A stretch of 64,000 nucleotides of DNA, from IMG/VR virus record IMGVR_UViG_3300035180_002250, positions 62,001 through 126,000 of that record. One strand, 5' to 3'. Origin of the DNA: a virus. This document shows positions 1 through 64,000 of this stretch, in pieces. The position numbers were made by a program, and so were the translations under genes. Numbering within the stretch: the stretch's first letter is position 1; each line of letters starts with the position of its first letter. A model generated the notes under the pieces. That model made no database searches. It was not told the DNA's origin and saw nothing but the letters and a program-made list of their open reading frames with translations.

Positions 1-453
1 ATTTGCACCTACGGATAAATTGAAAGAACTCTCAATTGTGTTGTTCCCACGAATTCGTGTGTAGCATCCAGGCTTGGTTCTTAATTGACTAACAATGAAA
101 TATTCGTTACCATCGATGATAAAAGTATACCTATTGGTAAATAAAGGTATACCGGCAATTCTATGGTGCTTCAATTGCCCGACAATCTGTTTTGTTTTGT
201 TATCAATAATATCTATATCTGCATATACTTTGTCATAAACTGTGCCTTTAGACAGAATAACCCGCTTTTGGTCATTCTGAGTAAGTTCGGTTTTCTTAAT
301 AGAAATATCTTTTAAAACAGCAGTATATTTATTACTTACAATAGGAAACTTGCCAGATATTCCTTCTATAATTTTAGTGTAAATACTATTCTTTAACGAT
401 ATTGGATCAGTTAAAATAGGTCTTGCATTAGTTGTATTATTATCAGTAGGCAT
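1..453 (-). CDS. RNA polymerase beta subunit-like protein, N-terminal part (runs off the window)
   Basis: The minus-strand frame is open from an ATG at 453 to the window edge (about 151 residues), with AGGA seven bases upstream of the start. The stretch IPLFTNRYTFIIDGNEYFIV followed by SQLRTKPGCY matches the conserved beta-subunit segment around the bacterial TFxINGxERVIVSQLxRSPG motif. The preceding VYADIDIIDNKT also fits the protrusion/lobe region. Known family role: half of the catalytic core of cellular-type RNA polymerase; jumbo phages such as phiKZ and AR9 encode split versions. Whether this copy is whole or split cannot be seen, because the rest lies outside. It would give the phage its own transcription enzyme, which fits the two sigma-like genes in this window. 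Confidence 0.8.
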   Translation of the reverse strand, partial: MPTDNNTTNARPILTDPISLKNSIYTKIIEGISGKFPIVSNKYTAVLKDISIKKTELTQNDQKRVILSKGTVYDKVYADIDIIDNKTKQIVGQLKHHRIAGIPLFTNRYTFIIDGNEYFIVSQLRTKPGCYTRIRGNNTIESSFNLSVGAN

Positions 454-470
454 ATGTTTTCCTGAATAAA

Positions 471-1253
471 TTAGATATAATTCACCATTTTCATCATCTG
501 GACTTGGGTATAAACTACAGAATAGAAATCGTATAAATGTTCAGCTATGTTTTCAATCTTTTCACTAAGTGACACATTGTTTGTATCTTTTGTAGTACCT
601 TCAAAATTACTCAAATTATTAGTAATAAAATAGTGTACAAAGTGATAATTCATTATAGCTGTCGTTATGTCAGACCACTTAGATAAGTCCCATACCTTTT
701 CGTATTTAATATAAATTAACTTGCACAAGTGCTGTATTTGATCATCATCAAATGCGTTGATTAATTTATTATAATACTGAATAAACTCAACAGGATGCTC
801 TTGTTCTTGTGTAGGTTTCAAAGAAGTTTGAGTAATTGCATTACTACTACTTAATATATCTTTTGTGTTGTCTTTCCACAATACTCCATAAATAGGGATT
901 GAGTTATTACCAAACTCTAAGGTGCTCACTTTATTTAAATAATTCTTACCAGGAACATTGTTTGTATACCTAAAAAGGCATTTAGCATCTTTTTGTATAT
1001 TACTATTGAATCCATTCATATTATTAAAATAGTTAGCTATATCCGTACTCCCATAAATAATGTCAGTAGAGTACGAAGCGGCTATATTAATTACTTGTGA
1101 ATTATCAAATAGATAATTTTCACAACTATTCAACATATTTGAATAGATGAAACTATGTAAAATACCCTTTGGCACTTCCAAATCCTGGGATGGTTCATCA
1201 GGGGGCATTCTATCTGTATCAAATTCCATTTCTATGTAGGGTACAGGAGTCAT
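471..1253 (-). CDS. Hypothetical protein, 260 aa
   Basis: I do not recognise this protein. It starts with an ATG that overlaps the stop of the upstream 131-aa gene (ATGA overlap), so the two are probably translationally coupled. The N-terminus is acidic and proline-rich, followed by a mixed alpha/beta composition rich in Asn, Tyr and Ile; no membrane segment, Cys cluster or nucleotide-binding motif is visible. It lies between a helicase-like gene and the RNA polymerase beta gene on the same strand, about 17 bases from the latter, so it belongs to the same transcription unit. A role in transcription or in the virion is possible but unsupported. Confidence 0.7.
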   Translation of the reverse strand: MTPVPYIEMEFDTDRMPPDEPSQDLEVPKGILHSFIYSNMLNSCENYLFDNSQVINIAASYSTDIIYGSTDIANYFNNMNGFNSNIQKDAKCLFRYTNNVPGKNYLNKVSTLEFGNNSIPIYGVLWKDNTKDILSSSNAITQTSLKPTQEQEHPVEFIQYYNKLINAFDDDQIQHLCKLIYIKYEKVWDLSKWSDITTAIMNYHFVHYFITNNLSNFEGTTKDTNNVSLSEKIENIAEHLYDFYSVVYTQVQMMKMVNYI

Positions 1254-1645
1254 TTTGCGTGGACCTCACCGTATTTAATTGCGACCAAGTAACTACCATC
1301 TTTGGTAAATGTTGTCTCTTCTTTAAAAATGGATACATCACCAAGCTTGGATAACTCATTCATAGATGTCAAACTTCGTGACATTACATCTTCAATAAAC
1401 AGTCTTTGCTCAGGGTCATCTATATTACCAACATAATAATGAATTCTTATTTCAAGAATTACTTTGTTACCTGTATCTGTACTACTTGAATCTGCAGTAC
1501 TTAATATATTACTTGTTTCCGGAGCACTCTGTGTAATAAGTTGGTTGCTTGTAACCCGATCCAACTCAGAAAACTTACCCAAAGATACCGATAAATCTTT
1601 ATTAGAGAGGGTGTTTACTGTATCAACAAATTCTTTATAGCTCAT
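1250..1645 (-). CDS. Hypothetical protein, 131 aa
   Basis: A small unrecognised protein with a good ribosome binding site (AAGGGTTGAT before ATG). The middle is Ser/Thr-rich (about residues 40-58) and looks like a linker. The C-terminal half contains the regular strand-like pattern VILEIRIHYYVGN and ends with a strand-rich segment, suggesting a small beta-containing fold. It overlaps the following 260-aa gene by four bases. No catalytic motif is visible. Function unknown. Confidence 0.7.
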   Translation of the reverse strand: MSYKEFVDTVNTLSNKDLSVSLGKFSELDRVTSNQLITQSAPETSNILSTADSSSTDTGNKVILEIRIHYYVGNIDDPEQRLFIEDVMSRSLTSMNELSKLGDVSIFKEETTFTKDGSYLVAIKYGEVHAK

Positions 1646-1683
1646 AAAATCAACCCTTTTTGTTTAGTTCTTTGTTTAAACTA

Positions 1684-3267
<1,584 letters not shown>

Positions 3268-3317
3268 GTATACGTTTCTTTCTTAAACAATGTTACACTA
3301 TGTTACACAATTTTAGA

Positions 3318-5024
3318 CTAAGTTGGACCGGTAGAAGATTGTTTCATGGTTTCAATCTGCGCTCTAACTAACGACCACATGACATAATCTTCGTTTTGCA
3401 ATTTAGCCATGTAACTCTGCCGTTGCTCCAGTGGCATCGATATGAACTGCATGGCAAGCTGCTGGGCTTTGGCAATAAGCTTCTGCTGGTTATATTGAGG
3501 AATTACATCTGAATCATTGGAAGCTTCTTCTGACATTGCCTGTTCAGACATATCAAGTTCCATTTTGTTGATTTTATTAGCAATAACCTTTTCATCCATT
3601 TTAGAGTCAACTGTTTCTTTAATAATCTTCTCACGCTCGGCAATCGGGTTGATACCAAGTGATTCCTGGATGGTCGATTTTGCTACCGCACCAGAGGTAG
3701 ACAACTGCGTCATAAAATTCAGTTTAGCGATATCATCGGCAAACTTGATATTCGTAAATGAAACATTACAAAGCTTACCATTGTATTTATTATTTACTGA
3801 ATTAACTACCCAATTAACATAATTGGTTATTTGCGACATGTATGGTGTTAATTGATTTTCCAGCATTCGTAGAGCTACCTGAGAATTATTAATGTTAGTT
3901 GTACCCATTATAAATTCTGGAGGTATATCCAATGACCTCAACATATCTTCCTCAGCCTGTTTAATTTCTGCTGTAGGCATCAATGCTCTACCCTGGCTAC
4001 CAATGTTAACCACCCCTGTTGGATATGGTGCCAACATCACATAATTTGGGTCACGTCTCCAAAGCTTAATAGCATTACTAATCTGCTCCTTCCACTTTGC
4101 CATGGAGGAACCTATCGTGGGGTCTTGTGTCCTGGCCTCTGGGTACAAGATTCTTTGGGGGACAATATGTTCCATACCTATAGCTTCAGTGCTTTTGCGA
4201 AGTACTGCAATATACAGATATAGTTTTAACGTCGCTACAAGGCTTGAAACACCCCAAGGACTATTAAACCCTGATAGACTTGGTGTTCTAAGGTGAAAAA
4301 TATTGCTACCGAATTCCACTTTCTTATTTTCACGTACTGCATCAATAAAAATAGATGGAATCGTATTTAAAATAGTTGGATCGCCTATAAAAATACCATT
4401 ACGAATATCCCGTGGAATAGTATAAAAATATCTTTTCTCACCTGTAATTTTATTCTCAACTACATCTATGTCATAAACATTCCAAGTTGTAATTTTTATT
4501 CTCGATAAATCAGAATTTGTAATATCTTCAATATCTGCTGGTGTTTCTGCTTTGCATACAGGGCATTTCAAAATAAATTTAACTTTCTTCATCCTATATG
4601 ATGCATTTCGAATATTAATTTTATTTTTGCATTTACTGCATATAAGAAATCTGTCAAAAGGAAAATATATGCTTTTAAAACTATTCCCATAAATATAATA
4701 GTCCAACCCAGTAGATATTAAATGCGTTTTTATATCGAGTGTACTTTCAAGAAAATTCTTGGTATGCGTTTTAACAGTGTCCAACTGCGTATCATAAATT
4801 AAATCAGTAATGGGGTAATTAACAAGTTTACGAATACCATTAACAATCAGTGGTGTGTTGTAGTAAACCAGTTCACACCACTTGAACATGTCTTTTATAT
4901 TTCTTGGTAACTGTTCTGATAGATAATCAAAAAACTGATTATTATATAATTGGTAACTTCGAAACATAGAGTTCGAAAGACCTAAAAGGCTTATTTCATT
5001 AATTGAACTTGTATCTATAGGCAT
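3318..5024 (-). CDS. Portal protein
   Basis: A 568-residue protein that I read as the dodecameric portal through which DNA enters the head. The central segment around FHLRTPSLSGFNSPWGVSSL, the following helical region and the PPEFIMGT motif before a long C-terminal helix resemble portals of large myoviruses. A zinc-ribbon-like insert is visible (CSKCK near residue 128 and CPVCK near residue 154), shared in style with the Cys-rich terminase and protease of this phage. The C-terminus is Gln/Met/Ser-rich. Start: ATG with AGGAAAA upstream. It lies about 20 kb from terminase and 50 kb from capsid, so head genes are scattered. No other family fits as well. Confidence 0.8.
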   Translation of the reverse strand: MPIDTSSINEISLLGLSNSMFRSYQLYNNQFFDYLSEQLPRNIKDMFKWCELVYYNTPLIVNGIRKLVNYPITDLIYDTQLDTVKTHTKNFLESTLDIKTHLISTGLDYYIYGNSFKSIYFPFDRFLICSKCKNKINIRNASYRMKKVKFILKCPVCKAETPADIEDITNSDLSRIKITTWNVYDIDVVENKITGEKRYFYTIPRDIRNGIFIGDPTILNTIPSIFIDAVRENKKVEFGSNIFHLRTPSLSGFNSPWGVSSLVATLKLYLYIAVLRKSTEAIGMEHIVPQRILYPEARTQDPTIGSSMAKWKEQISNAIKLWRRDPNYVMLAPYPTGVVNIGSQGRALMPTAEIKQAEEDMLRSLDIPPEFIMGTTNINNSQVALRMLENQLTPYMSQITNYVNWVVNSVNNKYNGKLCNVSFTNIKFADDIAKLNFMTQLSTSGAVAKSTIQESLGINPIAEREKIIKETVDSKMDEKVIANKINKMELDMSEQAMSEEASNDSDVIPQYNQQKLIAKAQQLAMQFISMPLEQRQSYMAKLQNEDYVMWSLVRAQIETMKQSSTGPT

Positions 5025-5088
5025 GTGATTTTCCTATTCAGACTTCCTAAGTAAATTCTTTAAATCATGTATGATTCAACATAAAGTA

Positions 5089-5100
5089 TATTAAATAATG
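5089..5100 (-). promoter_or_regulatory. Putative late-type promoter element CATTATTTAATA
   Basis: On the minus strand this reads CATTATTTAATA, about 65 bases upstream of the portal start. The identical 12-mer stands upstream of minus-strand genes at 38594 and 50067, and a one-mismatch copy at 27740. Promoter function is inferred from this repeated placement. Confidence 0.5.
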
Positions 5101-5130
5101 CTCTTCTTATTAAAATAATTAAGAACAATT

Positions 5131-5139
5131 TGTTATAAG
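5131..5139 (+). promoter_or_regulatory. Putative extended -10 promoter TGTTATAAG
   Basis: TGTTATAAG resembles an extended -10 (TGnTATAAT) with the last base changed to G. It lies in the divergent gap between portal and the plus-strand tRNA/small-gene unit. The same nonamer is found ahead of plus-strand units at 12682, 22957, 27795 and 59002. No clear -35 element is seen. Confidence 0.55.
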
Positions 5140-5182
5140 TTAATGAGTGAAATTATATGCGCGAAGGGGGGTGATAACGCAT

Positions 5183-5230
5183 ATGTATGAACTCAATGGC
5201 TTCTGGCCAGTGCCTATTCCGTGGAAGTGA
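5183..5230 (+). CDS. Possible 15-aa leader peptide
   Basis: A very short frame coding MYELNGFWPVPIPWK lies directly downstream of the putative promoter, preceded by a G-rich GGGGGGTGATAACGC that could bind the ribosome. The peptide is rich in Trp and Pro. Its 3' half overlaps a 7-bp inverted repeat (GCCAGTG/CACTGGC, 5210-5237). It could be a leader peptide, or the sequence may simply be part of an RNA structure. Evidence is weak. Confidence 0.3.
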   Translation: MYELNGFWPVPIPWK

Positions 5231-5248
5231 CACTGGCTAATAAAAGGA

Positions 5249-5294
5249 GTGGGCAAAGAAATAAATAAGTATTAACTATTTATTCTTTGCCCAC
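5249..5294 (+). terminator. Long hairpin upstream of tRNA-Leu
   Basis: GTGGGCAAAGAAATAAATA and TATTTATTCTTTGCCCAC form an 18-bp stem with one bulged base and a short loop. It is followed by ATATTTTAG, a weak U-rich stretch. It could act as a terminator for the short leader transcript or as a processing hairpin for the tRNA 15 bases downstream. Confidence 0.55.
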
Positions 5295-5309
5295 ATATTT
5301 TAGTAGAGA

Positions 5310-5396
5310 GCCTGGGTGATGGAATTGGTAGACATAGAAGACTTAAAATCTTCTGGCCGCAAGACCGTGTGGGTTCAAATCCCACCCCAGGCACCA
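5310..5396 (+). tRNA. tRNA-Leu (anticodon UAA)
   Basis: A complete cloverleaf: acceptor stem GCCTGGG/CCCAGGC, anticodon stem GAAGA/TCTTC with loop CTTAAAA (anticodon TAA), a long class II variable arm (TGGCCGCAAGACCGT) and T arm GTGGG-TTCAAAT-CCCAC. The 3' end ACCA is encoded. UUA is a frequent leucine codon in this AT-rich phage, so the tRNA probably supplements the host supply. Confidence 0.95.
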
Positions 5397-5436
5397 AAAA
5401 TAACTGGTAGTAAAAAAAATAATAGGAGGAGGAAGA

Positions 5437-5718
5437 ATGTCTGGTGACACATTTTCTTTTTTAACTGATTCGTTAACATCATCGAACCCTCCGGAGTTCA
5501 TGTCTGAACTCAAAGAAACACCTAGAAACTATAAAGATATTTTCCAGGATTGGTGGGTGAAAAAGGCTTCTAATTGCCCAGCGTGTTCAAAGGCTAAAAT
5601 TTGTAATATTTCAAATGAATATTGCCGGGCAGATAAATGTTTTTTTCTATTTGTACTTGGTGTGCACTGGAACAGTGACACTAACGAGATTGATTCCGTT
5701 GAAACAACGTATATTTAA
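5437..5718 (+). CDS. Hypothetical Cys-rich small protein, 93 aa
   Basis: An unrecognised small protein with a near-perfect ribosome binding site (AGGAGGAGGAAGA). It holds CPAC at about residues 47-50, then two more Cys (CNISNEYC) and CRADKC, so five to six cysteines within 25 residues could bind zinc or an iron-sulfur cluster. The C-terminus has a hydrophobic FFLFVLG stretch too short to be a clear membrane helix. It lies just after tRNA-Leu in a plus-strand unit, a typical place for small host-takeover proteins. Function unknown. Confidence 0.7.
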   Translation: MSGDTFSFLTDSLTSSNPPEFMSELKETPRNYKDIFQDWWVKKASNCPACSKAKICNISNEYCRADKCFFLFVLGVHWNSDTNEIDSVETTYI

Positions 5719-5767
5719 TTTAATTTTTTGATCAATTCAGTATTCAAATTAAGGAGTGGTAAAAGAA

Positions 5768-5977
5768 ATGGTACAGCGTAGTAAAGAGTCTGGGGCATAT
5801 TACCTGGTTAAAGTGATTACCGCGGGAGATAAGAATTACGTTGACTTGTTAGGACCATACAACAGTGATAAAACTGTTGAAAATGTTAAAGCCGATTTAA
5901 AAAAAGAATACCCAGATGAAAATGATATTTATTTGACGATGTTCATACGAAGCCCTGAGGACGTTCTCGTGTTTTAG
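5768..5977 (+). CDS. Hypothetical small protein, 69 aa
   Basis: A small unrecognised protein. I place the start at the ATG at 5768, because AAGGAG at 5751-5756 sits 11 bases upstream; the in-frame GTG at 5756 overlaps that site. The sequence has an alternating strand pattern (YYLVKVITAGDKNYVDLLGPY) followed by a charged helix and a final strand, suggesting a compact alpha/beta fold. It ends before a strong terminator at 6022. No motif identifies its role. Confidence 0.7.
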   Translation: MVQRSKESGAYYLVKVITAGDKNYVDLLGPYNSDKTVENVKADLKKEYPDENDIYLTMFIRSPEDVLVF

Positions 5978-6021
5978 AAATACACAATCACAAAAATTAC
6001 AATGTATTGAAAATTTGTTTA

Positions 6022-6069
6022 AACTTGCTTGGTTTATGAATACAAGAATAAACCAGGCAAGTTTTTTTT
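6022..6069 (+). terminator. Rho-independent terminator
   Basis: AACTTGCTTGGTTTAT pairs with ATAAACCAGGCAAGTT (16 bp with one G-U pair), followed directly by a run of T. It closes the small-gene unit that includes the tRNA-Leu. Confidence 0.85.
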
Positions 6070-6096
6070 ATTTTGTTTTTTATGAAAGGTGCCACC

Positions 6097-8010
6097 ATGG
6101 AAGGAGATACTAACAAAACACCACCTGCAGTTTTACAGTATAACAAAACGGCTGATATGTTTTTTCTGGAAACAGACCTTCGTGATCTTACACCATCACG
6201 TATGTTCAACAGCAGCATTATTAAGAAAGATTTTGGAGCTAACAAACTGGTTTGGGGATTTCCTGGGTGGTTCCCTGATGGGAAGATCGTGTTGACAGAT
6301 TTTAAGTCGGTCTATCCTGAAGGAAAAGTTACCAAGAATGTTTTAGATAAATCAAAGGTACTTTTAGATTCAGAGGCTGACTTGTTTGAAACTGTTTACA
6401 GTACATATAAATTTAAACAATCTCCCTATGCACATCAAATAACAGCATTAAATGTAATGCTGAGAAGCAGATATACAGCTTTATTACTAAAGATGGGTAT
6501 GGGTAAAACATATATCAGCGCTACGTATATGGATATTAGGAGTAAGTTTCACAACGCGCATAAATCAATTGTGTTAGCCCCAAAAATAATGTTGTCAAAT
6601 TGGAAAAATGAAATTCTTAAAAATACCGATTTAACTTGTCTTATTTACACTGGTACACCTACTCAAAAAAGAAAATTAAAAGATCAGGTAGATGAATATA
6701 ATGTAGTTATTACGAATTATGAAGCTCTATCAACAAACAGTGAAGATCTTCAATTTTTTAAGAATAAAAAATGGGACCATATATTTGTTGATGAAGCCTC
6801 CAAGATCAAAACGGATAAACGTAAACGCAGTGAATCCGTGTTAGCATTATCGACAGATATCCAATATCGTTTTATTCTTTCAGGGACATTGAGTCTTGGT
6901 AATCCTCTGGATATTTTTACACCGTTTTTATTCCTGAGTTCTGCAATACTTGGTAGTAATTTTTACAGATTCAAAAACAAAGTATGCAAGTTTTCTCCGT
7001 ACAATCGTCACATTATCATCGGATATAAAAATCTGGACACTATTAAAAACAGAATTGACCCGTTTTCAGTAATAATGAATACGGAAGATTACCTATCTCT
7101 TCCTGAAAGAACTTTCGGAATACATAGTTATACATTATCAAACGAACAAAAAGACCTGTGCGCAGAGATTATTACAGAAGACAGTGTCACCCTGCAAGTG
7201 GAAGATAATAACTACACAATACCAACCAATACAGCACTGATAAAAATCAACAAACTGCTACAGGTGTTATCCGGATTCTTTATTATAAATGATAAAGATC
7301 AGTGTGACCTGACTGAAGCTTGCGATGGTTGCCCTGGTGGACTGCAGCAAATCAACAAATGTAGGTCTCTGAAAGTATATCCGTGGTCGGTAGAATGCCG
7401 ACTTCCGGAAGAATCCAAGATAGCACGGCCTGAACGGATTTACTATAATTTAAAAAATAATCCAAAACTTGAATTACTTAGAGAAGACATTTTATCACTA
7501 TCTTCTCCTGCGTGTGTTTGGTGTATGTACAAGGAAGATCTGAGGCAGATTAAAACCTTATTAACCGATATTGGAGTAAGTTTTGTAACGTCCGACACCC
7601 CGGAGGCTGATCAACTATTCCAGAAAGGAGATATACAAATATTTCTTGGGCAAATATCGACCGGGATCGGTATTACTCTGACTAAAGCAACCACCACAAT
7701 ATATTATTCTCATAGTTTGAAGTTAGAAGATCGGTTACAGTCAATGGAGCGTAACTATAGAATCGGACAAAAGGATAAAGTAGTTGTTTTAGATTATGTC
7801 GGAGAGAGCACGATTGAGGAAGCAATCATTGAACTTCTGAGTAAGAAACAGGATGTACGTGATTTCATCCATCAAAACTTGCGTGATCTATGCAACAAGT
7901 GTGAAAAACATTTATGGTGTATGGATCGAGATATACAACCTTACACGAAGAAATGTATCCATAGAAATTTCTTGGAGGGTATTTGCGCAGTAAAACATAT
8001 CAAGATTTGA
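6097..8010 (+). CDS. SNF2-family helicase/ATPase with Cys clusters
   Basis: A 638-residue SNF2-type ATPase. The start is the ATG at 6097, with GAAAGGTG upstream; an earlier in-frame ATG at 6073 lacks such a site. Motif I is KMGMGKT (about residue 132), motif II is VDEAS (about 231), motif III is LSGT, and domain 2 ends with ISTGIGITLTKA and the motif VI segment ERNYRIGQ (about 550), all hallmarks of Snf2 enzymes. Two Cys groups are inserted or appended: CDLTEACDGC in domain 2 and CNKCEKHLWC near the C-terminus, likely metal-binding. Family role: DNA translocation or displacement of proteins from DNA. It precedes a transglycosylase and a nuclease gene in the same direction, probably in one operon. 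Confidence 0.85.
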   Translation: MEGDTNKTPPAVLQYNKTADMFFLETDLRDLTPSRMFNSSIIKKDFGANKLVWGFPGWFPDGKIVLTDFKSVYPEGKVTKNVLDKSKVLLDSEADLFETVYSTYKFKQSPYAHQITALNVMLRSRYTALLLKMGMGKTYISATYMDIRSKFHNAHKSIVLAPKIMLSNWKNEILKNTDLTCLIYTGTPTQKRKLKDQVDEYNVVITNYEALSTNSEDLQFFKNKKWDHIFVDEASKIKTDKRKRSESVLALSTDIQYRFILSGTLSLGNPLDIFTPFLFLSSAILGSNFYRFKNKVCKFSPYNRHIIIGYKNLDTIKNRIDPFSVIMNTEDYLSLPERTFGIHSYTLSNEQKDLCAEIITEDSVTLQVEDNNYTIPTNTALIKINKLLQVLSGFFIINDKDQCDLTEACDGCPGGLQQINKCRSLKVYPWSVECRLPEESKIARPERIYYNLKNNPKLELLREDILSLSSPACVWCMYKEDLRQIKTLLTDIGVSFVTSDTPEADQLFQKGDIQIFLGQISTGIGITLTKATTTIYYSHSLKLEDRLQSMERNYRIGQKDKVVVLDYVGESTIEEAIIELLSKKQDVRDFIHQNLRDLCNKCEKHLWCMDRDIQPYTKKCIHRNFLEGICAVKHIKI

Positions 8011-8044
8011 CAACTATTTAAAAACATGCGAAAGGGAATAAACC

Positions 8045-8920
8045 ATGAAAAGTGAAAATACGTTAAACGAAACGTCAACATCCACCACGTCTACATCCAC
8101 ATCAACATACTTGGGTAAGTTTAAACTCTTATTCAAAACCATTACTGAAAGTGCTACGGCATTATCAGAAACGAATAGAAAGTTCTTTTATTACTATAAT
8201 ATTATTATGTTTTGTGCAATTGTTATCCTTGGCAGTATAGCAATAGCAAAGTATTTAGACTATAATACAGTCCCCAAAATAATAACAGGAGACTTAAGAA
8301 CTTCAAACATGGTAAATAAATCTACGTCTATTGATCCCACGGGAAATGTAGATAATATGATTTCAACTGCTAAATCAACATCTACGTCTACATCATCTAC
8401 ACCAATATTTACTGATGTACCTAAAAAAGATAACTTATTTTACTATGATAAGGGTACATTGATCAGTTTTATGGAAGTACAGAACTATAAGTTATTTTCA
8501 GAATTGTCCTCAATAATTATTGATGGAATTTATATGGCTGCTAAGGATTATAATATTCCACCTATTATTTTATTCTCCCTGGCTGCTGTTGAAAGCAATT
8601 TCGATTACTCCGCAGTGTCAAAAACAGGCTCTATAGGTCTGTTTCAAATATCAAAAGTCTGGATGGACCCAACATGGGAAAACTCCTTGGTGTCAAAAAA
8701 TATTGTAAAGCACAAACGGGAGTTATACTCACCTATTAAAAATATTAGGTGTGGAGCTTATATTATCAAGCACTACATGGATATAGCGAAATCCAAGAAA
8801 ATTGAAAATACTTATCAATATGCATTGACCAAATATTTAGGGGGTGAAACAAACTCCCACTACCAAAAAGTAATCAGCTTGATTGGTGAATATTATATTT
8901 ATTCAATCTTGAAAGGATGA
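8045..8920 (+). CDS. Membrane-anchored lytic transglycosylase (SLT fold)
   Basis: A 291-residue protein with a Ser/Thr repeat N-terminus, one transmembrane helix at about residues 49-69 (IIMFCAIVILGSIAIA), a second Ser/Thr-rich linker and a C-terminal SLT domain. The catalytic glutamate region is AAVESNFDYSAVSKTGSIGL with FQI after it (about residues 179-202), and the helix KCGAY-like segment (RCGAYIIKHYMD) follows, as in Slt70-type enzymes. Family role: cleavage of peptidoglycan strands. The N-in/C-out topology suggests it acts outside the membrane at lysis or during cell-wall remodelling. It has no signal peptidase site. Tape measure of this phage carries a separate domain of similar type. 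Confidence 0.85.
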   Translation: MKSENTLNETSTSTTSTSTSTYLGKFKLLFKTITESATALSETNRKFFYYYNIIMFCAIVILGSIAIAKYLDYNTVPKIITGDLRTSNMVNKSTSIDPTGNVDNMISTAKSTSTSTSSTPIFTDVPKKDNLFYYDKGTLISFMEVQNYKLFSELSSIIIDGIYMAAKDYNIPPIILFSLAAVESNFDYSAVSKTGSIGLFQISKVWMDPTWENSLVSKNIVKHKRELYSPIKNIRCGAYIIKHYMDIAKSKKIENTYQYALTKYLGGETNSHYQKVISLIGEYYIYSILKG

Positions 8921-8932
8921 AGGATAATACGG

Positions 8933-9907
8933 ATGAATACTCTTATAGAAGAATACAAACTTCCGTCGAAACATATTAGTGCTTCACAGATCACACTATA
9001 TTATTCGTGCGGGCTGAAGTACTATAAGCGATATGTTGAAGGCGTTATTAAACACTCATCTTCGTATAGAGACATGATGAAAGGAACTGCAGTGCATAAA
9101 ACACTGCAGCAACTGTATGATGATAAAATATTACGGATGTCAGATGACTTTAAAGAATTAAGAAACGAATCTGTAGATTGTTTGACACCTACACAAGTAG
9201 GAGAACTGGCAATTGAAAAGTATTCGGAATTACATGAACAAGAAGAAAATAGCCCCATATCGGATACAGATAAACATGATTTTGTTACTGGTGTAAAACC
9301 TGTAGTTGAAACATATGCAAAATATGTTTATCCCTACGTTACACCGGTATCAACAGAGTTTGAAGTTACATTTAATTATGTAGTAAACCAGGAAACCGGA
9401 TTGTCTGTGCCAATATTGATGATTATCGACTTGTTTCGTAAAAGAAGTGTAAATCCTGGTGACAATGTAATATGTGATTATAAAGTAACTACAAGGAAAT
9501 GGGATGTAAATAAACTTAAAAATAATGTGCAATTCATGCTGTACAGCAACATGTTGAGTATACCAAGTGTAGAAATACACGACTTGGTTAAACATACACC
9601 ATCCTCAAATACGACGACTTCTACTATAACAAGAAAAAGAACTAAAAAGGAAATAGAAGGTTGTACAGATTATAGCTTAGCTACTAAGTTCGATGAAACC
9701 TCGGATACACTGAGTTTCAATGATGTCACCATCATCAGAAACGAATTTGAAACTGGTAATGAAGCTCCAGCAACTAAGTATCTTGATAGAATTATTAAAG
9801 GATTCGTTTTGGGAGTTTCTAAAGGAGTATTTTTACCAGCACAACCGGATTCCTGGGTGTGCTCTGAAAAATGGTGTGAATACTATACAGAGTGTAGGAA
9901 AAATTAG
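8933..9907 (+). CDS. PD-(D/E)XK nuclease, RecB/Cas4-like, with Fe-S-type cysteines
   Basis: A 324-residue nuclease of the RecB/Cas4/AddB class. Visible elements are the N-terminal SASQITLYYSCGLKYYKRY, the GTAVHKTL helix, the active-site pair IDLF ... ICDYKVTTRKW (the D then DxK of the PD-(D/E)XK core) and a downstream Gln (VQFMLYSNML). One N-terminal Cys plus three C-terminal Cys (CSEKWCEYYTEC) match the pattern that holds a 4Fe-4S cluster in AddB and Cas4. Likely role: exonuclease in phage recombination or end processing. A second relative lies at 15321. It ends before a symmetric terminator. Confidence 0.8.
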   Translation: MNTLIEEYKLPSKHISASQITLYYSCGLKYYKRYVEGVIKHSSSYRDMMKGTAVHKTLQQLYDDKILRMSDDFKELRNESVDCLTPTQVGELAIEKYSELHEQEENSPISDTDKHDFVTGVKPVVETYAKYVYPYVTPVSTEFEVTFNYVVNQETGLSVPILMIIDLFRKRSVNPGDNVICDYKVTTRKWDVNKLKNNVQFMLYSNMLSIPSVEIHDLVKHTPSSNTTTSTITRKRTKKEIEGCTDYSLATKFDETSDTLSFNDVTIIRNEFETGNEAPATKYLDRIIKGFVLGVSKGVFLPAQPDSWVCSEKWCEYYTECRKN

Positions 9908-9942
9908 GTTAGATTTTGAATGTTGCATACAATTCGCCATGT

Positions 9943-9971
9943 GCCCTGTATACTTAGGTAGTATACAGGGC
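9943..9971. terminator. Bidirectional hairpin between convergent genes
   Basis: GCCCTGTATACT and AGTATACAGGGC form a perfect 12-bp stem with a 5-base loop. It lies between the converging nuclease and sigma-factor genes. There is no long T run on either side, but symmetry and position suggest shared termination. Confidence 0.65.
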
Positions 9972-9998
9972 TTGAACAAGCTTTTGTACTAAGGTATC

Positions 9999-11222
9999 CT
10001 ATTCAAACAAATCTAAAACCTTCCTTTTTTTAAAATAATTATATAATTTACGGTTAGCTTTCTTTTCAATGGTGAAAACCCAGACCTTGGTAGCCTTGTG
10101 ACCATTTGATTTAAGTATGTCAGCAATCTGCAGCAGCGTTTTCGGAGTTGAATCGTGCAATCCATACCGCAAATTGATTATCAGTTTTTCCTTTTCAGTA
10201 AGGACCGTTGGATTGTTCAAAGCTTCACGTAACATTCGAAGTTTCTCTTTACAGATATAATCGTCATCAACACATTTGGGAGTCAATGCATCCGGAATAT
10301 TTTGTAAAACGATATTATTGGATAGGTTGATATTTGTTGTATAATCGTCATCGATGTCATACGAAGAAGTATCGTCAGACTCATTGTTACTGCTGTTAGG
10401 TGTTCTACGCTGTGCGTAGTAGTATTTGGTACTTTGGGACACTGGTTTTCTTCCACGTTTTTTATGTGCCCTACTGGGTACTGATAACTCTGCTTTTGTT
10501 TTGATTGTATTATGTTTAATATCATCTACACTGATAGCATCTTCATCTTCTACAGTGGATGTTAAAGAATCAGTATAAATAACAGAAGACTCCGGGTCCA
10601 CAAAGTATTCATTTGATTCTAGGCTGTCATCTTCGGTCATTGAATTCTCAAGATCAGCTTTCACATCCTCCCGAAGATGATTCAACCGGAGATAAACCAT
10701 CTTCTTATAGTTGGTTGTGGTGGGAACTCTTATCAGTGATTCAGACCTAAGCGTAGTAGATACAGCCTCCTTGATATACCCCGTAATATACGAAGTAAAC
10801 TTCGTTTCTCGTGAAAGATCGAATTTATCAATAGCTTTGGAAATTGTGATTACAAGATTTTGCAAAGCATCCTCAAAAATATCTCCTTTTTTAAATTTAT
10901 AAGAAGTTAACACATACGGGAATAAGTACCATAAATTAATAATAATACACTGTCGATAAAAGATTCTATCATCTTCCGACAGAGTTGTATTGGTATGATA
11001 TTCTTTCAGCCATTCATGTATCTTGGCTGTCCGCTCCTTGGAATTCTGGAAAAATGGCAAATTGGAGCAAGTAAGATGTCGTGAAATGAGTTTAACAGAA
11101 TCTAACACGGTATAGGATGGAGGCAAATGACTTGAATAACTTTTGGGATCACATGAGGATCGTGCAGCATCTGAATTTGAAGAAAGTGTTGAGGGTGAAT
11201 CAGAAGTACACAGTTGTACCAT
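9999..11222 (-). CDS. Sigma-70-like transcription factor (first copy)
   Basis: A 407-residue sigma-like protein. Region 2 is recognisable in FEDALQNLVITISKAIDKFD with the aromatic/basic stretch KFTSYITGYIKEAVSTTLR; region 4 is TEKEKLIINLRYGLHD followed by a helix-turn-helix (LLQIADILKSNGHKATKVWV). The middle (about residues 190-300) is acidic and low-complexity. I choose the ATG at 11222 because AAAGGTG lies just upstream. A longer frame starting from GTG at 11309 would be translated from the adjacent TnpB-element right end and is unlikely to be the native start. Family role: directs RNA polymerase to promoters. With the second factor at 37789 it probably defines the two promoter classes seen here. 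Confidence 0.8.
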   Translation of the reverse strand: MVQLCTSDSPSTLSSNSDAARSSCDPKSYSSHLPPSYTVLDSVKLISRHLTCSNLPFFQNSKERTAKIHEWLKEYHTNTTLSEDDRIFYRQCIIINLWYLFPYVLTSYKFKKGDIFEDALQNLVITISKAIDKFDLSRETKFTSYITGYIKEAVSTTLRSESLIRVPTTTNYKKMVYLRLNHLREDVKADLENSMTEDDSLESNEYFVDPESSVIYTDSLTSTVEDEDAISVDDIKHNTIKTKAELSVPSRAHKKRGRKPVSQSTKYYYAQRRTPNSSNNESDDTSSYDIDDDYTTNINLSNNIVLQNIPDALTPKCVDDDYICKEKLRMLREALNNPTVLTEKEKLIINLRYGLHDSTPKTLLQIADILKSNGHKATKVWVFTIEKKANRKLYNYFKKRKVLDLFE

Positions 11223-11265
11223 AGGGGCACCTTTCTGAATTAAAGTATTGATTAATTTCGATAGG

Positions 11266-11359
11266 TTGACACTCCCGACGGCTAAAGCCAGGGGATTCTC
11301 AGGCAACACCGGCTATTGTCTGTGTTAGCGCCTGAACCCTCTGCCCGAGGGCTTTAATA
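11266..11359 (-). ncRNA. Right-end/omegaRNA core of TnpB copy 1
   Basis: A segment covering the last codons of tnpB and the right-end hairpin is nearly identical in all five copies of the element in this window, including three that lack tnpB. In IS200/IS605 elements the tnpB 3' end and right end encode the omegaRNA (reRNA), whose guide is read from the flank. The flank here would give a guide beginning CCTATCGAAATTAATCAATA. RNA function is inferred from the family. Confidence 0.6.
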
Positions 11360-12423
11360 TTTATAGCAGCATTGAGGTCTCTATCGAGGGTTACACAACA
11401 AGTAGGACAATAGTGAACCCTAACAGATAACGTTTTAGGAACTAATGTACCACACTGTGAGCAATTCTGACTAGTATTGCGTGGGTTAACCTTGATGATC
11501 TGACGACCAGCTTCCTCCGCTTTGTACGTCAGACAATCAAAGAAAGTTCTCCATGCCACATCAGAAATACTCTTGGCAAGGTGTCTGTTTTTCACCATGT
11601 TGCGAATGTTCAAGTCTTCAACATAGATTTCATTATACTTCGCAATATAATAATTGGCTGTTTTATGTGCAAAATCATACCGTTGATTGACTATCTTCTC
11701 GTGTGCTTTTGCTAACAGAATACGAGCTTCTTTCCGATTCTGAGAGCCTTTCTTTTTGCGCGCCAGACTGCGGCTCCTGCGTCGGATAAGCCTAGCACCT
11801 TGTCTAAGAAACCTTGGATTTTCAACGGTATGATCATCTGAGTCTTTGCAAAAATATTTCAGTCCAACGTCGATTCCTACTGCATCAGTAACTTCGGGAA
11901 ACGCACGTGCAGGAACATGATCGCAGGAAAAGCATACGAACCATTTACCAGTAGACATCCTGCGAACAGTCACAGTCTTAATAGAACCATCTATAGGTCT
12001 GGATAGAAACAACTTGAATCTTCCAACCCCTTTCACATAGAGATATCTGCCTTCAATACGCCATCCTGCCTGAGTCAGAGTGAAGGAATCATATCTAGTA
12101 AAAGACTTAAACCGTGGGAATCCAGCTTTGGCATTTCCAGCTTTGACACGTCTAAAGAACCCACGAAATGCCTTATCAAGGCGATTTATCACATCCTGAA
12201 GTACTTGTGCTCCCACAGTTCTATATTCAGGAAAGGCATCTTTTAGAGCTGGCAGCTCTTTCATTTGCTGCCAAGCAGAAAGAGACACTCGGCACCTGCT
12301 GTAGGCATCTATCCTTTGCTCAAGAGCAGCATTGTACAGCCTGCAGCATAAAGACAGCCACTGGTTACAGGCTGCCTCAGTTGATTTCGTGATCTTAGCT
12401 TTGTATTTGTAAGTTCTTCGCAT
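11299..12423 (-). CDS. tnpB: TnpB RNA-guided nuclease, copy 1
   Basis: A 374-residue TnpB with the whole RuvC-like triad: D185 (GIDVGLKYF), E269 (YVEDLNI) and D349 (LDRDLNAAIN). The zinc finger is C321-C324 (CSQC) and C339-C342 (CPTC). The N-terminal wedge region begins MRRTYKYKAKITK. Family knowledge: TnpB is an omegaRNA-guided DNA endonuclease, ancestral to Cas12, that cuts at a site next to a short TAM and helps the element persist. The protein is about 95 percent identical by eye to copy 2. All motifs are intact, so the gene looks functional although its element has lost its left end. The upstream spacer carries an extra GCGTTCTT duplication compared with copy 2. Confidence 0.92.
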   Translation of the reverse strand: MRRTYKYKAKITKSTEAACNQWLSLCCRLYNAALEQRIDAYSRCRVSLSAWQQMKELPALKDAFPEYRTVGAQVLQDVINRLDKAFRGFFRRVKAGNAKAGFPRFKSFTRYDSFTLTQAGWRIEGRYLYVKGVGRFKLFLSRPIDGSIKTVTVRRMSTGKWFVCFSCDHVPARAFPEVTDAVGIDVGLKYFCKDSDDHTVENPRFLRQGARLIRRRSRSLARKKKGSQNRKEARILLAKAHEKIVNQRYDFAHKTANYYIAKYNEIYVEDLNIRNMVKNRHLAKSISDVAWRTFFDCLTYKAEEAGRQIIKVNPRNTSQNCSQCGTLVPKTLSVRVHYCPTCCVTLDRDLNAAINIKALGQRVQALTQTIAGVA

Positions 12424-12573
12424 TTATGCGTTCTTGCGTTCTTTTGGGTCTTTCAGTCTGAATTTGGTGTCACCTACAAACACTAAACATTGATATTTGG
12501 TACACCATATTATAGGATATTTATATTCATGACTAATATTATTATTGTATTTATACTCTATTTTGGATTTATG

Positions 12574-12852
12574 GTCCAGTAAATTAAGTTTTTTGTATTT
12601 CATATAATATTTGATACTAAATGTCAACTTTTTTTCACAGAGTGAAAGAAAGTTTCATGTATCTAATTTAATTGATTTTTTTGTTATAAGAAGAAGATCA
12701 CCTTTTATATACTGGAACTTAGAACCATAAAAATTTAAACACAGCTATAGTTAACTTTTTTTGTAGATAGCGCAGTATTTGAATACTAAAAAGATAAAAG
12801 GTGATAGATAGAGAAGGGCTACATCATAACCAATAAAAAAGGAGAGAACACA
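12574..12852. other. Intergenic region ahead of the replication block
   Basis: This AT-rich gap separates the truncated TnpB element from the SSB-like gene. It contains one TGTTATAAG promoter candidate at 12682 and no convincing gene. A frame spanning 12424-12627 is only the remnant of the element's left side. Confidence 0.6.
12682..12690 (+). promoter_or_regulatory. Putative extended -10 promoter TGTTATAAG
   Basis: Second occurrence of the TGTTATAAG motif, about 163 bases before the SSB-like gene. It would drive the whole plus-strand replication cluster. Confidence 0.55.
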
Positions 12853-13797
12853 GTGGTTAAAAACACAGTAAATGCGGAGCAGGCACAAATGCAGGAAACA
12901 CACCAGACAGAGTCTGCCATCACTACCAGGCCGACATTTGCCCCGGAACCAATTATTAAAGGGGTGGTAAACCAGAAAGTATCAGTTACAAGACTGGAGG
13001 ACTTTGGGATCGTCACTTATGGCGATCAAGAAATTAGGTACACCCCTGATATTTACCCGTTAAAAATAGTAGAAATGAATACGAAAAAAATAATAGATAC
13101 TAAAAAGCACCTTGGGGAGTTTTTTGTAGCTAACTTTGGGATGGATGAGACAGAATGGTTTAGTAAAGAGCTTTACGTAGTACCAGCATGTATCCTTAAC
13201 ACCAATAGATATATGCGGTTGGCAGCATATAACCCTAATAGTGATGATAACAAAGCAGATTGCTTCTCATTGGATGGTGAATACCCTGATCCAAGATCAA
13301 TCAACCAATTTGCTACCAATTGTGCGGAGTGTGATTACGGAGATAAAGTATGGAAAAACTACAAAAAAACAGGTGAAAAACCAAAGTGTGTGAAGGGTGT
13401 TAATGTGTTATTTTTTGACTTGGACAGGAAGATTTTTATCAAATTTTATTTCAAGAGCACCTCATTAGGGGTGTGGAACAACATTTATAATAAAATTAAA
13501 AATTTGGTAAAAACGGCATTTATAAAAAGAGCTGAAGTCAGTAACTTTGCTCTAAAGATGACAACAACAGATGAGGGGATTTATCACAAAATAGAGATGG
13601 AGATTGTTAACAATGAAGAGGCAGGAAAATATAAGCCGTTTATTCAATGGTTTGTAATGAATGAACTGCCTATTATTATGACAAAAACAAAGCTGGATGA
13701 AGACTTGAAGGCAGATAATGTACCTCAGGTAACGGCATCTAGTGATTCAGACGGATGGGTTGATGATAAAGCAGGAGCGGCGGACCTTCCATTCTGA
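12853..13797 (+). CDS. Single-stranded DNA-binding protein-like
   Basis: A 314-residue protein that I read as the phage SSB. The C-terminus is strongly acidic and ends in AADLPF, very like the DDIPF tip by which SSBs recruit replication partners. The middle contains a Cys group (CAECDYG ... KPKC), similar to the zinc ribbon of T4 gp32-type proteins, and a strand-rich body. The start is GTG at 12853 with GGAGAG six bases upstream. It is first in a block with HU, nucleases, primase-helicase and polymerase. The match is by architecture and tail, not by a clear OB-fold signature, so a different replication protein remains possible. Confidence 0.65.
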   Translation: MVKNTVNAEQAQMQETHQTESAITTRPTFAPEPIIKGVVNQKVSVTRLEDFGIVTYGDQEIRYTPDIYPLKIVEMNTKKIIDTKKHLGEFFVANFGMDETEWFSKELYVVPACILNTNRYMRLAAYNPNSDDNKADCFSLDGEYPDPRSINQFATNCAECDYGDKVWKNYKKTGEKPKCVKGVNVLFFDLDRKIFIKFYFKSTSLGVWNNIYNKIKNLVKTAFIKRAEVSNFALKMTTTDEGIYHKIEMEIVNNEEAGKYKPFIQWFVMNELPIIMTKTKLDEDLKADNVPQVTASSDSDGWVDDKAGAADLPF

Positions 13798-13909
13798 TGA
13801 ATCATAGTAGTAGTAAAGTAGTAACAGTAATAGTAGTAAAATCGTGGATAGTTCGAAATAGTTCGAACAAATACTAACAACTGTAGAAAGGTGGAAAGGA
13901 ATTAGAACA

Positions 13910-14194
13910 ATGGCAAACAAAATCGAATTTATCAATGCGCTTAAAACAAGAATTGAGGAACTTGGTCTTGGTATAGAACTGAAGAAAACGGAGTTGGCTA
14001 AAATCGTAGAGACTACGATGAAAACCATCGAGGAATTGACCTTGGCTGAAGGGGATGTTTCAATGTACCCCTACAAATTCAAGAAAAAAGTGCGTGGGGA
14101 AAGGAAAGGTATTAATCCGAAAACAGGTGAATCCATTACGATCCCTGAGAAAATTGGGATCAAGTTCGTAAAGTTCCTTCCAAAAGAAGCATAA
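13910..14194 (+). CDS. HU/IHF-like DNA-binding protein
   Basis: A 94-residue protein with the HU fold signature. The N-terminal helices KKTELAKIVETTMKTIEEL align with the HU dimerisation helices, and ERKGINPKTGESITIPEK matches the HU sequence GRNPxTGEExxIPA at the base of the DNA-binding arm, followed by VKFLPKEA. Family role: bends and compacts DNA, assisting replication, recombination or packaging. It is translated from ATG with GGAAAGGAATT upstream, in the replication cluster after the SSB-like gene. The upstream gap has a short TAGTAG-type simple repeat. The arm is slightly shortened compared with bacterial HU. Confidence 0.85.
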   Translation: MANKIEFINALKTRIEELGLGIELKKTELAKIVETTMKTIEELTLAEGDVSMYPYKFKKKVRGERKGINPKTGESITIPEKIGIKFVKFLPKEA

Positions 14195-14223
14195 ACAACT
14201 ATAACTGTGTAACACTATGTACA

Positions 14224-14259
14224 ACAGCGTACCTTGGTTCACAGACCTTGGTACGCTGT
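14224..14259 (+). terminator. Hairpin terminator before tRNA-Ile
   Basis: ACAGCGTACC and GGTACGCTGT form a perfect 10-bp stem followed by TTTC. It follows the HU-like gene and precedes the tRNA by ten bases, so it may terminate the SSB-HU transcript or help release the tRNA. Confidence 0.65.
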
Positions 14260-14269
14260 TTCACACCAT

Positions 14270-14346
14270 GGTCGTGTAGCTTAATTGGTAAAAGCAATCG
14301 CCTTATAAGCGATAGAGCGTTGGTTCAACCCCAACCACGACCACCA
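14270..14346 (+). tRNA. tRNA-Ile (anticodon UAU)
   Basis: Complete 77-base cloverleaf: acceptor GGTCGTG/CACGACC, D stem GCTT/AAGC, anticodon stem ATCGC/GCGAT with loop CTTATAA (anticodon TAT), T arm GTTGG-TTCAACC-CCAAC, encoded ACCA. It reads AUA, a common codon here. Bacteria normally read AUA with a lysidine-modified CAU tRNA, so UAU is notable. Confidence 0.92.
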
Positions 14347-14408
14347 CCGAGTCTGAAGTCCCCATCCCTCCCTTTTCCATTTTTTTATTCCATAGAAAGG
14401 CTGCTCCC

Positions 14409-15284
14409 ATGTCTACCCACTGTTTTTACCACAAAGCTGACTTTGACGGTTTATGCTCAGGGGCAATAGTAAAATACTATATTCCAGAAACTATATTACA
14501 CCCGTTCGATTATGGGGAAAACTTTCCTATAGATAGTATAAAGGAGAGTGACACAGTATACCTCGTTGATATTAGTGTCTCGGAGGGTATCATGGAGTAT
14601 CTGAATAAAACTGTAAAAGAGTTTTATTACATTGATCACCACATTTCAAAAATGAAATCTTTAAAAAATATGCAGATAAAAGGGTTACAGGAAGATGGCG
14701 TAGCAGCATGTAAATTAGCTTGGAAATGGTTTACAGCCTCATATATAAATATTCCAGTAGCTGTGGAACTTATAAATAATTATGATATCTGGAATCTTTC
14801 TGATGAAGTTTTGGAGTTCCAATATGGACTCAGAGTTCATAAAGATCAATTATCCAATCCTGGAAATAAAATGTGGGAAGAATTATTCTGCATGAATAAA
14901 GATGACGAACTCTACCATAATATCATTAACTCTGGAAAAATCATAAAAACATATGAAAGTGTCAGTGATAAAGGTTTAGTTACCTCAGCAGCATTTAATA
15001 CCGAAATAAATTTAAATGGTAATGGAAAATTTAAAGTACTGGCACTTAATGCGTTGTACAAAGGATCAAAAGTTTTCCAGAATCACCCGTATCATGGGAC
15101 AGTGGATATTTATATGGTGTTCGGGTTCGATGGTATGAAATGGAAAGTAAGTATGTACAGCGATGATAATGGACCAGATGTGTCACAAATTTGTGCCTCT
15201 TTTGGTGGAGGTGGCCATGCACACGCCGCAGGATTTACGTGCCCTACCCTTCCAGAACTAATTCGTCAAGTGTTACCCCTGTAA
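14409..15284 (+). CDS. DHH-family phosphoesterase
   Basis: A 291-residue DHH/DHHA1 enzyme. The metal-binding motifs are visible in order: HKADFDGLCSG (about residues 8-18), LVDIS (52-56), YIDHHIS (73-79) and the C-terminal DHHA1 motif GGGGHAHAAGF (about 265-275). Family roles include RecJ 5'-3' exonuclease, nanoRNA degradation (NrnA) and cyclic dinucleotide cleavage. The size is near NrnA/GdpP-type domains rather than full RecJ, so nanoRNA or short-oligonucleotide turnover, or hydrolysis of a signalling dinucleotide in host defence, are both possible. The neighbouring nucleases favour a nucleic-acid role. Confidence 0.85.
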   Translation: MSTHCFYHKADFDGLCSGAIVKYYIPETILHPFDYGENFPIDSIKESDTVYLVDISVSEGIMEYLNKTVKEFYYIDHHISKMKSLKNMQIKGLQEDGVAACKLAWKWFTASYINIPVAVELINNYDIWNLSDEVLEFQYGLRVHKDQLSNPGNKMWEELFCMNKDDELYHNIINSGKIIKTYESVSDKGLVTSAAFNTEINLNGNGKFKVLALNALYKGSKVFQNHPYHGTVDIYMVFGFDGMKWKVSMYSDDNGPDVSQICASFGGGGHAHAAGFTCPTLPELIRQVLPL

Positions 15285-15320
15285 ACAACAGTAAAAACAT
15301 AGTACAATTGGAGGTACCTC

Positions 15321-16262
15321 ATGGGAGATTTAATACCTGGACTTGAGCAAAACTATAAAATAGTGTCCAATAAGGAATGGATAGAAAAAACATATCCTGA
15401 AATAGTTATTTTGAATAATCAGATTCCAGGTATTCTCCCTTTATCATTTTCCAAGATAATGGCCGGGCTAACATGCCCGGCAAAATTCAAAAACAGATAC
15501 CTTGAAAAAATAAAATTGAGTGATGAAAAACTTCGAATCGTACCACCTACTAAGGTTTCAGGAGTAGCTATAGGTAATTTTCTACATAAGGTAATGGAAT
15601 GCTGCGTTGAAAAATGCAACCTGTACGGGTGGACAAAGGAAATCCTGGATTTTGACCTGGTGTGGACACAAGTAAGTAGATCAGCGGGATTAACATTGGG
15701 GGAGTATAACTTTGTACAAGAGGTCCGAAATGAGACAGAGCAACTAATTAATCAAATTGCCATGCTGAGAAAAAAATTAAACCTGACTTACTACCCGGAA
15801 TGTCGATGTGAGGTGAATACATCCGGAGCAATGTACGGGTCTGTTGTTCGCAATAAAAAATTGCTGACGATGAAAGTGGACTTATTCGGTGTGAATCAAG
15901 AAGATAAATCAGGTATCCTGATTGACTATAAATCTTACGCCAATGGAGCGCATGACGAATCGGAAACGATAAAACAACTTCAGTTCTATGGTGTACACCT
16001 GCTGGACTTCTTCAAAATTAATACAATTAAAATTGGTATTGGGTATATACCCAGTGGAAAATTTGAAAAAATTGGAACAATCCAGCGTGCTGAGGCTTCA
16101 CAATATCACAATATAGTTTCTGAACTATACGCGGATTTTCTGGAGGTAATATACAGTGGTAACTACCCATATAAAGTAAACGAGTACTGTAAATACTGTG
16201 ACCTAATTGAATACTGTCCTGAAATAGACGAAAAAACTATAAAAAAACTGTGCAACAGTTAA
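15321..16262 (+). CDS. PD-(D/E)XK nuclease, RecB/Cas4-like (second copy)
   Basis: A 313-residue nuclease of the same class as the 8933 gene. Visible are LSFSKIMAGLTCPAKFKNRY (N-terminal Cys), GNFLHKVMECC, the core MKVDLFGVNQ ... GILIDYKSYANG with a downstream QLQFYG, and C-terminal CKYCDLIEYC. The four Cys would hold an iron-sulfur cluster as in Cas4/AddB. The ribosome site is GGAGGTACCTC. It lies 36 bases after the DHH gene, so the two are likely co-expressed and could process DNA ends together. A strong terminator follows. It is distinct in sequence from the first copy, so a recent duplication is unlikely. Confidence 0.8.
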   Translation: MGDLIPGLEQNYKIVSNKEWIEKTYPEIVILNNQIPGILPLSFSKIMAGLTCPAKFKNRYLEKIKLSDEKLRIVPPTKVSGVAIGNFLHKVMECCVEKCNLYGWTKEILDFDLVWTQVSRSAGLTLGEYNFVQEVRNETEQLINQIAMLRKKLNLTYYPECRCEVNTSGAMYGSVVRNKKLLTMKVDLFGVNQEDKSGILIDYKSYANGAHDESETIKQLQFYGVHLLDFFKINTIKIGIGYIPSGKFEKIGTIQRAEASQYHNIVSELYADFLEVIYSGNYPYKVNEYCKYCDLIEYCPEIDEKTIKKLCNS

Positions 16263-16270
16263 ATAAAAAT

Positions 16271-16330
16271 CCGCTGTTACTTTAATATATTTAAAACTTA
16301 ATAATAATATTAAAGTAGCAGCGGCTTTTT
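16271..16330 (+). terminator. Rho-independent terminator
   Basis: CCGCTGTTACTTTAATAT pairs with AATATTAAAGTAGCAGCGG (one mismatch or bulge), followed by CTTTTTATTTTTT. It ends the DHH-nuclease transcript. Confidence 0.85.
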
Positions 16331-16386
16331 ATTTTTTAATTTAATAACTACAATAAATAAAAATAAATTAAGGGAGGCCCCTTTCT

Positions 16387-19300
16387 ATGGGTGGACGTAG
16401 AAAAAAGAGCACAGATGCCTCCACAGGCGTTCTGAAGGGTATATCTGACATCAAGAAGCTATGGAAGTCGATACCCCCTGGAGAATGGTATACACTCCTT
16501 GTGGACATTGCGCCACAGTACAAATGGTCAATGCACGGGCAGACTCAAATAAAAGGTTTATGCCCGTATCACGATGATACTGAACCTTCTTTCTTCCTAT
16601 CCTTCAACAAGTGCATAGGGAAGTGTTTTGGTAGTTGTGAAAAAGTTGTAATCGACTTGGTCAACTTTGTAGCCAAGCTTCGGCAGTGCTCATATACTGA
16701 ATCATTGATGTTCCTGAATTCACGATTCAATCTGAGCATGATACTCGGTGAAAAGATCACTAACAACCTATCAGAATACAACCTTGTTCAGGAGATGAAA
16801 AAAGCCACCGCCATCGCCATGAACAAAGTAATATCCGAGGTTATCCGTGATAACCCTGAATACCTTGGGTATTGCAGACCAGCAATCATGTACTTCGTTA
16901 AGGGGCGTGGCCTGCCGGTGGACACGTTGATCCACCTGCCTATAGGTGTTTTTGCAAAGCCTGAACACTTAAAAAAGTACATTGAAGATGAAAGTCTCCA
17001 TCCAATATTTGATAAATACTTTCAGGAGTACTCCAATCAAGCATACTGGGGGTGCCCTGTATTCTGGTACAACGATTCACCAGGGACAATAAGCCGATTT
17101 AAGATTCGTAAGTTGAACATGGAAGTTGTAGCGAAGATTAAATCAGATTCTCCTAAAGAAGTCTTCCGCAATCTATGTGAAAAAGATTTCGTGTACTTGA
17201 AAGACCAATATACCGAAAGCATGGGTGTATATGGTCTGCATTATTACAGAAGACTGATTGGGCGCAACGATACGAATGTTTATGTAACTGAGGGAGAATT
17301 TGATGCACTAGCAGTGATGGCCGGGCAACTGATGGCTGATAATTTCGATTATATGATTATCAGTACAGGGGGTAAAGGTAGCCCGGACCTTGGGTTTCTT
17401 ACAGAATATGGTATTAAAACCATCTGGGTTGTACCAGATCACCCGGTTAAAAATGGAGACTTCTACACCCGTGGAATCCTGGGGAATAAGAACAACATTG
17501 AAAAAGTACTCAGTAAAAGTCTTAATTTTAAAATATACACATGGCCAGCAGGTATCCAGGGATTTGACCTCGATGAAGCCATCCATCTTAACGGGTATCA
17601 GATTATATCAGATTATATCTTCACCAATAGACTGAGTTATTTTATCAATAGTTTTCCATGGGCGAATCTGAGATGTTCACAAGAACTATCAACTGTAAAA
17701 AGCGAATATGATTATAAAATCGCCATGTTAAACGAGAACTCCGAAACATACGGGGTTGAATATGCTAACTTGGAGGATGACAAAAGGAAAAAGATAAAAG
17801 AAGTCATACTATCTTGGTACAAGTATGTAATTGATAGTACAGATAAACAACTCTTTATCAACGCATACATCAAATCTGAAAATATTGAATTTGATAAGGT
17901 GGACTATGTAAATACAACAATGTACGCCCTGGATACCTACCAGGGTGTAGCCAAAAAGATATATGAAGAAGTTCGAAAGTTCTTTGCACCAGCCTATAAA
18001 AAAGCAAAGACTGGTGCAGGAGAAATTTATTGTTTGTGGGCTAAGAAAGATAGAGTTATAGTTGAAGTAAATGGTACAGAAAAAAACACGTATGAACTGA
18101 TAGCAGGATATGCAGGAATGCCAATCACGGATTGGTTTGATAGTTTATTGGGGGAAAACGAGATTTACCTGAGTGGGGCATCTGGTAAAACGTTGGATGA
18201 CGAGCGTACTAGAAGACGTAATGCCAAAGACATTATGACATACGTATGGGAATTGATGCTCCCGGAAATGAGAAATGTAAAAGACTTGTTCAAGGTTTCC
18301 CAGGGAATACATCATTATCGTCTGCCTGCGGAAGTAAAAAATCAGAACATTATTTACTTTGTAAATGGTAAATACGTGTTCAAAGGACGGTATATTGATA
18401 TTGGTAACATCGAATGGTCGGTAGTAGATAATGCAGTCGATAATAATATTCTATTTGATAAGTTGACCAACGTGGATCAATGGTCTGATGTTACTGATAT
18501 TTCTGTTTTAAACGATGCGCCCCAAGTAGACCTCCGTGAAACGTATTTTAAGATCAGAAGTATCCTTGATCAATGGGAATTCAAATACGACACCATCATC
18601 AAGGATTATCTGGCAGCATATATCATGTCAATACCGATCATGGCTGCCATAGGAGATGTAAACATCACATTCGTAACAGGTGATGCTGAATCGGGGAAAA
18701 CATCTCTAATTTATGGATTGCTTGGAGGGAAGTATAACAATGCTGGCAGTATCCCACCAATACTTGAGGCTGCTTACGCAAGTACAGACTCAACGGCTGC
18801 AGCGATGTACCAAGAGTTCGATTGTAAAACTATACTGTGCGTTCTGGATGAAATCGACCAAAATGAATACCGAAGTAAACAACAGAGTGATCGTATTTCT
18901 GAATTGATGAAGCACATGTACTCCATCCCGATGGGTGGGTGTACTGTAGTACGCGGTGGATCGATACGGGAACTCAGTGAAACTTATTATCTGAATATGC
19001 CCATTATTATGGCAGGTACCACAGTACCTACAGACTCAATTTTCCTGTCCAGAATATTCGTAGTGTACACCAAGAAAGTACCTGGTAAAAAACTCGATTA
19101 CAATATCACGATGAGTGAAATAGTCAAGCTAAGAAGGGATATTACAATCGGGCTGATCCCCTATATTCCTCAACTATTGTTTCTACGTAAAAAGTTATCA
19201 AAGGATTTAATGAAGGCTGGTGGGGACATTGCCACATTGTCCACACGTTTTTTGGAGTGCGTTTTAACACCTCTAACCATTTACGAGTACATTGGAATCG

Positions 19301-19956
19301 GGTCCGCTGAGGAACTGTATAAAGATGTACTCTCTTGTTACAAAGACCGATTGAACTCAATCCATGGGACTGAAACACAGTCCGATTTAATCAATATTTG
19401 TCTATATGCAGAAGGAATTAAAATACTGAATGAGGCTGGTATAACAGATAATGTCTCAGCTAGATCACTGATATTATCTGGTGATGTATCCATATTGAAT
19501 AATTCAAAATGCGGGGTGTACTACCTACCTGAAAAGAGTTGGATAGTTATCGTATGGAGACAGGTAAAATATACCATACTAAAATATTCAAGATTCAATT
19601 GCATCGAAGAAACGTCAATGTTCGAGCTGGCTACCAAAACACCGTTTACCAATAGAGATATAACAGATGAAGATCACAATTACATCATCAGAGAACTGGG
19701 TCTTGCGGACGTAAAAGCCAAGACATCGTATTCCGTTGTAGATGTCAGGTATTTGGTGCGTGGTGACGTTATGTCAAAAGTACCTACTACACAAAAAACA
19801 ACTTCATACGTTACTTGTACCCCTGATAACGAAAACCAACAGAACAAACCAAGCAACGTGAAGGAGTACTACAACGTTATTGTAGAAGACGATAGTTTTA
19901 AAAATAAAAAAGATAATGATGATGATAATGAGGTTATATTTGATTTTGAACTTTAG
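16387..19956 (+). CDS. Primase-helicase fusion
   Basis: A 1189-residue replication protein. The N-terminus has a CHC2-type primase zinc finger (C59, H62 and C76/C80/C84 in LCPYHDD ... CIGKCFGSC). A TOPRIM domain follows: VYVTEGEFDALAV at about residue 298 and IWVVPDHP at about 348. Far downstream a P-loop ATPase has GDAESGKTS (about 764) and Walker B CVLDEID (about 818). The architecture is like T7 gp4 or D5-type primase-helicases, but the region between TOPRIM and P-loop (about 400 residues) is unusually long and unrecognised. Likely roles: primer synthesis and fork unwinding. Polymerase follows 24 bases later. Confidence 0.85.
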   Translation: MGGRRKKSTDASTGVLKGISDIKKLWKSIPPGEWYTLLVDIAPQYKWSMHGQTQIKGLCPYHDDTEPSFFLSFNKCIGKCFGSCEKVVIDLVNFVAKLRQCSYTESLMFLNSRFNLSMILGEKITNNLSEYNLVQEMKKATAIAMNKVISEVIRDNPEYLGYCRPAIMYFVKGRGLPVDTLIHLPIGVFAKPEHLKKYIEDESLHPIFDKYFQEYSNQAYWGCPVFWYNDSPGTISRFKIRKLNMEVVAKIKSDSPKEVFRNLCEKDFVYLKDQYTESMGVYGLHYYRRLIGRNDTNVYVTEGEFDALAVMAGQLMADNFDYMIISTGGKGSPDLGFLTEYGIKTIWVVPDHPVKNGDFYTRGILGNKNNIEKVLSKSLNFKIYTWPAGIQGFDLDEAIHLNGYQIISDYIFTNRLSYFINSFPWANLRCSQELSTVKSEYDYKIAMLNENSETYGVEYANLEDDKRKKIKEVILSWYKYVIDSTDKQLFINAYIKSENIEFDKVDYVNTTMYALDTYQGVAKKIYEEVRKFFAPAYKKAKTGAGEIYCLWAKKDRVIVEVNGTEKNTYELIAGYAGMPITDWFDSLLGENEIYLSGASGKTLDDERTRRRNAKDIMTYVWELMLPEMRNVKDLFKVSQGIHHYRLPAEVKNQNIIYFVNGKYVFKGRYIDIGNIEWSVVDNAVDNNILFDKLTNVDQWSDVTDISVLNDAPQVDLRETYFKIRSILDQWEFKYDTIIKDYLAAYIMSIPIMAAIGDVNITFVTGDAESGKTSLIYGLLGGKYNNAGSIPPILEAAYASTDSTAAAMYQEFDCKTILCVLDEIDQNEYRSKQQSDRISELMKHMYSIPMGGCTVVRGGSIRELSETYYLNMPIIMAGTTVPTDSIFLSRIFVVYTKKVPGKKLDYNITMSEIVKLRRDITIGLIPYIPQLLFLRKKLSKDLMKAGGDIATLSTRFLECVLTPLTIYEYIGIGSAEELYKDVLSCYKDRLNSIHGTETQSDLINICLYAEGIKILNEAGITDNVSARSLILSGDVSILNNSKCGVYYLPEKSWIVIVWRQVKYTILKYSRFNCIEETSMFELATKTPFTNRDITDEDHNYIIRELGLADVKAKTSYSVVDVRYLVRGDVMSKVPTTQKTTSYVTCTPDNENQQNKPSNVKEYYNVIVEDDSFKNKKDNDDDNEVIFDFEL

Positions 19957-19980
19957 TGGAAAAAGAAAAGGACTAACATT

Positions 19981-22935
19981 ATGCTAACCAAAGAATCAAA
20001 CTCAGACTCCCAACCAGTAAAAGGAGATAATTTATACAAATTGATGCAGAAAGATATTACAACAAAGCATGTATTCTGCAAGAAATGCCCATTGTTCGAA
20101 TCTGGAGAATACTTTCGAGATAATCCGTTAACTGAGTGTGACATTCTTGTAGTAGGCAAATTCCCGAATAAATATGTATTGCAGCACGGAGCTTTCTCGG
20201 ACTCATTCGGGCGTATGGTATCCTCCATAATTCAAGAGTATTTAGGTACACTACCTATGCAACAACGCCCGAAAGTGGTCTACACATACGCAGTAAGATG
20301 CACTACACAAGATCAGAATTATAAACCTAACACACTGGTATATGAACAATGCAACGCCCTTTTGACTGATATTATCGATAGAACAAAACCAAAAATGGTT
20401 ATTGCCCTGGGTATGGAGGTATTCAAATCAGTAGGAATAAAAACACAGCAGAAGTTCCAGCAATTACGTGGACGGAAAATAACAGTGACTTCTGAGTCGA
20501 ATAGTCCCAGACAGTTCGATGTTCTACCGACATACGGGTCTGAAACCATATTCAAACAACCTGGGCTGGTAGATACTTTCAAGAAGGATATCGAGGTAGC
20601 CATAAACAGTGCAATTGGTGCAACCGATGATAGTGAAATCCACATCAATACTGTTTTCTCCGTGGATGGTATTTTAAATGAGTTAAACAAACTTCTTGAT
20701 ACTCTAAATATGGCTACATCTAGTGTTGGTGTAGCTGTTGATACAGAAACCACTTCTTTAGAACCACATGACCCATCCAGTAGGATGATCATGATATCCA
20801 TGTGCTGGGAAGAGTCTACAGGACTCGCTTTTCCTTATGAGCATGTTCAAGGTAAGTTTTCACAAGAAGAACTATCTGTAATTAATGAAAAGTTGAATGA
20901 AATTTTCACCCATCCGAATATTTCCATATTCGGGCAAAATATCAAATTTGATGGTAAATGGCTCAAACACAAATACGGTCTGAAGTTTCCTGATCCTAAA
21001 GTAGATGTAATGTTAGTTGAACACTTATTGGACGAGGATAAAAAAGGACTGTATGACCTAAAAAGTTTGGTGCTACAATATTTCCCGAAATATGGGAGAT
21101 ATGAAACAGAGTTAAAAACAATTTTAAGTAATTTGGACAAAAAGAAAAAGGATGAATACCACAAAAAATTAGATATTTATTATAAAAAATACAAAGAGAG
21201 TGTGATGGATTTTCTGTATTCACATTACTCAGATGACGAGCTTTCCAGCCTGATTAAAACGTGGGTTGAAAGCTCTTTGATCACCATAACCGACTCCAAA
21301 AAGTTATGGCCTCCACAACGGAGTAGATCAACAAACAGATTGTTAAAATCATTTGAGACGAAAGCATTCTCTGTAATCAAGCGTATCCCGAATGAAGTAC
21401 TTCCAGTGGCACCGGATGTTGTACCACCAGAACTTCCGAAACAGACGACGTATGAAGAAGTTCCCATTGGCATCCTATCCAAATATGCAGCAATGGATGC
21501 GGTAATAACATATAAAATACTGAAAAAGCAGAAAGAAGGAATCAAAAAGGACTGGGACCGAATCAAAGAGATTGAGAGGGAGAATCAAATAAAGAACCCA
21601 AACTTCGTTATACCAACAAAACCACTGACGTTTGCTCTGAGTAAAATTATTATGCCAATGTCAGCCATTATATCAGAAATGGAATACTACGGAGTAAAGA
21701 TAGATCGTAGTCGAACCATGGAGTATATTACTAAACTATCCGATACAATCTCCGATCTGCGTCAGTCTATGTTACAAGAAGTTGGGCATGCATTTAACGT
21801 GGATAGCCCAAGGGATTTACAAACTATTTTATACTCTGAATTGAAATACGATATCCCATCTTATACAGAGAAAGGTTCTCCCTGTACAGATGCTACAACG
21901 TTGAAAGCATTAGCGGAAGCAAAAGATAGTACATTTCTGAATCAGTTGTTAATTTATCGTAAGTTGGTTAAGTGTAAAACAACCTATCTGGAGAACTGGC
22001 TGAAAATGTCCGAAATGGATGGAAATATACATACCAGTTTCAACTTGCATGGAACAGCCACTGGGAGGTTGAGCAGCTCAAGCCCGAATCTTCAGAATGT
22101 ACCATTTTATTTAAAAGAGGCAGATTTAAATTTAAAAGACATTTTTATACCGGATAGTGAAGACTTCGATTTATATGACTTAGATATATCCAATGCGGAA
22201 ATGCGGGTGCTGTGTGCATATTCCAAGGATGAGGCTCTCTGTGATGCATTTATTAATGGGAAAGACCTACATTGTTTAACTGGGGCAGGTATATCAAATT
22301 TCAGTTATGAACAACTAAAGGAGAGAAAAGAAGACAAGAGCACTGAGGAATACCGTATTCGGCAGGTAGCTAAAAAGGTTAATTTCGGTACGGTATATGG
22401 AATAAGCGCTAAAGCACTCTCCAGACAGTTATGGGAAGAAATGAGAATAAACTACTCTGAAGAAGAGACAGAGAAGTTTCTAAATCTTTATTTTCGACGG
22501 TATCCAAGGGTGAAACAGTACATCGATTCAACGATGGCATTTACCCAGCGGTATGGATTTACACATACTTTTATGGGGAGAAGAAGAAGATTCGGAATCT
22601 CCCAGTATAGAAGTAAATTGAATATTAACCTAAACCGAATTCTTCGACAATCTATTAATACACGGATTCAATCGACGAGTTCGGACTTGGTGCTAACAAA
22701 TATTATCAACCTGCACACATGGGCGAAAAAGTTGGGTGGAAGATGTCTACTGACAGTACACGACTCCATTGTATTTCAATTACCAAAAGAAGTCAGAAAC
22801 AGAAATATCAAGGAAGAATTGGACCAAATTATTAAATACAAAACAAATAATGAGTTCACTTGGCTTCCGGTTCCATGGGAATACGATGTTGGAAGGGGGC
22901 CATCATATGGGCATGCAAAGGAACCAGTTACGTAG
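19981..22935 (+). CDS. Family A DNA polymerase with N-terminal uracil-DNA glycosylase domain
   Basis: A 984-residue replicative polymerase. Residues 1-210 resemble a family 4/5-type uracil-DNA glycosylase (CKKCPLF, ILVVGKFPN, VYTYAVRCTT, LPTYGSE). The 3'-5' exonuclease follows: DTETTSLEPHD (about 253), NIKFDGKW (320) and AAMDAVITYKI (503). The gap between the second and third exo motifs is about 180 residues and holds a charged insertion. The polymerase palm shows motif A DLDISNAEMR (733), motif B RQVAKKVNFGTVYG (793) and motif C LTVHDS (925). A UDG-like/PolA fusion is known from SPO1-type phages. It ends the replication block, and the RNA block begins right after. Confidence 0.93.
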   Translation: MLTKESNSDSQPVKGDNLYKLMQKDITTKHVFCKKCPLFESGEYFRDNPLTECDILVVGKFPNKYVLQHGAFSDSFGRMVSSIIQEYLGTLPMQQRPKVVYTYAVRCTTQDQNYKPNTLVYEQCNALLTDIIDRTKPKMVIALGMEVFKSVGIKTQQKFQQLRGRKITVTSESNSPRQFDVLPTYGSETIFKQPGLVDTFKKDIEVAINSAIGATDDSEIHINTVFSVDGILNELNKLLDTLNMATSSVGVAVDTETTSLEPHDPSSRMIMISMCWEESTGLAFPYEHVQGKFSQEELSVINEKLNEIFTHPNISIFGQNIKFDGKWLKHKYGLKFPDPKVDVMLVEHLLDEDKKGLYDLKSLVLQYFPKYGRYETELKTILSNLDKKKKDEYHKKLDIYYKKYKESVMDFLYSHYSDDELSSLIKTWVESSLITITDSKKLWPPQRSRSTNRLLKSFETKAFSVIKRIPNEVLPVAPDVVPPELPKQTTYEEVPIGILSKYAAMDAVITYKILKKQKEGIKKDWDRIKEIERENQIKNPNFVIPTKPLTFALSKIIMPMSAIISEMEYYGVKIDRSRTMEYITKLSDTISDLRQSMLQEVGHAFNVDSPRDLQTILYSELKYDIPSYTEKGSPCTDATTLKALAEAKDSTFLNQLLIYRKLVKCKTTYLENWLKMSEMDGNIHTSFNLHGTATGRLSSSSPNLQNVPFYLKEADLNLKDIFIPDSEDFDLYDLDISNAEMRVLCAYSKDEALCDAFINGKDLHCLTGAGISNFSYEQLKERKEDKSTEEYRIRQVAKKVNFGTVYGISAKALSRQLWEEMRINYSEEETEKFLNLYFRRYPRVKQYIDSTMAFTQRYGFTHTFMGRRRRFGISQYRSKLNINLNRILRQSINTRIQSTSSDLVLTNIINLHTWAKKLGGRCLLTVHDSIVFQLPKEVRNRNIKEELDQIIKYKTNNEFTWLPVPWEYDVGRGPSYGHAKEPVT

Positions 22936-22956
22936 TTAGAAAATTAAGGATTTTGC

Positions 22957-22965
22957 TGTTATAAG
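22957..22965 (+). promoter_or_regulatory. Putative extended -10 promoter TGTTATAAG ahead of the RNA block
   Basis: Third occurrence of TGTTATAAG, 22 bases after the polymerase stop and 36 bases before the first structured RNA unit. No protein gene starts for another 590 bases, which suggests it transcribes the RNA units and then the Sm-like gene. Confidence 0.6.
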
Positions 22966-23000
22966 AAAATAGTTTCTACAGGTTTTTATCAAGTAATGAA

Positions 23001-23158
23001 GCTGGGCAAAGCCTGGCAATAAATTATTTACAACACCGGCCTCCAGGTCATCCGGACCGGTTGGCTAACCTCGGCGGTTGAGGATGTCGGCCTTGCCGCC
23101 ACCATCAACGCCTCGGTTATCCAACCGAGTCCTTGATGACCTTTCGGCCCAGTTGTAA
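23001..23158 (+). ncRNA. Structured RNA unit 1
   Basis: Starts with a 17-base hairpin GCTGGGC-AAA-GCCTGGC (7 bp, two G-U pairs). Then a long rod-like structure closes by TTACAAC/GTTGTAA (23028-23034 with 23152-23158), AGGTCATC/GATGACCT (23045-23052 with 23135-23142) and GGACCGGTTGG with CCAACCGAGTCC (11 bp, one bulge). Inner pairings TAACC/GGTTA and GTTGA/TCAAC extend it. The unit is far richer in GC than its surroundings and has no credible reading frame. Structure is seen in the sequence; expression and role are inferred. Confidence 0.65.
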
Positions 23159-23236
23159 CAAAGAAGGGCCTTTACAAACCTGGTGCATGGTAAAACAAAG
23201 TAGAAAAAACATAGATTATTTACAAAACTAGTAAAA

Positions 23237-23359
23237 GCTGGTCAAAGACCAGCAATATCTTACTGGACAATGAGTACGCCCTCTGGGGGAAAAATGTAGT
23301 TACACGGTTCGCTTCGCTGCACCGTTCCACTACATTTTCACCCCAGAGGCTCCCTCATT
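23237..23359 (+). ncRNA. Structured RNA unit 2
   Basis: Starts with GCTGGTC-AAA-GACCAGC (perfect 7 bp). A long hairpin follows: AATGAG/CTCATT, CTCTGGGG/CCCCAGAG, a 10-bp stem AAAATGTAGT/ACTACATTTT (23291-23300 with 23329-23338) and ACGGT/ACCGT. The order AAA-hairpin then long hairpin repeats that of unit 1. No reading frame of note. Confidence 0.65.
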
Positions 23360-23435
23360 TCCTTCAATGTCTGAAGTATCCACATACAAATCTATGTTTC
23401 ACAAGCAGTTACAAGCAGTGATTAGCGAAAATCAA

Positions 23436-23480
23436 GTTACACATAGTGTAACATAATAAAAGTTTTTTTATGGAAAAAAA
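23436..23480 (+). terminator. Hairpin plus T run before the Sm-like gene
   Basis: GTTACAC-ATA-GTGTAAC (perfect 7 bp, 23436-23452) is followed after ten bases by GTTTTTTTATGG. It may terminate or attenuate the RNA-unit transcript before the Sm-like gene. The T run is displaced from the stem, so confidence is moderate. Confidence 0.45.
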
Positions 23481-23556
23481 GTAAGATAGGGGGTACACTG
23501 CTTGATGGAAAATCAGATGCTGTTCACATAGCCCAACAGAGGAAAGGGGCATAACA

Positions 23557-23802
23557 ATGCAACAAGGAGGAGAAAAATGTTCAATCCCGATCACCAACTT
23601 ACCTGATATTGAAATAGTACTGGAGGGGTGGAAGAAGTCAAATACCCCTATAGCAATCTATACAACGTCGGGTAGGGTGCTAAACGGGGTAATCGGGGAG
23701 ATTGCTTCGGGGTTTTTCGAGGTAATGAACCTGCGAGACAACTCCAAAGCAATTATAAATTTATCACAGATCGTCACGATCTGTGCGCAGAACACAAAGT
23801 AA
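23557..23802 (+). CDS. Sm/Hfq-like small RNA-binding protein
   Basis: An 81-residue protein that fits the Sm fold. An N-terminal helix (LPDIEIVLEGWKKSN) leads into five predicted strands: PIAIYTTSG, RVLNGVIGEIASG, FFEVMNLRD, SKAIINL and IVTICAQ. The spacing and the SGRVLNGVIGEI segment align well with Hfq (NGFQMKGVIEEYD in Staphylococcus). The Hfq Sm2 motif YKH is absent, replaced by INLSQ. Family role: ring-shaped RNA chaperones. The gene is embedded between structured RNA units 2 and 3, which makes binding to those RNAs an attractive inference. The start ATG has GAGGAAAGGGGC upstream. A second strong site, AAGGAGGAG, lies inside the first codons and would serve only a nine-codon frame. Confidence 0.6.
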   Translation: MQQGGEKCSIPITNLPDIEIVLEGWKKSNTPIAIYTTSGRVLNGVIGEIASGFFEVMNLRDNSKAIINLSQIVTICAQNTK

Positions 23803-23839
23803 AAATCGTTTTTTCTACCAAGCACTCAAAATAAAAGTA

Positions 23840-23932
23840 TCCAGTTAAAGACTGGAATAAACACTTGAACACCCTTCGGGTCTTCCAAGTACCACTTACT
23901 AGATATCGACACAGGGGGACTTACATCTAGTA
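23840..23932 (+). ncRNA. Structured RNA unit 3
   Basis: Starts with TCCAGTT-AAA-GACTGGA (7 bp, one U-G pair). Downstream are a hairpin ACCC-TTC-GGGT inside ACTTG/CAAGT, and TACTAGAT/ATCTAGTA (23897-23904 with 23925-23932). The 3' boundary is uncertain and could reach about 23980. Same layout as units 1, 2 and 4. Confidence 0.6.
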
Positions 23933-24031
23933 GAGCTGGTATAGATCCATGAAAGTAGTGCCGCATCTACACTTGGTGAAAAACATTAAAAAATATATCA
24001 ATAAATTAATAACATAGCTTAGTTGAAAGTA

Positions 24032-24122
24032 GCCTGATAAAGTCGGGTACTAAAACAATGGGCACAAGCCTTCGGCTTGAGCCCAGAACTCCCAGCCATC
24101 AGTGCCAAACCCAAATCTGGGT
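24032..24122 (+). ncRNA. Structured RNA unit 4
   Basis: Starts with GCCTGAT-AAA-GTCGGGT (7 bp with three G-U pairs). Then TGGGC/GCCCA encloses CAAGCC-TTC-GGCTTG, and a second small hairpin ACCCA-AATC-TGGGT ends the unit. The last unit before the terminase gene, which runs in the opposite direction. Confidence 0.6.
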
Positions 24123-24176
24123 CCCTACGCTAGCAGTTTAATAAAAGGCTAAAATACAATGTTATTAATAAATCTA

Positions 24177-25793
24177 TCAGGTGAACACCAGGGTATCCTC
24201 GGTGTTCACCTCGTGAGTCATAGTAAAATTTATAGCTCCCATTAACACTCTAGCCCCAAACCAGCCAAACACCATCGAATGCAACACATCATCGGATTTC
24301 TTAGGATGATGCCTCCAAGCTCTTCTAGAAATACCCCGGTCTTCGTTCAAAAAAACTTCTTTAACATTTAATAAATCCTGACCAAATGGTTTGAAATCTT
24401 CATATCTGAAACACCTTATTTTTTTAGTCTTTATATCTAACAAAAAACTATCGATCAGAATAGTCCTATTAACGATAAATCTGGCTCCTGAGGCGTCCCA
24501 ACGAAATGGTGCTGACTGCTCTGTGTACATCACAGGTACTACCTGTTTATCCGGAAGCATCGTGTGCAACTGGCTCATGGCGAAATTACCATTTCCATGA
24601 TCCCCGTAAATAGCTGATACGTTGAAAACCCTGCACAACCTGGCAATATCAACAACATGCTGCGAAGGCTCACCGGCTGAATACACCCTACAAAATATTT
24701 TTATCATTTCTCCTGAATTTGGGTACACCGAGTAAATTGATATAGCGGTTCTACTGACACCATCCATTCCGGAACCTCCCCAATCTATACCTGCAACGAT
24801 ATACTCAGCCCCCTTTGTATTCTCTGGTGCAGCATGGTCCAACATCTTCAAAGTAGGTATACACATCTCCTGCAACAGTTCCTCAGTAATCAACTGAGAC
24901 CCCTCCCCTGTTGGCTCTCCCATTACTTCGTTATCGAACCTTGATGTAGGGTATGAAGTAAACTTATCCCATAGCCTGCGCCATTTATCCGGGTTGTTAC
25001 AATGCATGGGCATGATAATCTGCGGTATCGCATATCCGTCACAGGTTTTATCGTTTGCATCTCCAGTGCATGTCGGATACCATTTACCCAAGTAAGTATT
25101 CAATTTTTTACCACATGATTTGCAAACAAATCCTTCCTTGGTAATATTTTTTTTATCAGGTATATTATACTTATTACATCCTTCACACTTGATTACCCAT
25201 CGTTTCTGCGTTGACAAATCCCAAAAATATTCCAATGAAGTTATTAATGTTTTAGAAGTTCCGGCATATACAAATGTTGGATTCTTGGAAGCTGATAAAC
25301 ACTCTTCTGCATCCAGGATAGCGTCAAACAAGATATCCTGAATTTCATCGAGGTATAATTTATTTCCACTAAAACCTCGTACACGATCTGCTGATTCACT
25401 GAAATAACTCAATCGTATTTCTGAAAAATTTGCAAAACGTTTATTAAAAATATTATTAATGCAGTGCTTTGATCGCATTAAATTTGAATAAACAACAGGA
25501 GAGTGAATAAGGAAAGGGTCCAACTTGGAAGTTGAGAATGCCGCCGTTTGCGCTCCGGAAGCATTCACATAGATAAGAGAATTATAGGGGGTTATTATGG
25601 ACTCTATTACCATACTGGACGCCATGGTAATCGTTTTAGACACCTGACGCCCTGCCCGCATTACACACCGATCATACTGTGTGTTAAATATGTCCTGAAA
25701 CATTAAATAATCAGCTAAAGAATATGGTGCTCCCTGTAGACGCAATATCTGTTGGGCAATATCTGATTTTGTTAAGTCTGTTGCAATTTCCAT
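24177..25793 (-). CDS. Terminase large subunit
   Basis: The packaging ATPase/nuclease, about 538 residues. Walker A-like RAGRQVSKT lies at about residues 46-54 and Walker B LYLDEIQD at about 147-154. A zinc ribbon follows (CEGCNKY ... CKSCGKK plus two more Cys), and the RNase H-like nuclease has its first Asp in AGIDWGGSG (about 338) with later acidic residues GDHGN and KKSDD. Role: recognises DNA, drives it into the head through the portal and cuts it. Start: ATG at 25793 directly after a TTG; no good ribosome site is seen, so coupling to the upstream gene is likely. No small subunit was recognised nearby. Confidence 0.92.
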   Translation of the reverse strand: MEIATDLTKSDIAQQILRLQGAPYSLADYLMFQDIFNTQYDRCVMRAGRQVSKTITMASSMVIESIITPYNSLIYVNASGAQTAAFSTSKLDPFLIHSPVVYSNLMRSKHCINNIFNKRFANFSEIRLSYFSESADRVRGFSGNKLYLDEIQDILFDAILDAEECLSASKNPTFVYAGTSKTLITSLEYFWDLSTQKRWVIKCEGCNKYNIPDKKNITKEGFVCKSCGKKLNTYLGKWYPTCTGDANDKTCDGYAIPQIIMPMHCNNPDKWRRLWDKFTSYPTSRFDNEVMGEPTGEGSQLITEELLQEMCIPTLKMLDHAAPENTKGAEYIVAGIDWGGSGMDGVSRTAISIYSVYPNSGEMIKIFCRVYSAGEPSQHVVDIARLCRVFNVSAIYGDHGNGNFAMSQLHTMLPDKQVVPVMYTEQSAPFRWDASGARFIVNRTILIDSFLLDIKTKKIRCFRYEDFKPFGQDLLNVKEVFLNEDRGISRRAWRHHPKKSDDVLHSMVFGWFGARVLMGAINFTMTHEVNTEDTLVFT

Positions 25794-25815
25794 CAATATT
25801 AAAATTATTCATTTT

Positions 25816-26505
25816 TTAGTGTACTATTGGATTGTATAAGTAACACCCGATTAACTGAACCAATATCTTCTTGAATGAACTATCATACTCATTGGAATTG
25901 AAATACTTTTGATTCAAATTCTCCAGCACTTCGATTGAGTCATCCTTATTCGTAAAATCCACAGTATCCAATAAATCAGCCATTTTCAACAAATCTTCCA
26001 TTGGGTATGTGGTTTGAGTCACTTTCAAATGCGTTAACAATTCTTGCCCAGAGCGTAACGGTTTAGGTAACACAACCCAATCATAATAAGCTGCACATGA
26101 AGCAATATACCCAGGTATTTCACCTAGAGTTGTAACAAACTTCGTATCATGCAGTAATAAAGATAATTTATCCAAATTAGTTACAGAATAAAAAATCTCT
26201 TCAATGTGACTTGGCGTAACTGTATTATGTGCACCACAGTTACAAAAAGAGCTAACAACATTAGAAAATGGGAGGCAATAATTACTCGCCACATCCATAT
26301 TTCCACAAACTCCCCAAATAGCTAATAATTTAGCCATAGCCACATTGGTAGTAACTTTTTTAAAATTCCCCAAAAATACTTCCGGCTCCCAATTCAACCA
26401 GTCTGAATTGGCAAAAATATCTATCTTATTTAGATATAAAAAAATATCAATAGGGTGATTATTGAGTACAAATTCATTAGTAATTGTTGATGGATCAATC
26501 CCCAT
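25816..26505 (-). CDS. Hypothetical protein, 229 aa
   Basis: An unrecognised protein encoded between terminase and a virion-like gene. Its start overlaps the preceding stop (TAATG), so the genes are coupled. It contains FCNCGAHNT, a possible Cys/His metal site, and several helical segments; no P-loop or membrane helix. Position next to terminase could suit a packaging or head-associated role, for example a small-terminase equivalent, but sequence does not show it. Confidence 0.65.
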   Translation of the reverse strand: MGIDPSTITNEFVLNNHPIDIFLYLNKIDIFANSDWLNWEPEVFLGNFKKVTTNVAMAKLLAIWGVCGNMDVASNYCLPFSNVVSSFCNCGAHNTVTPSHIEEIFYSVTNLDKLSLLLHDTKFVTTLGEIPGYIASCAAYYDWVVLPKPLRSGQELLTHLKVTQTTYPMEDLLKMADLLDTVDFTNKDDSIEVLENLNQKYFNSNEYDSSFKKILVQLIGCYLYNPIVH

Positions 26506-27641
26506 TATTCACGAATCCCCAAGCTGTACAGTGTAGTTGCAAGTTTTGTAATGTCTCCATCCTTCTCAATCAATGATAAAGCGTCCTCCCCATACTTACC
26601 GACAATATCCCCTTGTGGCATGCTTTTCAATTTTTCAATAAACCGTTCAAGGTCTTTATCATTATAATCAAAATCTCGATTACTTTTTTCGTTTTTAGTA
26701 TCCATCATCTTTTTATTCTTTACTCTCTTACTATTTACAGATGCTTCCTTATTAAATACAATACTATAAGCACACGGTATTTTATTTGTGTACTTTTTAT
26801 CATTCAAATTATATTTTTCATCAATATTATATATAACTTCAGCAAGTTTTTTCAGTTCATTCTTGGTATAAATTTCAGAAGAATCTTCTGTGGCACTTCC
26901 TAATTTATCCAATCCTGAAATCAGTGTTTTGTACTCATCACCGGATTTTCCCATACGATTGGCGACAGCAACACGATATTCCAACATCCGTTTCGTATTC
27001 TCCAGATCACTATCTACAAGAGCTGCATACTTCACAATACTTGGTGAGTACGGTCCTCTGTACCCAAACTTACCAGCCAAATCGATAAACCGAGTAGAAT
27101 ACTCCACCCGATCCGGTACTGATAGTCTGGAGTATTGGTCATCAAACACTTTATTTGCCTCAAGAAGGTCTTCCGCCGATGCAACCTTGCATAATCGCTG
27201 TTTAGGTAACAGGTACTCCTCCCCACCGGATTCTTTTAAGGTAGATGCACATTTTTCAATTCCTGGTGTTGGTGACATAAACAACCCCTCAGGAACATTA
27301 TATAAATCTAAATAACTGTCCAATGTTTCAGCTATTTTCGTATACACATCACTCGGGAATTTATCCTTCTGCCCGGATAAGTATACCTTACTGATAATAG
27401 CATCTTCCATAGACCCTACTGAAAACTTAACTTCCTCGGGCCAAGCATACATATTTTCAGTAGCCAACTTTTGGTGGGGCTCCTCGGTGATACCAGCTCC
27501 ATTACTGGTGTAACTGGCTAAAACAGCACCAAGTACCTTCTGAACATTCTTTGGGTATGCTGATGCAAACTTAATAAAATTCTTTTGGCTTCGATCAGAG
27601 TTAATATCAACAATTCGGCTCTTCCAGTGTTTATTATTCAT
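26505..27641 (-). CDS. Probable head-associated protein with repeated K-x-A motifs, 379 aa
   Basis: Unrecognised by family. I place the start at the ATG at 27641 (AGGTGAGATAATT upstream) rather than at 27671. The protein carries at least six short motifs of the form K-x-A-S/T/A (IKFASA, EKCAST, CKVASA, VKYAAL, NKEASV, TKLATT), the same kind seen in the capsid N-terminus, scaffold and prohead protease of this phage. That suggests it is packaged in, or processed in, the prohead. The C-terminal third is highly charged with a KKMMDTKNEKSN linker. A role as an internal head or core protein is inferred. Confidence 0.65.
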   Translation of the reverse strand: MNNKHWKSRIVDINSDRSQKNFIKFASAYPKNVQKVLGAVLASYTSNGAGITEEPHQKLATENMYAWPEEVKFSVGSMEDAIISKVYLSGQKDKFPSDVYTKIAETLDSYLDLYNVPEGLFMSPTPGIEKCASTLKESGGEEYLLPKQRLCKVASAEDLLEANKVFDDQYSRLSVPDRVEYSTRFIDLAGKFGYRGPYSPSIVKYAALVDSDLENTKRMLEYRVAVANRMGKSGDEYKTLISGLDKLGSATEDSSEIYTKNELKKLAEVIYNIDEKYNLNDKKYTNKIPCAYSIVFNKEASVNSKRVKNKKMMDTKNEKSNRDFDYNDKDLERFIEKLKSMPQGDIVGKYGEDALSLIEKDGDITKLATTLYSLGIRE

Positions 27642-27739
27642 AATTATCTCACCTAAATAGTTATGCTCCATGTCACAGTTAAACTCCTTACTACATAGTA
27701 TTGGTAGTCGTACTTATTTATTACAAATCTCCTGATATA

Positions 27740-27751
27740 TAATAAATAATG
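27740..27751 (-). promoter_or_regulatory. Putative late-type promoter, near-consensus CATTATTTATTA
   Basis: Minus-strand CATTATTTATTA differs in one base from the motif at 5089, 38594 and 50067. It lies about 100 bases before the 27641 start and would drive the terminase unit. Confidence 0.4.
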
Positions 27752-27794
27752 AAAACAAACATCTGTATTTTTAATAAAATAAAAACAGTGTTTC

Positions 27795-27803
27795 TGTTAT
27801 AAG
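27795..27803 (+). promoter_or_regulatory. Putative extended -10 promoter TGTTATAAG
   Basis: Fourth occurrence of the motif, 74 bases before the start of the gene that leads the reverse-transcriptase unit. Confidence 0.55.
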
Positions 27804-27876
27804 TATACGCCAAGTGACTCAGTTCTTCTATTTATTTATTAAGTCCATAATTTTTTTAATTGAAAGGAAAAGAAAC

Positions 27877-28677
27877 ATGATCCCAATAAGTGACTATAGT
27901 AAGATTACAGCCGTTGAGGAAACAACAACCCCACCTGAGGTCAGCAAACTATTTTCAAGTATTAATAGTGAGCTTCAGGTAGATGTACACAAAGTATTAA
28001 AATTTATAAAAATTGAAAATATGAGTACAAGGGGGGTCAAAACTTATAAGTATTTAATTCTAGTCAACAAAGTTAACTACTCAGATATTATACAACAAAA
28101 AATAAAAGAAATTTATAAAAACGCTGCACTAGTGAAAATAGAGACTAATAATGTAATTAATAAGCTATGTAAAAAGACAACCATTACAAATGACAACATA
28201 GCAAAATTATATACCTATCTACTTGAGTATTACATGTTGATACCTCTGGACACAAGTTTTAAAAATTATAACAGAGTTATTGACTATACCCTTAAATGGG
28301 TAATTGATACTAATAACTCATCAACACAACGTAACCCTGTAAGTATCTATATAATTAACTTATGGGTAGATGGTAAAAATATTAATACACAGTACTGCGG
28401 AATAGAGCACAGACTGTGCTATAGTGAAATACCTTATAAGTTTAGGAGAATGAATCAAACAATCCCACCATTGACTATGAATAGTTCCCAGACAATTGAA
28501 CAAACATTGTATGATGAGCTATTAACAAATGCATACCCTTTTTATAAAAAAGTATATGATGTAACAAAAACCTACAACCTATATAATAAATTACAGGTTG
28601 TTAAACAAATTTCCGATGAGTCACGCTTTCTTAAAACGGACATGAGTAATAGCACAAATGAGCTTGTTGCCTTCTAA
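27877..28677 (+). CDS. Hypothetical protein upstream of the reverse transcriptase, 266 aa
   Basis: Unrecognised. The start is the ATG at 27877, which has GAAAGGAAAAGAAAC upstream; an earlier in-frame start at 27814 has no such site. The sequence is rich in Ile, Tyr, Asn and Lys, with long helical stretches and no enzyme motif. It ends 15 bases before the reverse transcriptase gene, which has its own ribosome site (AAGGAGGGAATT). The tight pairing after a shared promoter suggests the two products work together, possibly as partner or substrate-binding protein; this is inference from position only. Confidence 0.65.
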   Translation: MIPISDYSKITAVEETTTPPEVSKLFSSINSELQVDVHKVLKFIKIENMSTRGVKTYKYLILVNKVNYSDIIQQKIKEIYKNAALVKIETNNVINKLCKKTTITNDNIAKLYTYLLEYYMLIPLDTSFKNYNRVIDYTLKWVIDTNNSSTQRNPVSIYIINLWVDGKNINTQYCGIEHRLCYSEIPYKFRRMNQTIPPLTMNSSQTIEQTLYDELLTNAYPFYKKVYDVTKTYNLYNKLQVVKQISDESRFLKTDMSNSTNELVAF

Positions 28678-28692
28678 AGGAGGGAATTCGTA

Positions 28693-30006
28693 ATGCAAAA
28701 TCAAACTAGTGTATATAAAGTTAAAGAAGTTGATGTAGCTGAAGAAGAACTTATAAACGCAAACAACTCTATTCCTGTGATCGCAAACAACTTCCAGGAT
28801 TTGCACACTCTATTAGGAGTGAAAACAAACCTTATCTCTTATTACTATAATAAAAGAGACAAACACCAAACTTTGGTAAAAGTTGGAAAACGTGAGACCT
28901 ATAATTCAGCATACGGATTAAAACTGATCCAGAAGAAAATGATATATAAGATTTTTGAACCGATGTTAAATATAACGCCAAACGATCATATGCTTGCGTA
29001 TATAAAAGGAAGAAATTTCTATACCAAGCTAAAAGAAGACTGCACAAAACATGACTACATTGTAAAATTTGATCTCAAAAAGTATTACGATTCAATAACA
29101 AAAAAGCATATCGTAGATACTATTGAAAGTTTCGGTGTGCCCCATAAAGCGGCAAAGTTAATCTCCCATTACTGCGTAGTGAAAAGGGTAATAACAAAGA
29201 AGGATGGAACCACCAAAACGGTGGAAACTTTACAACAAGGCAGCCCTTGCAGCCCTATTATTGCAAACTTAGTAGGGTATAAATATATTGATGCACCTCT
29301 AATGCAGTATATTAAGGAGAACCTACCAGGGTACAGATACGAGTATATACGATTTTCTGATAACGTACTTCTCTGTTTAACAGCGCCAAACGACGGAAAC
29401 GTAGTAGATACTGAGAAAGATGAGAAAACACGGCAGGCCATCACCAAGTACCTAAACGCTGCCCATACCATTCTTGGTAACGGGTATTTCCGATATCATG
29501 ATGTAGACGTGACAAGTAAGAAACATCCAAAGAAACACCAAAAATTTCTAGGTGTGATCCTAAATGAAGTGGCCCGTATAGATTTGAAAATTTTCAGAAG
29601 ACTACGAGCAACCCTGTTCAACTGCCTGAAGGGAGACATACTGTCTGAGGCAAAAAAATATTTCAGAGAAGAAACGGACTTCCACTTCGAAGACACAAAC
29701 CAATGCTTTCTGGTTACAGATGAGGATATTATCAAAAAATTCTTCCAGGTGATGACCGGAAAGATTGCGTACATTAAGCAGGTAAGTTCCAAGCAGTATA
29801 CGGAACTGTATAACATGTTGGCTTTAGTAAAACTGATACATAAAGAATATTCAAGAATATTTGAAACCTCCAGACATAGGGAAAATGATGGCAGATTAAA
29901 AGAATATTTGTTCGATATAGTAAAGAATTACAAAAATTATGAAGAAGTTGTTACACAGCTAACTCTGTTAGAATCTCCTGCAGTCTATGCTGAAGAGACA
30001 ACTTAA
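28693..30006 (+). CDS. Reverse transcriptase, retron-like, with FSDN active site
   Basis: A 437-residue reverse transcriptase. Palm motif A is KFDLKKYYDSI (D127), motif B is QQGSPCSPIIANLV (about 181-194), and the usual YxDD box is replaced by RFSDN (FSDN 221-224), so the second Asp is Asn. Motif D/E-like KFLGVILN resembles the retron VTGLVVN segment, and the N-terminal LGVKTNLISYYY resembles retron RT0. The QGSPxSP form excludes the DGR type (SQ). No msr-msd-like RNA is evident upstream. Possible roles are antiviral or superinfection exclusion, or an untemplated polymerase. The D-to-N change may alter metal use or weaken catalysis. Confidence 0.85.
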   Translation: MQNQTSVYKVKEVDVAEEELINANNSIPVIANNFQDLHTLLGVKTNLISYYYNKRDKHQTLVKVGKRETYNSAYGLKLIQKKMIYKIFEPMLNITPNDHMLAYIKGRNFYTKLKEDCTKHDYIVKFDLKKYYDSITKKHIVDTIESFGVPHKAAKLISHYCVVKRVITKKDGTTKTVETLQQGSPCSPIIANLVGYKYIDAPLMQYIKENLPGYRYEYIRFSDNVLLCLTAPNDGNVVDTEKDEKTRQAITKYLNAAHTILGNGYFRYHDVDVTSKKHPKKHQKFLGVILNEVARIDLKIFRRLRATLFNCLKGDILSEAKKYFREETDFHFEDTNQCFLVTDEDIIKKFFQVMTGKIAYIKQVSSKQYTELYNMLALVKLIHKEYSRIFETSRHRENDGRLKEYLFDIVKNYKNYEEVVTQLTLLESPAVYAEETT

Positions 30007-30054
30007 TCATACAAGATTTAGAAAAATGAAAAATATTAATTAAAACAACTGGGA

Positions 30055-30099
30055 TTTGTGTGCATTATATTATAAAAAAATTAACATAATGCACACAAA
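30055..30099 (+). promoter_or_regulatory. Hairpin covering the ribosome site of the 30108 gene
   Basis: TTTGTGTGCATTAT pairs perfectly with ATAATGCACACAAA (14 bp). The last bases of the 3' arm belong to AAAGG, the only ribosome-site-like sequence before the ATG at 30108. Folding would hide it, so translational control is plausible. It may also act as a weak terminator after the reverse transcriptase gene. Confidence 0.5.
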
Positions 30100-30107
30100 G
30101 GCCCCTT

Positions 30108-30458
30108 ATGCCAAAAAATATATCCCCAACTTTAACAGACCTCGATAGCATATCGACAGATATTAGTAACCAATTAGTTCCAAAAGAACCATGTCATAAG
30201 TGTGGTAAAACTAGGTGGGTAATAGATGATGATCCGTACACCTGGGTTTGCCTGAATTGCAATAACTTAATAATGTTAAACTATGGCAAACTTATTCAAC
30301 AAATAGATATAATATATAGCAATCCAGTAAGACGTAACGACTATGTAAAATCTATAAAATCAGGGACTATAAAACTTAAAAAGAAAGATGATATAAAACA
30401 AATTAAATTTGATAAATACCTAAAAGATATCAGAGAAGGTAAAAACAATGCCAGATAA
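30108..30458 (+). CDS. Zinc-ribbon protein, 116 aa
   Basis: A small protein with a two-part zinc ribbon, CHKCGK (about residues 34-39) and CLNCNN (about 54-59), separated by a Trp-containing strand pair. The C-terminal half is very Lys-rich and helical, suitable for nucleic-acid binding. The gene overlaps the RuvC-type gene by 11 bases. The ribosome site is partly inside the hairpin at 30055-30099. Family unknown; a transcription or recombination accessory is possible. Confidence 0.65.
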   Translation: MPKNISPTLTDLDSISTDISNQLVPKEPCHKCGKTRWVIDDDPYTWVCLNCNNLIMLNYGKLIQQIDIIYSNPVRRNDYVKSIKSGTIKLKKKDDIKQIKFDKYLKDIREGKNNAR

Positions 30459-31158
30459 CTATATTTTTTTAGGTATAGACCCTTCAATAAAAAACACTGG
30501 ATTATGCATTTTAAAAATAATTAATAATTCTATTATTATATCTTTATATGATATTTCCAACTATACTAAAATACCAAAAGATAAAATAAAAAGGTACACA
30601 GTAATATCAAATAGCGTGAAAAATATCTTAGCTACTGAAATAGGCAGTTTGGATAATTTTAATTTATTTATAGGGTATGAAGATTATTCTTACCATAGTA
30701 CTAATAAATCATTTTCACTTGGTGAACTTGGTGGGTGCCTTAAAACTACTATAATATCTTATCAAGAAACAAATGCTAACCATATACTACAAAGTGAATT
30801 ACTGTTAGTACCTCCAACAAAATTAAAACAATTTGCTACAGGTACTGGAACTGCAACAAAATCAATGATGATTAACGCTTTTCTTAATACAGTTAATTTA
30901 AATTTACTTAACCATACAAATAAAAATAGCATTGCTATTTTATACAACAGCAATGCTATTACTGAAAGTACAAACTTTACCAATAATACTATTGGTGTCA
31001 CCGATGACTGTGCCGATGCCTATTTTTTAGCTGAATTTTCTTATATAAACTATGTATCTAACAATTCCTCATCCCCAGATTCCAGTACTCGGTATACTGT
31101 GGCTCATCTTAGAAATAAAGTTAACGTCGTTGTCCCAACTGATCCCCTATTCCTCTAA
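30448..31158 (+). CDS. RuvC-like Holliday junction resolvase
   Basis: A 236-residue RNase H-fold endonuclease. Catalytic acids are visible in GIDPSIKNTGL (first Asp, about residue 9), IGYEDYSY (Glu, about 74) and GVTDDCADAYFLAEF (last Asp pair, about 190). The order and spacing match RuvC and its phage relatives, which resolve branched DNA before packaging. The segment between the second and third acids is longer than in RuvC. The C-terminal tail is Ser-rich. It follows the zinc-ribbon gene by overlap, and its 3' end overlaps the converging gene at 31147 by 12 bases. Confidence 0.8.
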   Translation: MPDNYIFLGIDPSIKNTGLCILKIINNSIIISLYDISNYTKIPKDKIKRYTVISNSVKNILATEIGSLDNFNLFIGYEDYSYHSTNKSFSLGELGGCLKTTIISYQETNANHILQSELLLVPPTKLKQFATGTGTATKSMMINAFLNTVNLNLLNHTNKNSIAILYNSNAITESTNFTNNTIGVTDDCADAYFLAEFSYINYVSNNSSSPDSSTRYTVAHLRNKVNVVVPTDPLFL

Positions 31159-31579
31159 TAAATCTCCTTTAAGGATCGTATATGGTCCAGCATCATGTAC
31201 ACCACTGTTCTTTAGCTCATGTTGTACCAATTTCTCATCCATTTCTGTAATCTTATTTTCCACTAATGATACTATTGAACGTAAATTATCATACATTCCC
31301 TTGGTACTACCATAAACTAATAATGATTGTGGTGTATCAACTACCTGTTTCTGATTAACTACTACTGTAGTAAGGGGGTAATACAGTATTAGTAGAACTG
31401 TTGTCTAATTCGGGTATTCCCAAGTTTAAATTAGTATCTGCCCCACCATTTATTACTGCCATGGCAACATTATATACAATAGTACCATAATACGAAGATA
31501 TTTTTCCTTCGGTACATATGCTATTATAGTTTTCCAATAATAAGTTGTTTAATAGCAAACAAGGATTTATAGTACTCAT
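31147..31579 (-). pseudogene. Gene split by a +1 shift at a CCCCC run
   Basis: The minus-strand frame from ATG 31579 codes for 74 residues and stops at 31355. In the +1 frame, coding clearly goes on: VVVNQKQVVDTPQSLLVYGS and a charged helix (NKITEMDEKLVQH) up to GDLLEE and a stop at 31147. The two frames overlap at CCCCC (plus 31374-31378) in GTATTACCCCCTTAC. Removing one C would join them into a protein of about 143 residues. The second frame has no good start of its own near the junction. This is either a programmed +1 shift, a natural one-base mutation or a sequencing error. Product function is unknown; it follows the tail fibre gene. Confidence 0.6.
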
Positions 31580-31614
31580 AAATTTATCTACGCTCTCAAT
31601 ATTATTTATTATAT

Positions 31615-32286
31615 TTATGCTGCTACTTTAAACCAAATATCCCCATCAACTCCTCCGGATGGAGCAGACGTAGAAATCGTAAACCCTGAATGGTATGTAG
31701 AACTTAACACCTTATGCTGAGTAGGTGGAACTGATACGTTCGCAGTACCATCAAAATTAACACCATTTATTTGCCTTGCTGTTGTCAACTTGGATGCAGA
31801 GTATACATACTTATCAGCATCCCTTGTGTTATCAACATTTCCAAGACCAACCATTAACGCTGTAATACCACTTACATTACCTGTGAATGTGGGGCTATTT
31901 ACAGGAGCCTTGGTATTATCATAAATAGTAATATTGGCAGTACCATCAAAATTAACACCATTTATTTGCCTTGCAGTTGTAAGCTTAGTAGCAGATAATA
32001 CCTCTTTATTTACGTCTGCTGTGTTATCTACATTACCTAGCCCAACCATCGATGCTGTAATACCACTCACTGTACCTGTAAATGTAGGACTATTAATGGG
32101 TGCCTTTGTAGTCAATGACGATTGCACAGATTCAACTTGCGTCTTTAACCAAGTTGTTCTATTGGCTAACTGTCGCGGTTGAATATTTGCTACACCATCT
32201 GTACCCCCAGATACTCTGTCAGTAACCTCGATTAAATATACACCAGACTCCCACGTTGCCGATTCTGTTATAAAAGACATATACAC
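31615..32286 (-). CDS. Tail fibre protein with tandem repeats
   Basis: A 223-residue protein with two tandem repeats of about 57 residues. Each repeat has NSPTFTG, VGLGNVDNT and LTTARQINGVNFDGTAN, the sequence type common in tail fibres and in collar fibres of many phages. The C-terminal SAPSGGVDGDIWFKV is another typical fibre ending. Role: host recognition at the distal tail. The repeats are also visible as DNA repeats and could be a site of recombination between fibre genes. It comes at the 3' end of the baseplate operon. Confidence 0.85.
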   Translation of the reverse strand: MYMSFITESATWESGVYLIEVTDRVSGGTDGVANIQPRQLANRTTWLKTQVESVQSSLTTKAPINSPTFTGTVSGITASMVGLGNVDNTADVNKEVLSATKLTTARQINGVNFDGTANITIYDNTKAPVNSPTFTGNVSGITALMVGLGNVDNTRDADKYVYSASKLTTARQINGVNFDGTANVSVPPTQHKVLSSTYHSGFTISTSAPSGGVDGDIWFKVAA

Positions 32287-32345
32287 CTCACTATTAAAAT
32301 AATTGTATAAAATATATTACCATATAGACAAATCTCATACTAGAG

Positions 32346-32840
32346 TTATGCTGTATAAAATTTTATTGACCAAGCTCCAGAAAATGCCATATCGCTATTT
32401 TTTGTAATTGGACCATATACCCTCCTACTAAACAGACCATTACTTGTAGTAACTAACCCATATTCAGTTACAACAACTCCATTAATTTGCTCATATCCTA
32501 AATACCAATTAAATTTAACTGTAGATAAATCTGGGTATTCCACTGAAGTAAAGGGTAAATACGTAGGTGATGTAAGTGACATATCAGAAATATCAGCAGG
32601 GTCAGCACCCGTGCCCAATCCAATTTTTGTTATAGGTAACCCAGTACCACCTATTAAAGTTGCTAATATAGTTTTTGAATTAGCTACAATTAAATTGTGA
32701 TCAGTATATTCAGTTATCAACTTATTCTGCCTATCTAATATTCTTAAATAGAACATACCATCACATAGTGGTACTAAGTGTTTTTCATAGCATGTAATAC
32801 CACTTGTTGATTTCTGCTTTATACTCGTACAGTTATTCAT
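32346..32840 (-). CDS. Tail fibre/baseplate-associated protein
   Basis: A 164-residue protein. I start at the ATG at 32840, where AAGGGG lies six bases upstream; the in-frame start at 32864 is weaker. The segment ITKIGLGTGADPADISDMSL, followed by FTSVEYPD, FNWYLGYEQ, GVVVTEYGL and a final beta strand, is characteristic of small tail-fibre or baseplate beta-sandwich proteins found before fibre genes in Gram-positive phages. Role: probably fibre attachment or receptor binding. It lies between the 690-residue baseplate protein and the fibre gene. Confidence 0.7.
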   Translation of the reverse strand: MNNCTSIKQKSTSGITCYEKHLVPLCDGMFYLRILDRQNKLITEYTDHNLIVANSKTILATLIGGTGLPITKIGLGTGADPADISDMSLTSPTYLPFTSVEYPDLSTVKFNWYLGYEQINGVVVTEYGLVTTSNGLFSRRVYGPITKNSDMAFSGAWSIKFYTA

Positions 32841-32897
32841 AATGTACCCCTTAATGTTTAACATTAAACAGTAAAATACAACTAAAATAAAAACTGC

Positions 32898-34970
32898 TCA
32901 AGACCCTAAATAAATTACATCCAATATAAAATCTGTGTCTATTATAATTTCATTCAAAGAAGAATAAGCCATAGCACTATTATATAAATAACCACCAGTA
33001 TAATAATTATTTTCTGGTGATAATATTTCTTCTGCAACATCTACTGTACCACTACTAATATATTCTATTTCTTCATGAGATGCTAAAGTATAAATATAAT
33101 AATAATGCCCATTATAAAATCCGGAACCATTATACATAATGTAGGTTTCTGGGTCTACACCACTGTATGATACTGCATCTTCCGATACGCTTAACCCCCC
33201 AACCACTGGAGCAACTTCGTGACATGCCAATGGACCAGGGATATCATAGTTGATACTGTTATCATAAGAGTACACGCCATCATAAAAATAAGTACCAGGA
33301 TTTTGAGCTACTTCAGACATTAGCATGTCTGCACTAAACTTATTTAGATAGTCCTCACCTACTGATTTACTTTCATAAATTATAGGATTGAATAGTATAT
33401 CAAGTACATAATTAACATAGCAAGGAAATCCACTTTTAAGTGAATTTAATAATTCACGTATATTTGTTGTATAGTATTGATAGCTATATAAAGTTAAAAT
33501 AACCCTGATATAAAAAAGATTATATTTTAAAATATTATGAATTACCTGGTATAACCACTGCTCTTCTGGGTAATTACTATATTTATTAGCTCTATACCAA
33601 TTATTTATATAAGTTAAACTATTCTCTTGTGGAACTAATGCTCGCTCACTATCATTATCAAAATCATACTCATATATTTCGTGATCAAACTCCGTAAATA
33701 ACCATGTAGGAAAGCGTACACCACTTAACCAATTAGTGGATATAAGGTTATTAAAATATTTATATGGGCCGTAAGTATATTCACTATCATATAATAGTGT
33801 CCCATCGAACACTTTAATAGGCATACTTAGACTATCACTATTATCAGGATACACCTGTGTATATTTATATCCACCTGAATATAAAGTACTCCCATCATAG
33901 TATACAGAATCATCATCTATAACACGATTACACCAACTATCAATCAGTTGATATGGTACTTTCTGTGACGAGTACCAATTAGGTGTAGTAACATAATCAT
34001 ATGCGTATACCCACTTACATAGCAATTGACCTATATGTAGTACGTCACCTACTTGTACTATAGGTTCAGTGTAGAATGGAACATTGTATACCTGTTTATC
34101 CGTTATAATCTTACGAGGTGATACTTTATCAGAGTTATCTTTTATCTCAGTTACAATTTCATAATCAACATTACAAAATGGTACACCAGCCAATATATTT
34201 ATAGCTGTTTCAATATTAAATATCGATTTTATGTTAGTGAAAAAGAACTGTAATGCCAATATTAGTAATTTGTAATCATTACTATCTACCTCTTTATTAT
34301 ATAAATATGTTCCATATTTGTTATAAATATTATACTCATTTAATACTACATCTATGCCCCATAAAAGTATATAAATATGGTTTTTTCTAGTAGTTCCAGG
34401 TATGTAATTATAGGTTACATAAGTATTATCCGTTATTGCTTGATCATTAAATATGTCAACATAAAAAACTATCTTATTATTAATTATATCAACTATATAA
34501 TCAATAGATTCTTCTATAATTACTGATGGATTAAGTAAATAATTACATAAGTATTTAATTGTAAGCTTATTAGAACAATCAATGGGGTACTCAATATAAG
34601 ACAATTCTTTTTGATAAACATATGTATCGTATGAATAGCGTGATCCATCATTACATACGTATGTCGCCAACTCGCTATCAAATATTATATATTTATAATA
34701 ATTTTTATACTCAACTGGTATATTAACTATTGACGACGCCAGAATAGATCGATATAATTCATTTAATTTATCACTTATTATACTTGTTTCTGCAATATAT
34801 TCAGTATTTAATACATTTATATCTTTATAATATTCTTGCCAAAATGACCCTAATAATTTAAAAACACTATTACTAATAGAGTAAGAGTTAGCATAGTACC
34901 CTTGTAAATTACAAACACTTTCCGGGGGAACTATCGTATTATTTATGTACCTATGAAAAGATATATCCAT
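32898..34970 (-). CDS. Large baseplate-region structural protein, 690 aa
   Basis: Unrecognised by family. The composition is extreme: rich in Tyr, Ile, Asn and Asp with many YY and YN pairs, typical of tail adhesion or baseplate wedge proteins in AT-rich phages. The N-terminal 60 residues (FWQEYYKDINVLN) look helical and resemble the attachment region of baseplate wedge partners. The C-terminal part contains short repeats of YYDG/YSYD/YNG type (FYDGVYSYD, MYNGSGFYNG, YYTGGYLYN), perhaps repeated beta hairpins. Its neighbours are the gp6/J-like and fibre genes, so a place at the baseplate periphery is likely. Confidence 0.65.
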   Translation of the reverse strand: MDISFHRYINNTIVPPESVCNLQGYYANSYSISNSVFKLLGSFWQEYYKDINVLNTEYIAETSIISDKLNELYRSILASSIVNIPVEYKNYYKYIIFDSELATYVCNDGSRYSYDTYVYQKELSYIEYPIDCSNKLTIKYLCNYLLNPSVIIEESIDYIVDIINNKIVFYVDIFNDQAITDNTYVTYNYIPGTTRKNHIYILLWGIDVVLNEYNIYNKYGTYLYNKEVDSNDYKLLILALQFFFTNIKSIFNIETAINILAGVPFCNVDYEIVTEIKDNSDKVSPRKIITDKQVYNVPFYTEPIVQVGDVLHIGQLLCKWVYAYDYVTTPNWYSSQKVPYQLIDSWCNRVIDDDSVYYDGSTLYSGGYKYTQVYPDNSDSLSMPIKVFDGTLLYDSEYTYGPYKYFNNLISTNWLSGVRFPTWLFTEFDHEIYEYDFDNDSERALVPQENSLTYINNWYRANKYSNYPEEQWLYQVIHNILKYNLFYIRVILTLYSYQYYTTNIRELLNSLKSGFPCYVNYVLDILFNPIIYESKSVGEDYLNKFSADMLMSEVAQNPGTYFYDGVYSYDNSINYDIPGPLACHEVAPVVGGLSVSEDAVSYSGVDPETYIMYNGSGFYNGHYYYIYTLASHEEIEYISSGTVDVAEEILSPENNYYTGGYLYNSAMAYSSLNEIIIDTDFILDVIYLGS

Positions 34971-35004
34971 GTGTATTAATTATGCCTGTGAGATACAAAC
35001 TTTA

Positions 35005-36945
35005 TCAATTATAATTCACAGAACTTACATTGATATGCACGTTTTCCGCATCGATAAAACTCTGCACTGTATTTAATGTTACCTGTAGGTTTGTTACATT
35101 GATTGCTTTCAACATATCAGATAGAGATAAGTTATTTACAGCCGTGTACTCTACAGTATTAAAAGTATCCGGATCGCGTAATGATAAAGTTATCGTTACT
35201 GGTAATGCTACGCTGCTTATAGAAGCTGCATTCTCATATAAATAGCCTATTAAATTATAAATTGTAAAATCCGTAATTACTTTTAACGTACTAAAATAAG
35301 TAACAACTGCTTGCTTAATATTATCCTCATAAGTATTTATATAACTATACTTAATCTCTACTGATATATCCACGTAAAAAGAAAGCACATAAGAAGTTTT
35401 TATTAAAGGATCAAAACATACAACTCTATTTATGTCATTAAATATGTATGCATATACTTCATTATACACATTACTTCCTACATACTCCAATTCAACAGCA
35501 CCAACTACCCCACCAGCATACTCTGAAGTAACTGTTATATATGGTTTAAAAGGTATAGCGCAGTATTCAGTTTGATTACGTGCAGTTAACAAATATGGAA
35601 CTTTTCGGTATGCAAAGTCTGTATCCACATATATACTTTTTATATTAATATTTTGGAGCACTGTACCCACAGTTACAGTTAAACCTTTAACCGGTTTCAA
35701 AACCGTGTTACTGTCAGGAAGTATATCAGATACTACTTTTATAATAGTAAAATATCCGGAACCTTTTGGATCTAATATTGGCTTGAAATCATTAGCTGTA
35801 AGTTCTAACACCCTATCCGAATGCATCAATGGATAGATGTTACCACCAGTGGTATCCCCCACAGTGAATATACCTGTATCTGCAATAGTGACAGTACTAT
35901 TTGGTAGTTCATTCGTAGTGATACATAATGTACCCTCAACAGCCCTATAATCTCTAACTGCCATAATGTCAGCTATCGTTGTCCCAATTGCAGATACATC
36001 TAAAGAGTATACCTCTGTATCCCCCAACTTATAGGTGCTGACCTTACTTTTATATCTTGTTAAATTAGTAGAAATGTACACATCCGCTTTATTACCTACA
36101 TGCAATGATGTCCCAGTCTCAACCTGCACAATATCACGTAACTGTTCCGCATCCCCATACCCTGCAACATATATATTTTTTATGTCACTAAATTTATCTA
36201 ACAGTACAGTGCGTATTGCTCTTTGAGAAATAAATTCCCTTGTTGTAATAACTTGTGAAGTCCTACGTATAAAATCTTCATCAGACTCTTGTGGGTACCC
36301 TAATGTTACAATTGATAAAAATTCTGCCCGCAGATAATAAATAGAATTGATTGCTGAAATTATCTCATAGTATGGTTGGGTATCAGCAGGTTCCAACTTT
36401 GATAAAACCGTTGATTCCAATGTTAAATCATAATAATATTCAATTTTATATCTATTAGTATTATAGTATTCATTAAGTAAATTAGGAGAAATAACCACGG
36501 GTAGAATATTATCAGGTATTTCAAACTTTATTTTATTTATACTAAATGAACTATTATTATTATTAATCTCTAAATACTCAATTTGTTTATTAAAATATAA
36601 CCTAACAATACATTCCGTTTTTCGCCCAACTCCTCTGCTAACAAACCAATTACTCAAAATCATATCTATAATCTTTGAGTATTCCTCACTACCAATGCGA
36701 TCTTTAACCTTATTAGCATATGCTATACTCGAATACGCCTTTGCACGTTCAGTAACATCATCAAATAATACATAAAGTAGCGCCAATGGTTTTATGATAA
36801 CATCATATATTGCTGTACCAGGCTCAAGAGAACCATTAAACCCAGCATCCTTTAAAAACTGAACTAAGAATGATTGGGACTGCATAAAAGCTGTTTGGTT
36901 CATCGAAGGAGTGTATGTAACATTTGTTAAATCATTAATACCCAT
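35005..36945 (-). CDS. Baseplate wedge protein, gp6/J-like
   Basis: About 646 residues. The stretch SDEDFIRRTSQVITTREFIS followed by QRAIRTVLLDKF and IYVAGYGDAEQLRD is the signature of baseplate J/gp6-type wedge proteins of myoviruses such as SPO1-like phages. The N-terminus (FLKDAGFNGSLEPGTAIYDV) also fits. The start is uncertain: I prefer the ATG at 36945, 17 bases after the upstream stop, but an in-frame GTG at 36987 would add 14 residues and overlap that gene. Role: forms the ring that links hub and fibres and changes shape on contraction. It lies directly after the gp25-like gene, the common order. Confidence 0.8.
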   Translation of the reverse strand: MGINDLTNVTYTPSMNQTAFMQSQSFLVQFLKDAGFNGSLEPGTAIYDVIIKPLALLYVLFDDVTERAKAYSSIAYANKVKDRIGSEEYSKIIDMILSNWFVSRGVGRKTECIVRLYFNKQIEYLEINNNNSSFSINKIKFEIPDNILPVVISPNLLNEYYNTNRYKIEYYYDLTLESTVLSKLEPADTQPYYEIISAINSIYYLRAEFLSIVTLGYPQESDEDFIRRTSQVITTREFISQRAIRTVLLDKFSDIKNIYVAGYGDAEQLRDIVQVETGTSLHVGNKADVYISTNLTRYKSKVSTYKLGDTEVYSLDVSAIGTTIADIMAVRDYRAVEGTLCITTNELPNSTVTIADTGIFTVGDTTGGNIYPLMHSDRVLELTANDFKPILDPKGSGYFTIIKVVSDILPDSNTVLKPVKGLTVTVGTVLQNINIKSIYVDTDFAYRKVPYLLTARNQTEYCAIPFKPYITVTSEYAGGVVGAVELEYVGSNVYNEVYAYIFNDINRVVCFDPLIKTSYVLSFYVDISVEIKYSYINTYEDNIKQAVVTYFSTLKVITDFTIYNLIGYLYENAASISSVALPVTITLSLRDPDTFNTVEYTAVNNLSLSDMLKAINVTNLQVTLNTVQSFIDAENVHINVSSVNYN

Positions 36946-36961
36946 AAAATTAGCCCAGTAG

Positions 36962-37405
36962 TTAGATATAATTCTTAATTCCGACACCTATAGCTATATT
37001 ATTTTTATTCACTATTTTTATACTTATTAATAACATCCACCTACCATCTTCTACTTGCATAAATTTGCACCCTGTAAATAATATAGTCTTTAAATAATCA
37101 TCATATTTTTTTATATACTCTATACATAGTTTAATATCAGCACTAACTTCAATATCCATCCTACTTAGGTTATCCTTTGATACACTCCGTAACAATGTCA
37201 AATAGCTAACCCCATATGTAGGTTCAAAATAGTCAGTTCCTTTTTCTGTTAATAAATATTTAACAACCTTACTTATTAAGATATCATCCTCTAATGTAAG
37301 TTCTGCATTAGATATGGAATTATCATTTAGTTCTATAAGTTTTATAGATTTATCTATACTATATAAGTTTCCACTATATTTGAATAACGGAAGATCACTT
37401 GGCAT
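36962..37405 (-). CDS. Baseplate protein, gpW/gp25-like
   Basis: A 147-residue protein resembling the gp25-like baseplate family. The helix DDILISKVVKYLLTEKGTDY followed by FEPTYGVSYLTLL matches the conserved start, in which an I-x-x-x-I-x-x-x-L helix precedes the GxRxxxPxxG loop, and the later strands fit too. The typical EPR motif is not obvious. Role: joins the wedge to the sheath. Next to the gp6/J-like gene, as in many contractile phages. Confidence 0.75.
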   Translation of the reverse strand: MPSDLPLFKYSGNLYSIDKSIKLIELNDNSISNAELTLEDDILISKVVKYLLTEKGTDYFEPTYGVSYLTLLRSVSKDNLSRMDIEVSADIKLCIEYIKKYDDYLKTILFTGCKFMQVEDGRWMLLISIKIVNKNNIAIGVGIKNYI

Positions 37406-37418
37406 TATATAAAAACTT

Positions 37419-37805
37419 TCACGATATCCAGTTGGTTAAAACTGTGCTAATATAATCAAAATAGTTCTTCATATTCTTAGCTTCTTTAAAACTGTCCTTC
37501 TTTACATCAGTATAGTATTGATCCCTTGTCCTACTGTACAAATCCGAATACATATTACTCGCCAGCACAAAATCATACGCTTCCTTGGCACTTATAGTCC
37601 GTAGTGGTCTACAATTGTCAACCTGTGTAAAAGCGCCAGCTGCCAGAGCGGATACATCATCAGTGTACAAATCTGTTACACTCTTACCATCATCTGATCC
37701 AGACGTGATAAAGGATTTATCTGAACTTGCTAAATCCTTCAGTACTAAAACCAAGTTAGATATTGCTTTATCTTGGGTTTCTTTATATTTATTTTCTGTG
37801 GCCAT
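37419..37805 (-). CDS. Hypothetical tail-region protein, 128 aa
   Basis: Unrecognised and mostly helical, ending with YFDYISTVLTNWIS. The ATG at 37805 (MATENKYK) lies inside the end of the sigma-factor gene, a 17-base overlap; the in-frame TTG at 37817 is less likely. Because it sits between sigma factor and gp25-like gene, it could be a small baseplate component. Composition shows no motif for enzymatic activity. Confidence 0.6.
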   Translation of the reverse strand: MATENKYKETQDKAISNLVLVLKDLASSDKSFITSGSDDGKSVTDLYTDDVSALAAGAFTQVDNCRPLRTISAKEAYDFVLASNMYSDLYSRTRDQYYTDVKKDSFKEAKNMKNYFDYISTVLTNWIS

Positions 37806-38550
37806 ATCCAGTTTCAATACTTTGAATTTTCTTTTTTAACAGACTCTTCTTATAGGATAACTGTGATTGTGTAATATTATACTTTTTCAAAAGTTCACTT
37901 GTTGTCAGTTTCTTTTTATGATTAAACCCTGTAACATCTTCAAAAAAAGTTTTATTTTCTGGGTCAAGGCTAAAATAAATTGAATAGAGACTGTCTTCGT
38001 CCTTATCAGACATCACAGTATCCTTATACGCACTATCATCAACACCAGCGGACTCAATCATCTCTTTACCAGTGTACTTACCAATCTTTGCAATATCTTT
38101 TGAAGTCCACCCTGTATAGCTATGCAACTCATCCGTAGTTGGTAGTCTGCCATGTATCGTAGTTAAGTAGTCAACCGCCGTATTATAAGTATTGAGCTTT
38201 GTAACAAGATTCTCTGGAATACGCACAGAATTTTGATACGTATACACAATTCTGCTTAATGGTGCTAAATTATTTACAATATGTGTTGATAGTTGTACTC
38301 CCATGCTTGGATTGAATGTATCAATCGCCTTACTTGCCAACAAAATCGCTTCACTCAGTAGAACATCGTTTGACACTGAAGACCCATACCACTTAGCTGC
38401 ATAACTATGAATCAGCCCACTTAACTTATGTAGTAACTGATTCTTATACTTCTTATCACCTGTCTTCTTATATAAATTAAATAATTCCATATCGGAACTA
38501 TTAATTGTTTTAGCACTATCAATATTTTCAATATTCTGATCAATCACCAT
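37789..38550 (-). CDS. Sigma-70-like transcription factor (second copy)
   Basis: A 253-residue sigma factor. Region 2 covers NQLLHKLSGLIHSYAAKWYG and the helix LLASKAIDTFNPSMGVQLST with HIVNNLAPLSRIV. Region 3 is clear: VRIPENLVTKLNTYN followed by GRLPTTDELHSYTGW. Region 4 is short: LTTSELLKKYNITQSQLSYK with a Lys-rich end. The start may be the ATG at 38550 or the GTG at 38547; GGGGTG lies just upstream. It stands among late tail genes, so it probably promotes late transcription, with its own gene preceded by the CATTATTTAATA motif. The TnpB element lies 60 bases upstream. Confidence 0.85.
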   Translation of the reverse strand: MVIDQNIENIDSAKTINSSDMELFNLYKKTGDKKYKNQLLHKLSGLIHSYAAKWYGSSVSNDVLLSEAILLASKAIDTFNPSMGVQLSTHIVNNLAPLSRIVYTYQNSVRIPENLVTKLNTYNTAVDYLTTIHGRLPTTDELHSYTGWTSKDIAKIGKYTGKEMIESAGVDDSAYKDTVMSDKDEDSLYSIYFSLDPENKTFFEDVTGFNHKKKLTTSELLKKYNITQSQLSYKKSLLKKKIQSIETGYGHRK

Positions 38551-38593
38551 TCCACCCCAGTTATTACCAAGTGGTGTATATCTATTAAAAGAC

Positions 38594-38605
38594 TATTAAA
38601 TAATG
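38594..38605 (-). promoter_or_regulatory. Putative late-type promoter CATTATTTAATA
   Basis: Exact minus-strand copy of the motif, about 45 bases upstream of the second sigma-factor gene. TnpB element copy 2 ends six bases away, so its predicted guide begins GTAATCATTATTTAATAG and covers this motif. Confidence 0.5.
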
Positions 38606-38610
38606 ATTAC

Positions 38611-38704
38611 TTGACACTCCACGAGGCTAAAGCCGGTGGATTCTCAGGCAACACCGGCTATTGTCGATGTTAGCGCCTGAACCCTCTGCCCGAGGGCTTT
38701 AATA
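38611..38704 (-). ncRNA. Right-end/omegaRNA core of TnpB copy 2
   Basis: Homologous to the cores at 11266, 55574, 57161 and 61375. It includes the tnpB 3' end and the right-end hairpin. The predicted guide is the flanking GTAATCATTATTTAATAGTC. RNA nature is inferred from the IS200/IS605 family. Confidence 0.6.
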
Positions 38705-39768
38705 TTTATAGCAGCATTGAGGTCTCTATCGAGTGTTACACCACAAGTAGGACAATAGTGAACCCTCACAGATAATGTTTTAGGAACTAATGCACCACAC
38801 TGTGAGCAATTCTGACTAGTCTTGCGTGGGTTAACCTTGGTGATCTGACGACCAGCTTCCTCCGCTTTGTACGTCAGACAATCAAAGAAAGTCCCCCATG
38901 CCGCATCAGAAATGCTCTTGGCAATGTGTCGATTTTTCACCATGTTGCGAATGTTCAAGTCTTCAACATAGATTTCATTGTACTTAGAAACATAATAATT
39001 GGCTGTTTTATGAGCAAAATCATACCTCTGATTGTACACCTTCTCATGTGCTTTTGCCAATAGAACCCTAGCTTCTTTCCGATTCTGCGATCCTTTCTTC
39101 TTTCGTGCAAGACTACGGCTCCTGCGTCGGATAAGATTAGACCCTTGTCTCAGGAACCTTGGGTTTTCAATGGTATGGTCATCTGAGTCTTTGCAAAAAT
39201 ATTTCAGTCCCACGTCAATACCGACTGCATCAGTAACTTCGGGAAACGCACGTGCAGGAACATGATCGCAGGAAAAGCATACAAACCATTTGCCAGTAGA
39301 CATCCTACAGACAGTCACAGTCTTAATAGAACCTTCTATAGGTCTGGATAGAAACAACTTGAATCTTCCAACCCCTTTCACATAGAGATATCTGCCTTCA
39401 AGCTTCCATCCTGCCTGAGTCAGAGTGAAGGAATCATATCTAGTAAAAGACTTAAACCGTGGGAATCCAGCTTTGGCATTTCCAGCTTTGACACGTCTAA
39501 AGAACCCACGAAATGCCTTATCAAGGCGATTTATCACATCCTGGAGTACTTGCGCTACAACAGTTTTATACTCAGGAAAGGCATCTTTTAGAGCTGGTAG
39601 CTCTTTCATTTGCTGCCAAGCAGAAAGAGACACTCGGCATCTGCTATAGGCGTCTATTTTTTGCTCAAGAGCAGCATTGTACAGCCTGCAGCATAAAGAT
39701 AGCCATTGATTACAGGCTACCTCAGTTGCTTTAGTGATCTTCGCTTTGTATTTGTAAGTTCTTCGCAT
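38644..39768 (-). CDS. tnpB: TnpB RNA-guided nuclease, copy 2
   Basis: A 374-residue TnpB with the same intact triad as copy 1 (GIDVGLKYF, YVEDLNI, LDRDLNAAIN). The zinc finger is CSQC ... CPTC followed by Gly here, where copy 1 has Cys. Differences from copy 1 are scattered substitutions, for example in SNLIRRR and VYNQRYD. The element keeps both ends, so this copy could still be mobilised by a TnpA supplied in trans. The gene could serve the three tnpB-less copies as well. Its orientation matches the late tail operon, so read-through transcription would express it late. Confidence 0.92.
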   Translation of the reverse strand: MRRTYKYKAKITKATEVACNQWLSLCCRLYNAALEQKIDAYSRCRVSLSAWQQMKELPALKDAFPEYKTVVAQVLQDVINRLDKAFRGFFRRVKAGNAKAGFPRFKSFTRYDSFTLTQAGWKLEGRYLYVKGVGRFKLFLSRPIEGSIKTVTVCRMSTGKWFVCFSCDHVPARAFPEVTDAVGIDVGLKYFCKDSDDHTIENPRFLRQGSNLIRRRSRSLARKKKGSQNRKEARVLLAKAHEKVYNQRYDFAHKTANYYVSKYNEIYVEDLNIRNMVKNRHIAKSISDAAWGTFFDCLTYKAEEAGRQITKVNPRKTSQNCSQCGALVPKTLSVRVHYCPTCGVTLDRDLNAAINIKALGQRVQALTSTIAGVA

Positions 39769-39964
39769 TTATGCGTTCTTTTGGCTCTTTCAGTCAGAAT
39801 TCGGTGTCACCTACAAACACTAAACATTGATATTTGGTACACCATATTATAGGATATTTAAATTCATGACTAATATTATTATTGGATTTATATCCTATTT
39901 TGGATTTATGATAATTTTATATATTATATTATGTTGTATAATGTAAGAAAAATTCACCTTATAT

Positions 39965-39986
39965 CCCCATGTCTAAAGGAATGGGG
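39965..39986 (-). repeat. Left-end hairpin of element copy 2
   Basis: CCCCAT and ATGGGG pair around a ten-base loop. A degenerate version (CTCCATG ... GCAGTGATC) is found in the mini-element at about 61511-61533, and none in copy 1. Confidence 0.7.
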
Positions 39987-40024
39987 CTTACGGCGTTTTT
40001 TGATAAATTTAATGTACCAGAGTG

Positions 40025-41920
40025 TTATAAATAAATTCTCGTATTGAAAATCTCATTTGCAAGAGGCTTCAACACTTTTTCACGTAAAGATTCATCATTC
40101 CGCGAAGAAACATAGTCACCATCCAAACTAGTATACACAGTATCTCCATAACTATTAACTATTTCACCAGAAGGACTAGGACTAAGCCCCATAAAATCTA
40201 TATAATCCTTAAAATTAACTATATTTCTACTGTTTTCCTCATACGCGGCAAGAGAGTCATATTGAGCATCATGCTTTATATAATCCTTCTTTAACGACGT
40301 ATAATCTACCGCGTCTGAATTAATCATTGAACCATAAACATTACTCATAACATCAGACTTATGCGTATACTTATCGGATATCATTTTAAATGTATTGTTC
40401 AACATAGTGTCTTCTGATAATTCATCCTGTATATCACGAACCAACCCAAGTGTGACAGTAGTACTCATTCCACGTTTTCCCAATTGATGCTGCAACCCCA
40501 AAACATACCCAACAAAAATAAACCCTGTTTCCTCCGTATCATAAACCACTGCCGGGAATCCCTGTACAATATATGGGTTAAACGCAGTAGTCACAGTGAA
40601 ATTTCTACTTTCAAGAATTTTCATCTGTAACTGGCTCTTCATAATATTCTTTTTGTAATCAACTAATGACGAACTACCAGTAATATCCTTATCTGTGAGA
40701 AACGTAGTCCATGGAGGAGCGGAACAATCATAAAGAAACGGGCCAGTGTGCGTTTCAGAAGATAATAATTCACTTGACAGCATATCTTTCTTGGACTTTG
40801 CAGCACTGAGAATAGATGATTGATCCGTATATTTTTCCGTTGGATAATAATCCAAGTACCCCATGGCTGCTACTGGATCAGGGGAATCATATACCCCTGG
40901 AACTTTAAATAAGTCTCGTACTCTTATTCTTGTTGGTACCGCATGAGTATTTTCGAATGTTTGTATCGAACCAACATGACTCTTAAAAATAATATTACAT
41001 AAAGGTGGAACAGCCTCGTACAACATCGGTTTAAGACACATAAAATTAATCTTAGAAGCCGTACCAGATGGATTGGTAATCAAACTGAATTCATACTCCA
41101 TCTTTTCCAAAATAAACGTTAGTATCTCAAACAACGACCCATAATTAGGCCCAAACGATTGTGATGAATAACTATAAAGCTGACGTAACGCTGCATCTGA
41201 AGTTATTCCACTTAGCAATGGGAAACAGTTATCATTAAATTCATTCTTCTCGTCAAAGATACTTAACGTCGGGTACCGCTTATCCATTTTCAATGTTTTA
41301 AAATACTTACTATAGAAATCACTTAATTCTGAAGGTGTATTCTCTACATACCCTTGTTTCTCTTGAATGAAATTAACAATATTTGTTAATAAATCCGTAG
41401 GGTGTTCAATCAACTTACCTGATATTGAAATGCCTTTCGTAAACAATGATAACGGAAATACGTCTTTTAATTGATAACTACTTAGTGCCGCTAAAGCTTG
41501 CCCTGGTATATATGGATTGAATAAATTTTTATCAGCAAATAAAAACTCCAATTTCACATCTTGAAAAACTATACCATGGCTGACACAATTAATAATAAAC
41601 TCCTTATTTCTATCTGTGCTTACATACCCAAATCCAGAAATTTCCCCCTCAAATATTAAAATAAAATCGGTATTAGGATCACCACTAAATTTATGTTCAG
41701 AGGTAGCTTTAGATTTAGGTTTATAAAAGGTATTTGCCAAAAACACTTGAACAGGGATTCGATCCCTTCTACCAATACCATATAATCTATAATCGGGAGA
41801 AATAGATAAGCTACATCGAGGGATATTTGAATACGACGTATTTATTGTTACTGAATTTACAGGTATAAGAATACCTGCTATATAAACTCGAATATCGATG
41901 TAAAATAGTGAATTTGACAT
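40025..41920 (-). CDS. Baseplate hub/tail protein, 631 aa
   Basis: A large protein that starts with IDIRVYIAGILIPVNSVTIN and SNIPRCSLSISPD, typical of the first beta domain of hub proteins in contractile tails (gp27/D-like). The middle part (DLLTNIVNFIQEK, LFEILTFILEKMEYEFSLI) and the later FNPYIVQGFPAVVYD with FVGYVLGLQH match the recurrent hub pattern in which a ring-forming barrel follows. The C-terminus is helical. Role: central baseplate hub that carries the spike. The TnpB element lies just after its stop. A gp27-like assignment is by pattern and position, so moderate confidence. Confidence 0.65.
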   Translation of the reverse strand: MSNSLFYIDIRVYIAGILIPVNSVTINTSYSNIPRCSLSISPDYRLYGIGRRDRIPVQVFLANTFYKPKSKATSEHKFSGDPNTDFILIFEGEISGFGYVSTDRNKEFIINCVSHGIVFQDVKLEFLFADKNLFNPYIPGQALAALSSYQLKDVFPLSLFTKGISISGKLIEHPTDLLTNIVNFIQEKQGYVENTPSELSDFYSKYFKTLKMDKRYPTLSIFDEKNEFNDNCFPLLSGITSDAALRQLYSYSSQSFGPNYGSLFEILTFILEKMEYEFSLITNPSGTASKINFMCLKPMLYEAVPPLCNIIFKSHVGSIQTFENTHAVPTRIRVRDLFKVPGVYDSPDPVAAMGYLDYYPTEKYTDQSSILSAAKSKKDMLSSELLSSETHTGPFLYDCSAPPWTTFLTDKDITGSSSLVDYKKNIMKSQLQMKILESRNFTVTTAFNPYIVQGFPAVVYDTEETGFIFVGYVLGLQHQLGKRGMSTTVTLGLVRDIQDELSEDTMLNNTFKMISDKYTHKSDVMSNVYGSMINSDAVDYTSLKKDYIKHDAQYDSLAAYEENSRNIVNFKDYIDFMGLSPSPSGEIVNSYGDTVYTSLDGDYVSSRNDESLREKVLKPLANEIFNTRIYL

Positions 41921-41928
41921 TTAATATA

Positions 41929-42528
41929 TTATTCCTTAGTTACGGAATACCTAAGATCAACTCCTGGGTTACCACCTTCAACTTGTGTTATCGTATGTTT
42001 GAATACCAAAAACTTGAATTGCACGTCTGCAAAATCATCCACATCAGACGTTCTCTGAATACTTAAATTCATCATCGCTCCTGCTACTGTAGTCTGACAT
42101 TCCCTGTAAAAACTGATGTACGGCATAATATTATAACGTGCAACACACGAAAGCCTGAATAACTTAGTGTACAACAGCATCAACACCTTTTTGTTATCCT
42201 GGGACCCGTGCAACATCGATAACTTACCTGAAAACTGTATCAGGGGTATCTCTCTTCCAAAAAATTGTAGATTAAAATAGTCCCCTACAAATTCAGTAAG
42301 CTGTGATACCTCCTGACCTACATACTGTGACGAGGTAATAATCAAATCCAATTGAATATCAGCCAAAGCACCTGGAATGTAATCCAACACATCCTCAGGT
42401 ATTTTCTGGTCAGAAACATATTTTTTAAGATCAGCATACCCAGAGGAATCTATGAAAAAAGCGGCAGCTCCTGACAAATCATGCGTATTAATTGACGATG
42501 CTGAAATAAACTTTTGTTCTGGAAACAT
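41929..42528 (-). CDS. Tail/baseplate structural protein, 199 aa
   Basis: Unrecognised by family. It contains beta-rich stretches such as YFNLQFFGREIPLIQFSGKL and a late strand pair DVQFKFLVFKHTITQVEGG. Located between the hub and a 189-residue neighbour of similar composition, with only 5-8 base gaps, so the three genes form one block after tape measure. A tube-like or hub-adaptor role is plausible; no motif confirms it. Confidence 0.6.
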   Translation of the reverse strand: MFPEQKFISASSINTHDLSGAAAFFIDSSGYADLKKYVSDQKIPEDVLDYIPGALADIQLDLIITSSQYVGQEVSQLTEFVGDYFNLQFFGREIPLIQFSGKLSMLHGSQDNKKVLMLLYTKLFRLSCVARYNIMPYISFYRECQTTVAGAMMNLSIQRTSDVDDFADVQFKFLVFKHTITQVEGGNPGVDLRYSVTKE

Positions 42529-42533
42529 AAAAG

Positions 42534-43103
42534 TTAACTTGTACTTTGATCAAAGTGTTTATATTTGAACCCGGTTCCTGTTAATAGAAATGGAACCATA
42601 TTATCCGGATTTGAATTACTACTATCTATTACAAAATCAAACATATCTGGTTTAAATATAAAAAAAGTACCCTCTACCCATACATTTAAATCGAACTTGA
42701 ATCTGGACTGACTGTAACCACGTATAAAGCTATTATATAAATTAATAAAATCAATTAAGTGATTTATCTTTGTATCATTATTTAAATACCCAGATAATAC
42801 TACTTTAACCGGGACTGCCCCTGATCCAAATACAGCAAAAGCATCAGACAAATATCTACTACCTGAAAATGCCTCAGTATGATCTTCACTGAATCTACTC
42901 AAAATAAAATTATAATAATTTCTACTTTGTATTAATTTAGAATAAATATTCTTTTCTGCTTCAGACATATCATACGTGTATCTATCCTCAAGATTAGTAG
43001 AATCGTCAAGAGTAATAGACATATAATAAATTTTTGATAAATCTGTATCCGCGTCAATTAAAGCACCATCAACTTGACCAGTTTTATTTTTCTTGAAATA
43101 CAT
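42534..43103 (-). CDS. Tail/baseplate structural protein, 189 aa
   Basis: Unrecognised. A helical middle (DMSEAEKNIYSKLIQSRNYY) is followed by beta-rich sequence (VPVKVVLSGYL, FDLNVWVEGTFFIFKPD). It stands immediately before tape measure in map order (after it in transcription), where tail-completion or hub-initiating proteins often lie. Coding quality is good, and its end is five bases from the next start region. Confidence 0.6.
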   Translation of the reverse strand: MYFKKNKTGQVDGALIDADTDLSKIYYMSITLDDSTNLEDRYTYDMSEAEKNIYSKLIQSRNYYNFILSRFSEDHTEAFSGSRYLSDAFAVFGSGAVPVKVVLSGYLNNDTKINHLIDFINLYNSFIRGYSQSRFKFDLNVWVEGTFFIFKPDMFDFVIDSSNSNPDNMVPFLLTGTGFKYKHFDQSTS

Positions 43104-43154
43104 AGTTTATCACTGTTATTAATGAATTAATATACTTATCTTATGCGTTACTTG

Positions 43155-46100
43155 CTATCGCTCACCATCATACACATTAGTTACAGGGGCAGTTCCAGCT
43201 TTATGCGCATTTTTACCTTCGTTCACTTCTTTTAATACTCCTGTCAACCCCTGTAACGTTGTATTTAAATTTGATAAGGTACTCAAAAGCATGTCATTAC
43301 TTTTACTTTGTGCTTGCGTATTATTATCCGACTGTGAATCTACAGGCCCCGCCAGTCCTGGTGCATTAATACCCATTGATGTAAACACATCTCCCAATGA
43401 TGTAGATAACTTAGAACCAGATATCCCATAATTGGATAACAACTTTACCAACTCAGAACGATTTCCTTTCGACCCAAGAATCCCTGACAATATTTGTTTC
43501 GATGTCGGATCTGTTATCTTACCGCTGCTCAATAAGCTGTTCATCATATCTTCATTGCTGGATACATATTGAAACAGATCACCACCTACCCCAAACAACT
43601 CAGGATTCTTGAAACGTAAGTATAGATTAGCATTGGATAACGTTTCCGCAGCTGCACTCGTGTTATACCCTCTCCTAACCTTCTGGTACATTAAATCCAG
43701 ATTATTGAACCCACTCATACCCGAGCTGCGCAAATCTACACCTTTATTCTTTGCCATCTCAGAAATGCTATTAATATCTTCGCTACCCCACCCGTTCCCT
43801 GCTAAAAACTTGGCAAACGCCCCAACACTACTAACATCTCCAGCACCAGCTCCCAGATAAGCCTTACCAAATTTTCCAATATGCTTCATCTTTTCTTCAG
43901 CATCAGGCCCATTTGCATCAACACCGTATAGCATGGATAGCATCGTGTATGCTTCAAGTGCATTAGAAGTAGGTTGATTGCGCATCAACCCTAAAACATT
44001 GTTAATACCACTTGCTGGTAACAACTCTCCTGCATCTTTATAAAATGCATCTTTAGACTTAATATTTGAACTTTTATATAAATCCTTAACCCTTCCCAAT
44101 TTATATTTATTTAATACTTTACCAATTTTATCACCTAAAATCGGGTCCGATTGTGCTTGTGTAAGCGTTGCTGATAGCATATTATCAAACCCTGAGTGCA
44201 TCGAAGCATTTGTAAATTTAGTAGCAAGTGTTCCTATTAGGTTTTCGATATCTTCAGGTGCATCTAAATTGTCTTTATTAGCCAGTAACAATTCCTTGAA
44301 CCCTTGCATAGCTGGCTTCAAGTCCTCTGAAACTTCTGTACTCTTACCACCAAGTACATTATTAAAAACTTTGTCCATCATAGTAGACTTAGTAGTATAA
44401 TTGAATTTATCGAGCAAATCGGAGTCAACCCCCTGTACCCCATGCAGTACACCAAGTGCCGGTGAAGCCCCTGCTTCTTTCTTAACCAAACGTGCCTGCG
44501 TTCCCCTCACTTTACGTGAGTACATCGCATACAACTGGCCAACCGTCGTTATACCCTGTTCATTCCATTTATTTTGTGATATTGTTAGTGGGCTAAACAG
44601 GGCACTCAATGGAGTATTCGGGTTTGTTTTAAGAGCCCCAATAATTTTCTGTATGTTTCCCGCTCCAAGCGAAGACATAACTGCTAACACAGGGTCATTT
44701 GCAATTTCTGGGTTGGAGGCAATATTATCCTTGAGCATCTTGGCCCGGTACATAGTAGAGATATACGGGTTCTTACTTGCTTCAAAAGGCACACCTTTAG
44801 CGTAATCATTCCATGTACCTGGCATAAATTGATATAGCCCAGTAGCATTGGATGCTGGGTTAACTGCATTAGGGTTCATCGTACTTTCAAAATTCGCAAT
44901 CAACATCATTGTCTGTGGGTCAACCCCTGACTCATTAGAAGCTTTATTGATTGCATCAAGAATGCCTTTATCAACACCAGGCATCGTGTAACCGCCTCCG
45001 GACAATGTAGAACCTGGCCTAGGTCCCGGCATCATAAAACTATTTGCATTCGATCCAAATGGATTCGTATCCCCTGCACCCATCCAGTTTTCAAACCTAG
45101 GATAATATTCTCCGAAATATTTACCTAACTTATCTTCTAGACCGAACTGGAATTGGCGAATTCCACGCTTCATGCGGGATTCAAGCGATCTACTCTGCAA
45201 TTCCTGATTCATATAAGCAGCATATCGTTTTTCTGATTCAACCTTTGCCTGATAACTCTCCGCGTCCTTTAATCTTGGATCCGTCAGTTTCCTAAAATAT
45301 ATCCATTGTTGCTCTGGGTCCTGTATTCCAGAAGCAAACTGAATCCCCGTTCGAATTTGCCGCATTCGTAAACTTTCAGGGGACTCACCACTTTTTCCAG
45401 TGATCATGGTTGCACCATACTTCTGGTAAACCTGACTCATGAAACTATCTTTTTCTTGTGGGCTCATCCCCTTGAATAAATCTTCAGTGGCCTGCTTTTT
45501 ATAGGTTGAATATATCTGCCATGCCTCAGCAGGAGACGTTGTTTTGGACAACTCATTGTACCTCTCTGTACCAGACTTCAAAATATCGTTTGCACCGACA
45601 TTTGGATTATTGATTAACTCCATCAATTTACCCCTGTCAAGCGCCCCACCAGGCCCTCTGGCTGACATTAACAGCATAGACATAAAAGGAGACATGGACA
45701 CATTGGCTGTGGCTCCAGTGGTCTGCTGAGTTATCCCTGAGATACCACCATTTCTGGCAACCACACTCGGGGATACCAACCCTAGCCTCTGCATCATTGT
45801 ATAAGACGCCGCATTACTAATACCCTCCATAGACCCTATGTATGGAGTAAGCCCGGCACTTGAGTATAACAATGCTCCTTGCTGCCCATAAGTGTTCACC
45901 ATCTCAGAATGCTGTATACCAAGCATCCTTGCTGCCATTCTCTCCTGGCTCACCACATTTATCATATTCTCAGGGGCAACACCCATTCTCATTAATCTTG
46001 ACATAGTACCCTGGATAGCCTTAGGATCAGCTGTCTCCAACATTTCCATCATTACTTTAAAATTGTTAACCAGTACCTTTAATTTGGAAATGTATTGACC

Positions 46101-46775
46101 ACTGCTTGTCGAATAATCAAACATCCCACCTTCTACACCAAGATTCATAATTTGACGATAATCTTTATCCTTCAATAGCGTATCAGATGATGACAACTGC
46201 CGAATAACCCGGTCTATCCTTCCTGCACTTGAAGTTGAAAACCCTTGTCCAAGTGCAGTATCAACATCTGGTCCTGCAACAATCTTGCTCATGGTCAACT
46301 GTTGTAACATTCTAGTTTGACGAATACGATCTGCAATAGGCGACGTAATCCCAGGCATAACCGCACCAATAGCCAATCCTGCTACACCACCTAGCAAACC
46401 ACCATGTGTTAAGCCTAACGCCCCCATACCTAATGCAGTTACCGCAGATGTTATAGCTGTGTCCACTAAAGATGTTGTTAACGTCGCTACAGCATCGGAT
46501 ACTTTACGTCTGGCCTGGATAATATTTTTATGGGAATCTGCACCCATTACATAACTATCTACAATATTAGCCCCAGGCATCGCCTGATACCCTATTAATG
46601 CAGACTGAAGTAGCCCTGGCCTTGTTGCTTGGTAGTTTCTGGAAATGTCAGGTGACTGCCTGTATGCACCTAATTGTGGTTGTGTCAGATACCCGGAATT
46701 CGGGAAATATTGCATTCCTCTATCCGTATAAAAACTTGTTTGTAAAAATGACCCACCATCAAAACGTGTATCCAT
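43155..46775 (-). CDS. Tape measure protein with lysozyme-like domain
   Basis: At 1206 residues it is the longest gene of the tail cluster and follows the frameshifted chaperone, the standard place of tape measure. The start overlaps the chaperone stop (TAATG). A glycine/alanine-rich hydrophobic stretch lies at about residues 110-145 (ALGMGALGLTHGGLLGGVAG). A soluble transglycosylase-like domain is at about 605-720: LIANFESTMNPNAVNPASNA, GLYQFMPGTW, and the PYISTMYRAKML helix; the Glu in NFEST is the likely catalytic residue. Long helical regions follow. Roles: sets tail length and locally cuts the cell wall during DNA entry. Confidence 0.85.
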   Translation of the reverse strand: MDTRFDGGSFLQTSFYTDRGMQYFPNSGYLTQPQLGAYRQSPDISRNYQATRPGLLQSALIGYQAMPGANIVDSYVMGADSHKNIIQARRKVSDAVATLTTSLVDTAITSAVTALGMGALGLTHGGLLGGVAGLAIGAVMPGITSPIADRIRQTRMLQQLTMSKIVAGPDVDTALGQGFSTSSAGRIDRVIRQLSSSDTLLKDKDYRQIMNLGVEGGMFDYSTSSGQYISKLKVLVNNFKVMMEMLETADPKAIQGTMSRLMRMGVAPENMINVVSQERMAARMLGIQHSEMVNTYGQQGALLYSSAGLTPYIGSMEGISNAASYTMMQRLGLVSPSVVARNGGISGITQQTTGATANVSMSPFMSMLLMSARGPGGALDRGKLMELINNPNVGANDILKSGTERYNELSKTTSPAEAWQIYSTYKKQATEDLFKGMSPQEKDSFMSQVYQKYGATMITGKSGESPESLRMRQIRTGIQFASGIQDPEQQWIYFRKLTDPRLKDAESYQAKVESEKRYAAYMNQELQSRSLESRMKRGIRQFQFGLEDKLGKYFGEYYPRFENWMGAGDTNPFGSNANSFMMPGPRPGSTLSGGGYTMPGVDKGILDAINKASNESGVDPQTMMLIANFESTMNPNAVNPASNATGLYQFMPGTWNDYAKGVPFEASKNPYISTMYRAKMLKDNIASNPEIANDPVLAVMSSLGAGNIQKIIGALKTNPNTPLSALFSPLTISQNKWNEQGITTVGQLYAMYSRKVRGTQARLVKKEAGASPALGVLHGVQGVDSDLLDKFNYTTKSTMMDKVFNNVLGGKSTEVSEDLKPAMQGFKELLLANKDNLDAPEDIENLIGTLATKFTNASMHSGFDNMLSATLTQAQSDPILGDKIGKVLNKYKLGRVKDLYKSSNIKSKDAFYKDAGELLPASGINNVLGLMRNQPTSNALEAYTMLSMLYGVDANGPDAEEKMKHIGKFGKAYLGAGAGDVSSVGAFAKFLAGNGWGSEDINSISEMAKNKGVDLRSSGMSGFNNLDLMYQKVRRGYNTSAAAETLSNANLYLRFKNPELFGVGGDLFQYVSSNEDMMNSLLSSGKITDPTSKQILSGILGSKGNRSELVKLLSNYGISGSKLSTSLGDVFTSMGINAPGLAGPVDSQSDNNTQAQSKSNDMLLSTLSNLNTTLQGLTGVLKEVNEGKNAHKAGTAPVTNVYDGER

Positions 46776-47229
46776 TAGGCAGTTTCCCGTTTCACTTCAT
46801 TAATTAATTCTTGGAACGACTTAAAAACTTTAGGTTTCCCAGTGGTAGAATCAACCAATAAATTTGCCAGATTATTTATGTTACTCTTAGTAAAAACATT
46901 GGTTTTCTTCATCTCTGTAAAATTATTATCTGTATTCTTACCCTCTGTTTTATCTTCAATTTCTGATAACTGCTCAAATGAACTCGTAAAAATTGAATTA
47001 GTACTATCAACCATCTTTTCAATATCTTTAGTAAACTTACTCCTATACTCATTACTAACAGGTACAGAGTAAGCTGTGCATACTAAAATATTTTTCAGTT
47101 GTGAAAAATACGAAGAACAAATTTTTAATAATCGATCTTCCTCTTTAACCAAATCTAATAGTATTAAAGAATACTCAATGGAAGATGCCGAATAATTAAC
47201 CCCAGCAGAGCGTAATAACTTTGCCCTTA
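46775..47229 (-). CDS. T part of tail assembly chaperone, reached by -1 frameshift
   Basis: This frame has no convincing start codon but is open upstream to the end of the 47991 gene. The junction is GGGAAAT at 47236-47230, a canonical X-XXY-YYZ slippery heptamer directly before that gene's stop. A -1 slip yields a G-T fusion of about 405 residues, ending in NELIN-like helix before tape measure. Position and arrangement match lambda gpG/gpGT. The added part is helical and acidic-basic mixed, as in other T parts. A TTG at 47152 could in theory start a shorter product. Confidence 0.75.
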
Positions 47230-47246
47230 ATTTCCCTGCTGGGGTT
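47198..47246 (-). promoter_or_regulatory. Slippery site GGGAAAT with flanking inverted repeat
   Basis: The heptamer lies at 47236-47230 on the minus strand. An 11-bp perfect inverted repeat (AACCCCAGCAG at 47246-47236, CTGCTGGGGTT at 47208-47198) brackets it, so the slip site would sit at the base of the hairpin. A downstream structure is a usual stimulator, but here the 5' arm includes the first base of the heptamer. Confidence 0.65.
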
Positions 47247-47991
47247 TTGTAAAATTTTCAATACACCATTGACTTGTTGCTACTCCGATAACTCTGTCAA
47301 AAATAGCCAATTGCCGTATCAAATGTGCGACCACAATAAAAGGTAAACCTTTTATAAAATCCAATACTGTAGTAAAAGAGTTTTCATCCTTAACAACAAA
47401 TTTATTGGTGTCATATTGAATCAGAGCTCCTGCCAAATTATACTTGGCAACAATGTCGTTAAACGCCACAATTGTTTTTGGTGGAGACTCTTCCAATCGT
47501 GAAAATAGGATATCATTGATAAAATAGGGCCTAATGCGAAATACCACATTAATCTTACTAAATAATTTAAACGACCACAAAACATCACCCTTTGTCAAAA
47601 GAGTATCAAGAACAGAAAATATCTGATCCTGGGTAATTCCAAATTTACTTAAATAATCCAAATAATCCTTTATCTCAGATTGTGGAATATCAATAAGATT
47701 ATCTATGGAAGCTGATTTAAACCCATCAGGAACATCTTGTATCTGCTCTATTGCTGCATCATCCATAAGTGGATGTGTAGTAATATCCTTCATATCCAAC
47801 TTTGAAGTTGGTACATTATTAATGATCGTTTCTTTAGTAGAATTTATAGTATTGTTTTCCGGAGAAACGCTCAATGTACCTACTTGGCTTACTGGCCTAC
47901 GAAACGACGTTACACTGGGTTCTTTTGGTTCTTTTAGGTCTTTTGGTTCCTTTGATTCTTTTACTTCTCTTGAGTCTTTTGTTACTTGCAT
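47227..47991 (-). CDS. Tail assembly chaperone (G product)
   Basis: A 254-residue protein whose 3' end carries the slippery site. The first 30 residues are a charged KEPKDLKEPKEP-type repeat. The rest is largely helical (DNLIDIPQSEIKDYLDYLSK). By lambda analogy it binds tape measure protein and helps tube assembly; the frameshifted fusion is the minor form. The ribosome site AGGGAGATTCTGAGA is good. It is preceded by an unrecognised 252-residue gene. Confidence 0.7.
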   Translation of the reverse strand: MQVTKDSREVKESKEPKDLKEPKEPSVTSFRRPVSQVGTLSVSPENNTINSTKETIINNVPTSKLDMKDITTHPLMDDAAIEQIQDVPDGFKSASIDNLIDIPQSEIKDYLDYLSKFGITQDQIFSVLDTLLTKGDVLWSFKLFSKINVVFRIRPYFINDILFSRLEESPPKTIVAFNDIVAKYNLAGALIQYDTNKFVVKDENSFTTVLDFIKGLPFIVVAHLIRQLAIFDRVIGVATSQWCIENFTKPQQGN

Positions 47992-48033
47992 TCTCAGAAT
48001 CTCCCTTTTTGGTAATATTTATAAATGGTTAGA

Positions 48034-48792
48034 TCACACTTTAACCCCCCCAGTAAATTTCAACCCCTCTGCTATTGTAGTTCGTATATTATTTATACTA
48101 GTAAGAGTTGATTTAACTGCACTTCTTTTAACATCATCAACTATATTAGCAGACGAAGACACAATGTCTTTTGGAGTACCATCATTATTTAACCGTAAAT
48201 CTTCATAATGCTGATTTATATCAATTATATACTGGTCAATCTCATTACATGCCCCTTGAACACAATTAATCAAGGCATCCGCTGTCTTTAAAGCCGAAGT
48301 AATTCCTGACCTATTTAACATTTTACTATATGAGCTTGATAAAGCGTCCAGCTTACCTATTATATGCTTATTAATTGAAGTATTTAATAGTGAAGCTGCA
48401 CCTCTGTAAAGCACATTTCCAATATATTTTTTAAACATATTAGGTGTATCTAAAAATTTACTTGAAGAACTAAAAGCATTTATTGCATCTTGCATTACCT
48501 TCTTTTCACTAGCTGAAAATATTCCAGGGCAGTTCATCAAATTCTCCAAAACACCTGCAGCATACCCCAAGTCAAACATAGGATTCTTATACTCATCAGG
48601 TATAGCAACAGCAGCAGCAATGGAATTAAGCTCACTGTTCAATTCTTGTAGTACGCTTGTTTCCACTGAATTAACCATGTAATCTACCATCCTCAAATAA
48701 TTAAGAGGAAGTTTAACAGCGCTATTAAGCATCTTCATTACACTATGTAACTTATTTGCTACAATATCACATTGTATAGTTGGATTTGACAT
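48034..48792 (-). CDS. Hypothetical tail-cluster protein, 252 aa
   Basis: Unrecognised. Nearly all-helical with many Asn and Ser residues and no enzyme motif. It lies between the spike protein and the tail chaperone. Coding is closely packed on both sides (3 bases to spike). Possibly a tail-tube-associated or assembly factor; position is the only basis. Confidence 0.6.
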   Translation of the reverse strand: MSNPTIQCDIVANKLHSVMKMLNSAVKLPLNYLRMVDYMVNSVETSVLQELNSELNSIAAAVAIPDEYKNPMFDLGYAAGVLENLMNCPGIFSASEKKVMQDAINAFSSSSKFLDTPNMFKKYIGNVLYRGAASLLNTSINKHIIGKLDALSSSYSKMLNRSGITSALKTADALINCVQGACNEIDQYIIDINQHYEDLRLNNDGTPKDIVSSSANIVDDVKRSAVKSTLTSINNIRTTIAEGLKFTGGVKV

Positions 48793-48794
48793 AG

Positions 48795-50009
48795 TTAATT
48801 TAAATATATTTTAGTAGCTGTAATATGTAACTCATCCTCAGCCTGTATATTCATATCACCCGCAGACCCCAAAGATACTGAATCCATAGAAGCCATATCA
48901 AACGACCCTGTTACTGATATAGATGCATCCCCAGATATAACCTGTTTTAAATCCTCAATTATATTAATTGTCTTTGATTTAGTAATAGTGTCGGTAGAGT
49001 CCTCACCAACCATTTTTGTTTCAGATTTTTTCACAACAACCTGTTTATCTTTAGTTGTAAATTCTCCATATGTCCCATCAGTTGCTACCGTTCGATCACC
49101 ACCAATATGTTTCCTATCATCACCCTTTGTCTTAATAATTAAATTACCATTAATATCTACCATTAACAGAGCGTAAGACTCATTATCAGAGCTGCTAACC
49201 CGTAAATACAATCTGGAATCTTCTTCTTTCAAATTTTGTACTGGGTGTGTTTTATATGGGGGATCTGGTACTTTATATTTATCTTGTTCATCTTCTCCAC
49301 TGCTAAAATGCCCAACCCATGCTTGCACTGTCCAACATTTCTTTTCAGGTGATGTCTCTTCTTTAAAACTACCACCACCAAATAATTTTAAAAAAGTTTT
49401 ACCATCTTTATTCGACCCTATTATTAATTCTCCAAAATCTGAAAATAATTGAAACGTTCTTGAAACCAACCTAGCCATACTTTTATACTTAAATAATAAT
49501 AACTGTGATAATGCAGATGCTTTTAATCGTGCAACACCACCTTTTAATAGGTGCAGGCCAACACCTGATTCATTTTGAATAACCTTATCACCGGGTAAAT
49601 AATCATTAGGACGATTATTCTGATAGGATTTTAAAACTTTATTTTCATTTGCATATGTATCTTCATCAGCTCCACCGAATGTACCATCTGTTACCGGCTG
49701 TTGCATATCATTGGATATACTTTTACTATTTGATAAATTTGGTACAGTCCCCAATGCAAAGTTTTGTGCACCAACATTAATAATCAATACATACGATGCA
49801 CGATAATTCTGAACCCAAGTTACATCCTGCAGATGCTGTGATCCAAATAAATTTAACACTGGAACACCAAGTAAAACACCGTACCCATCTATGCTTACAT
49901 CTATAGTATATGTAGCTGGGTTTACATCGATCACAAACCCAAGAAGCACTTTCGGTAGCAGCGTTTCCGGACCTAAAAAATTATTTCCTGAATTTCTTTT
50001 GGAAAACAT
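48795..50009 (-). CDS. Baseplate central spike protein, gpV/gp5-like
   Basis: A 404-residue protein. I start at the ATG at 50009 (GGATGA six bases upstream) rather than the TTG at 50021. An N-terminal OB-fold pattern is visible: VLLGFVIDVNPATYTIDVSI followed by VLLGVPVLN. The C-terminal 130 residues are repeated short strands (KQVVVKKSETKMVG, KSKTINIIEDLKQVI, GDASISVTGS, LHITATKIYLN), the mark of a trimeric beta-helix spike. Role: pierces the outer surface on contraction; the tip is probably the PAAR protein at 59036. It is the first gene after the terminator and late-promoter candidate, so it starts a transcription unit. Confidence 0.8.
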   Translation of the reverse strand: MFSKRNSGNNFLGPETLLPKVLLGFVIDVNPATYTIDVSIDGYGVLLGVPVLNLFGSQHLQDVTWVQNYRASYVLIINVGAQNFALGTVPNLSNSKSISNDMQQPVTDGTFGGADEDTYANENKVLKSYQNNRPNDYLPGDKVIQNESGVGLHLLKGGVARLKASALSQLLLFKYKSMARLVSRTFQLFSDFGELIIGSNKDGKTFLKLFGGGSFKEETSPEKKCWTVQAWVGHFSSGEDEQDKYKVPDPPYKTHPVQNLKEEDSRLYLRVSSSDNESYALLMVDINGNLIIKTKGDDRKHIGGDRTVATDGTYGEFTTKDKQVVVKKSETKMVGEDSTDTITKSKTINIIEDLKQVISGDASISVTGSFDMASMDSVSLGSAGDMNIQAEDELHITATKIYLN

Positions 50010-50066
50010 GAATTCATCCAATAAATCAAATTATACATTTCAATATATTATAAAAATCACTTAAAT

Positions 50067-50078
50067 TATTAAATAATG
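50067..50078 (-). promoter_or_regulatory. Putative late-type promoter CATTATTTAATA
   Basis: Exact minus-strand copy, about 58 bases before the spike gene and just downstream of the terminator at 50117. This placement, between terminator and new unit, is the best support for promoter function of this motif. Confidence 0.55.
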
Positions 50079-50116
50079 ACTATTTGGGGGGTGTATGTTT
50101 AATATAAAATAAAAAA

Positions 50117-50155
50117 CCACCCATGCTTAAAAAAGGATAAAAAATGCATGGGTGG
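50117..50155 (-). terminator. Rho-independent terminator after tail tube
   Basis: CCACCCATGC and GCATGGGTGG form a perfect 10-bp stem; on the minus strand it is followed by TTTTTTATTTTAT. It ends the head-sheath-tube transcript. Confidence 0.88.
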
Positions 50156-50207
50156 CCTAAACTTACCAAAAATATATTTAAATATATTATCTACATATTC
50201 CTATGTA

Positions 50208-50909
50208 TTAGGTAAAAGCTGCAAGCGGGTTTGCATTAGTATAAGAAAGAGCGTTTGAATAAGTAGCCCATGTCATAACTCTGTCAGCTATAAAACTTAC
50301 ATTTTCCAAAATCATAGTTTCCCCTGAAGTGATCATATTACGTTTACCCTGTAATACACAACTTTCAATATACTCAGCACCTAATGATGCCCCACTACTA
50401 CCGACAATACGACTACCTGGAGAGTTATAAATAACTCCGAGACCAAATGGAATCCTAAAAATATCCTCTTCGATATTGGTAAACCAAGTACCATCATTCT
50501 TCTCATTTCCAGACCATCGTTTAATACTCTCAGACATAGTGCTTAAATCTACCCTAGAATATAGCACTCGTACCAAGTTGGCCCCTAAAATCATCATTCT
50601 AGTAATTGAGCCAGTAACAGGAGAATTTGTTTTTGAAAATATATGTCTTCTCGAACCAATTGCTTTGATTGGGTGTACTGTGCTAGTCTCATCATAATTC
50701 AAAGAATTTAAAAATCCAATAATCGTAAATTCACCATCTGCAGCCCCGGCTAACCTTGGTGGACCGACAACTAATAATGAATCATCAGGGTGAGCCAGTG
50801 TTAGCATTGATTGGTCATGAGAATATTCGACCTGTTGATCCCCATATTGTTCTAACCAAGAAGCTAGTGAGGAAACTGGAGTTTGCACACCATTAACAAT
50901 ATTATACAT
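50208..50909 (-). CDS. Tail tube protein
   Basis: A 233-residue protein directly after the sheath gene, where the tube protein sits in nearly all myoviruses. Beta-rich composition with IIGFLNSLNYDE, SITRMMILGANLV and a final strand VSFIADRVM; the C-terminus ends in a flexible Asn/Ala-rich tail. Role: stacks into the inner tube through which DNA passes. A good ribosome site (TAGGAGATAATTA) and a strong terminator fit high expression. Identification rests on position and strand pattern. Confidence 0.7.
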   Translation of the reverse strand: MYNIVNGVQTPVSSLASWLEQYGDQQVEYSHDQSMLTLAHPDDSLLVVGPPRLAGAADGEFTIIGFLNSLNYDETSTVHPIKAIGSRRHIFSKTNSPVTGSITRMMILGANLVRVLYSRVDLSTMSESIKRWSGNEKNDGTWFTNIEEDIFRIPFGLGVIYNSPGSRIVGSSGASLGAEYIESCVLQGKRNMITSGETMILENVSFIADRVMTWATYSNALSYTNANPLAAFT

Positions 50910-50935
50910 TAATTATCTCCTATATCATATAGTTA

Positions 50936-53503
50936 TTACTGGCTAACAATATGTAACCCAATATAATTCATAACATACGGGAAAAGAACGTTTACAACAA
51001 TTTCAACATTGTCACGTTGATCATTAGACTGAGTTATTGAAACAATATTGTAATCAATAATGGCTGACCCAATTACCGGCTGATTATTTAACTTCATATT
51101 GTCCAAGTTGGCCCGTATTACAGTACCCAATAGTAATAAATTCTTTTGTGTGATATTATATTTTCCAATAAAATTATCCAAGGCACTTCGTAATATTATT
51201 GAAACATAATCAAAATTCTTAACAAAGGATAATTCTCTAAACTCAATAGTATCAGTATTAGTCGTTAACTGGTGTCGTACCATGGGAGTTGCCCCATAAT
51301 TTTGCGTTAAAATGCATGTACCACCAGAAGCAATTAAATCTAAATCATAAATCGTAAATCCATCTACCCCTATTAACTTCTCTATACCAGCTACACTTTG
51401 TCTAGTTAAACTCTGCTGACTCGGTAGTTGTCCAATAAGACCACCTATAGCAGCAGACAAATAATACCCAGGCAAAGTTACACCTGTGAACCCTGTAACT
51501 TCACATTTGGATGGCCAAATATTAATCATATTTGCTCTTGTAGATGTAGCTAAACTGGTACTTAAATCTTTATATTTATTAGCTAAATCAGTATGTGACA
51601 ATTTATGAATAATTGTATACTGGTACACAGTATCAGTTGTAAAAACTATCGGAGTGTGTGTTACAACTACTTTAGCTGCATATGCACCACCTAGGTAGCT
51701 GGATGAACAAAATTTTACTACGTCACCTACTTCATTAGTACCATCATTTTTTAAAACAAACAGTAGATTTGAAGTAGTTACATCATACCCAGGTGAAGCT
51801 ACTATTTCGTTAATGATCGTTTTAATATCTGCTGAAGATAATGTATTATACGCAACCCCACCTGATGGTACAGTCCATGTTACTGATGATGTAGTAAGGT
51901 GAAGTGCATTCAACTCAGATAGACTACTCGGGTACTCTAACGTATTACTTGGTAATACCCCATATATTTTAACTTTTGTTTCAGTATGAACAGAAGCGTA
52001 TAAAGATAGCTGTAAATAGGCTGTAGATATAGTAGTATCTTTTGGAATTCCTACTGGATCAAGCATTACGTAGGAATCAAACGTACTCGTATCATCTATA
52101 CCAACCTGAATAAAAGCTGAGGTACTATCAAGTTCCTCTACCCCACTGGTCCCAAACCCATCATACTCTGGGGGTAAACACTGCTTAGTAAGGGTAACAG
52201 CATCTTTTACAATTGAAAATGGCCTATACTCAGCAGTAGTAACTATATTATTTGATAAGACTTTATTTACGTTAAATATATATTGTAACCCAGATAAATC
52301 ATACAACACAATCTCATCGGAAGAAGCTACACCCTTATCTAAGAAACCATCATTAGCCCCAGCTACTAACGTATTTAAAATATTATTTATATCCTTCTGT
52401 AAAGTACATGTTCCAGAAGTTTTAACAATCTTTTCTCCATCATTATTAAATGTATCTACTAAGCCAGATCCTAGGCATATTCTAGGTTGAGACTTCAAAT
52501 AATTAGACATTTCAACACAATGATTTTTAAACAGTGTTAAAACTGAAACATCTTGTGTCAATGGAATTATTGTATATACATTACTATCCAATGATAAGGC
52601 ACTAATCGCTTCCTCCCAACTACTTAGAGTGTCATCAACAGTAGCAAATACTTTCACAGGCGTTTTTGCCATATTTGCTAGCACAACAGAAACAGCCAAA
52701 GATAATGGGTTTTCTATAGTTGCTTCACCTAAATAGGAAGTATTTTCAACTACATCTTGTATCACGGCTAACTTATTCTTTGCTATTTCACGTGCTTTAT
52801 ACCCTACATATATTTTAAAATTGATTAATTTACAAAAAGTTCCATTTAGTTTTACATAGATTTCACCAATAGTGAAAACATTACTACTAACATTGATAGT
52901 AAATAAGTTACAGGAATATATAACTGAGTTATTAGGATTTGTTGTAGAAACAACAGTGTTTACCCCAGTGCCATTTTTTCTAAGAATGAATGAGTCTACA
53001 TGGCGATATACATCAATAGTAAACGACCCAGTTAAGCTACCAGTATAAGCTACATTCATCGTAGCAGTCTTATTAGAATAAGAAACTTCTACTACTCTTG
53101 CTGTATGTAACACAACACTTGTTGAAGCATTCTTTAAAACAACATCATCACCAATAATTATTTCAGTAGTATCTAAATCATCAAAAGTAATTACTGCCCC
53201 ATTGTAAATAAGTGCTTTTACACTTTTATCTTTCTTATATAATGCTTTAGGATCCCCTGCGATATGTACGTACATGGAATCAGGGTCAATTAATATACCA
53301 GATTTCAGCGATGGAAAAACCGTATTTTCCAATGATGCACCATCAAAATACTCTTTAACATATGATTCTTCAGAGCATGATACACCATCTACTACGTGAT
53401 AACACGGCCCAATTAAACAAGGTATGAAGTCTGTACTCTCTGCAGTCGAAGACGATTTCTCATATTCCTGATATACCATTACTCTAGGAGAAATGTATGA
53501 CAT
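50936..53503 (-). CDS. Tail sheath protein with inserted beta domain
   Basis: An 855-residue sheath. The N-terminus (YISPRVMVYQEYEKSSS) and the C-terminal part (GVDGFTIYDLDLIASGGTCI, TIEFRELSFVKNFDYV and the last strand region) are typical of contractile sheaths. About residues 445-615 form an insertion resembling DNRLRE/CBM-like beta-sandwich modules: PKDTTISTAYLQLSLYA, VTWTVPSGG, LLFVLKNDGTNEVGD, VKFCSS and a final KVVVTHTP. The insertion would point outward from the sheath and may bind surface carbohydrate. The ribosome site is AAAGGAG. The sheath drives contraction with the tube inside. Confidence 0.88.
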   Translation of the reverse strand: MSYISPRVMVYQEYEKSSSTAESTDFIPCLIGPCYHVVDGVSCSEESYVKEYFDGASLENTVFPSLKSGILIDPDSMYVHIAGDPKALYKKDKSVKALIYNGAVITFDDLDTTEIIIGDDVVLKNASTSVVLHTARVVEVSYSNKTATMNVAYTGSLTGSFTIDVYRHVDSFILRKNGTGVNTVVSTTNPNNSVIYSCNLFTINVSSNVFTIGEIYVKLNGTFCKLINFKIYVGYKAREIAKNKLAVIQDVVENTSYLGEATIENPLSLAVSVVLANMAKTPVKVFATVDDTLSSWEEAISALSLDSNVYTIIPLTQDVSVLTLFKNHCVEMSNYLKSQPRICLGSGLVDTFNNDGEKIVKTSGTCTLQKDINNILNTLVAGANDGFLDKGVASSDEIVLYDLSGLQYIFNVNKVLSNNIVTTAEYRPFSIVKDAVTLTKQCLPPEYDGFGTSGVEELDSTSAFIQVGIDDTSTFDSYVMLDPVGIPKDTTISTAYLQLSLYASVHTETKVKIYGVLPSNTLEYPSSLSELNALHLTTSSVTWTVPSGGVAYNTLSSADIKTIINEIVASPGYDVTTSNLLFVLKNDGTNEVGDVVKFCSSSYLGGAYAAKVVVTHTPIVFTTDTVYQYTIIHKLSHTDLANKYKDLSTSLATSTRANMINIWPSKCEVTGFTGVTLPGYYLSAAIGGLIGQLPSQQSLTRQSVAGIEKLIGVDGFTIYDLDLIASGGTCILTQNYGATPMVRHQLTTNTDTIEFRELSFVKNFDYVSIILRSALDNFIGKYNITQKNLLLLGTVIRANLDNMKLNNQPVIGSAIIDYNIVSITQSNDQRDNVEIVVNVLFPYVMNYIGLHIVSQ

Positions 53504-53538
53504 TTAAAAAACTCCTTTACTTTATGTTATTTATATAA

Positions 53539-54156
53539 TTAGGAAACCTTCACTTCCATCGGTTTACCATTTAATTCTAAGTTAATTGTATTGAGTACCT
53601 CTTGTGTAATTAAATGAGTCCATACGTATTGCATTACATAGCTAAGTTGTATCTCCGAAACATACATAATTTCATCTTGCTTAAACTTCTGTGTTTCCGA
53701 AGCTGTTATGCTTCTTACGCCATGTACTGCTGTCATAGCAGGTAATATTGTTCGTATCGCTACTAAACAGCTAAATATTTCATTTTTTAATATTTCAACT
53801 TCTATAAATCTTCTTGATAGAACTTTTAAAATTATTGAACTACCAACCATTGTGACTTTAGCTGAATTTTGTGTTTTATTTTCTTCCCAAGCTCTATCAT
53901 TTATTACTATTGGGGAAGAACTAATCTCCCCTGTGTTATAAACTATTATTGGTCTATCACCGTATACTTTAGATTCCTTATTATATGCTGTATCAAAAAC
54001 TATTTTAGTTGTATTTGGATCATCCGTCCACAAAAATTGGTAAGTTGAAACTTGATTTTGAAAGACCATCCGTAAATACTGATAAACGAGCTGTGTAACA
54101 TGTAACGGTGTTGACCGTGGTATTAAATCATGCCCAGTAGGAAAAGATTTTAACAT
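53539..54156 (-). CDS. Probable tail completion/terminator protein, 205 aa
   Basis: Unrecognised by strict motif. Its place between neck protein and sheath is the usual place of tail terminators. The pattern LHVTQLVYQYLRMVFQNQVS (helix), then beta-rich IVFDTAYN, RPIIVYNTG and a late helix with QLSYVMQYVWTHLI fits that group. It would cap the tail before head joining. Inference from synteny. Confidence 0.55.
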   Translation of the reverse strand: MLKSFPTGHDLIPRSTPLHVTQLVYQYLRMVFQNQVSTYQFLWTDDPNTTKIVFDTAYNKESKVYGDRPIIVYNTGEISSSPIVINDRAWEENKTQNSAKVTMVGSSIILKVLSRRFIEVEILKNEIFSCLVAIRTILPAMTAVHGVRSITASETQKFKQDEIMYVSEIQLSYVMQYVWTHLITQEVLNTINLELNGKPMEVKVS

Positions 54157-54178
54157 TATTTTTTATGTTCTTCATTGA

Positions 54179-54739
54179 CTAATTTTTAAGCAGGTTATAT
54201 GCGACATTACCTTTTTCCAGTAAAGGTGCCGTTATTACCTGCATAATTAAATATCCACCCATACCTGTTATTTCCGGTTCCTTTTCCACAATTTTATAAA
54301 CTTCTTCACTGTGTGGTAATATTATTAAATCTCTATCTTGTAATTGAACCTGGCACCCAACAATACAAAAATAATCTTCCTTGACCCCATTCGTAATTGT
54401 ATTGCCCACATCAGTTGCTACATTGATTCGTGGGTTAAAGTTAATCCCTACAGCATATGTACCAATATAAATGTACCCAGGTATAACTCCGGTACCATAA
54501 CAAGTACTACAATTGGATAAAATTGCTTCCCCTGTAAATGTATCTGTGCATACACTGCACCTGGTAGTTCCTGTCCTATTAAACTGATATACCTTAGCTT
54601 CTATCCCACTATAAATTTTAAACAATCGATTAAGATCATATATTATCTTTTTAACTGCACCTGACAAATATGTTTTATCAGGAACATCTGCATATACTGC
54701 CAAATTAGGTGGGTTCGGTGGGCCAAAAACCTCTGTCAT
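54179..54739 (-). CDS. Head-tail connector protein with zinc knuckle
   Basis: A 186-residue protein with CSVC ... CSTCYGTG, a DnaJ-like zinc knuckle at about residues 58-80, and a beta-rich second half (GYIYIGTYAVGINF, DYFCIVGCQVQLQDRDL). Located between an adaptor-like protein and the tail terminator, so it is probably a neck or head-completion protein. A zinc-containing neck protein of this kind is known in SPO1-like phages as unknown virion protein. Confidence 0.6.
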   Translation of the reverse strand: MTEVFGPPNPPNLAVYADVPDKTYLSGAVKKIIYDLNRLFKIYSGIEAKVYQFNRTGTTRCSVCTDTFTGEAILSNCSTCYGTGVIPGYIYIGTYAVGINFNPRINVATDVGNTITNGVKEDYFCIVGCQVQLQDRDLIILPHSEEVYKIVEKEPEITGMGGYLIMQVITAPLLEKGNVAYNLLKN

Positions 54740-54741
54740 CC

Positions 54742-55191
54742 CTACACCCTAAACAGAAACTCATTGATATTTGAATACGGTGAGAACTCCTCACCCCAAG
54801 CGTCTTCAGTGTTGATAAACGTCTTGAACGATTTTACCTCAGCATCAAACAACCTTCTGTACAGTTCTGCCAATGACGCATACTTATCATACTTGTTATC
54901 TAAAGCTACATTCATCCCACCCTGGGTCTGAAAATTGATCTCATTCCGTAACTGACGCTCTGACTCGCTTAAAGCCAAATGGTATAATGTCCCATATAAC
55001 AGAATAGTATCATTTGGGCATGTTTCGACTGAATACTGCGTCACAGGCGCCACAGAATTAAATAAACTGACTGCCAATCGCATAGCCAGTTCAATTAAAT
55101 CATCTGAAGACTGTTCCTTGCTGTCCAACAAAATATTCAATGATGGATCATCCTTAGCAAACAGTCTTATGTCATCAACCGTTAATGCCAT
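54742..55191 (-). CDS. Head-tail adaptor, gp6/gp15-like
   Basis: A 149-residue mostly helical protein. The pattern LTVDDIRLFAKDDPSLNILL, LIELAMRLAVSLFNSVAP and a helix with LYHLALSESERQLRNE matches head-tail adaptor proteins that bind the portal ring. Its start overlaps the upstream stop (TAATG). Role inferred from pattern and place between capsid and neck genes. Confidence 0.6.
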   Translation of the reverse strand: MALTVDDIRLFAKDDPSLNILLDSKEQSSDDLIELAMRLAVSLFNSVAPVTQYSVETCPNDTILLYGTLYHLALSESERQLRNEINFQTQGGMNVALDNKYDKYASLAELYRRLFDAEVKSFKTFINTEDAWGEEFSPYSNINEFLFRV

Positions 55192-55550
55192 TAATTATCG
55201 CCCACTGCTGTTACTGCTTTGCGACCGCGAGTTTTCTTGACTGGTGCGTCTGTAGTATCGTCCGTACCGTCTTGAACTTCCTGTTCTTCTGTTTCATTAC
55301 TGGTAGCCTCTGGTACATCTTCTATCGCTGCCACTTCTTCCTTAGCTGGTACTACCCGAGCAACAATAGGTCTAACTGTTGTATCAACATCGTCGGTAAC
55401 AACTTCCAACACTTTTTTATTAACCAACCGAATCAGTGATTTAGTGTATACCTTACCACGTGAGCCATCATCCTCAATGATTCCACCTGACTTAATAAAC
55501 TTCCCACCAGTGATTAATGGGTGATCCAGAGTATTTTTATACTTAGTCAT
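55191..55550 (-). CDS. Hypothetical virion-cluster protein, 119 aa
   Basis: An N-terminal globular part (about 60 residues, DHPLITGGKFIKSGGIIEDD) is followed by a very acidic stretch and a basic end KKTRGRK. This layout resembles small head proteins with Glu-rich disordered tails. The start has AAAGGAG six bases upstream, and a TnpB-less element copy ends just before it (55574), so the predicted guide of that copy overlaps this ribosome site. Function unknown. Confidence 0.6.
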   Translation of the reverse strand: MTKYKNTLDHPLITGGKFIKSGGIIEDDGSRGKVYTKSLIRLVNKKVLEVVTDDVDTTVRPIVARVVPAKEEVAAIEDVPEATSNETEEQEVQDGTDDTTDAPVKKTRGRKAVTAVGDN

Positions 55551-55573
55551 TACCTACTCCTTTTGCATTTGAA

Positions 55574-55668
55574 TTGGCACTCCCCACGGCTTTAGCCGTG
55601 GGGATTCTCAGGCAACACCGGCTATTGCCGGTGTTAGCGCCTGAACCCTCTGCCCGAGGGCTTTAATA
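55574..55668 (-). mobile_element. TnpB-less element copy 3 (right end/omegaRNA only)
   Basis: A 95-base copy of the right-end core: TTGGCACT, then CCCCACGGC-TTTA-GCCGTGGGG (perfect 9-bp hairpin), then the conserved GATTCTCAGGCAACACCGGC segment and CCCGAGGGCTTTAATA. There is no left end or tnpB. It lies between capsid and the 119-residue gene, in the sense of the operon, so it is transcribed with late genes. A solo guide-RNA role is inferred. Confidence 0.75.
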
Positions 55669-55724
55669 AGTTTTAGTATTAATATACTGATTATTCTATT
55701 TTTATTCAATCCTACTACGTGTTA

Positions 55725-56639
55725 TCAAGTCAACGTAACCTTGTATACACCATAGGTATTACCAATACCAAACCCAGGGGCCTCATATGTATGGAATGAA
55801 TACATATCCGCCTCAGTTTTGATAAACAGAGTTGCATCTTGGAGCAGGTAAAATTTACAGAAGTACTCCTGGGGTGCAAAGAAGTACAGGACATCCTCAG
55901 CCACTAAATCAGATTTAATCGTTGTGACCACAGGGAATCCCATAAACTTATCTTCACCCTCAACCCCATCGGCCATACGTGCATCCTGCATCTTGAAACC
56001 GATGTCTTCAACCTTCAACGCTAAAGAGCTAAGATAGGTATTTTTGTGCATTAAAACTTTGCCCACAGGCTGCTTCAATGCCGTTAACCCTTTAAGACCA
56101 GCCACGAAAGCATCTTTGAACGTGAGCGTGGTCCCTACATCCACCGACGTAGATTGATTGGCTGCATTACCAGATATAATATCAGCAATCGTACTCATGA
56201 ACAGACCGTCTTCCTGCTCCTGAATAATTTTAGACTGATTTTCCTTCAACCACGCCATAATATCCATACGGATCGTCATTAATTCGAACTTGCTTTTGTT
56301 AATCCGTTCAGACTCGACTTTCCCAAAAGGAATCCTAAAACGACGACCATCAAAATAGGTCCGATCCCCTGTACCCTTAAACGGTACAAAGGTAGCTTTC
56401 GTCGCCGTGGGTTCCTTCTCCACGATGATCGATGGCGTATCTGAATCCAGCAGCGGGTCCAGTTCATCAGCCGTAACAGTTTTAGGAGTAAACAGTCTAC
56501 GCAGAAAACCGTCTTCATACAGTCTCTGACGAATATACGCGCTACCTGCCTCCTCAGCTTCCTTTACCATTCCACTGTCAATTTTATTTAAAAAAGCAGT
56601 GTTCAGGATCTCAGCACTAACATTAAGTGTTTCGTACAT
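55725..56639 (-). CDS. Major capsid protein
   Basis: A 304-residue HK97-fold capsid protein. The pattern includes a helix with DIMAWLKENQSKIIQEQEDG, the central AFVAGLKGLTALKQPVGKVL and MGFPVVTTIKSDLVAEDVLY, and a last domain with LFIKTEADMYSFHTYEAPGF. The N-terminus contains MVKEAEEAGS, a K-x-A motif that may be a prohead protease site, at about residues 24-33. Ribosome site AAGGAGATGTAG. Role: shell of the head. It sits between the decoration protein and connectors, as expected. Confidence 0.88.
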   Translation of the reverse strand: MYETLNVSAEILNTAFLNKIDSGMVKEAEEAGSAYIRQRLYEDGFLRRLFTPKTVTADELDPLLDSDTPSIIVEKEPTATKATFVPFKGTGDRTYFDGRRFRIPFGKVESERINKSKFELMTIRMDIMAWLKENQSKIIQEQEDGLFMSTIADIISGNAANQSTSVDVGTTLTFKDAFVAGLKGLTALKQPVGKVLMHKNTYLSSLALKVEDIGFKMQDARMADGVEGEDKFMGFPVVTTIKSDLVAEDVLYFFAPQEYFCKFYLLQDATLFIKTEADMYSFHTYEAPGFGIGNTYGVYKVTLT

Positions 56640-56713
56640 TATCTACATCTCCTTAAAATAGTAGTATTCGTTTTACTTTCTAAATAATCAATTAACCATG
56701 GTTAACCAATTAT

Positions 56714-57124
56714 TTAAGATGCCGGATCACACCAAAGCACAGTAAGTTCACCAGTCGATGCATTGAAACTCAATACCTGCCCCACAACCCGCTGAGTACC
56801 TGAAGCTGCTGCAAACTTACCACTTACCGCAGAAAGCTTCATGTTTGGAGTAAAGCTGCTGCCCGTATAACAAGCACTATCCACCTTCACTACAAAGTTG
56901 GATGGTAAACAAGTTAATTTACCAGTAACTGCTTCGACTGCAATACACATAACAGGCAAATTACCTGCATTAGCACCATCCGTAGAATACGATGCAACAT
57001 CAACAGCGCCAGTAGTACCATTAATAGCTCCAATCACCCCAGGTGTAATAGTAACACCACTCGACGGAGACAGAGTTAAATCAAGTGCACCAGCAGAAGG
57101 CCAACCCTTAATAATTTGATACAT
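56714..57124 (-). CDS. Head decoration protein, 136 aa
   Basis: A small beta-rich protein with glycine/threonine-rich turns (GALDLTLSPSSG, GAINGTTGAVDVA, LPVMCIAV, VDSACYTGSSF, GQVLSFNASTGELTVLW). The pattern resembles decoration or cement proteins that stabilise the shell (lambda gpD-like role). Directly before the capsid gene with a strong ribosome site (AAAGGAG), which suits high expression. Family name not recognised. Confidence 0.65.
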   Translation of the reverse strand: MYQIIKGWPSAGALDLTLSPSSGVTITPGVIGAINGTTGAVDVASYSTDGANAGNLPVMCIAVEAVTGKLTCLPSNFVVKVDSACYTGSSFTPNMKLSAVSGKFAAASGTQRVVGQVLSFNASTGELTVLWCDPAS

Positions 57125-57160
57125 TGTGTAATTCTCCTTTGACTAAATTAATTGTAATTT

Positions 57161-57264
57161 TTGACACTACCCACAGCTAAAGCCGGTAGATTCTCAGGCA
57201 ACACTAACTATTATCGGTGTTAGCGCCTGAACCCTCTGCCCGAGGGCTTTACGGCATTTTTGGT
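57161..57264 (-). mobile_element. TnpB-less element copy 4 (right-end core joined to left-end tip)
   Basis: The right-end core (TTGACACTACCC, GATTCTCAGGCAACACT, CCCGAGGGCTTT) runs straight into ACGGCATTTTTGG, which matches the left-end tip ACGGCGTTTTTT of copy 2. Nearly all internal sequence is gone. The core has more substitutions than the other copies, so it is likely the oldest. It sits between the 82-residue gene and decoration gene. Confidence 0.7.
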
Positions 57265-57271
57265 AACGTTA

Positions 57272-57520
57272 TTAGGACAGAATAAAATCCAATAACGGAT
57301 TCATACTCTGATTAGGTAACTGACTAAGCGTACCGTAATCATTGGACTCAGTTGCAACCTTATTCATCAACTTCACATTGCTATTAGTAGTACTTGCAAT
57401 TTTATTTAAAGTTTTCATATTATTATCATAATCATGCATGAACGTTTCAAACCCTGTAATAACTGAGTTTAATCGTTCAGCAAGCTTTTCAAATTCCTGA
57501 ACCAATTCAGTTTTATCCAT
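57272..57520 (-). CDS. Small head-cluster protein, 82 aa
   Basis: A small helical, coiled-coil-like protein (LVQEFEKLAERLNSVITGFE) with two K-x-A motifs (NKIASTT, NKVATES) like those in the scaffold. Located between scaffold and capsid with TTAGGA ahead of the start. Probably a prohead core component; no family recognised. Confidence 0.6.
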   Translation of the reverse strand: MDKTELVQEFEKLAERLNSVITGFETFMHDYDNNMKTLNKIASTTNSNVKLMNKVATESNDYGTLSQLPNQSMNPLLDFILS

Positions 57521-57532
57521 AGTAAATTTATC

Positions 57533-57754
57533 CTAACTAACATAGAATTTTAAGAAATTTAATACTTGTTTGGAATCTAATTTAATAGTTTCCTGTTTAC
57601 TGAGGTTAAAACTTGTAGAAGCAATTTTTTCACTATGGTGGATACCAAATGTATCAGCATCTGTACCAGAAGCTGTATCTGCTGCAGATAACAAAGTAGC
57701 AATTTTAGTTAAACTATCCACTGTGTCTTGCAATTCGTTAACGATTGTATTCAT
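57533..57754 (-). CDS. Small head-cluster protein, 73 aa
   Basis: A helical small protein with K-x-A motifs TKIATLL and EKIASTS, similar in style to its 82-residue neighbour. Its start overlaps the stop of the 57930 gene (ATGA), so the genes are coupled. Possible prohead core protein; unrecognised. Confidence 0.6.
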   Translation of the reverse strand: MNTIVNELQDTVDSLTKIATLLSAADTASGTDADTFGIHHSEKIASTSFNLSKQETIKLDSKQVLNFLKFYVS

Positions 57755-57930
57755 TTTGAATTTACCAATTCTTGCAATTCATTTACATTAATAAAGAAAG
57801 ATGGAGAACCTTTTAATTTATTATCATCAGATTCGATAAACTCCATAGCCTGTTTAATAAACACAGGAACTGCCTCCATGCATTCTTTAAACTCTTGGAT
57901 CAACTTTGTAATATCTGGTTTAGGTTCCAT
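57751..57930 (-). CDS. Small head-cluster protein, 59 aa
   Basis: A frame of 59 codons starting at ATG 57930 (MEPKPDITKLIQEFKE) and ending at 57751 inside the next start. It is helical with FIKQAMEFIE in the middle and ends NVNELQELVNSK. Third in a row of tiny genes between scaffold and decoration. The tight ATGA overlap supports it being real. Confidence 0.6.
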   Translation of the reverse strand: MEPKPDITKLIQEFKECMEAVPVFIKQAMEFIESDDNKLKGSPSFFINVNELQELVNSK

Positions 57931-57938
57931 AGTATTAA

Positions 57939-58739
57939 TTACTTGCCAAGAAACTGTTTAACTACGCTATATGCATTCCGTGATATTGCCACCATCTCTG
58001 ACTCAGCGTCATCCGACAATGAACCACTTGCTTCCTTTTCTAGAGCATTCAAAGAAACTCTTGTAATATCATAAGCTTCTTTACTAATGTTGGTGTAATC
58101 GTCCTCGTCAATACCTTTGATATTCTGTGCTTCTTCAACTCCGGCTTCATAAGCTTCTTTAATCATCACATCTTTAATTGTGTTCAAATAACTCTTTGTC
58201 ATATCATATGCCTCTTTTGTAATTTCAGTATGGGCCTGCTTCTCTTGAAGCGTATCAAAGAACCCATCTGCAAATAACTTCCCGAATACCTGAGCATCCT
58301 TTTCCAATGCAGTAAGTTCTTTTTCCTGTGCCTGCTTTGCCAATTGCTTCAACGATTCTACAGCCATGTTGTAGGTAGTTTCAGCCTGCACAACTCCCTT
58401 TGCAGCCTCAGTAATTGCCTGTTTTGCAGCATCTTCCTGTTCAGCCTGAGCATTCGCTGCAGCCAATAATGCCTGTTGTTGCCCCTTCCCACCACCTGCA
58501 CCAGCTTGCTGTTGCTGCAGTGCAGCTAATGTCTCTGGGTCAATATCCTGACCTCCCTGAGCACTAGGGTCACCTTGAGCCTCACCTAAAATAGCCGCTA
58601 CTTGATCAGGTGTCACAACATTCGATTCAGAATCCTTACCAGCAGACGCAGCAGTTTTAGTAGTGCCATCCGTGGAACTAGATGTTTCAAACTGCTGTAA
58701 AATATCACTCAACCGTAAAACTTTAGTTTTCTCAGGCAT
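57939..58739 (-). CDS. Prohead scaffold/core protein
   Basis: A 266-residue, Gln/Ala/Glu-rich, largely helical protein between protease and capsid, the usual place of the scaffold. Start: the ATG at 58739, eight bases from AAGGA. The C-terminal half has four related repeats (TKEAYDMTK, IKEAYEAG, SKEAYDITR, SRNAYSVVK) plus LEKDAQ and LEKEAS. These K-x-A motifs may be cut by the prohead protease, as happens to core proteins. Role: shapes the capsid and then leaves or is degraded. Confidence 0.75.
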   Translation of the reverse strand: MPEKTKVLRLSDILQQFETSSSTDGTTKTAASAGKDSESNVVTPDQVAAILGEAQGDPSAQGGQDIDPETLAALQQQQAGAGGGKGQQQALLAAANAQAEQEDAAKQAITEAAKGVVQAETTYNMAVESLKQLAKQAQEKELTALEKDAQVFGKLFADGFFDTLQEKQAHTEITKEAYDMTKSYLNTIKDVMIKEAYEAGVEEAQNIKGIDEDDYTNISKEAYDITRVSLNALEKEASGSLSDDAESEMVAISRNAYSVVKQFLGK

Positions 58740-59035
58740 AATAAGCATCCTTATATTTATAAAAATTTGACTGGTTTATTTGACCTACCTGACTAACTGA
58801 CCTACCTCAAAAATATACTGAGTCATCTAAGCATCTAAGTGCAAATATATTATACATTAATATTCAGTATATTATATATTGTAATGTTAAATGAAAAATG
58901 TTAATATACTATTAATATTTATGACAGAAATCACCAATGTTTAATAAGCTGCCTATAAAAAATTTATCTTCGTTCCTTGCATCCAAAAAATAGTATAACT
59001 ATGTTATAAGTACTTGATTTGTACATGAGGTTTAT
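58740..59035. other. Divergent intergenic region
   Basis: An AT-rich gap between scaffold (minus) and PAAR (plus) genes. It has a direct repeat of CTGACCTACCT near 58784-58806 and the promoter candidate at 59002. No gene is supported; no clear minus-strand promoter motif is seen. Confidence 0.55.
59002..59010 (+). promoter_or_regulatory. Putative extended -10 promoter TGTTATAAG
   Basis: Fifth intergenic copy of the motif, only 25 bases before the ATG at 59036. A start of transcription a few bases downstream would leave a leader of about 20 bases containing GAGG. This spacing supports the -10 reading of the motif. Confidence 0.6.
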
Positions 59036-59317
59036 ATGCAATATATAAATACAGACTCCAAAGCATTCGGTGTATGTAATATTTGTAAAAAATCAGTTTT
59101 TGGTAAACTTGATAAAGGTAGTGACACAGTATTTCTTGAAGGGAAAAATGCTGGAAGAGTAGGTGATAAAGTTAAGGCTGATTGTGGGCATTCAGGATTT
59201 ATCAACAGCGGGTCATCAATACTTTATATTAATGGTAAACCAGCCGCAGATTTGACATCATCAATAGTTGGAGATTTTACTGGAAGGTTTATAAAAGGGA
59301 CTTCCACAATTCAATAA
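59036..59317 (+). CDS. PAAR-type spike tip protein
   Basis: A 93-residue protein with the PAAR repeat pattern: SDTVFLEGKNAGRVGDKVKA, DCGHSGFINSGSS, ILYINGKPAADL. Two Cys in the N-terminus (CNIC) and CGH in the middle may bind metal at the tip, as in T4 gp5.4 and type VI tips. Role: sharpens the tip of the spike from the 48795 gene. It is coded on the opposite strand from the other tail genes, under a TGTTATAAG promoter candidate. Confidence 0.85.
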   Translation: MQYINTDSKAFGVCNICKKSVFGKLDKGSDTVFLEGKNAGRVGDKVKADCGHSGFINSGSSILYINGKPAADLTSSIVGDFTGRFIKGTSTIQ

Positions 59318-59366
59318 TTAACTATCTATATATCATTTCGTAAAAACTAACATAAGGAATTACGCT

Positions 59367-61079
59367 ATGACATTTGCAATAAAGAAAGTAGTAGAAGACT
59401 ACAATGATTATTTATGGTGCTGTTGCTATGAATCCAACACCACTTTCTTTATAGGAGCTTATAATCAAGGTACCGGATCAACAGCTGAAGCACAAAACTT
59501 GTATAGATACTCCACTACAACTGGTACCTTGGATGATGCACATTTACCTTATTATTATGAAACTATTGGGCATGAAGCAACACGCCCCTTTTACTTAAAT
59601 GGTACAATTTATGTATTAACAGAAGGACTAAATTTAGATAACCAGCAATCTGAAACATCTGGTGCATTTGTAATTAATTACTCATCACGAACAAAAATTG
59701 CAACTTTTCCATATTGCTACTTATTAATAGCTCAATACTTTAGGTCAAATGGGAAATATATAGTAGGATGGTGTGATAAATATAACAGTAATACATTTAA
59801 ACTTTATGATTGCCCCCCTACTGGTGGAAAAACACTATTTGCAACTATAGGCAGTAATTTACAATTTTTTGGTAGTGTTGAACACAACGGAAACTTACTT
59901 TTATGCGGGAGTAATATAGCTTCAAACACTGGAGTTATTTATTTAGTTGAAGCAGATGGTACCGTTATGAAAATATTTGAAACATCTGAACAACCTGGGT
60001 TCAACGCTTTAACTATATATAATAATACAGTATATGCACTTGGGGCAACTCCAGCATTATACAAATTTGATGCAATCAATTTAACTTTTAATAATATTTG
60101 GAAGTGTAGTTCACAAGGAGTTGAATCTGGTGGAATGTATTCAACTACTTCCGCAAATAATAAGGGAGGAATAATAATTCCGGTAGCCGGAGATCAGTTC
60201 GGTGAAATCTACTACTTACAAGATAACCTAGTGTATAAAATTATTAAAGATAGTGATTTCACAGGAGCAAAACCAAATAAAACTGACTTAGGGGCATCAA
60301 GTGGATTTATTACATTTAGTACAAATGGATATTACATAGTATATAACGTAGCTAATAGTCGGCTGGGTCCATCATCTATATATCAACTTACTGGTACCTT
60401 TACAGGAGATGAAGAGGTTGACGGAGCAAATACTATAGACATTACACTTCCTAGCAACACAAGCACTCTAGACACACTGATAAATGATCTGGACTCACAG
60501 TACCAATGTTCAATCGATAGTTATAATAGCCTTAACGATGAAAAAACAAAACTGGAAAATCAAATAAGTTTGGTAACATCCCTAAAAAAACAATACAGTG
60601 GTAGCTACCCAGATATAGCCACTATGTTAGGCTACCACTTAAATCAAAAATCAGGAACTGGGGGAACCTATGGGTTAAAAGACAATTTGAATAGTGTTAA
60701 AAAAATGACAAAAGCAGCAGAGAAAAATCTAAAAATAACCGAATTACTTAGCAGAATATATACAGCTGCAAAGAATGGATCAAATGTACCAACAATTGAT
60801 GCAGACTTATTGAAAGATATTAAAAACAGTGCTGATGACGAAGACAGTGCGCCTGACTTCATTTATAAAAACAGAGAGGACTTTCCGGATTATCAAGTGG
60901 ACGAAGACACTGGAGTAAAGGTAGAATGGCCAATCGGAGCTACCTGTGTAAAAAAAGGTGTACTATATGTATATACAGGCGTAGAATGGACTGTCTGGAA
61001 GTACCATGATAACGACACCGGATGGGAGAGAGTAGCCTTACAGAGTTCAGATGAACAAATAACAGCAACTGGCGCTTAA
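59367..61079 (+). CDS. Beta-propeller-like fibre or receptor-binding protein, 570 aa
   Basis: The first about 350 residues show repeated strand-turn units with the pattern of WD/kelch-like propellers (NLYRYSTTTGTL, RPFYLNGTIYVLTEG, VEHNGNLLLCGSN, LTIYNNTVYALGATP). A coiled-coil-like part follows (about 370-440) and the C-terminus has KKGVLYVYTGVEWTVWK, a fibre-type ending. No enzyme residues are evident. It follows the PAAR gene, so a tail-tip adhesion role is likely. Start ATG with AAGGAATTACGCT. Confidence 0.65.
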   Translation: MTFAIKKVVEDYNDYLWCCCYESNTTFFIGAYNQGTGSTAEAQNLYRYSTTTGTLDDAHLPYYYETIGHEATRPFYLNGTIYVLTEGLNLDNQQSETSGAFVINYSSRTKIATFPYCYLLIAQYFRSNGKYIVGWCDKYNSNTFKLYDCPPTGGKTLFATIGSNLQFFGSVEHNGNLLLCGSNIASNTGVIYLVEADGTVMKIFETSEQPGFNALTIYNNTVYALGATPALYKFDAINLTFNNIWKCSSQGVESGGMYSTTSANNKGGIIIPVAGDQFGEIYYLQDNLVYKIIKDSDFTGAKPNKTDLGASSGFITFSTNGYYIVYNVANSRLGPSSIYQLTGTFTGDEEVDGANTIDITLPSNTSTLDTLINDLDSQYQCSIDSYNSLNDEKTKLENQISLVTSLKKQYSGSYPDIATMLGYHLNQKSGTGGTYGLKDNLNSVKKMTKAAEKNLKITELLSRIYTAAKNGSNVPTIDADLLKDIKNSADDEDSAPDFIYKNREDFPDYQVDEDTGVKVEWPIGATCVKKGVLYVYTGVEWTVWKYHDNDTGWERVALQSSDEQITATGA

Positions 61080-61103
61080 CCTATTTTATTTGATTTTATT
61101 AAA

Positions 61104-61153
61104 ACCCCTCCCTATAATTGGTATAGGGCAACAAAACCTTTATAAGGAGGGGT
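61104..61153 (+). promoter_or_regulatory. Hairpin sequestering the ribosome site of the 61157 gene
   Basis: ACCCCTCC (61104-61111) pairs with GGAGGGGT (61146-61153), the ribosome site of the next gene; an inner stem CCCTATA/TATAGGG can also form. The start ATG follows four bases later. Folding would block translation, so timing control is plausible. Confidence 0.55.
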
Positions 61154-61156
61154 ATT

Positions 61157-61372
61157 ATGTGGTGGGACAAAGAAAACAAAAGACTACGTGACGGTGTAGG
61201 ACCAAATGGGGAAGACAAGCTAACCTTTTCAGATGTTGTAGACGCTGTTGGAACCAATATCATAGGACTTGGTCTCGGTTGTCTTGGGTTGGCTCTCATG
61301 GCAGTGATAGCAAGGGATCAAGCCCTTGACAGCTGTAATCCGGATAACTGGACCAGGATCAATCATTGGTGA
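61157..61372 (+). CDS. Small membrane protein, 71 aa (holin-like candidate)
   Basis: One transmembrane helix at about residues 33-51 (IIGLGLGCLGLALMAVIA), a charged N-terminus (DKENKRLRDGVG) and a polar end. Its translation start is hidden in a hairpin (61104-61153), which suits a lysis-timing protein. No holin family is recognised. The stop is two bases from the mini-element at 61375. Confidence 0.6.
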   Translation: MWWDKENKRLRDGVGPNGEDKLTFSDVVDAVGTNIIGLGLGCLGLALMAVIARDQALDSCNPDNWTRINHW

Positions 61373-61374
61373 CA

Positions 61375-61551
61375 TTGACACTCCCAACGGCTAAAGCCGG
61401 GGGGATTCTCAGGCAACACCGACCATTGCCGATGTTAGCGCCTGAACCCTCTGCCCGAGGGCTTTAATTATTATATTATGTGATATAATATAAGAAAAGT
61501 TCACCTTATATCTCCATGTCTAAAGGCAGTGATCTTACGGCGTTTTTTTTG
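61375..61551 (-). mobile_element. Mini-element, copy 5 (both ends, no tnpB)
   Basis: The right-end core (TTGACACTCCC, GATTCTCAGGCAACACCG, CCCGAGGGCTTTAAT) is joined to a left-end segment like that of copy 2 (AAGTTCACCTTATAT, CCATGTCTAAAGG, CTTACGGCG and a T run). About 177 bases long with tnpB deleted: a miniature, non-autonomous form. It ends beside the ribosome site AAAGGAGG of the 61566 gene and points opposite to both neighbours. Confidence 0.8.
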
Positions 61552-61565
61552 ATAAAGGAGGTACC

Positions 61566-61766
61566 ATGACAACATCTGAAAACACTACGCCTGGTAGTGA
61601 CCAGGAAACACAAAACCTCTATGCTAAAATTATAAATGCTTCCGAAATAATTGGTGGATTCATAATTCTTGGATGCATTTTATTCGCGTATGCGATGTAT
61701 GAGGAAGCAGGAAACGGAGGTGCGAAATATTTTGATAAGTACAGGGAATGGCATAATATGAGATAA
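61566..61766 (+). CDS. Small membrane protein, 66 aa
   Basis: One transmembrane helix at about residues 25-45 (IIGGFIILGCILFAYAM), with charged ends (KYFDKYREW at the C-terminus). The ribosome site AAAGGAGG lies next to the mini-element end. Together with the 71-residue gene upstream it may form a lysis or membrane module; no family recognised. A terminator follows. Confidence 0.6.
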   Translation: MTTSENTTPGSDQETQNLYAKIINASEIIGGFIILGCILFAYAMYEEAGNGGAKYFDKYREWHNMR

Positions 61767-61783
61767 TTAACTATTCATAGGAT

Positions 61784-61829
61784 AAGTAACGCTTATATAT
61801 ATCTTTTAATATCTAAGCGTTACTTTTTT
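61784..61829. terminator. Bidirectional terminator
   Basis: AAGTAACGCTTA and TAAGCGTTACTT form a perfect 12-bp stem, followed by TTTTTT on the plus side. It separates the plus-strand membrane genes from the converging protease gene. Confidence 0.85.
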
Positions 61830-61839
61830 AGCTTACATA

Positions 61840-63948
61840 TTATTTCCTGTTTCTTAACTTTTCGTTCAACAAAGACCCAAGCAGTACCGACCCGGTATAC
61901 GTAGTTACTGGATTATTAACCACCATCCTGCCAGCTTTATACCCCAGCCTACCTGGTAGTGACATTTCCTGCTCAGGGTCCCTATAATTTCTGTATATCC
62001 ACTTTTTGTTTATCAAATAATCCAACCCAAGAACAGATGGTACAGATAGACCAAGTAACACTGGTAAATTTTCCTTAGTAAACGATCCGATCTCCTTTGA
62101 GGAGTCCGTGAATTTTTTTAGCCGGTTCTTCCAATCTACAGCACTTTCCGCTGCCGTTTTGTTATGGTGAAACCCAAAGGAAGCAGCCGGTATTTCCGTG
62201 TGATGCTCAGTTTCTACAAGCTCATCAACCGGTTTTGAATTCAACAGCACTGAACCTACCCCAACGCCAAGTACCGATGTTAAAACTCTTTCCAATAGAG
62301 GTCTGTTGGAGAACAGGGATAACAACCCTGCCAACCCAATAGCAGACCCTAAAATGCGTTTAATAATTTCCATCGGACTTTTAATAGATGTTGCTTGTGT
62401 CACATTGTACCTATTAGTTACTGCAGCGTTCCCCATTCTATCTATAAACTTCACTGTGTCCAGATTTCCAGAACTTGATTTCAACGCTTCATTCAAACTA
62501 TACTTCAGCGTTTTCATCAGTGATTTATTATTCATCAAGTTATTTACATCAATGGAATCCGATGTATTAAATTCAGGAATCTTTCCATAATTTATAACAC
62601 TGTTGGCCGCACTCTTTGTTAGGCTATCTGTGAAATCATCACTAAAACCAACATTACTTGGTAATAACCTCTTGATCAAAATTATACGATTTTTAACTAC
62701 TGGACCAATTGTATGTACAATATTATTAAACCTTGAACCATTCTGTATTTCTTCTGGATCAACATCATTTAAGATTGGTAGAACCGTGCTTTCCAATTTA
62801 TCCGGTCTATCCTGAAGGAAACTAAAGCCCTCCTGCAGCTTATCCAATATCTGTGGAATAATATCCTGGGTTAGACTATCACCAAAAAAATGTTTCCCTG
62901 CCGAATAAGCCATATCACCAACCGAGGGGACACCTCCAAGACCAATCGTGATCCGTATCAAACCCCCTGGGGATACATCCGTTGCATCCAGATCATCAAA
63001 ATCCATCGTTGGGTAGTCCATAGCATCCAACTGCTGACTATGTGACTTTAAAAACTCCAGTTTGCGCTTCTCATCAAGGTCATCACCAACATCGATGTCA
63101 GCAATATTACCATCAACTTGTTTAATAATATCACTTACCTTTTTAATACTGGATATCTTGCTTAATGCGTACTCGTGTTCTTCACCAAGTTCAGCAGATG
63201 TTTTAACTATACCATCATTAACAGACTCACCTTTGGCATCCCGAGTATCACCCATGTATTCATTTGTTCTGGCATTGGTATATTTTTTATCCGATGCCTC
63301 TTTCTCCAGTGCCCAGGCTGTCTTGTCTGCTGGCCTATTAACTATGGATATATCAAAAAACCTGAGTGGACCTGGATTTATTGCGTACACCTGCCTTCCA
63401 TCTGCTAAAATCTTCTTCATATTATATTTCAGATGGTCACAGTACTCCGCCCTTGTTTTTGATTTATGCCCACAAATGGAACACACATCATTTGCTACCC
63501 GTACCCCCATCGACACAAAAACTTGTTCGTTGTTTCGCAGTTTGGATACCAATACATCTGCACCTCTGGCTCCTTTATCAAACTCCAGAACCAGTTCAAC
63601 ACGGTGCATATTATCGTTATAGAAAGAGTATATTGGTTTACCTATAGATTTATTTACATCTTTATTCATGTGAAATAAAAAAATATGTCCATCCTTTACA
63701 AAGGAAGGATGATATTTCTTTAAATCAGCTCCATCAAACCAATCCCCATTATTATTGGGTCCATAATAATTTCCATCAGTCATAGCGATTACATGCAAGT
63801 ACCCCTTATTCTTACCCCTGTTGAAAGTCCTCCAGAATACTTGGATATCGTTGGACGCTGTTTTAACAAGATAGCCATCGTCAACAATAGAAACCCTAGG
63901 TTCCAGTGTATCCTCAACATAAGCACCAAGATCAATAATCTTATACAT
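61840..63948 (-). CDS. Prohead protease with long C-terminal extension
   Basis: A 702-residue protein. The first about 220 residues look like a prohead protease of the large-myovirus type: GYLHVIAMTDGNYYGPNNNG, HIFLFHMNKD (likely catalytic His), VELVLEFDK, FVSMGVRV (likely catalytic Ser) with CSICGHKS and EYCDHL, a Cys/His group. ALEKEAS ends this part and could be a self-cleavage site. The remaining about 470 residues are a separate region with hydrophobic stretches (LTSVLGVGVGSVLL, VLLGLSVPSVLGLDYL), perhaps a core or membrane-contacting domain. Such a large extension is unusual. Role: matures the prohead. It is the first gene of the head block. Confidence 0.75.
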   Translation of the reverse strand: MYKIIDLGAYVEDTLEPRVSIVDDGYLVKTASNDIQVFWRTFNRGKNKGYLHVIAMTDGNYYGPNNNGDWFDGADLKKYHPSFVKDGHIFLFHMNKDVNKSIGKPIYSFYNDNMHRVELVLEFDKGARGADVLVSKLRNNEQVFVSMGVRVANDVCSICGHKSKTRAEYCDHLKYNMKKILADGRQVYAINPGPLRFFDISIVNRPADKTAWALEKEASDKKYTNARTNEYMGDTRDAKGESVNDGIVKTSAELGEEHEYALSKISSIKKVSDIIKQVDGNIADIDVGDDLDEKRKLEFLKSHSQQLDAMDYPTMDFDDLDATDVSPGGLIRITIGLGGVPSVGDMAYSAGKHFFGDSLTQDIIPQILDKLQEGFSFLQDRPDKLESTVLPILNDVDPEEIQNGSRFNNIVHTIGPVVKNRIILIKRLLPSNVGFSDDFTDSLTKSAANSVINYGKIPEFNTSDSIDVNNLMNNKSLMKTLKYSLNEALKSSSGNLDTVKFIDRMGNAAVTNRYNVTQATSIKSPMEIIKRILGSAIGLAGLLSLFSNRPLLERVLTSVLGVGVGSVLLNSKPVDELVETEHHTEIPAASFGFHHNKTAAESAVDWKNRLKKFTDSSKEIGSFTKENLPVLLGLSVPSVLGLDYLINKKWIYRNYRDPEQEMSLPGRLGYKAGRMVVNNPVTTYTGSVLLGSLLNEKLRNRK

Positions 63949-64000
63949 TACTTACTTTCCTACTTTCCTGTTGGTTATTAAAAAATCCAACCGAGTTCAA

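Follow-up and report, generated by a model that had tools for sequence, protein, structure and literature searches.

The reverse transcriptases (RTs) closest to the gene described here are those of retrons. In retron types XI (RT-protease) and XII (RT-TIR), an RT with YADD at motif C and a VTG motif is accompanied by an adjoining protein gene. The retron RTs with solved structures, Ec86, Eco2 and Ec83, act with an upstream msr-msd RNA in host defence. Among retron-like RTs, NAxxH (region X) is present in 59% and VTG (region Y) in 47% (PMC4244168). Other bacterial RTs that are not mobile and are connected with phages, AbiA, AbiK, Abi-P2, DRT2 and DRT9, share the RT fold and are defence genes. 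Among RTs, the second motif C aspartate has been described as invariant (PMC3394715).

We analyzed a window of 64,000 nt, corresponding to positions 62,001-126,000 of IMG/VR record IMGVR_UViG_3300035180_002250, a linear record of 131,684 bases. A preliminary description of this DNA had noted an RT with normal palm motifs A and B and a metal-binding box reading FSDN, paired with a 266-residue gene. These readings were confirmed: the RT is a 437-aa RVT_1 protein with RFSDN at motif C, and its neighbour has 266 aa when counted from the ATG at 27877 (287 aa if read from an upstream GTG). The RT open reading frame (ORF) starts with ATG, and a strong Shine-Dalgarno sequence, AAAGGAGG, precedes it. 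The gene and its motifs are as follows.

28693..30006, + strand: retron-related RT, 437 aa (Pfam RVT_1, E=1.3e-12; 11-member family; best PDB match retron Ec86, E=1e-12)
29062..29097, + strand: RT motif A, VKFDLKKYYDSI (D127 and D133 invariant in the 11-member alignment)
29230..29256, + strand: RT motif B, LQQGSPCSP (LQQGS and the second S invariant in the 11-member alignment)
29350..29364, + strand: RT motif C, RFSDN (codons cga ttt tct gat aac; the Asn codon AAC is 29362-29364)
29545..29553, + strand: FLG at the place of the retron VTG, from alignments

The following features surround the gene.

24177..25796, - strand: terminase large subunit (TerL), landmark beside the RT module, used for the family search (phrog_675, 2.6e-52)
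27795..27803, + strand: candidate promoter motif of the lineage, TGTTATAAG, ahead of the partner and RT genes (at most one mismatch before the partner in 10 of 11 loci)
27877..28677, + strand: fast-evolving partner gene, 266 aa (each of the 11 members has a homolog 5′ of its RT)
30055..30099, + strand: hairpin after the RT stop, with a perfect 14-bp stem (all ten loci that could be tested have a stem at this position)
30108..30458, + strand: Zn-ribbon protein, 116 aa, usual downstream neighbour (homologs 3′ of the RT in most loci)
30448..31158, + strand: RuvC-like resolvase, usual downstream neighbour (phrog_159, 3e-17; homologs 3′ of the RT)

Queries with the window RT itself matched only distant retrons, and single-protein scans gave no new RT members, pointing to an orphan before the TerL-seeded scan. 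The window TerL found two contigs, L008 and L009. A scan with the resulting three-member TerL alignment returned eight contigs with TerL 49-58% identical, and each of the eight has an RT ortholog next to TerL, encoded on the other strand. L037 and L042 came from RT-profile scans, as did two genome contigs, L031 (Desulfovibrio piger) and L032 (Desulfovibrio sp. An276), the latter equal in length (64,287 bases) to IMG/VR contig L017. A ten-member TerL scan recovered the ten IMG/VR contigs already known and one at 28% identity, which had no RT in its examined stretch. The searched collection appears exhausted, because a later RT scan also returned the same ten IMG/VR contigs. As L014 and L018 give one and the same RT, there are 11 distinct members, window included, with 28-49% identity among them. 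A match in Staphylococcus phage SA 1306 Kay (L002, OR844994) was rejected as a member since it is an ordinary YADD retron RT. This record is unverified and unannotated, its RT has NAIPH and VTG, and it may be a bacterial sequence filed as phage.

In the alignment, all 11 distinct members had [F/Y][C/S]DN at motif C. Related RTs from 345 genomes of the host phylum and from plasmids, in contrast, had DD wherever motif C was recognised. From this alignment evidence, the asparagine at the second aspartate is not a chance substitution but the standard residue of the family. Positions invariant in all 11 were R67, D127, D133, LQQGS (Q182-G183), S187, R220, D223, N224, H269, P279, L286 and G287, and the motif B proline was missing in several members. 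The catalytic set was thereby kept in every member: the fingers arginine, the motif A aspartate, QG of motif B, the first aspartate of motif C and LG of motif E. In an AlphaFold2 model, with pLDDT >90 at motif C, residues 215-221 and 224-230 formed strands; D223-N224 thus occupy the turn of the hairpin that motif C makes.

In viral RNA-dependent RNA polymerases (RdRps), asparagine at the second motif C place allows the use of manganese (PMC4634563), and mutants of poliovirus RdRp and HIV RT at this aspartate had their activity restored with Mn2+ (PMC3394715). The polymerases of birnaviruses (ADN) and Mononegavirales (GDN) have asparagine at the same place and are active enzymes (PMC4634563, PMC3394715), but they are RdRps of RNA viruses with no close relation to the family, which makes this an analogy of chemistry only. 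The HIV RT double mutant D185N/D186N is inactive (PMC5498913), a comparison limited by the loss of the first aspartate there too. No RT paper on point for YADN or YxDN was found in the literature searched. Because the other catalytic positions are invariant, the family RT is likely an active DNA polymerase. Altered chemistry is plausible by analogy, and extrapolation from the viral polymerases suggests that the phage enzyme may lean to Mn2+.

Among the RTs compared, the family was nearest to retrons. The best PADLOC models for the window RT were retron types XI and XII (1e-30 and 2e-27), and all members matched both. The best PDB matches of the structure model were the RTs of retrons Ec86, Eco2 and Ec83, at 16-19% identity, followed by group II, G2L4, DRT2, DGR and Abi enzymes. 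Abi, DRT and UG RTs gave weaker PDB matches and lower-ranked PADLOC models than retrons. The preliminary description had proposed a phylogeny with retron, UG/DRT and Abi groups as a check. Our quick tree of 50 rows covered the retron part of this; its only references were retrons, group II and intron-like RTs and one DGR RT (BPP-1 Brt). All 11 members fell into a single clade (SH-aLRT 100). Its branch was long, its sister group was the sampled retrons (86), and it lay outside the known types, in a tree for which the tool warned of long branches. The family and the sampled retrons together were set apart from 18 intron-like RTs and BPP-1 Brt (99). The family thus lay outside the group II intron RT clade; a maturase domain or intron RNA was looked for through Pfam and Rfam only.

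The family RT shares its fingers-palm order and adjoining protein gene with types XI and XII. It differs from them in having [F/Y][C/S]DN for YADD and [F/L/V/A]LG for VTG, in having no fused protease or TIR domain, and in being a core gene of a phage lineage. At motif C it thus lacks the YxDD of retrons. In the alignments, NAxxH and VTG were in no family member, which is not decisive alone since many retron-like RTs are without them too. An Rfam search of 26500-32500 gave no match. The leader from promoter motif to partner measures about 72 nt in the window and no more than a few nt in L008. This leaves no room for an upstream msr-msd, unlike the loci of Ec86, Eco2 and Ec83; no msr features could be shown in the downstream hairpin. 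The view that this is not a classical retron was not refuted: neither placement within a known retron type nor a detectable msr-msd was found. The suggestion of a new group of phage-encoded RTs is well supported by the single clade, the constant asparagine, the synteny and the phage location.

The RT was present in all contigs found with TerL at least 49% identical, that is, in ten from IMG/VR and two from Desulfovibrio genomes. These contigs have a common order, with the RT beside TerL, the partner upstream and usually the Zn-ribbon and RuvC genes downstream. The TerL-seeded scans were blind to the RT and returned only RT-bearing contigs down to 49% TerL identity. More distant TerL relatives at about 30% (Salmonella phage Arash, Vibrio phage D181 and L019-L026) were without the RT in a second search that had ten positive controls, and for Arash and Vibrio phage D181 the absence extends over the whole record. 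A TerL-adjacent gene pair of Arash resembled the RT and its partner by size and was rejected, as the genes are not RTs. In this phage (L029, OQ632216), ThiF-like (E1) and JAB-like genes, read by eye, lie at 26285-29320 beside the terminase on the opposite strand; they are perhaps a phage ubiquitin-like system.

The RT and TerL trees agreed where supported, in the groupings (window, L042), (L015, L016) and (L008, L031). The last of these grouped with L009 and L017, with support of 100/99 in the TerL tree and 83/90 in the RT tree. Mean identity was 34% for the RT, 35-38% for RuvC, g229 and g388, 59% for TerL and 17% for the partner. The agreement of the trees, together with an RT identity near that of RuvC, g229 and g388, fits vertical inheritance with the phage. 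For the large Desulfovibrio-type phages of this lineage, the RT seems to be a regular component, neither a mutant nor a passenger gene.

The partner is much less conserved than the neighbours compared. BLASTP between two partners was blank, and they were linked through a profile only: a profile of eight sequences found the remaining three at 3e-6, 3e-5 and 0.0095. The partner had no Pfam match and matched no known effector family. Its structure model was poor (pLDDT 58.6), and a fold search with this model was empty.

An A-rich box lies upstream of TGTTATAAG in most loci, related contigs included. In the window, this motif has six sites, all on the + strand, compared with 1.2 expected; they include 5131, 12682, 22957, 27795 and 59002, and the one that is inside an opposite-strand gene is probably due to chance. 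Genes on the + strand include a helicase, two PD-(D/E)XK nucleases, a primase, a DNA polymerase and also a transglycosylase, whereas the structural genes are mostly on the - strand. Because TGTTATAAG sites share the + strand with replication genes, the RT is likely to belong to the early or middle expression class, an assignment drawn from the promoter motif alone. The window also encodes a sigma-70-type factor (10002-11309, - strand; Sigma70_r2, 7e-6; phrog_351, 1e-16), which may or may not read TGTTATAAG.

Within 100 nt of the RT stop, all ten testable loci had stems of 13-27 pairs with scores of 12.5-22.5, whereas 174 other genes of these phages had a median score of 7.5. For this difference, Mann-Whitney p=2.6e-7; as the loci are related, the p value is only a guide. 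The hairpin is conserved in position, but each locus has its own sequence there. Possible roles are those of a terminator, of a stabilising stem and of the working RNA of the RT.

The overall explanation that we prefer is a core retron-related RT of large Desulfovibrio-type phages, with asparagine for the second motif C aspartate and inherited with TerL, combined with five proposed steps; as a whole, we put its chance slightly below even. The enzyme would likely be active in DNA synthesis, and its asparagine would likely shift it to Mn2+ or to slower, altered catalysis. It would likely be expressed early, alongside replication and recombination genes. More doubtfully, it might act with the upstream partner, taking as template or primer the structured RNA encoded where its own gene ends. 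In the last and most speculative step, the DNA or RNP product might serve the infecting phage, either by a part in its replication and recombination or by countering a host defence faced by the fast-changing partner. Counted against this explanation are the small number of distinct members (only 11), the hairpins without a common sequence and the loss of the motif B proline in several members. The proposal in its sharpest form, of a separate RT group fixed in a phage lineage that would work for the virus by early DNA synthesis on the hairpin RNA behind its own gene, and not as defence, mobile element or tail diversifier, is tentative and, we think, somewhat unlikely.

The main rival is a phage-borne defence or superinfection exclusion of retron type, in which the partner would act as effector and the RT, together with a divergent ncRNA, as sensor, and the infected cell would be guarded against other phages. 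Retron RTs are the nearest relatives of the family, known retrons (L005, L076) can have an effector gene directly upstream, and the partner, at 17% identity against 34-59% for its neighbours, varies as would an arms-race protein. Against this reading, the module has one constant place and is present throughout the lineage, while phage defence genes usually vary in hotspots (PMC9122126). The RT is also without NAxxH and VTG, the short leaders leave no space for an upstream msr-msd, and the partner matched no known effector family; we regard this rival as unlikely. Still less probable is that polymerase activity has been lost, as marked by the asparagine, and that the RT persists in a complex with the partner, in a structural role or to bind nucleic acid. 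Substitutions at the second aspartate, described as invariant, often lower or abolish activity, and the motif B proline is gone in some members. However, inactivity would have left D127, D223, R67, QG and L286-G287 free to change, yet all are invariant at 28-49% identity, and the uniformity of the asparagine, without drift, suggests a working residue. The accessory structural role considered in the preliminary description found no support for the same reason: R67, the first aspartate in each of motifs A and C, QG and the primer-grip LG are kept as in a working polymerase.

The hairpin raises a separate question, for it could be a mere terminator or mRNA-stabilising stem while the RT takes its template elsewhere (mRNA, phage DNA or none). 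AbiK is described as an RT using no template. Stems scoring 12 are reached by 10% of the other genes of these phages, T-tracts follow about three of the ten hairpins (L040, L033 and L037), and no sequence is common to them; but a stem is present at all ten RT genes, and about seven are without a T-tract. We consider this reading evenly balanced. A DGR RT acting on a tail gene is hardly credible, even though the best known phage RTs are those of DGRs, BPP-1 Brt is likewise phage-encoded, and Desulfovibrio piger prophages carry DGRs (PMC12724379). Motif B of the family is QGS..SP, unlike that of Brt, no TR/VR or Avd was found, and the tree sets the family apart from Brt. The only direct repeat meeting window 24-34 kb, searched against record 42001-131684, was a duplication in the tail-fibre gene with unbiased mismatches. 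DGR was ruled out for that part of the record, as it held no TR/VR pair with adenine-specific differences, and the preliminary judgement that the RT is not of DGR type was borne out. The tail-fibre duplication is a tandem one of 177 nt (79%) at 31739-32110 of the window, its mismatches without adenine bias.

A natural and old RT clade with asparagine offers a direct test of the role of the second motif C aspartate, and an enzyme that differs in metal use or fidelity might come from the family. The family further suggests that, outside DGRs, an RT can belong to the standard genes of a DNA phage; no description of such a role was found in the literature searched. Elsewhere, the window carries two TnpB (IS605 OrfB) genes on the - strand, at 11302-12423 and 38647-39768. 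A structured repeat of 95 nt occurs in five copies, at 11264, 38609, 55573, 57159 and 61374, three of them without a listed adjoining TnpB; these repeats are possibly IS ends or omega-RNA-like elements.
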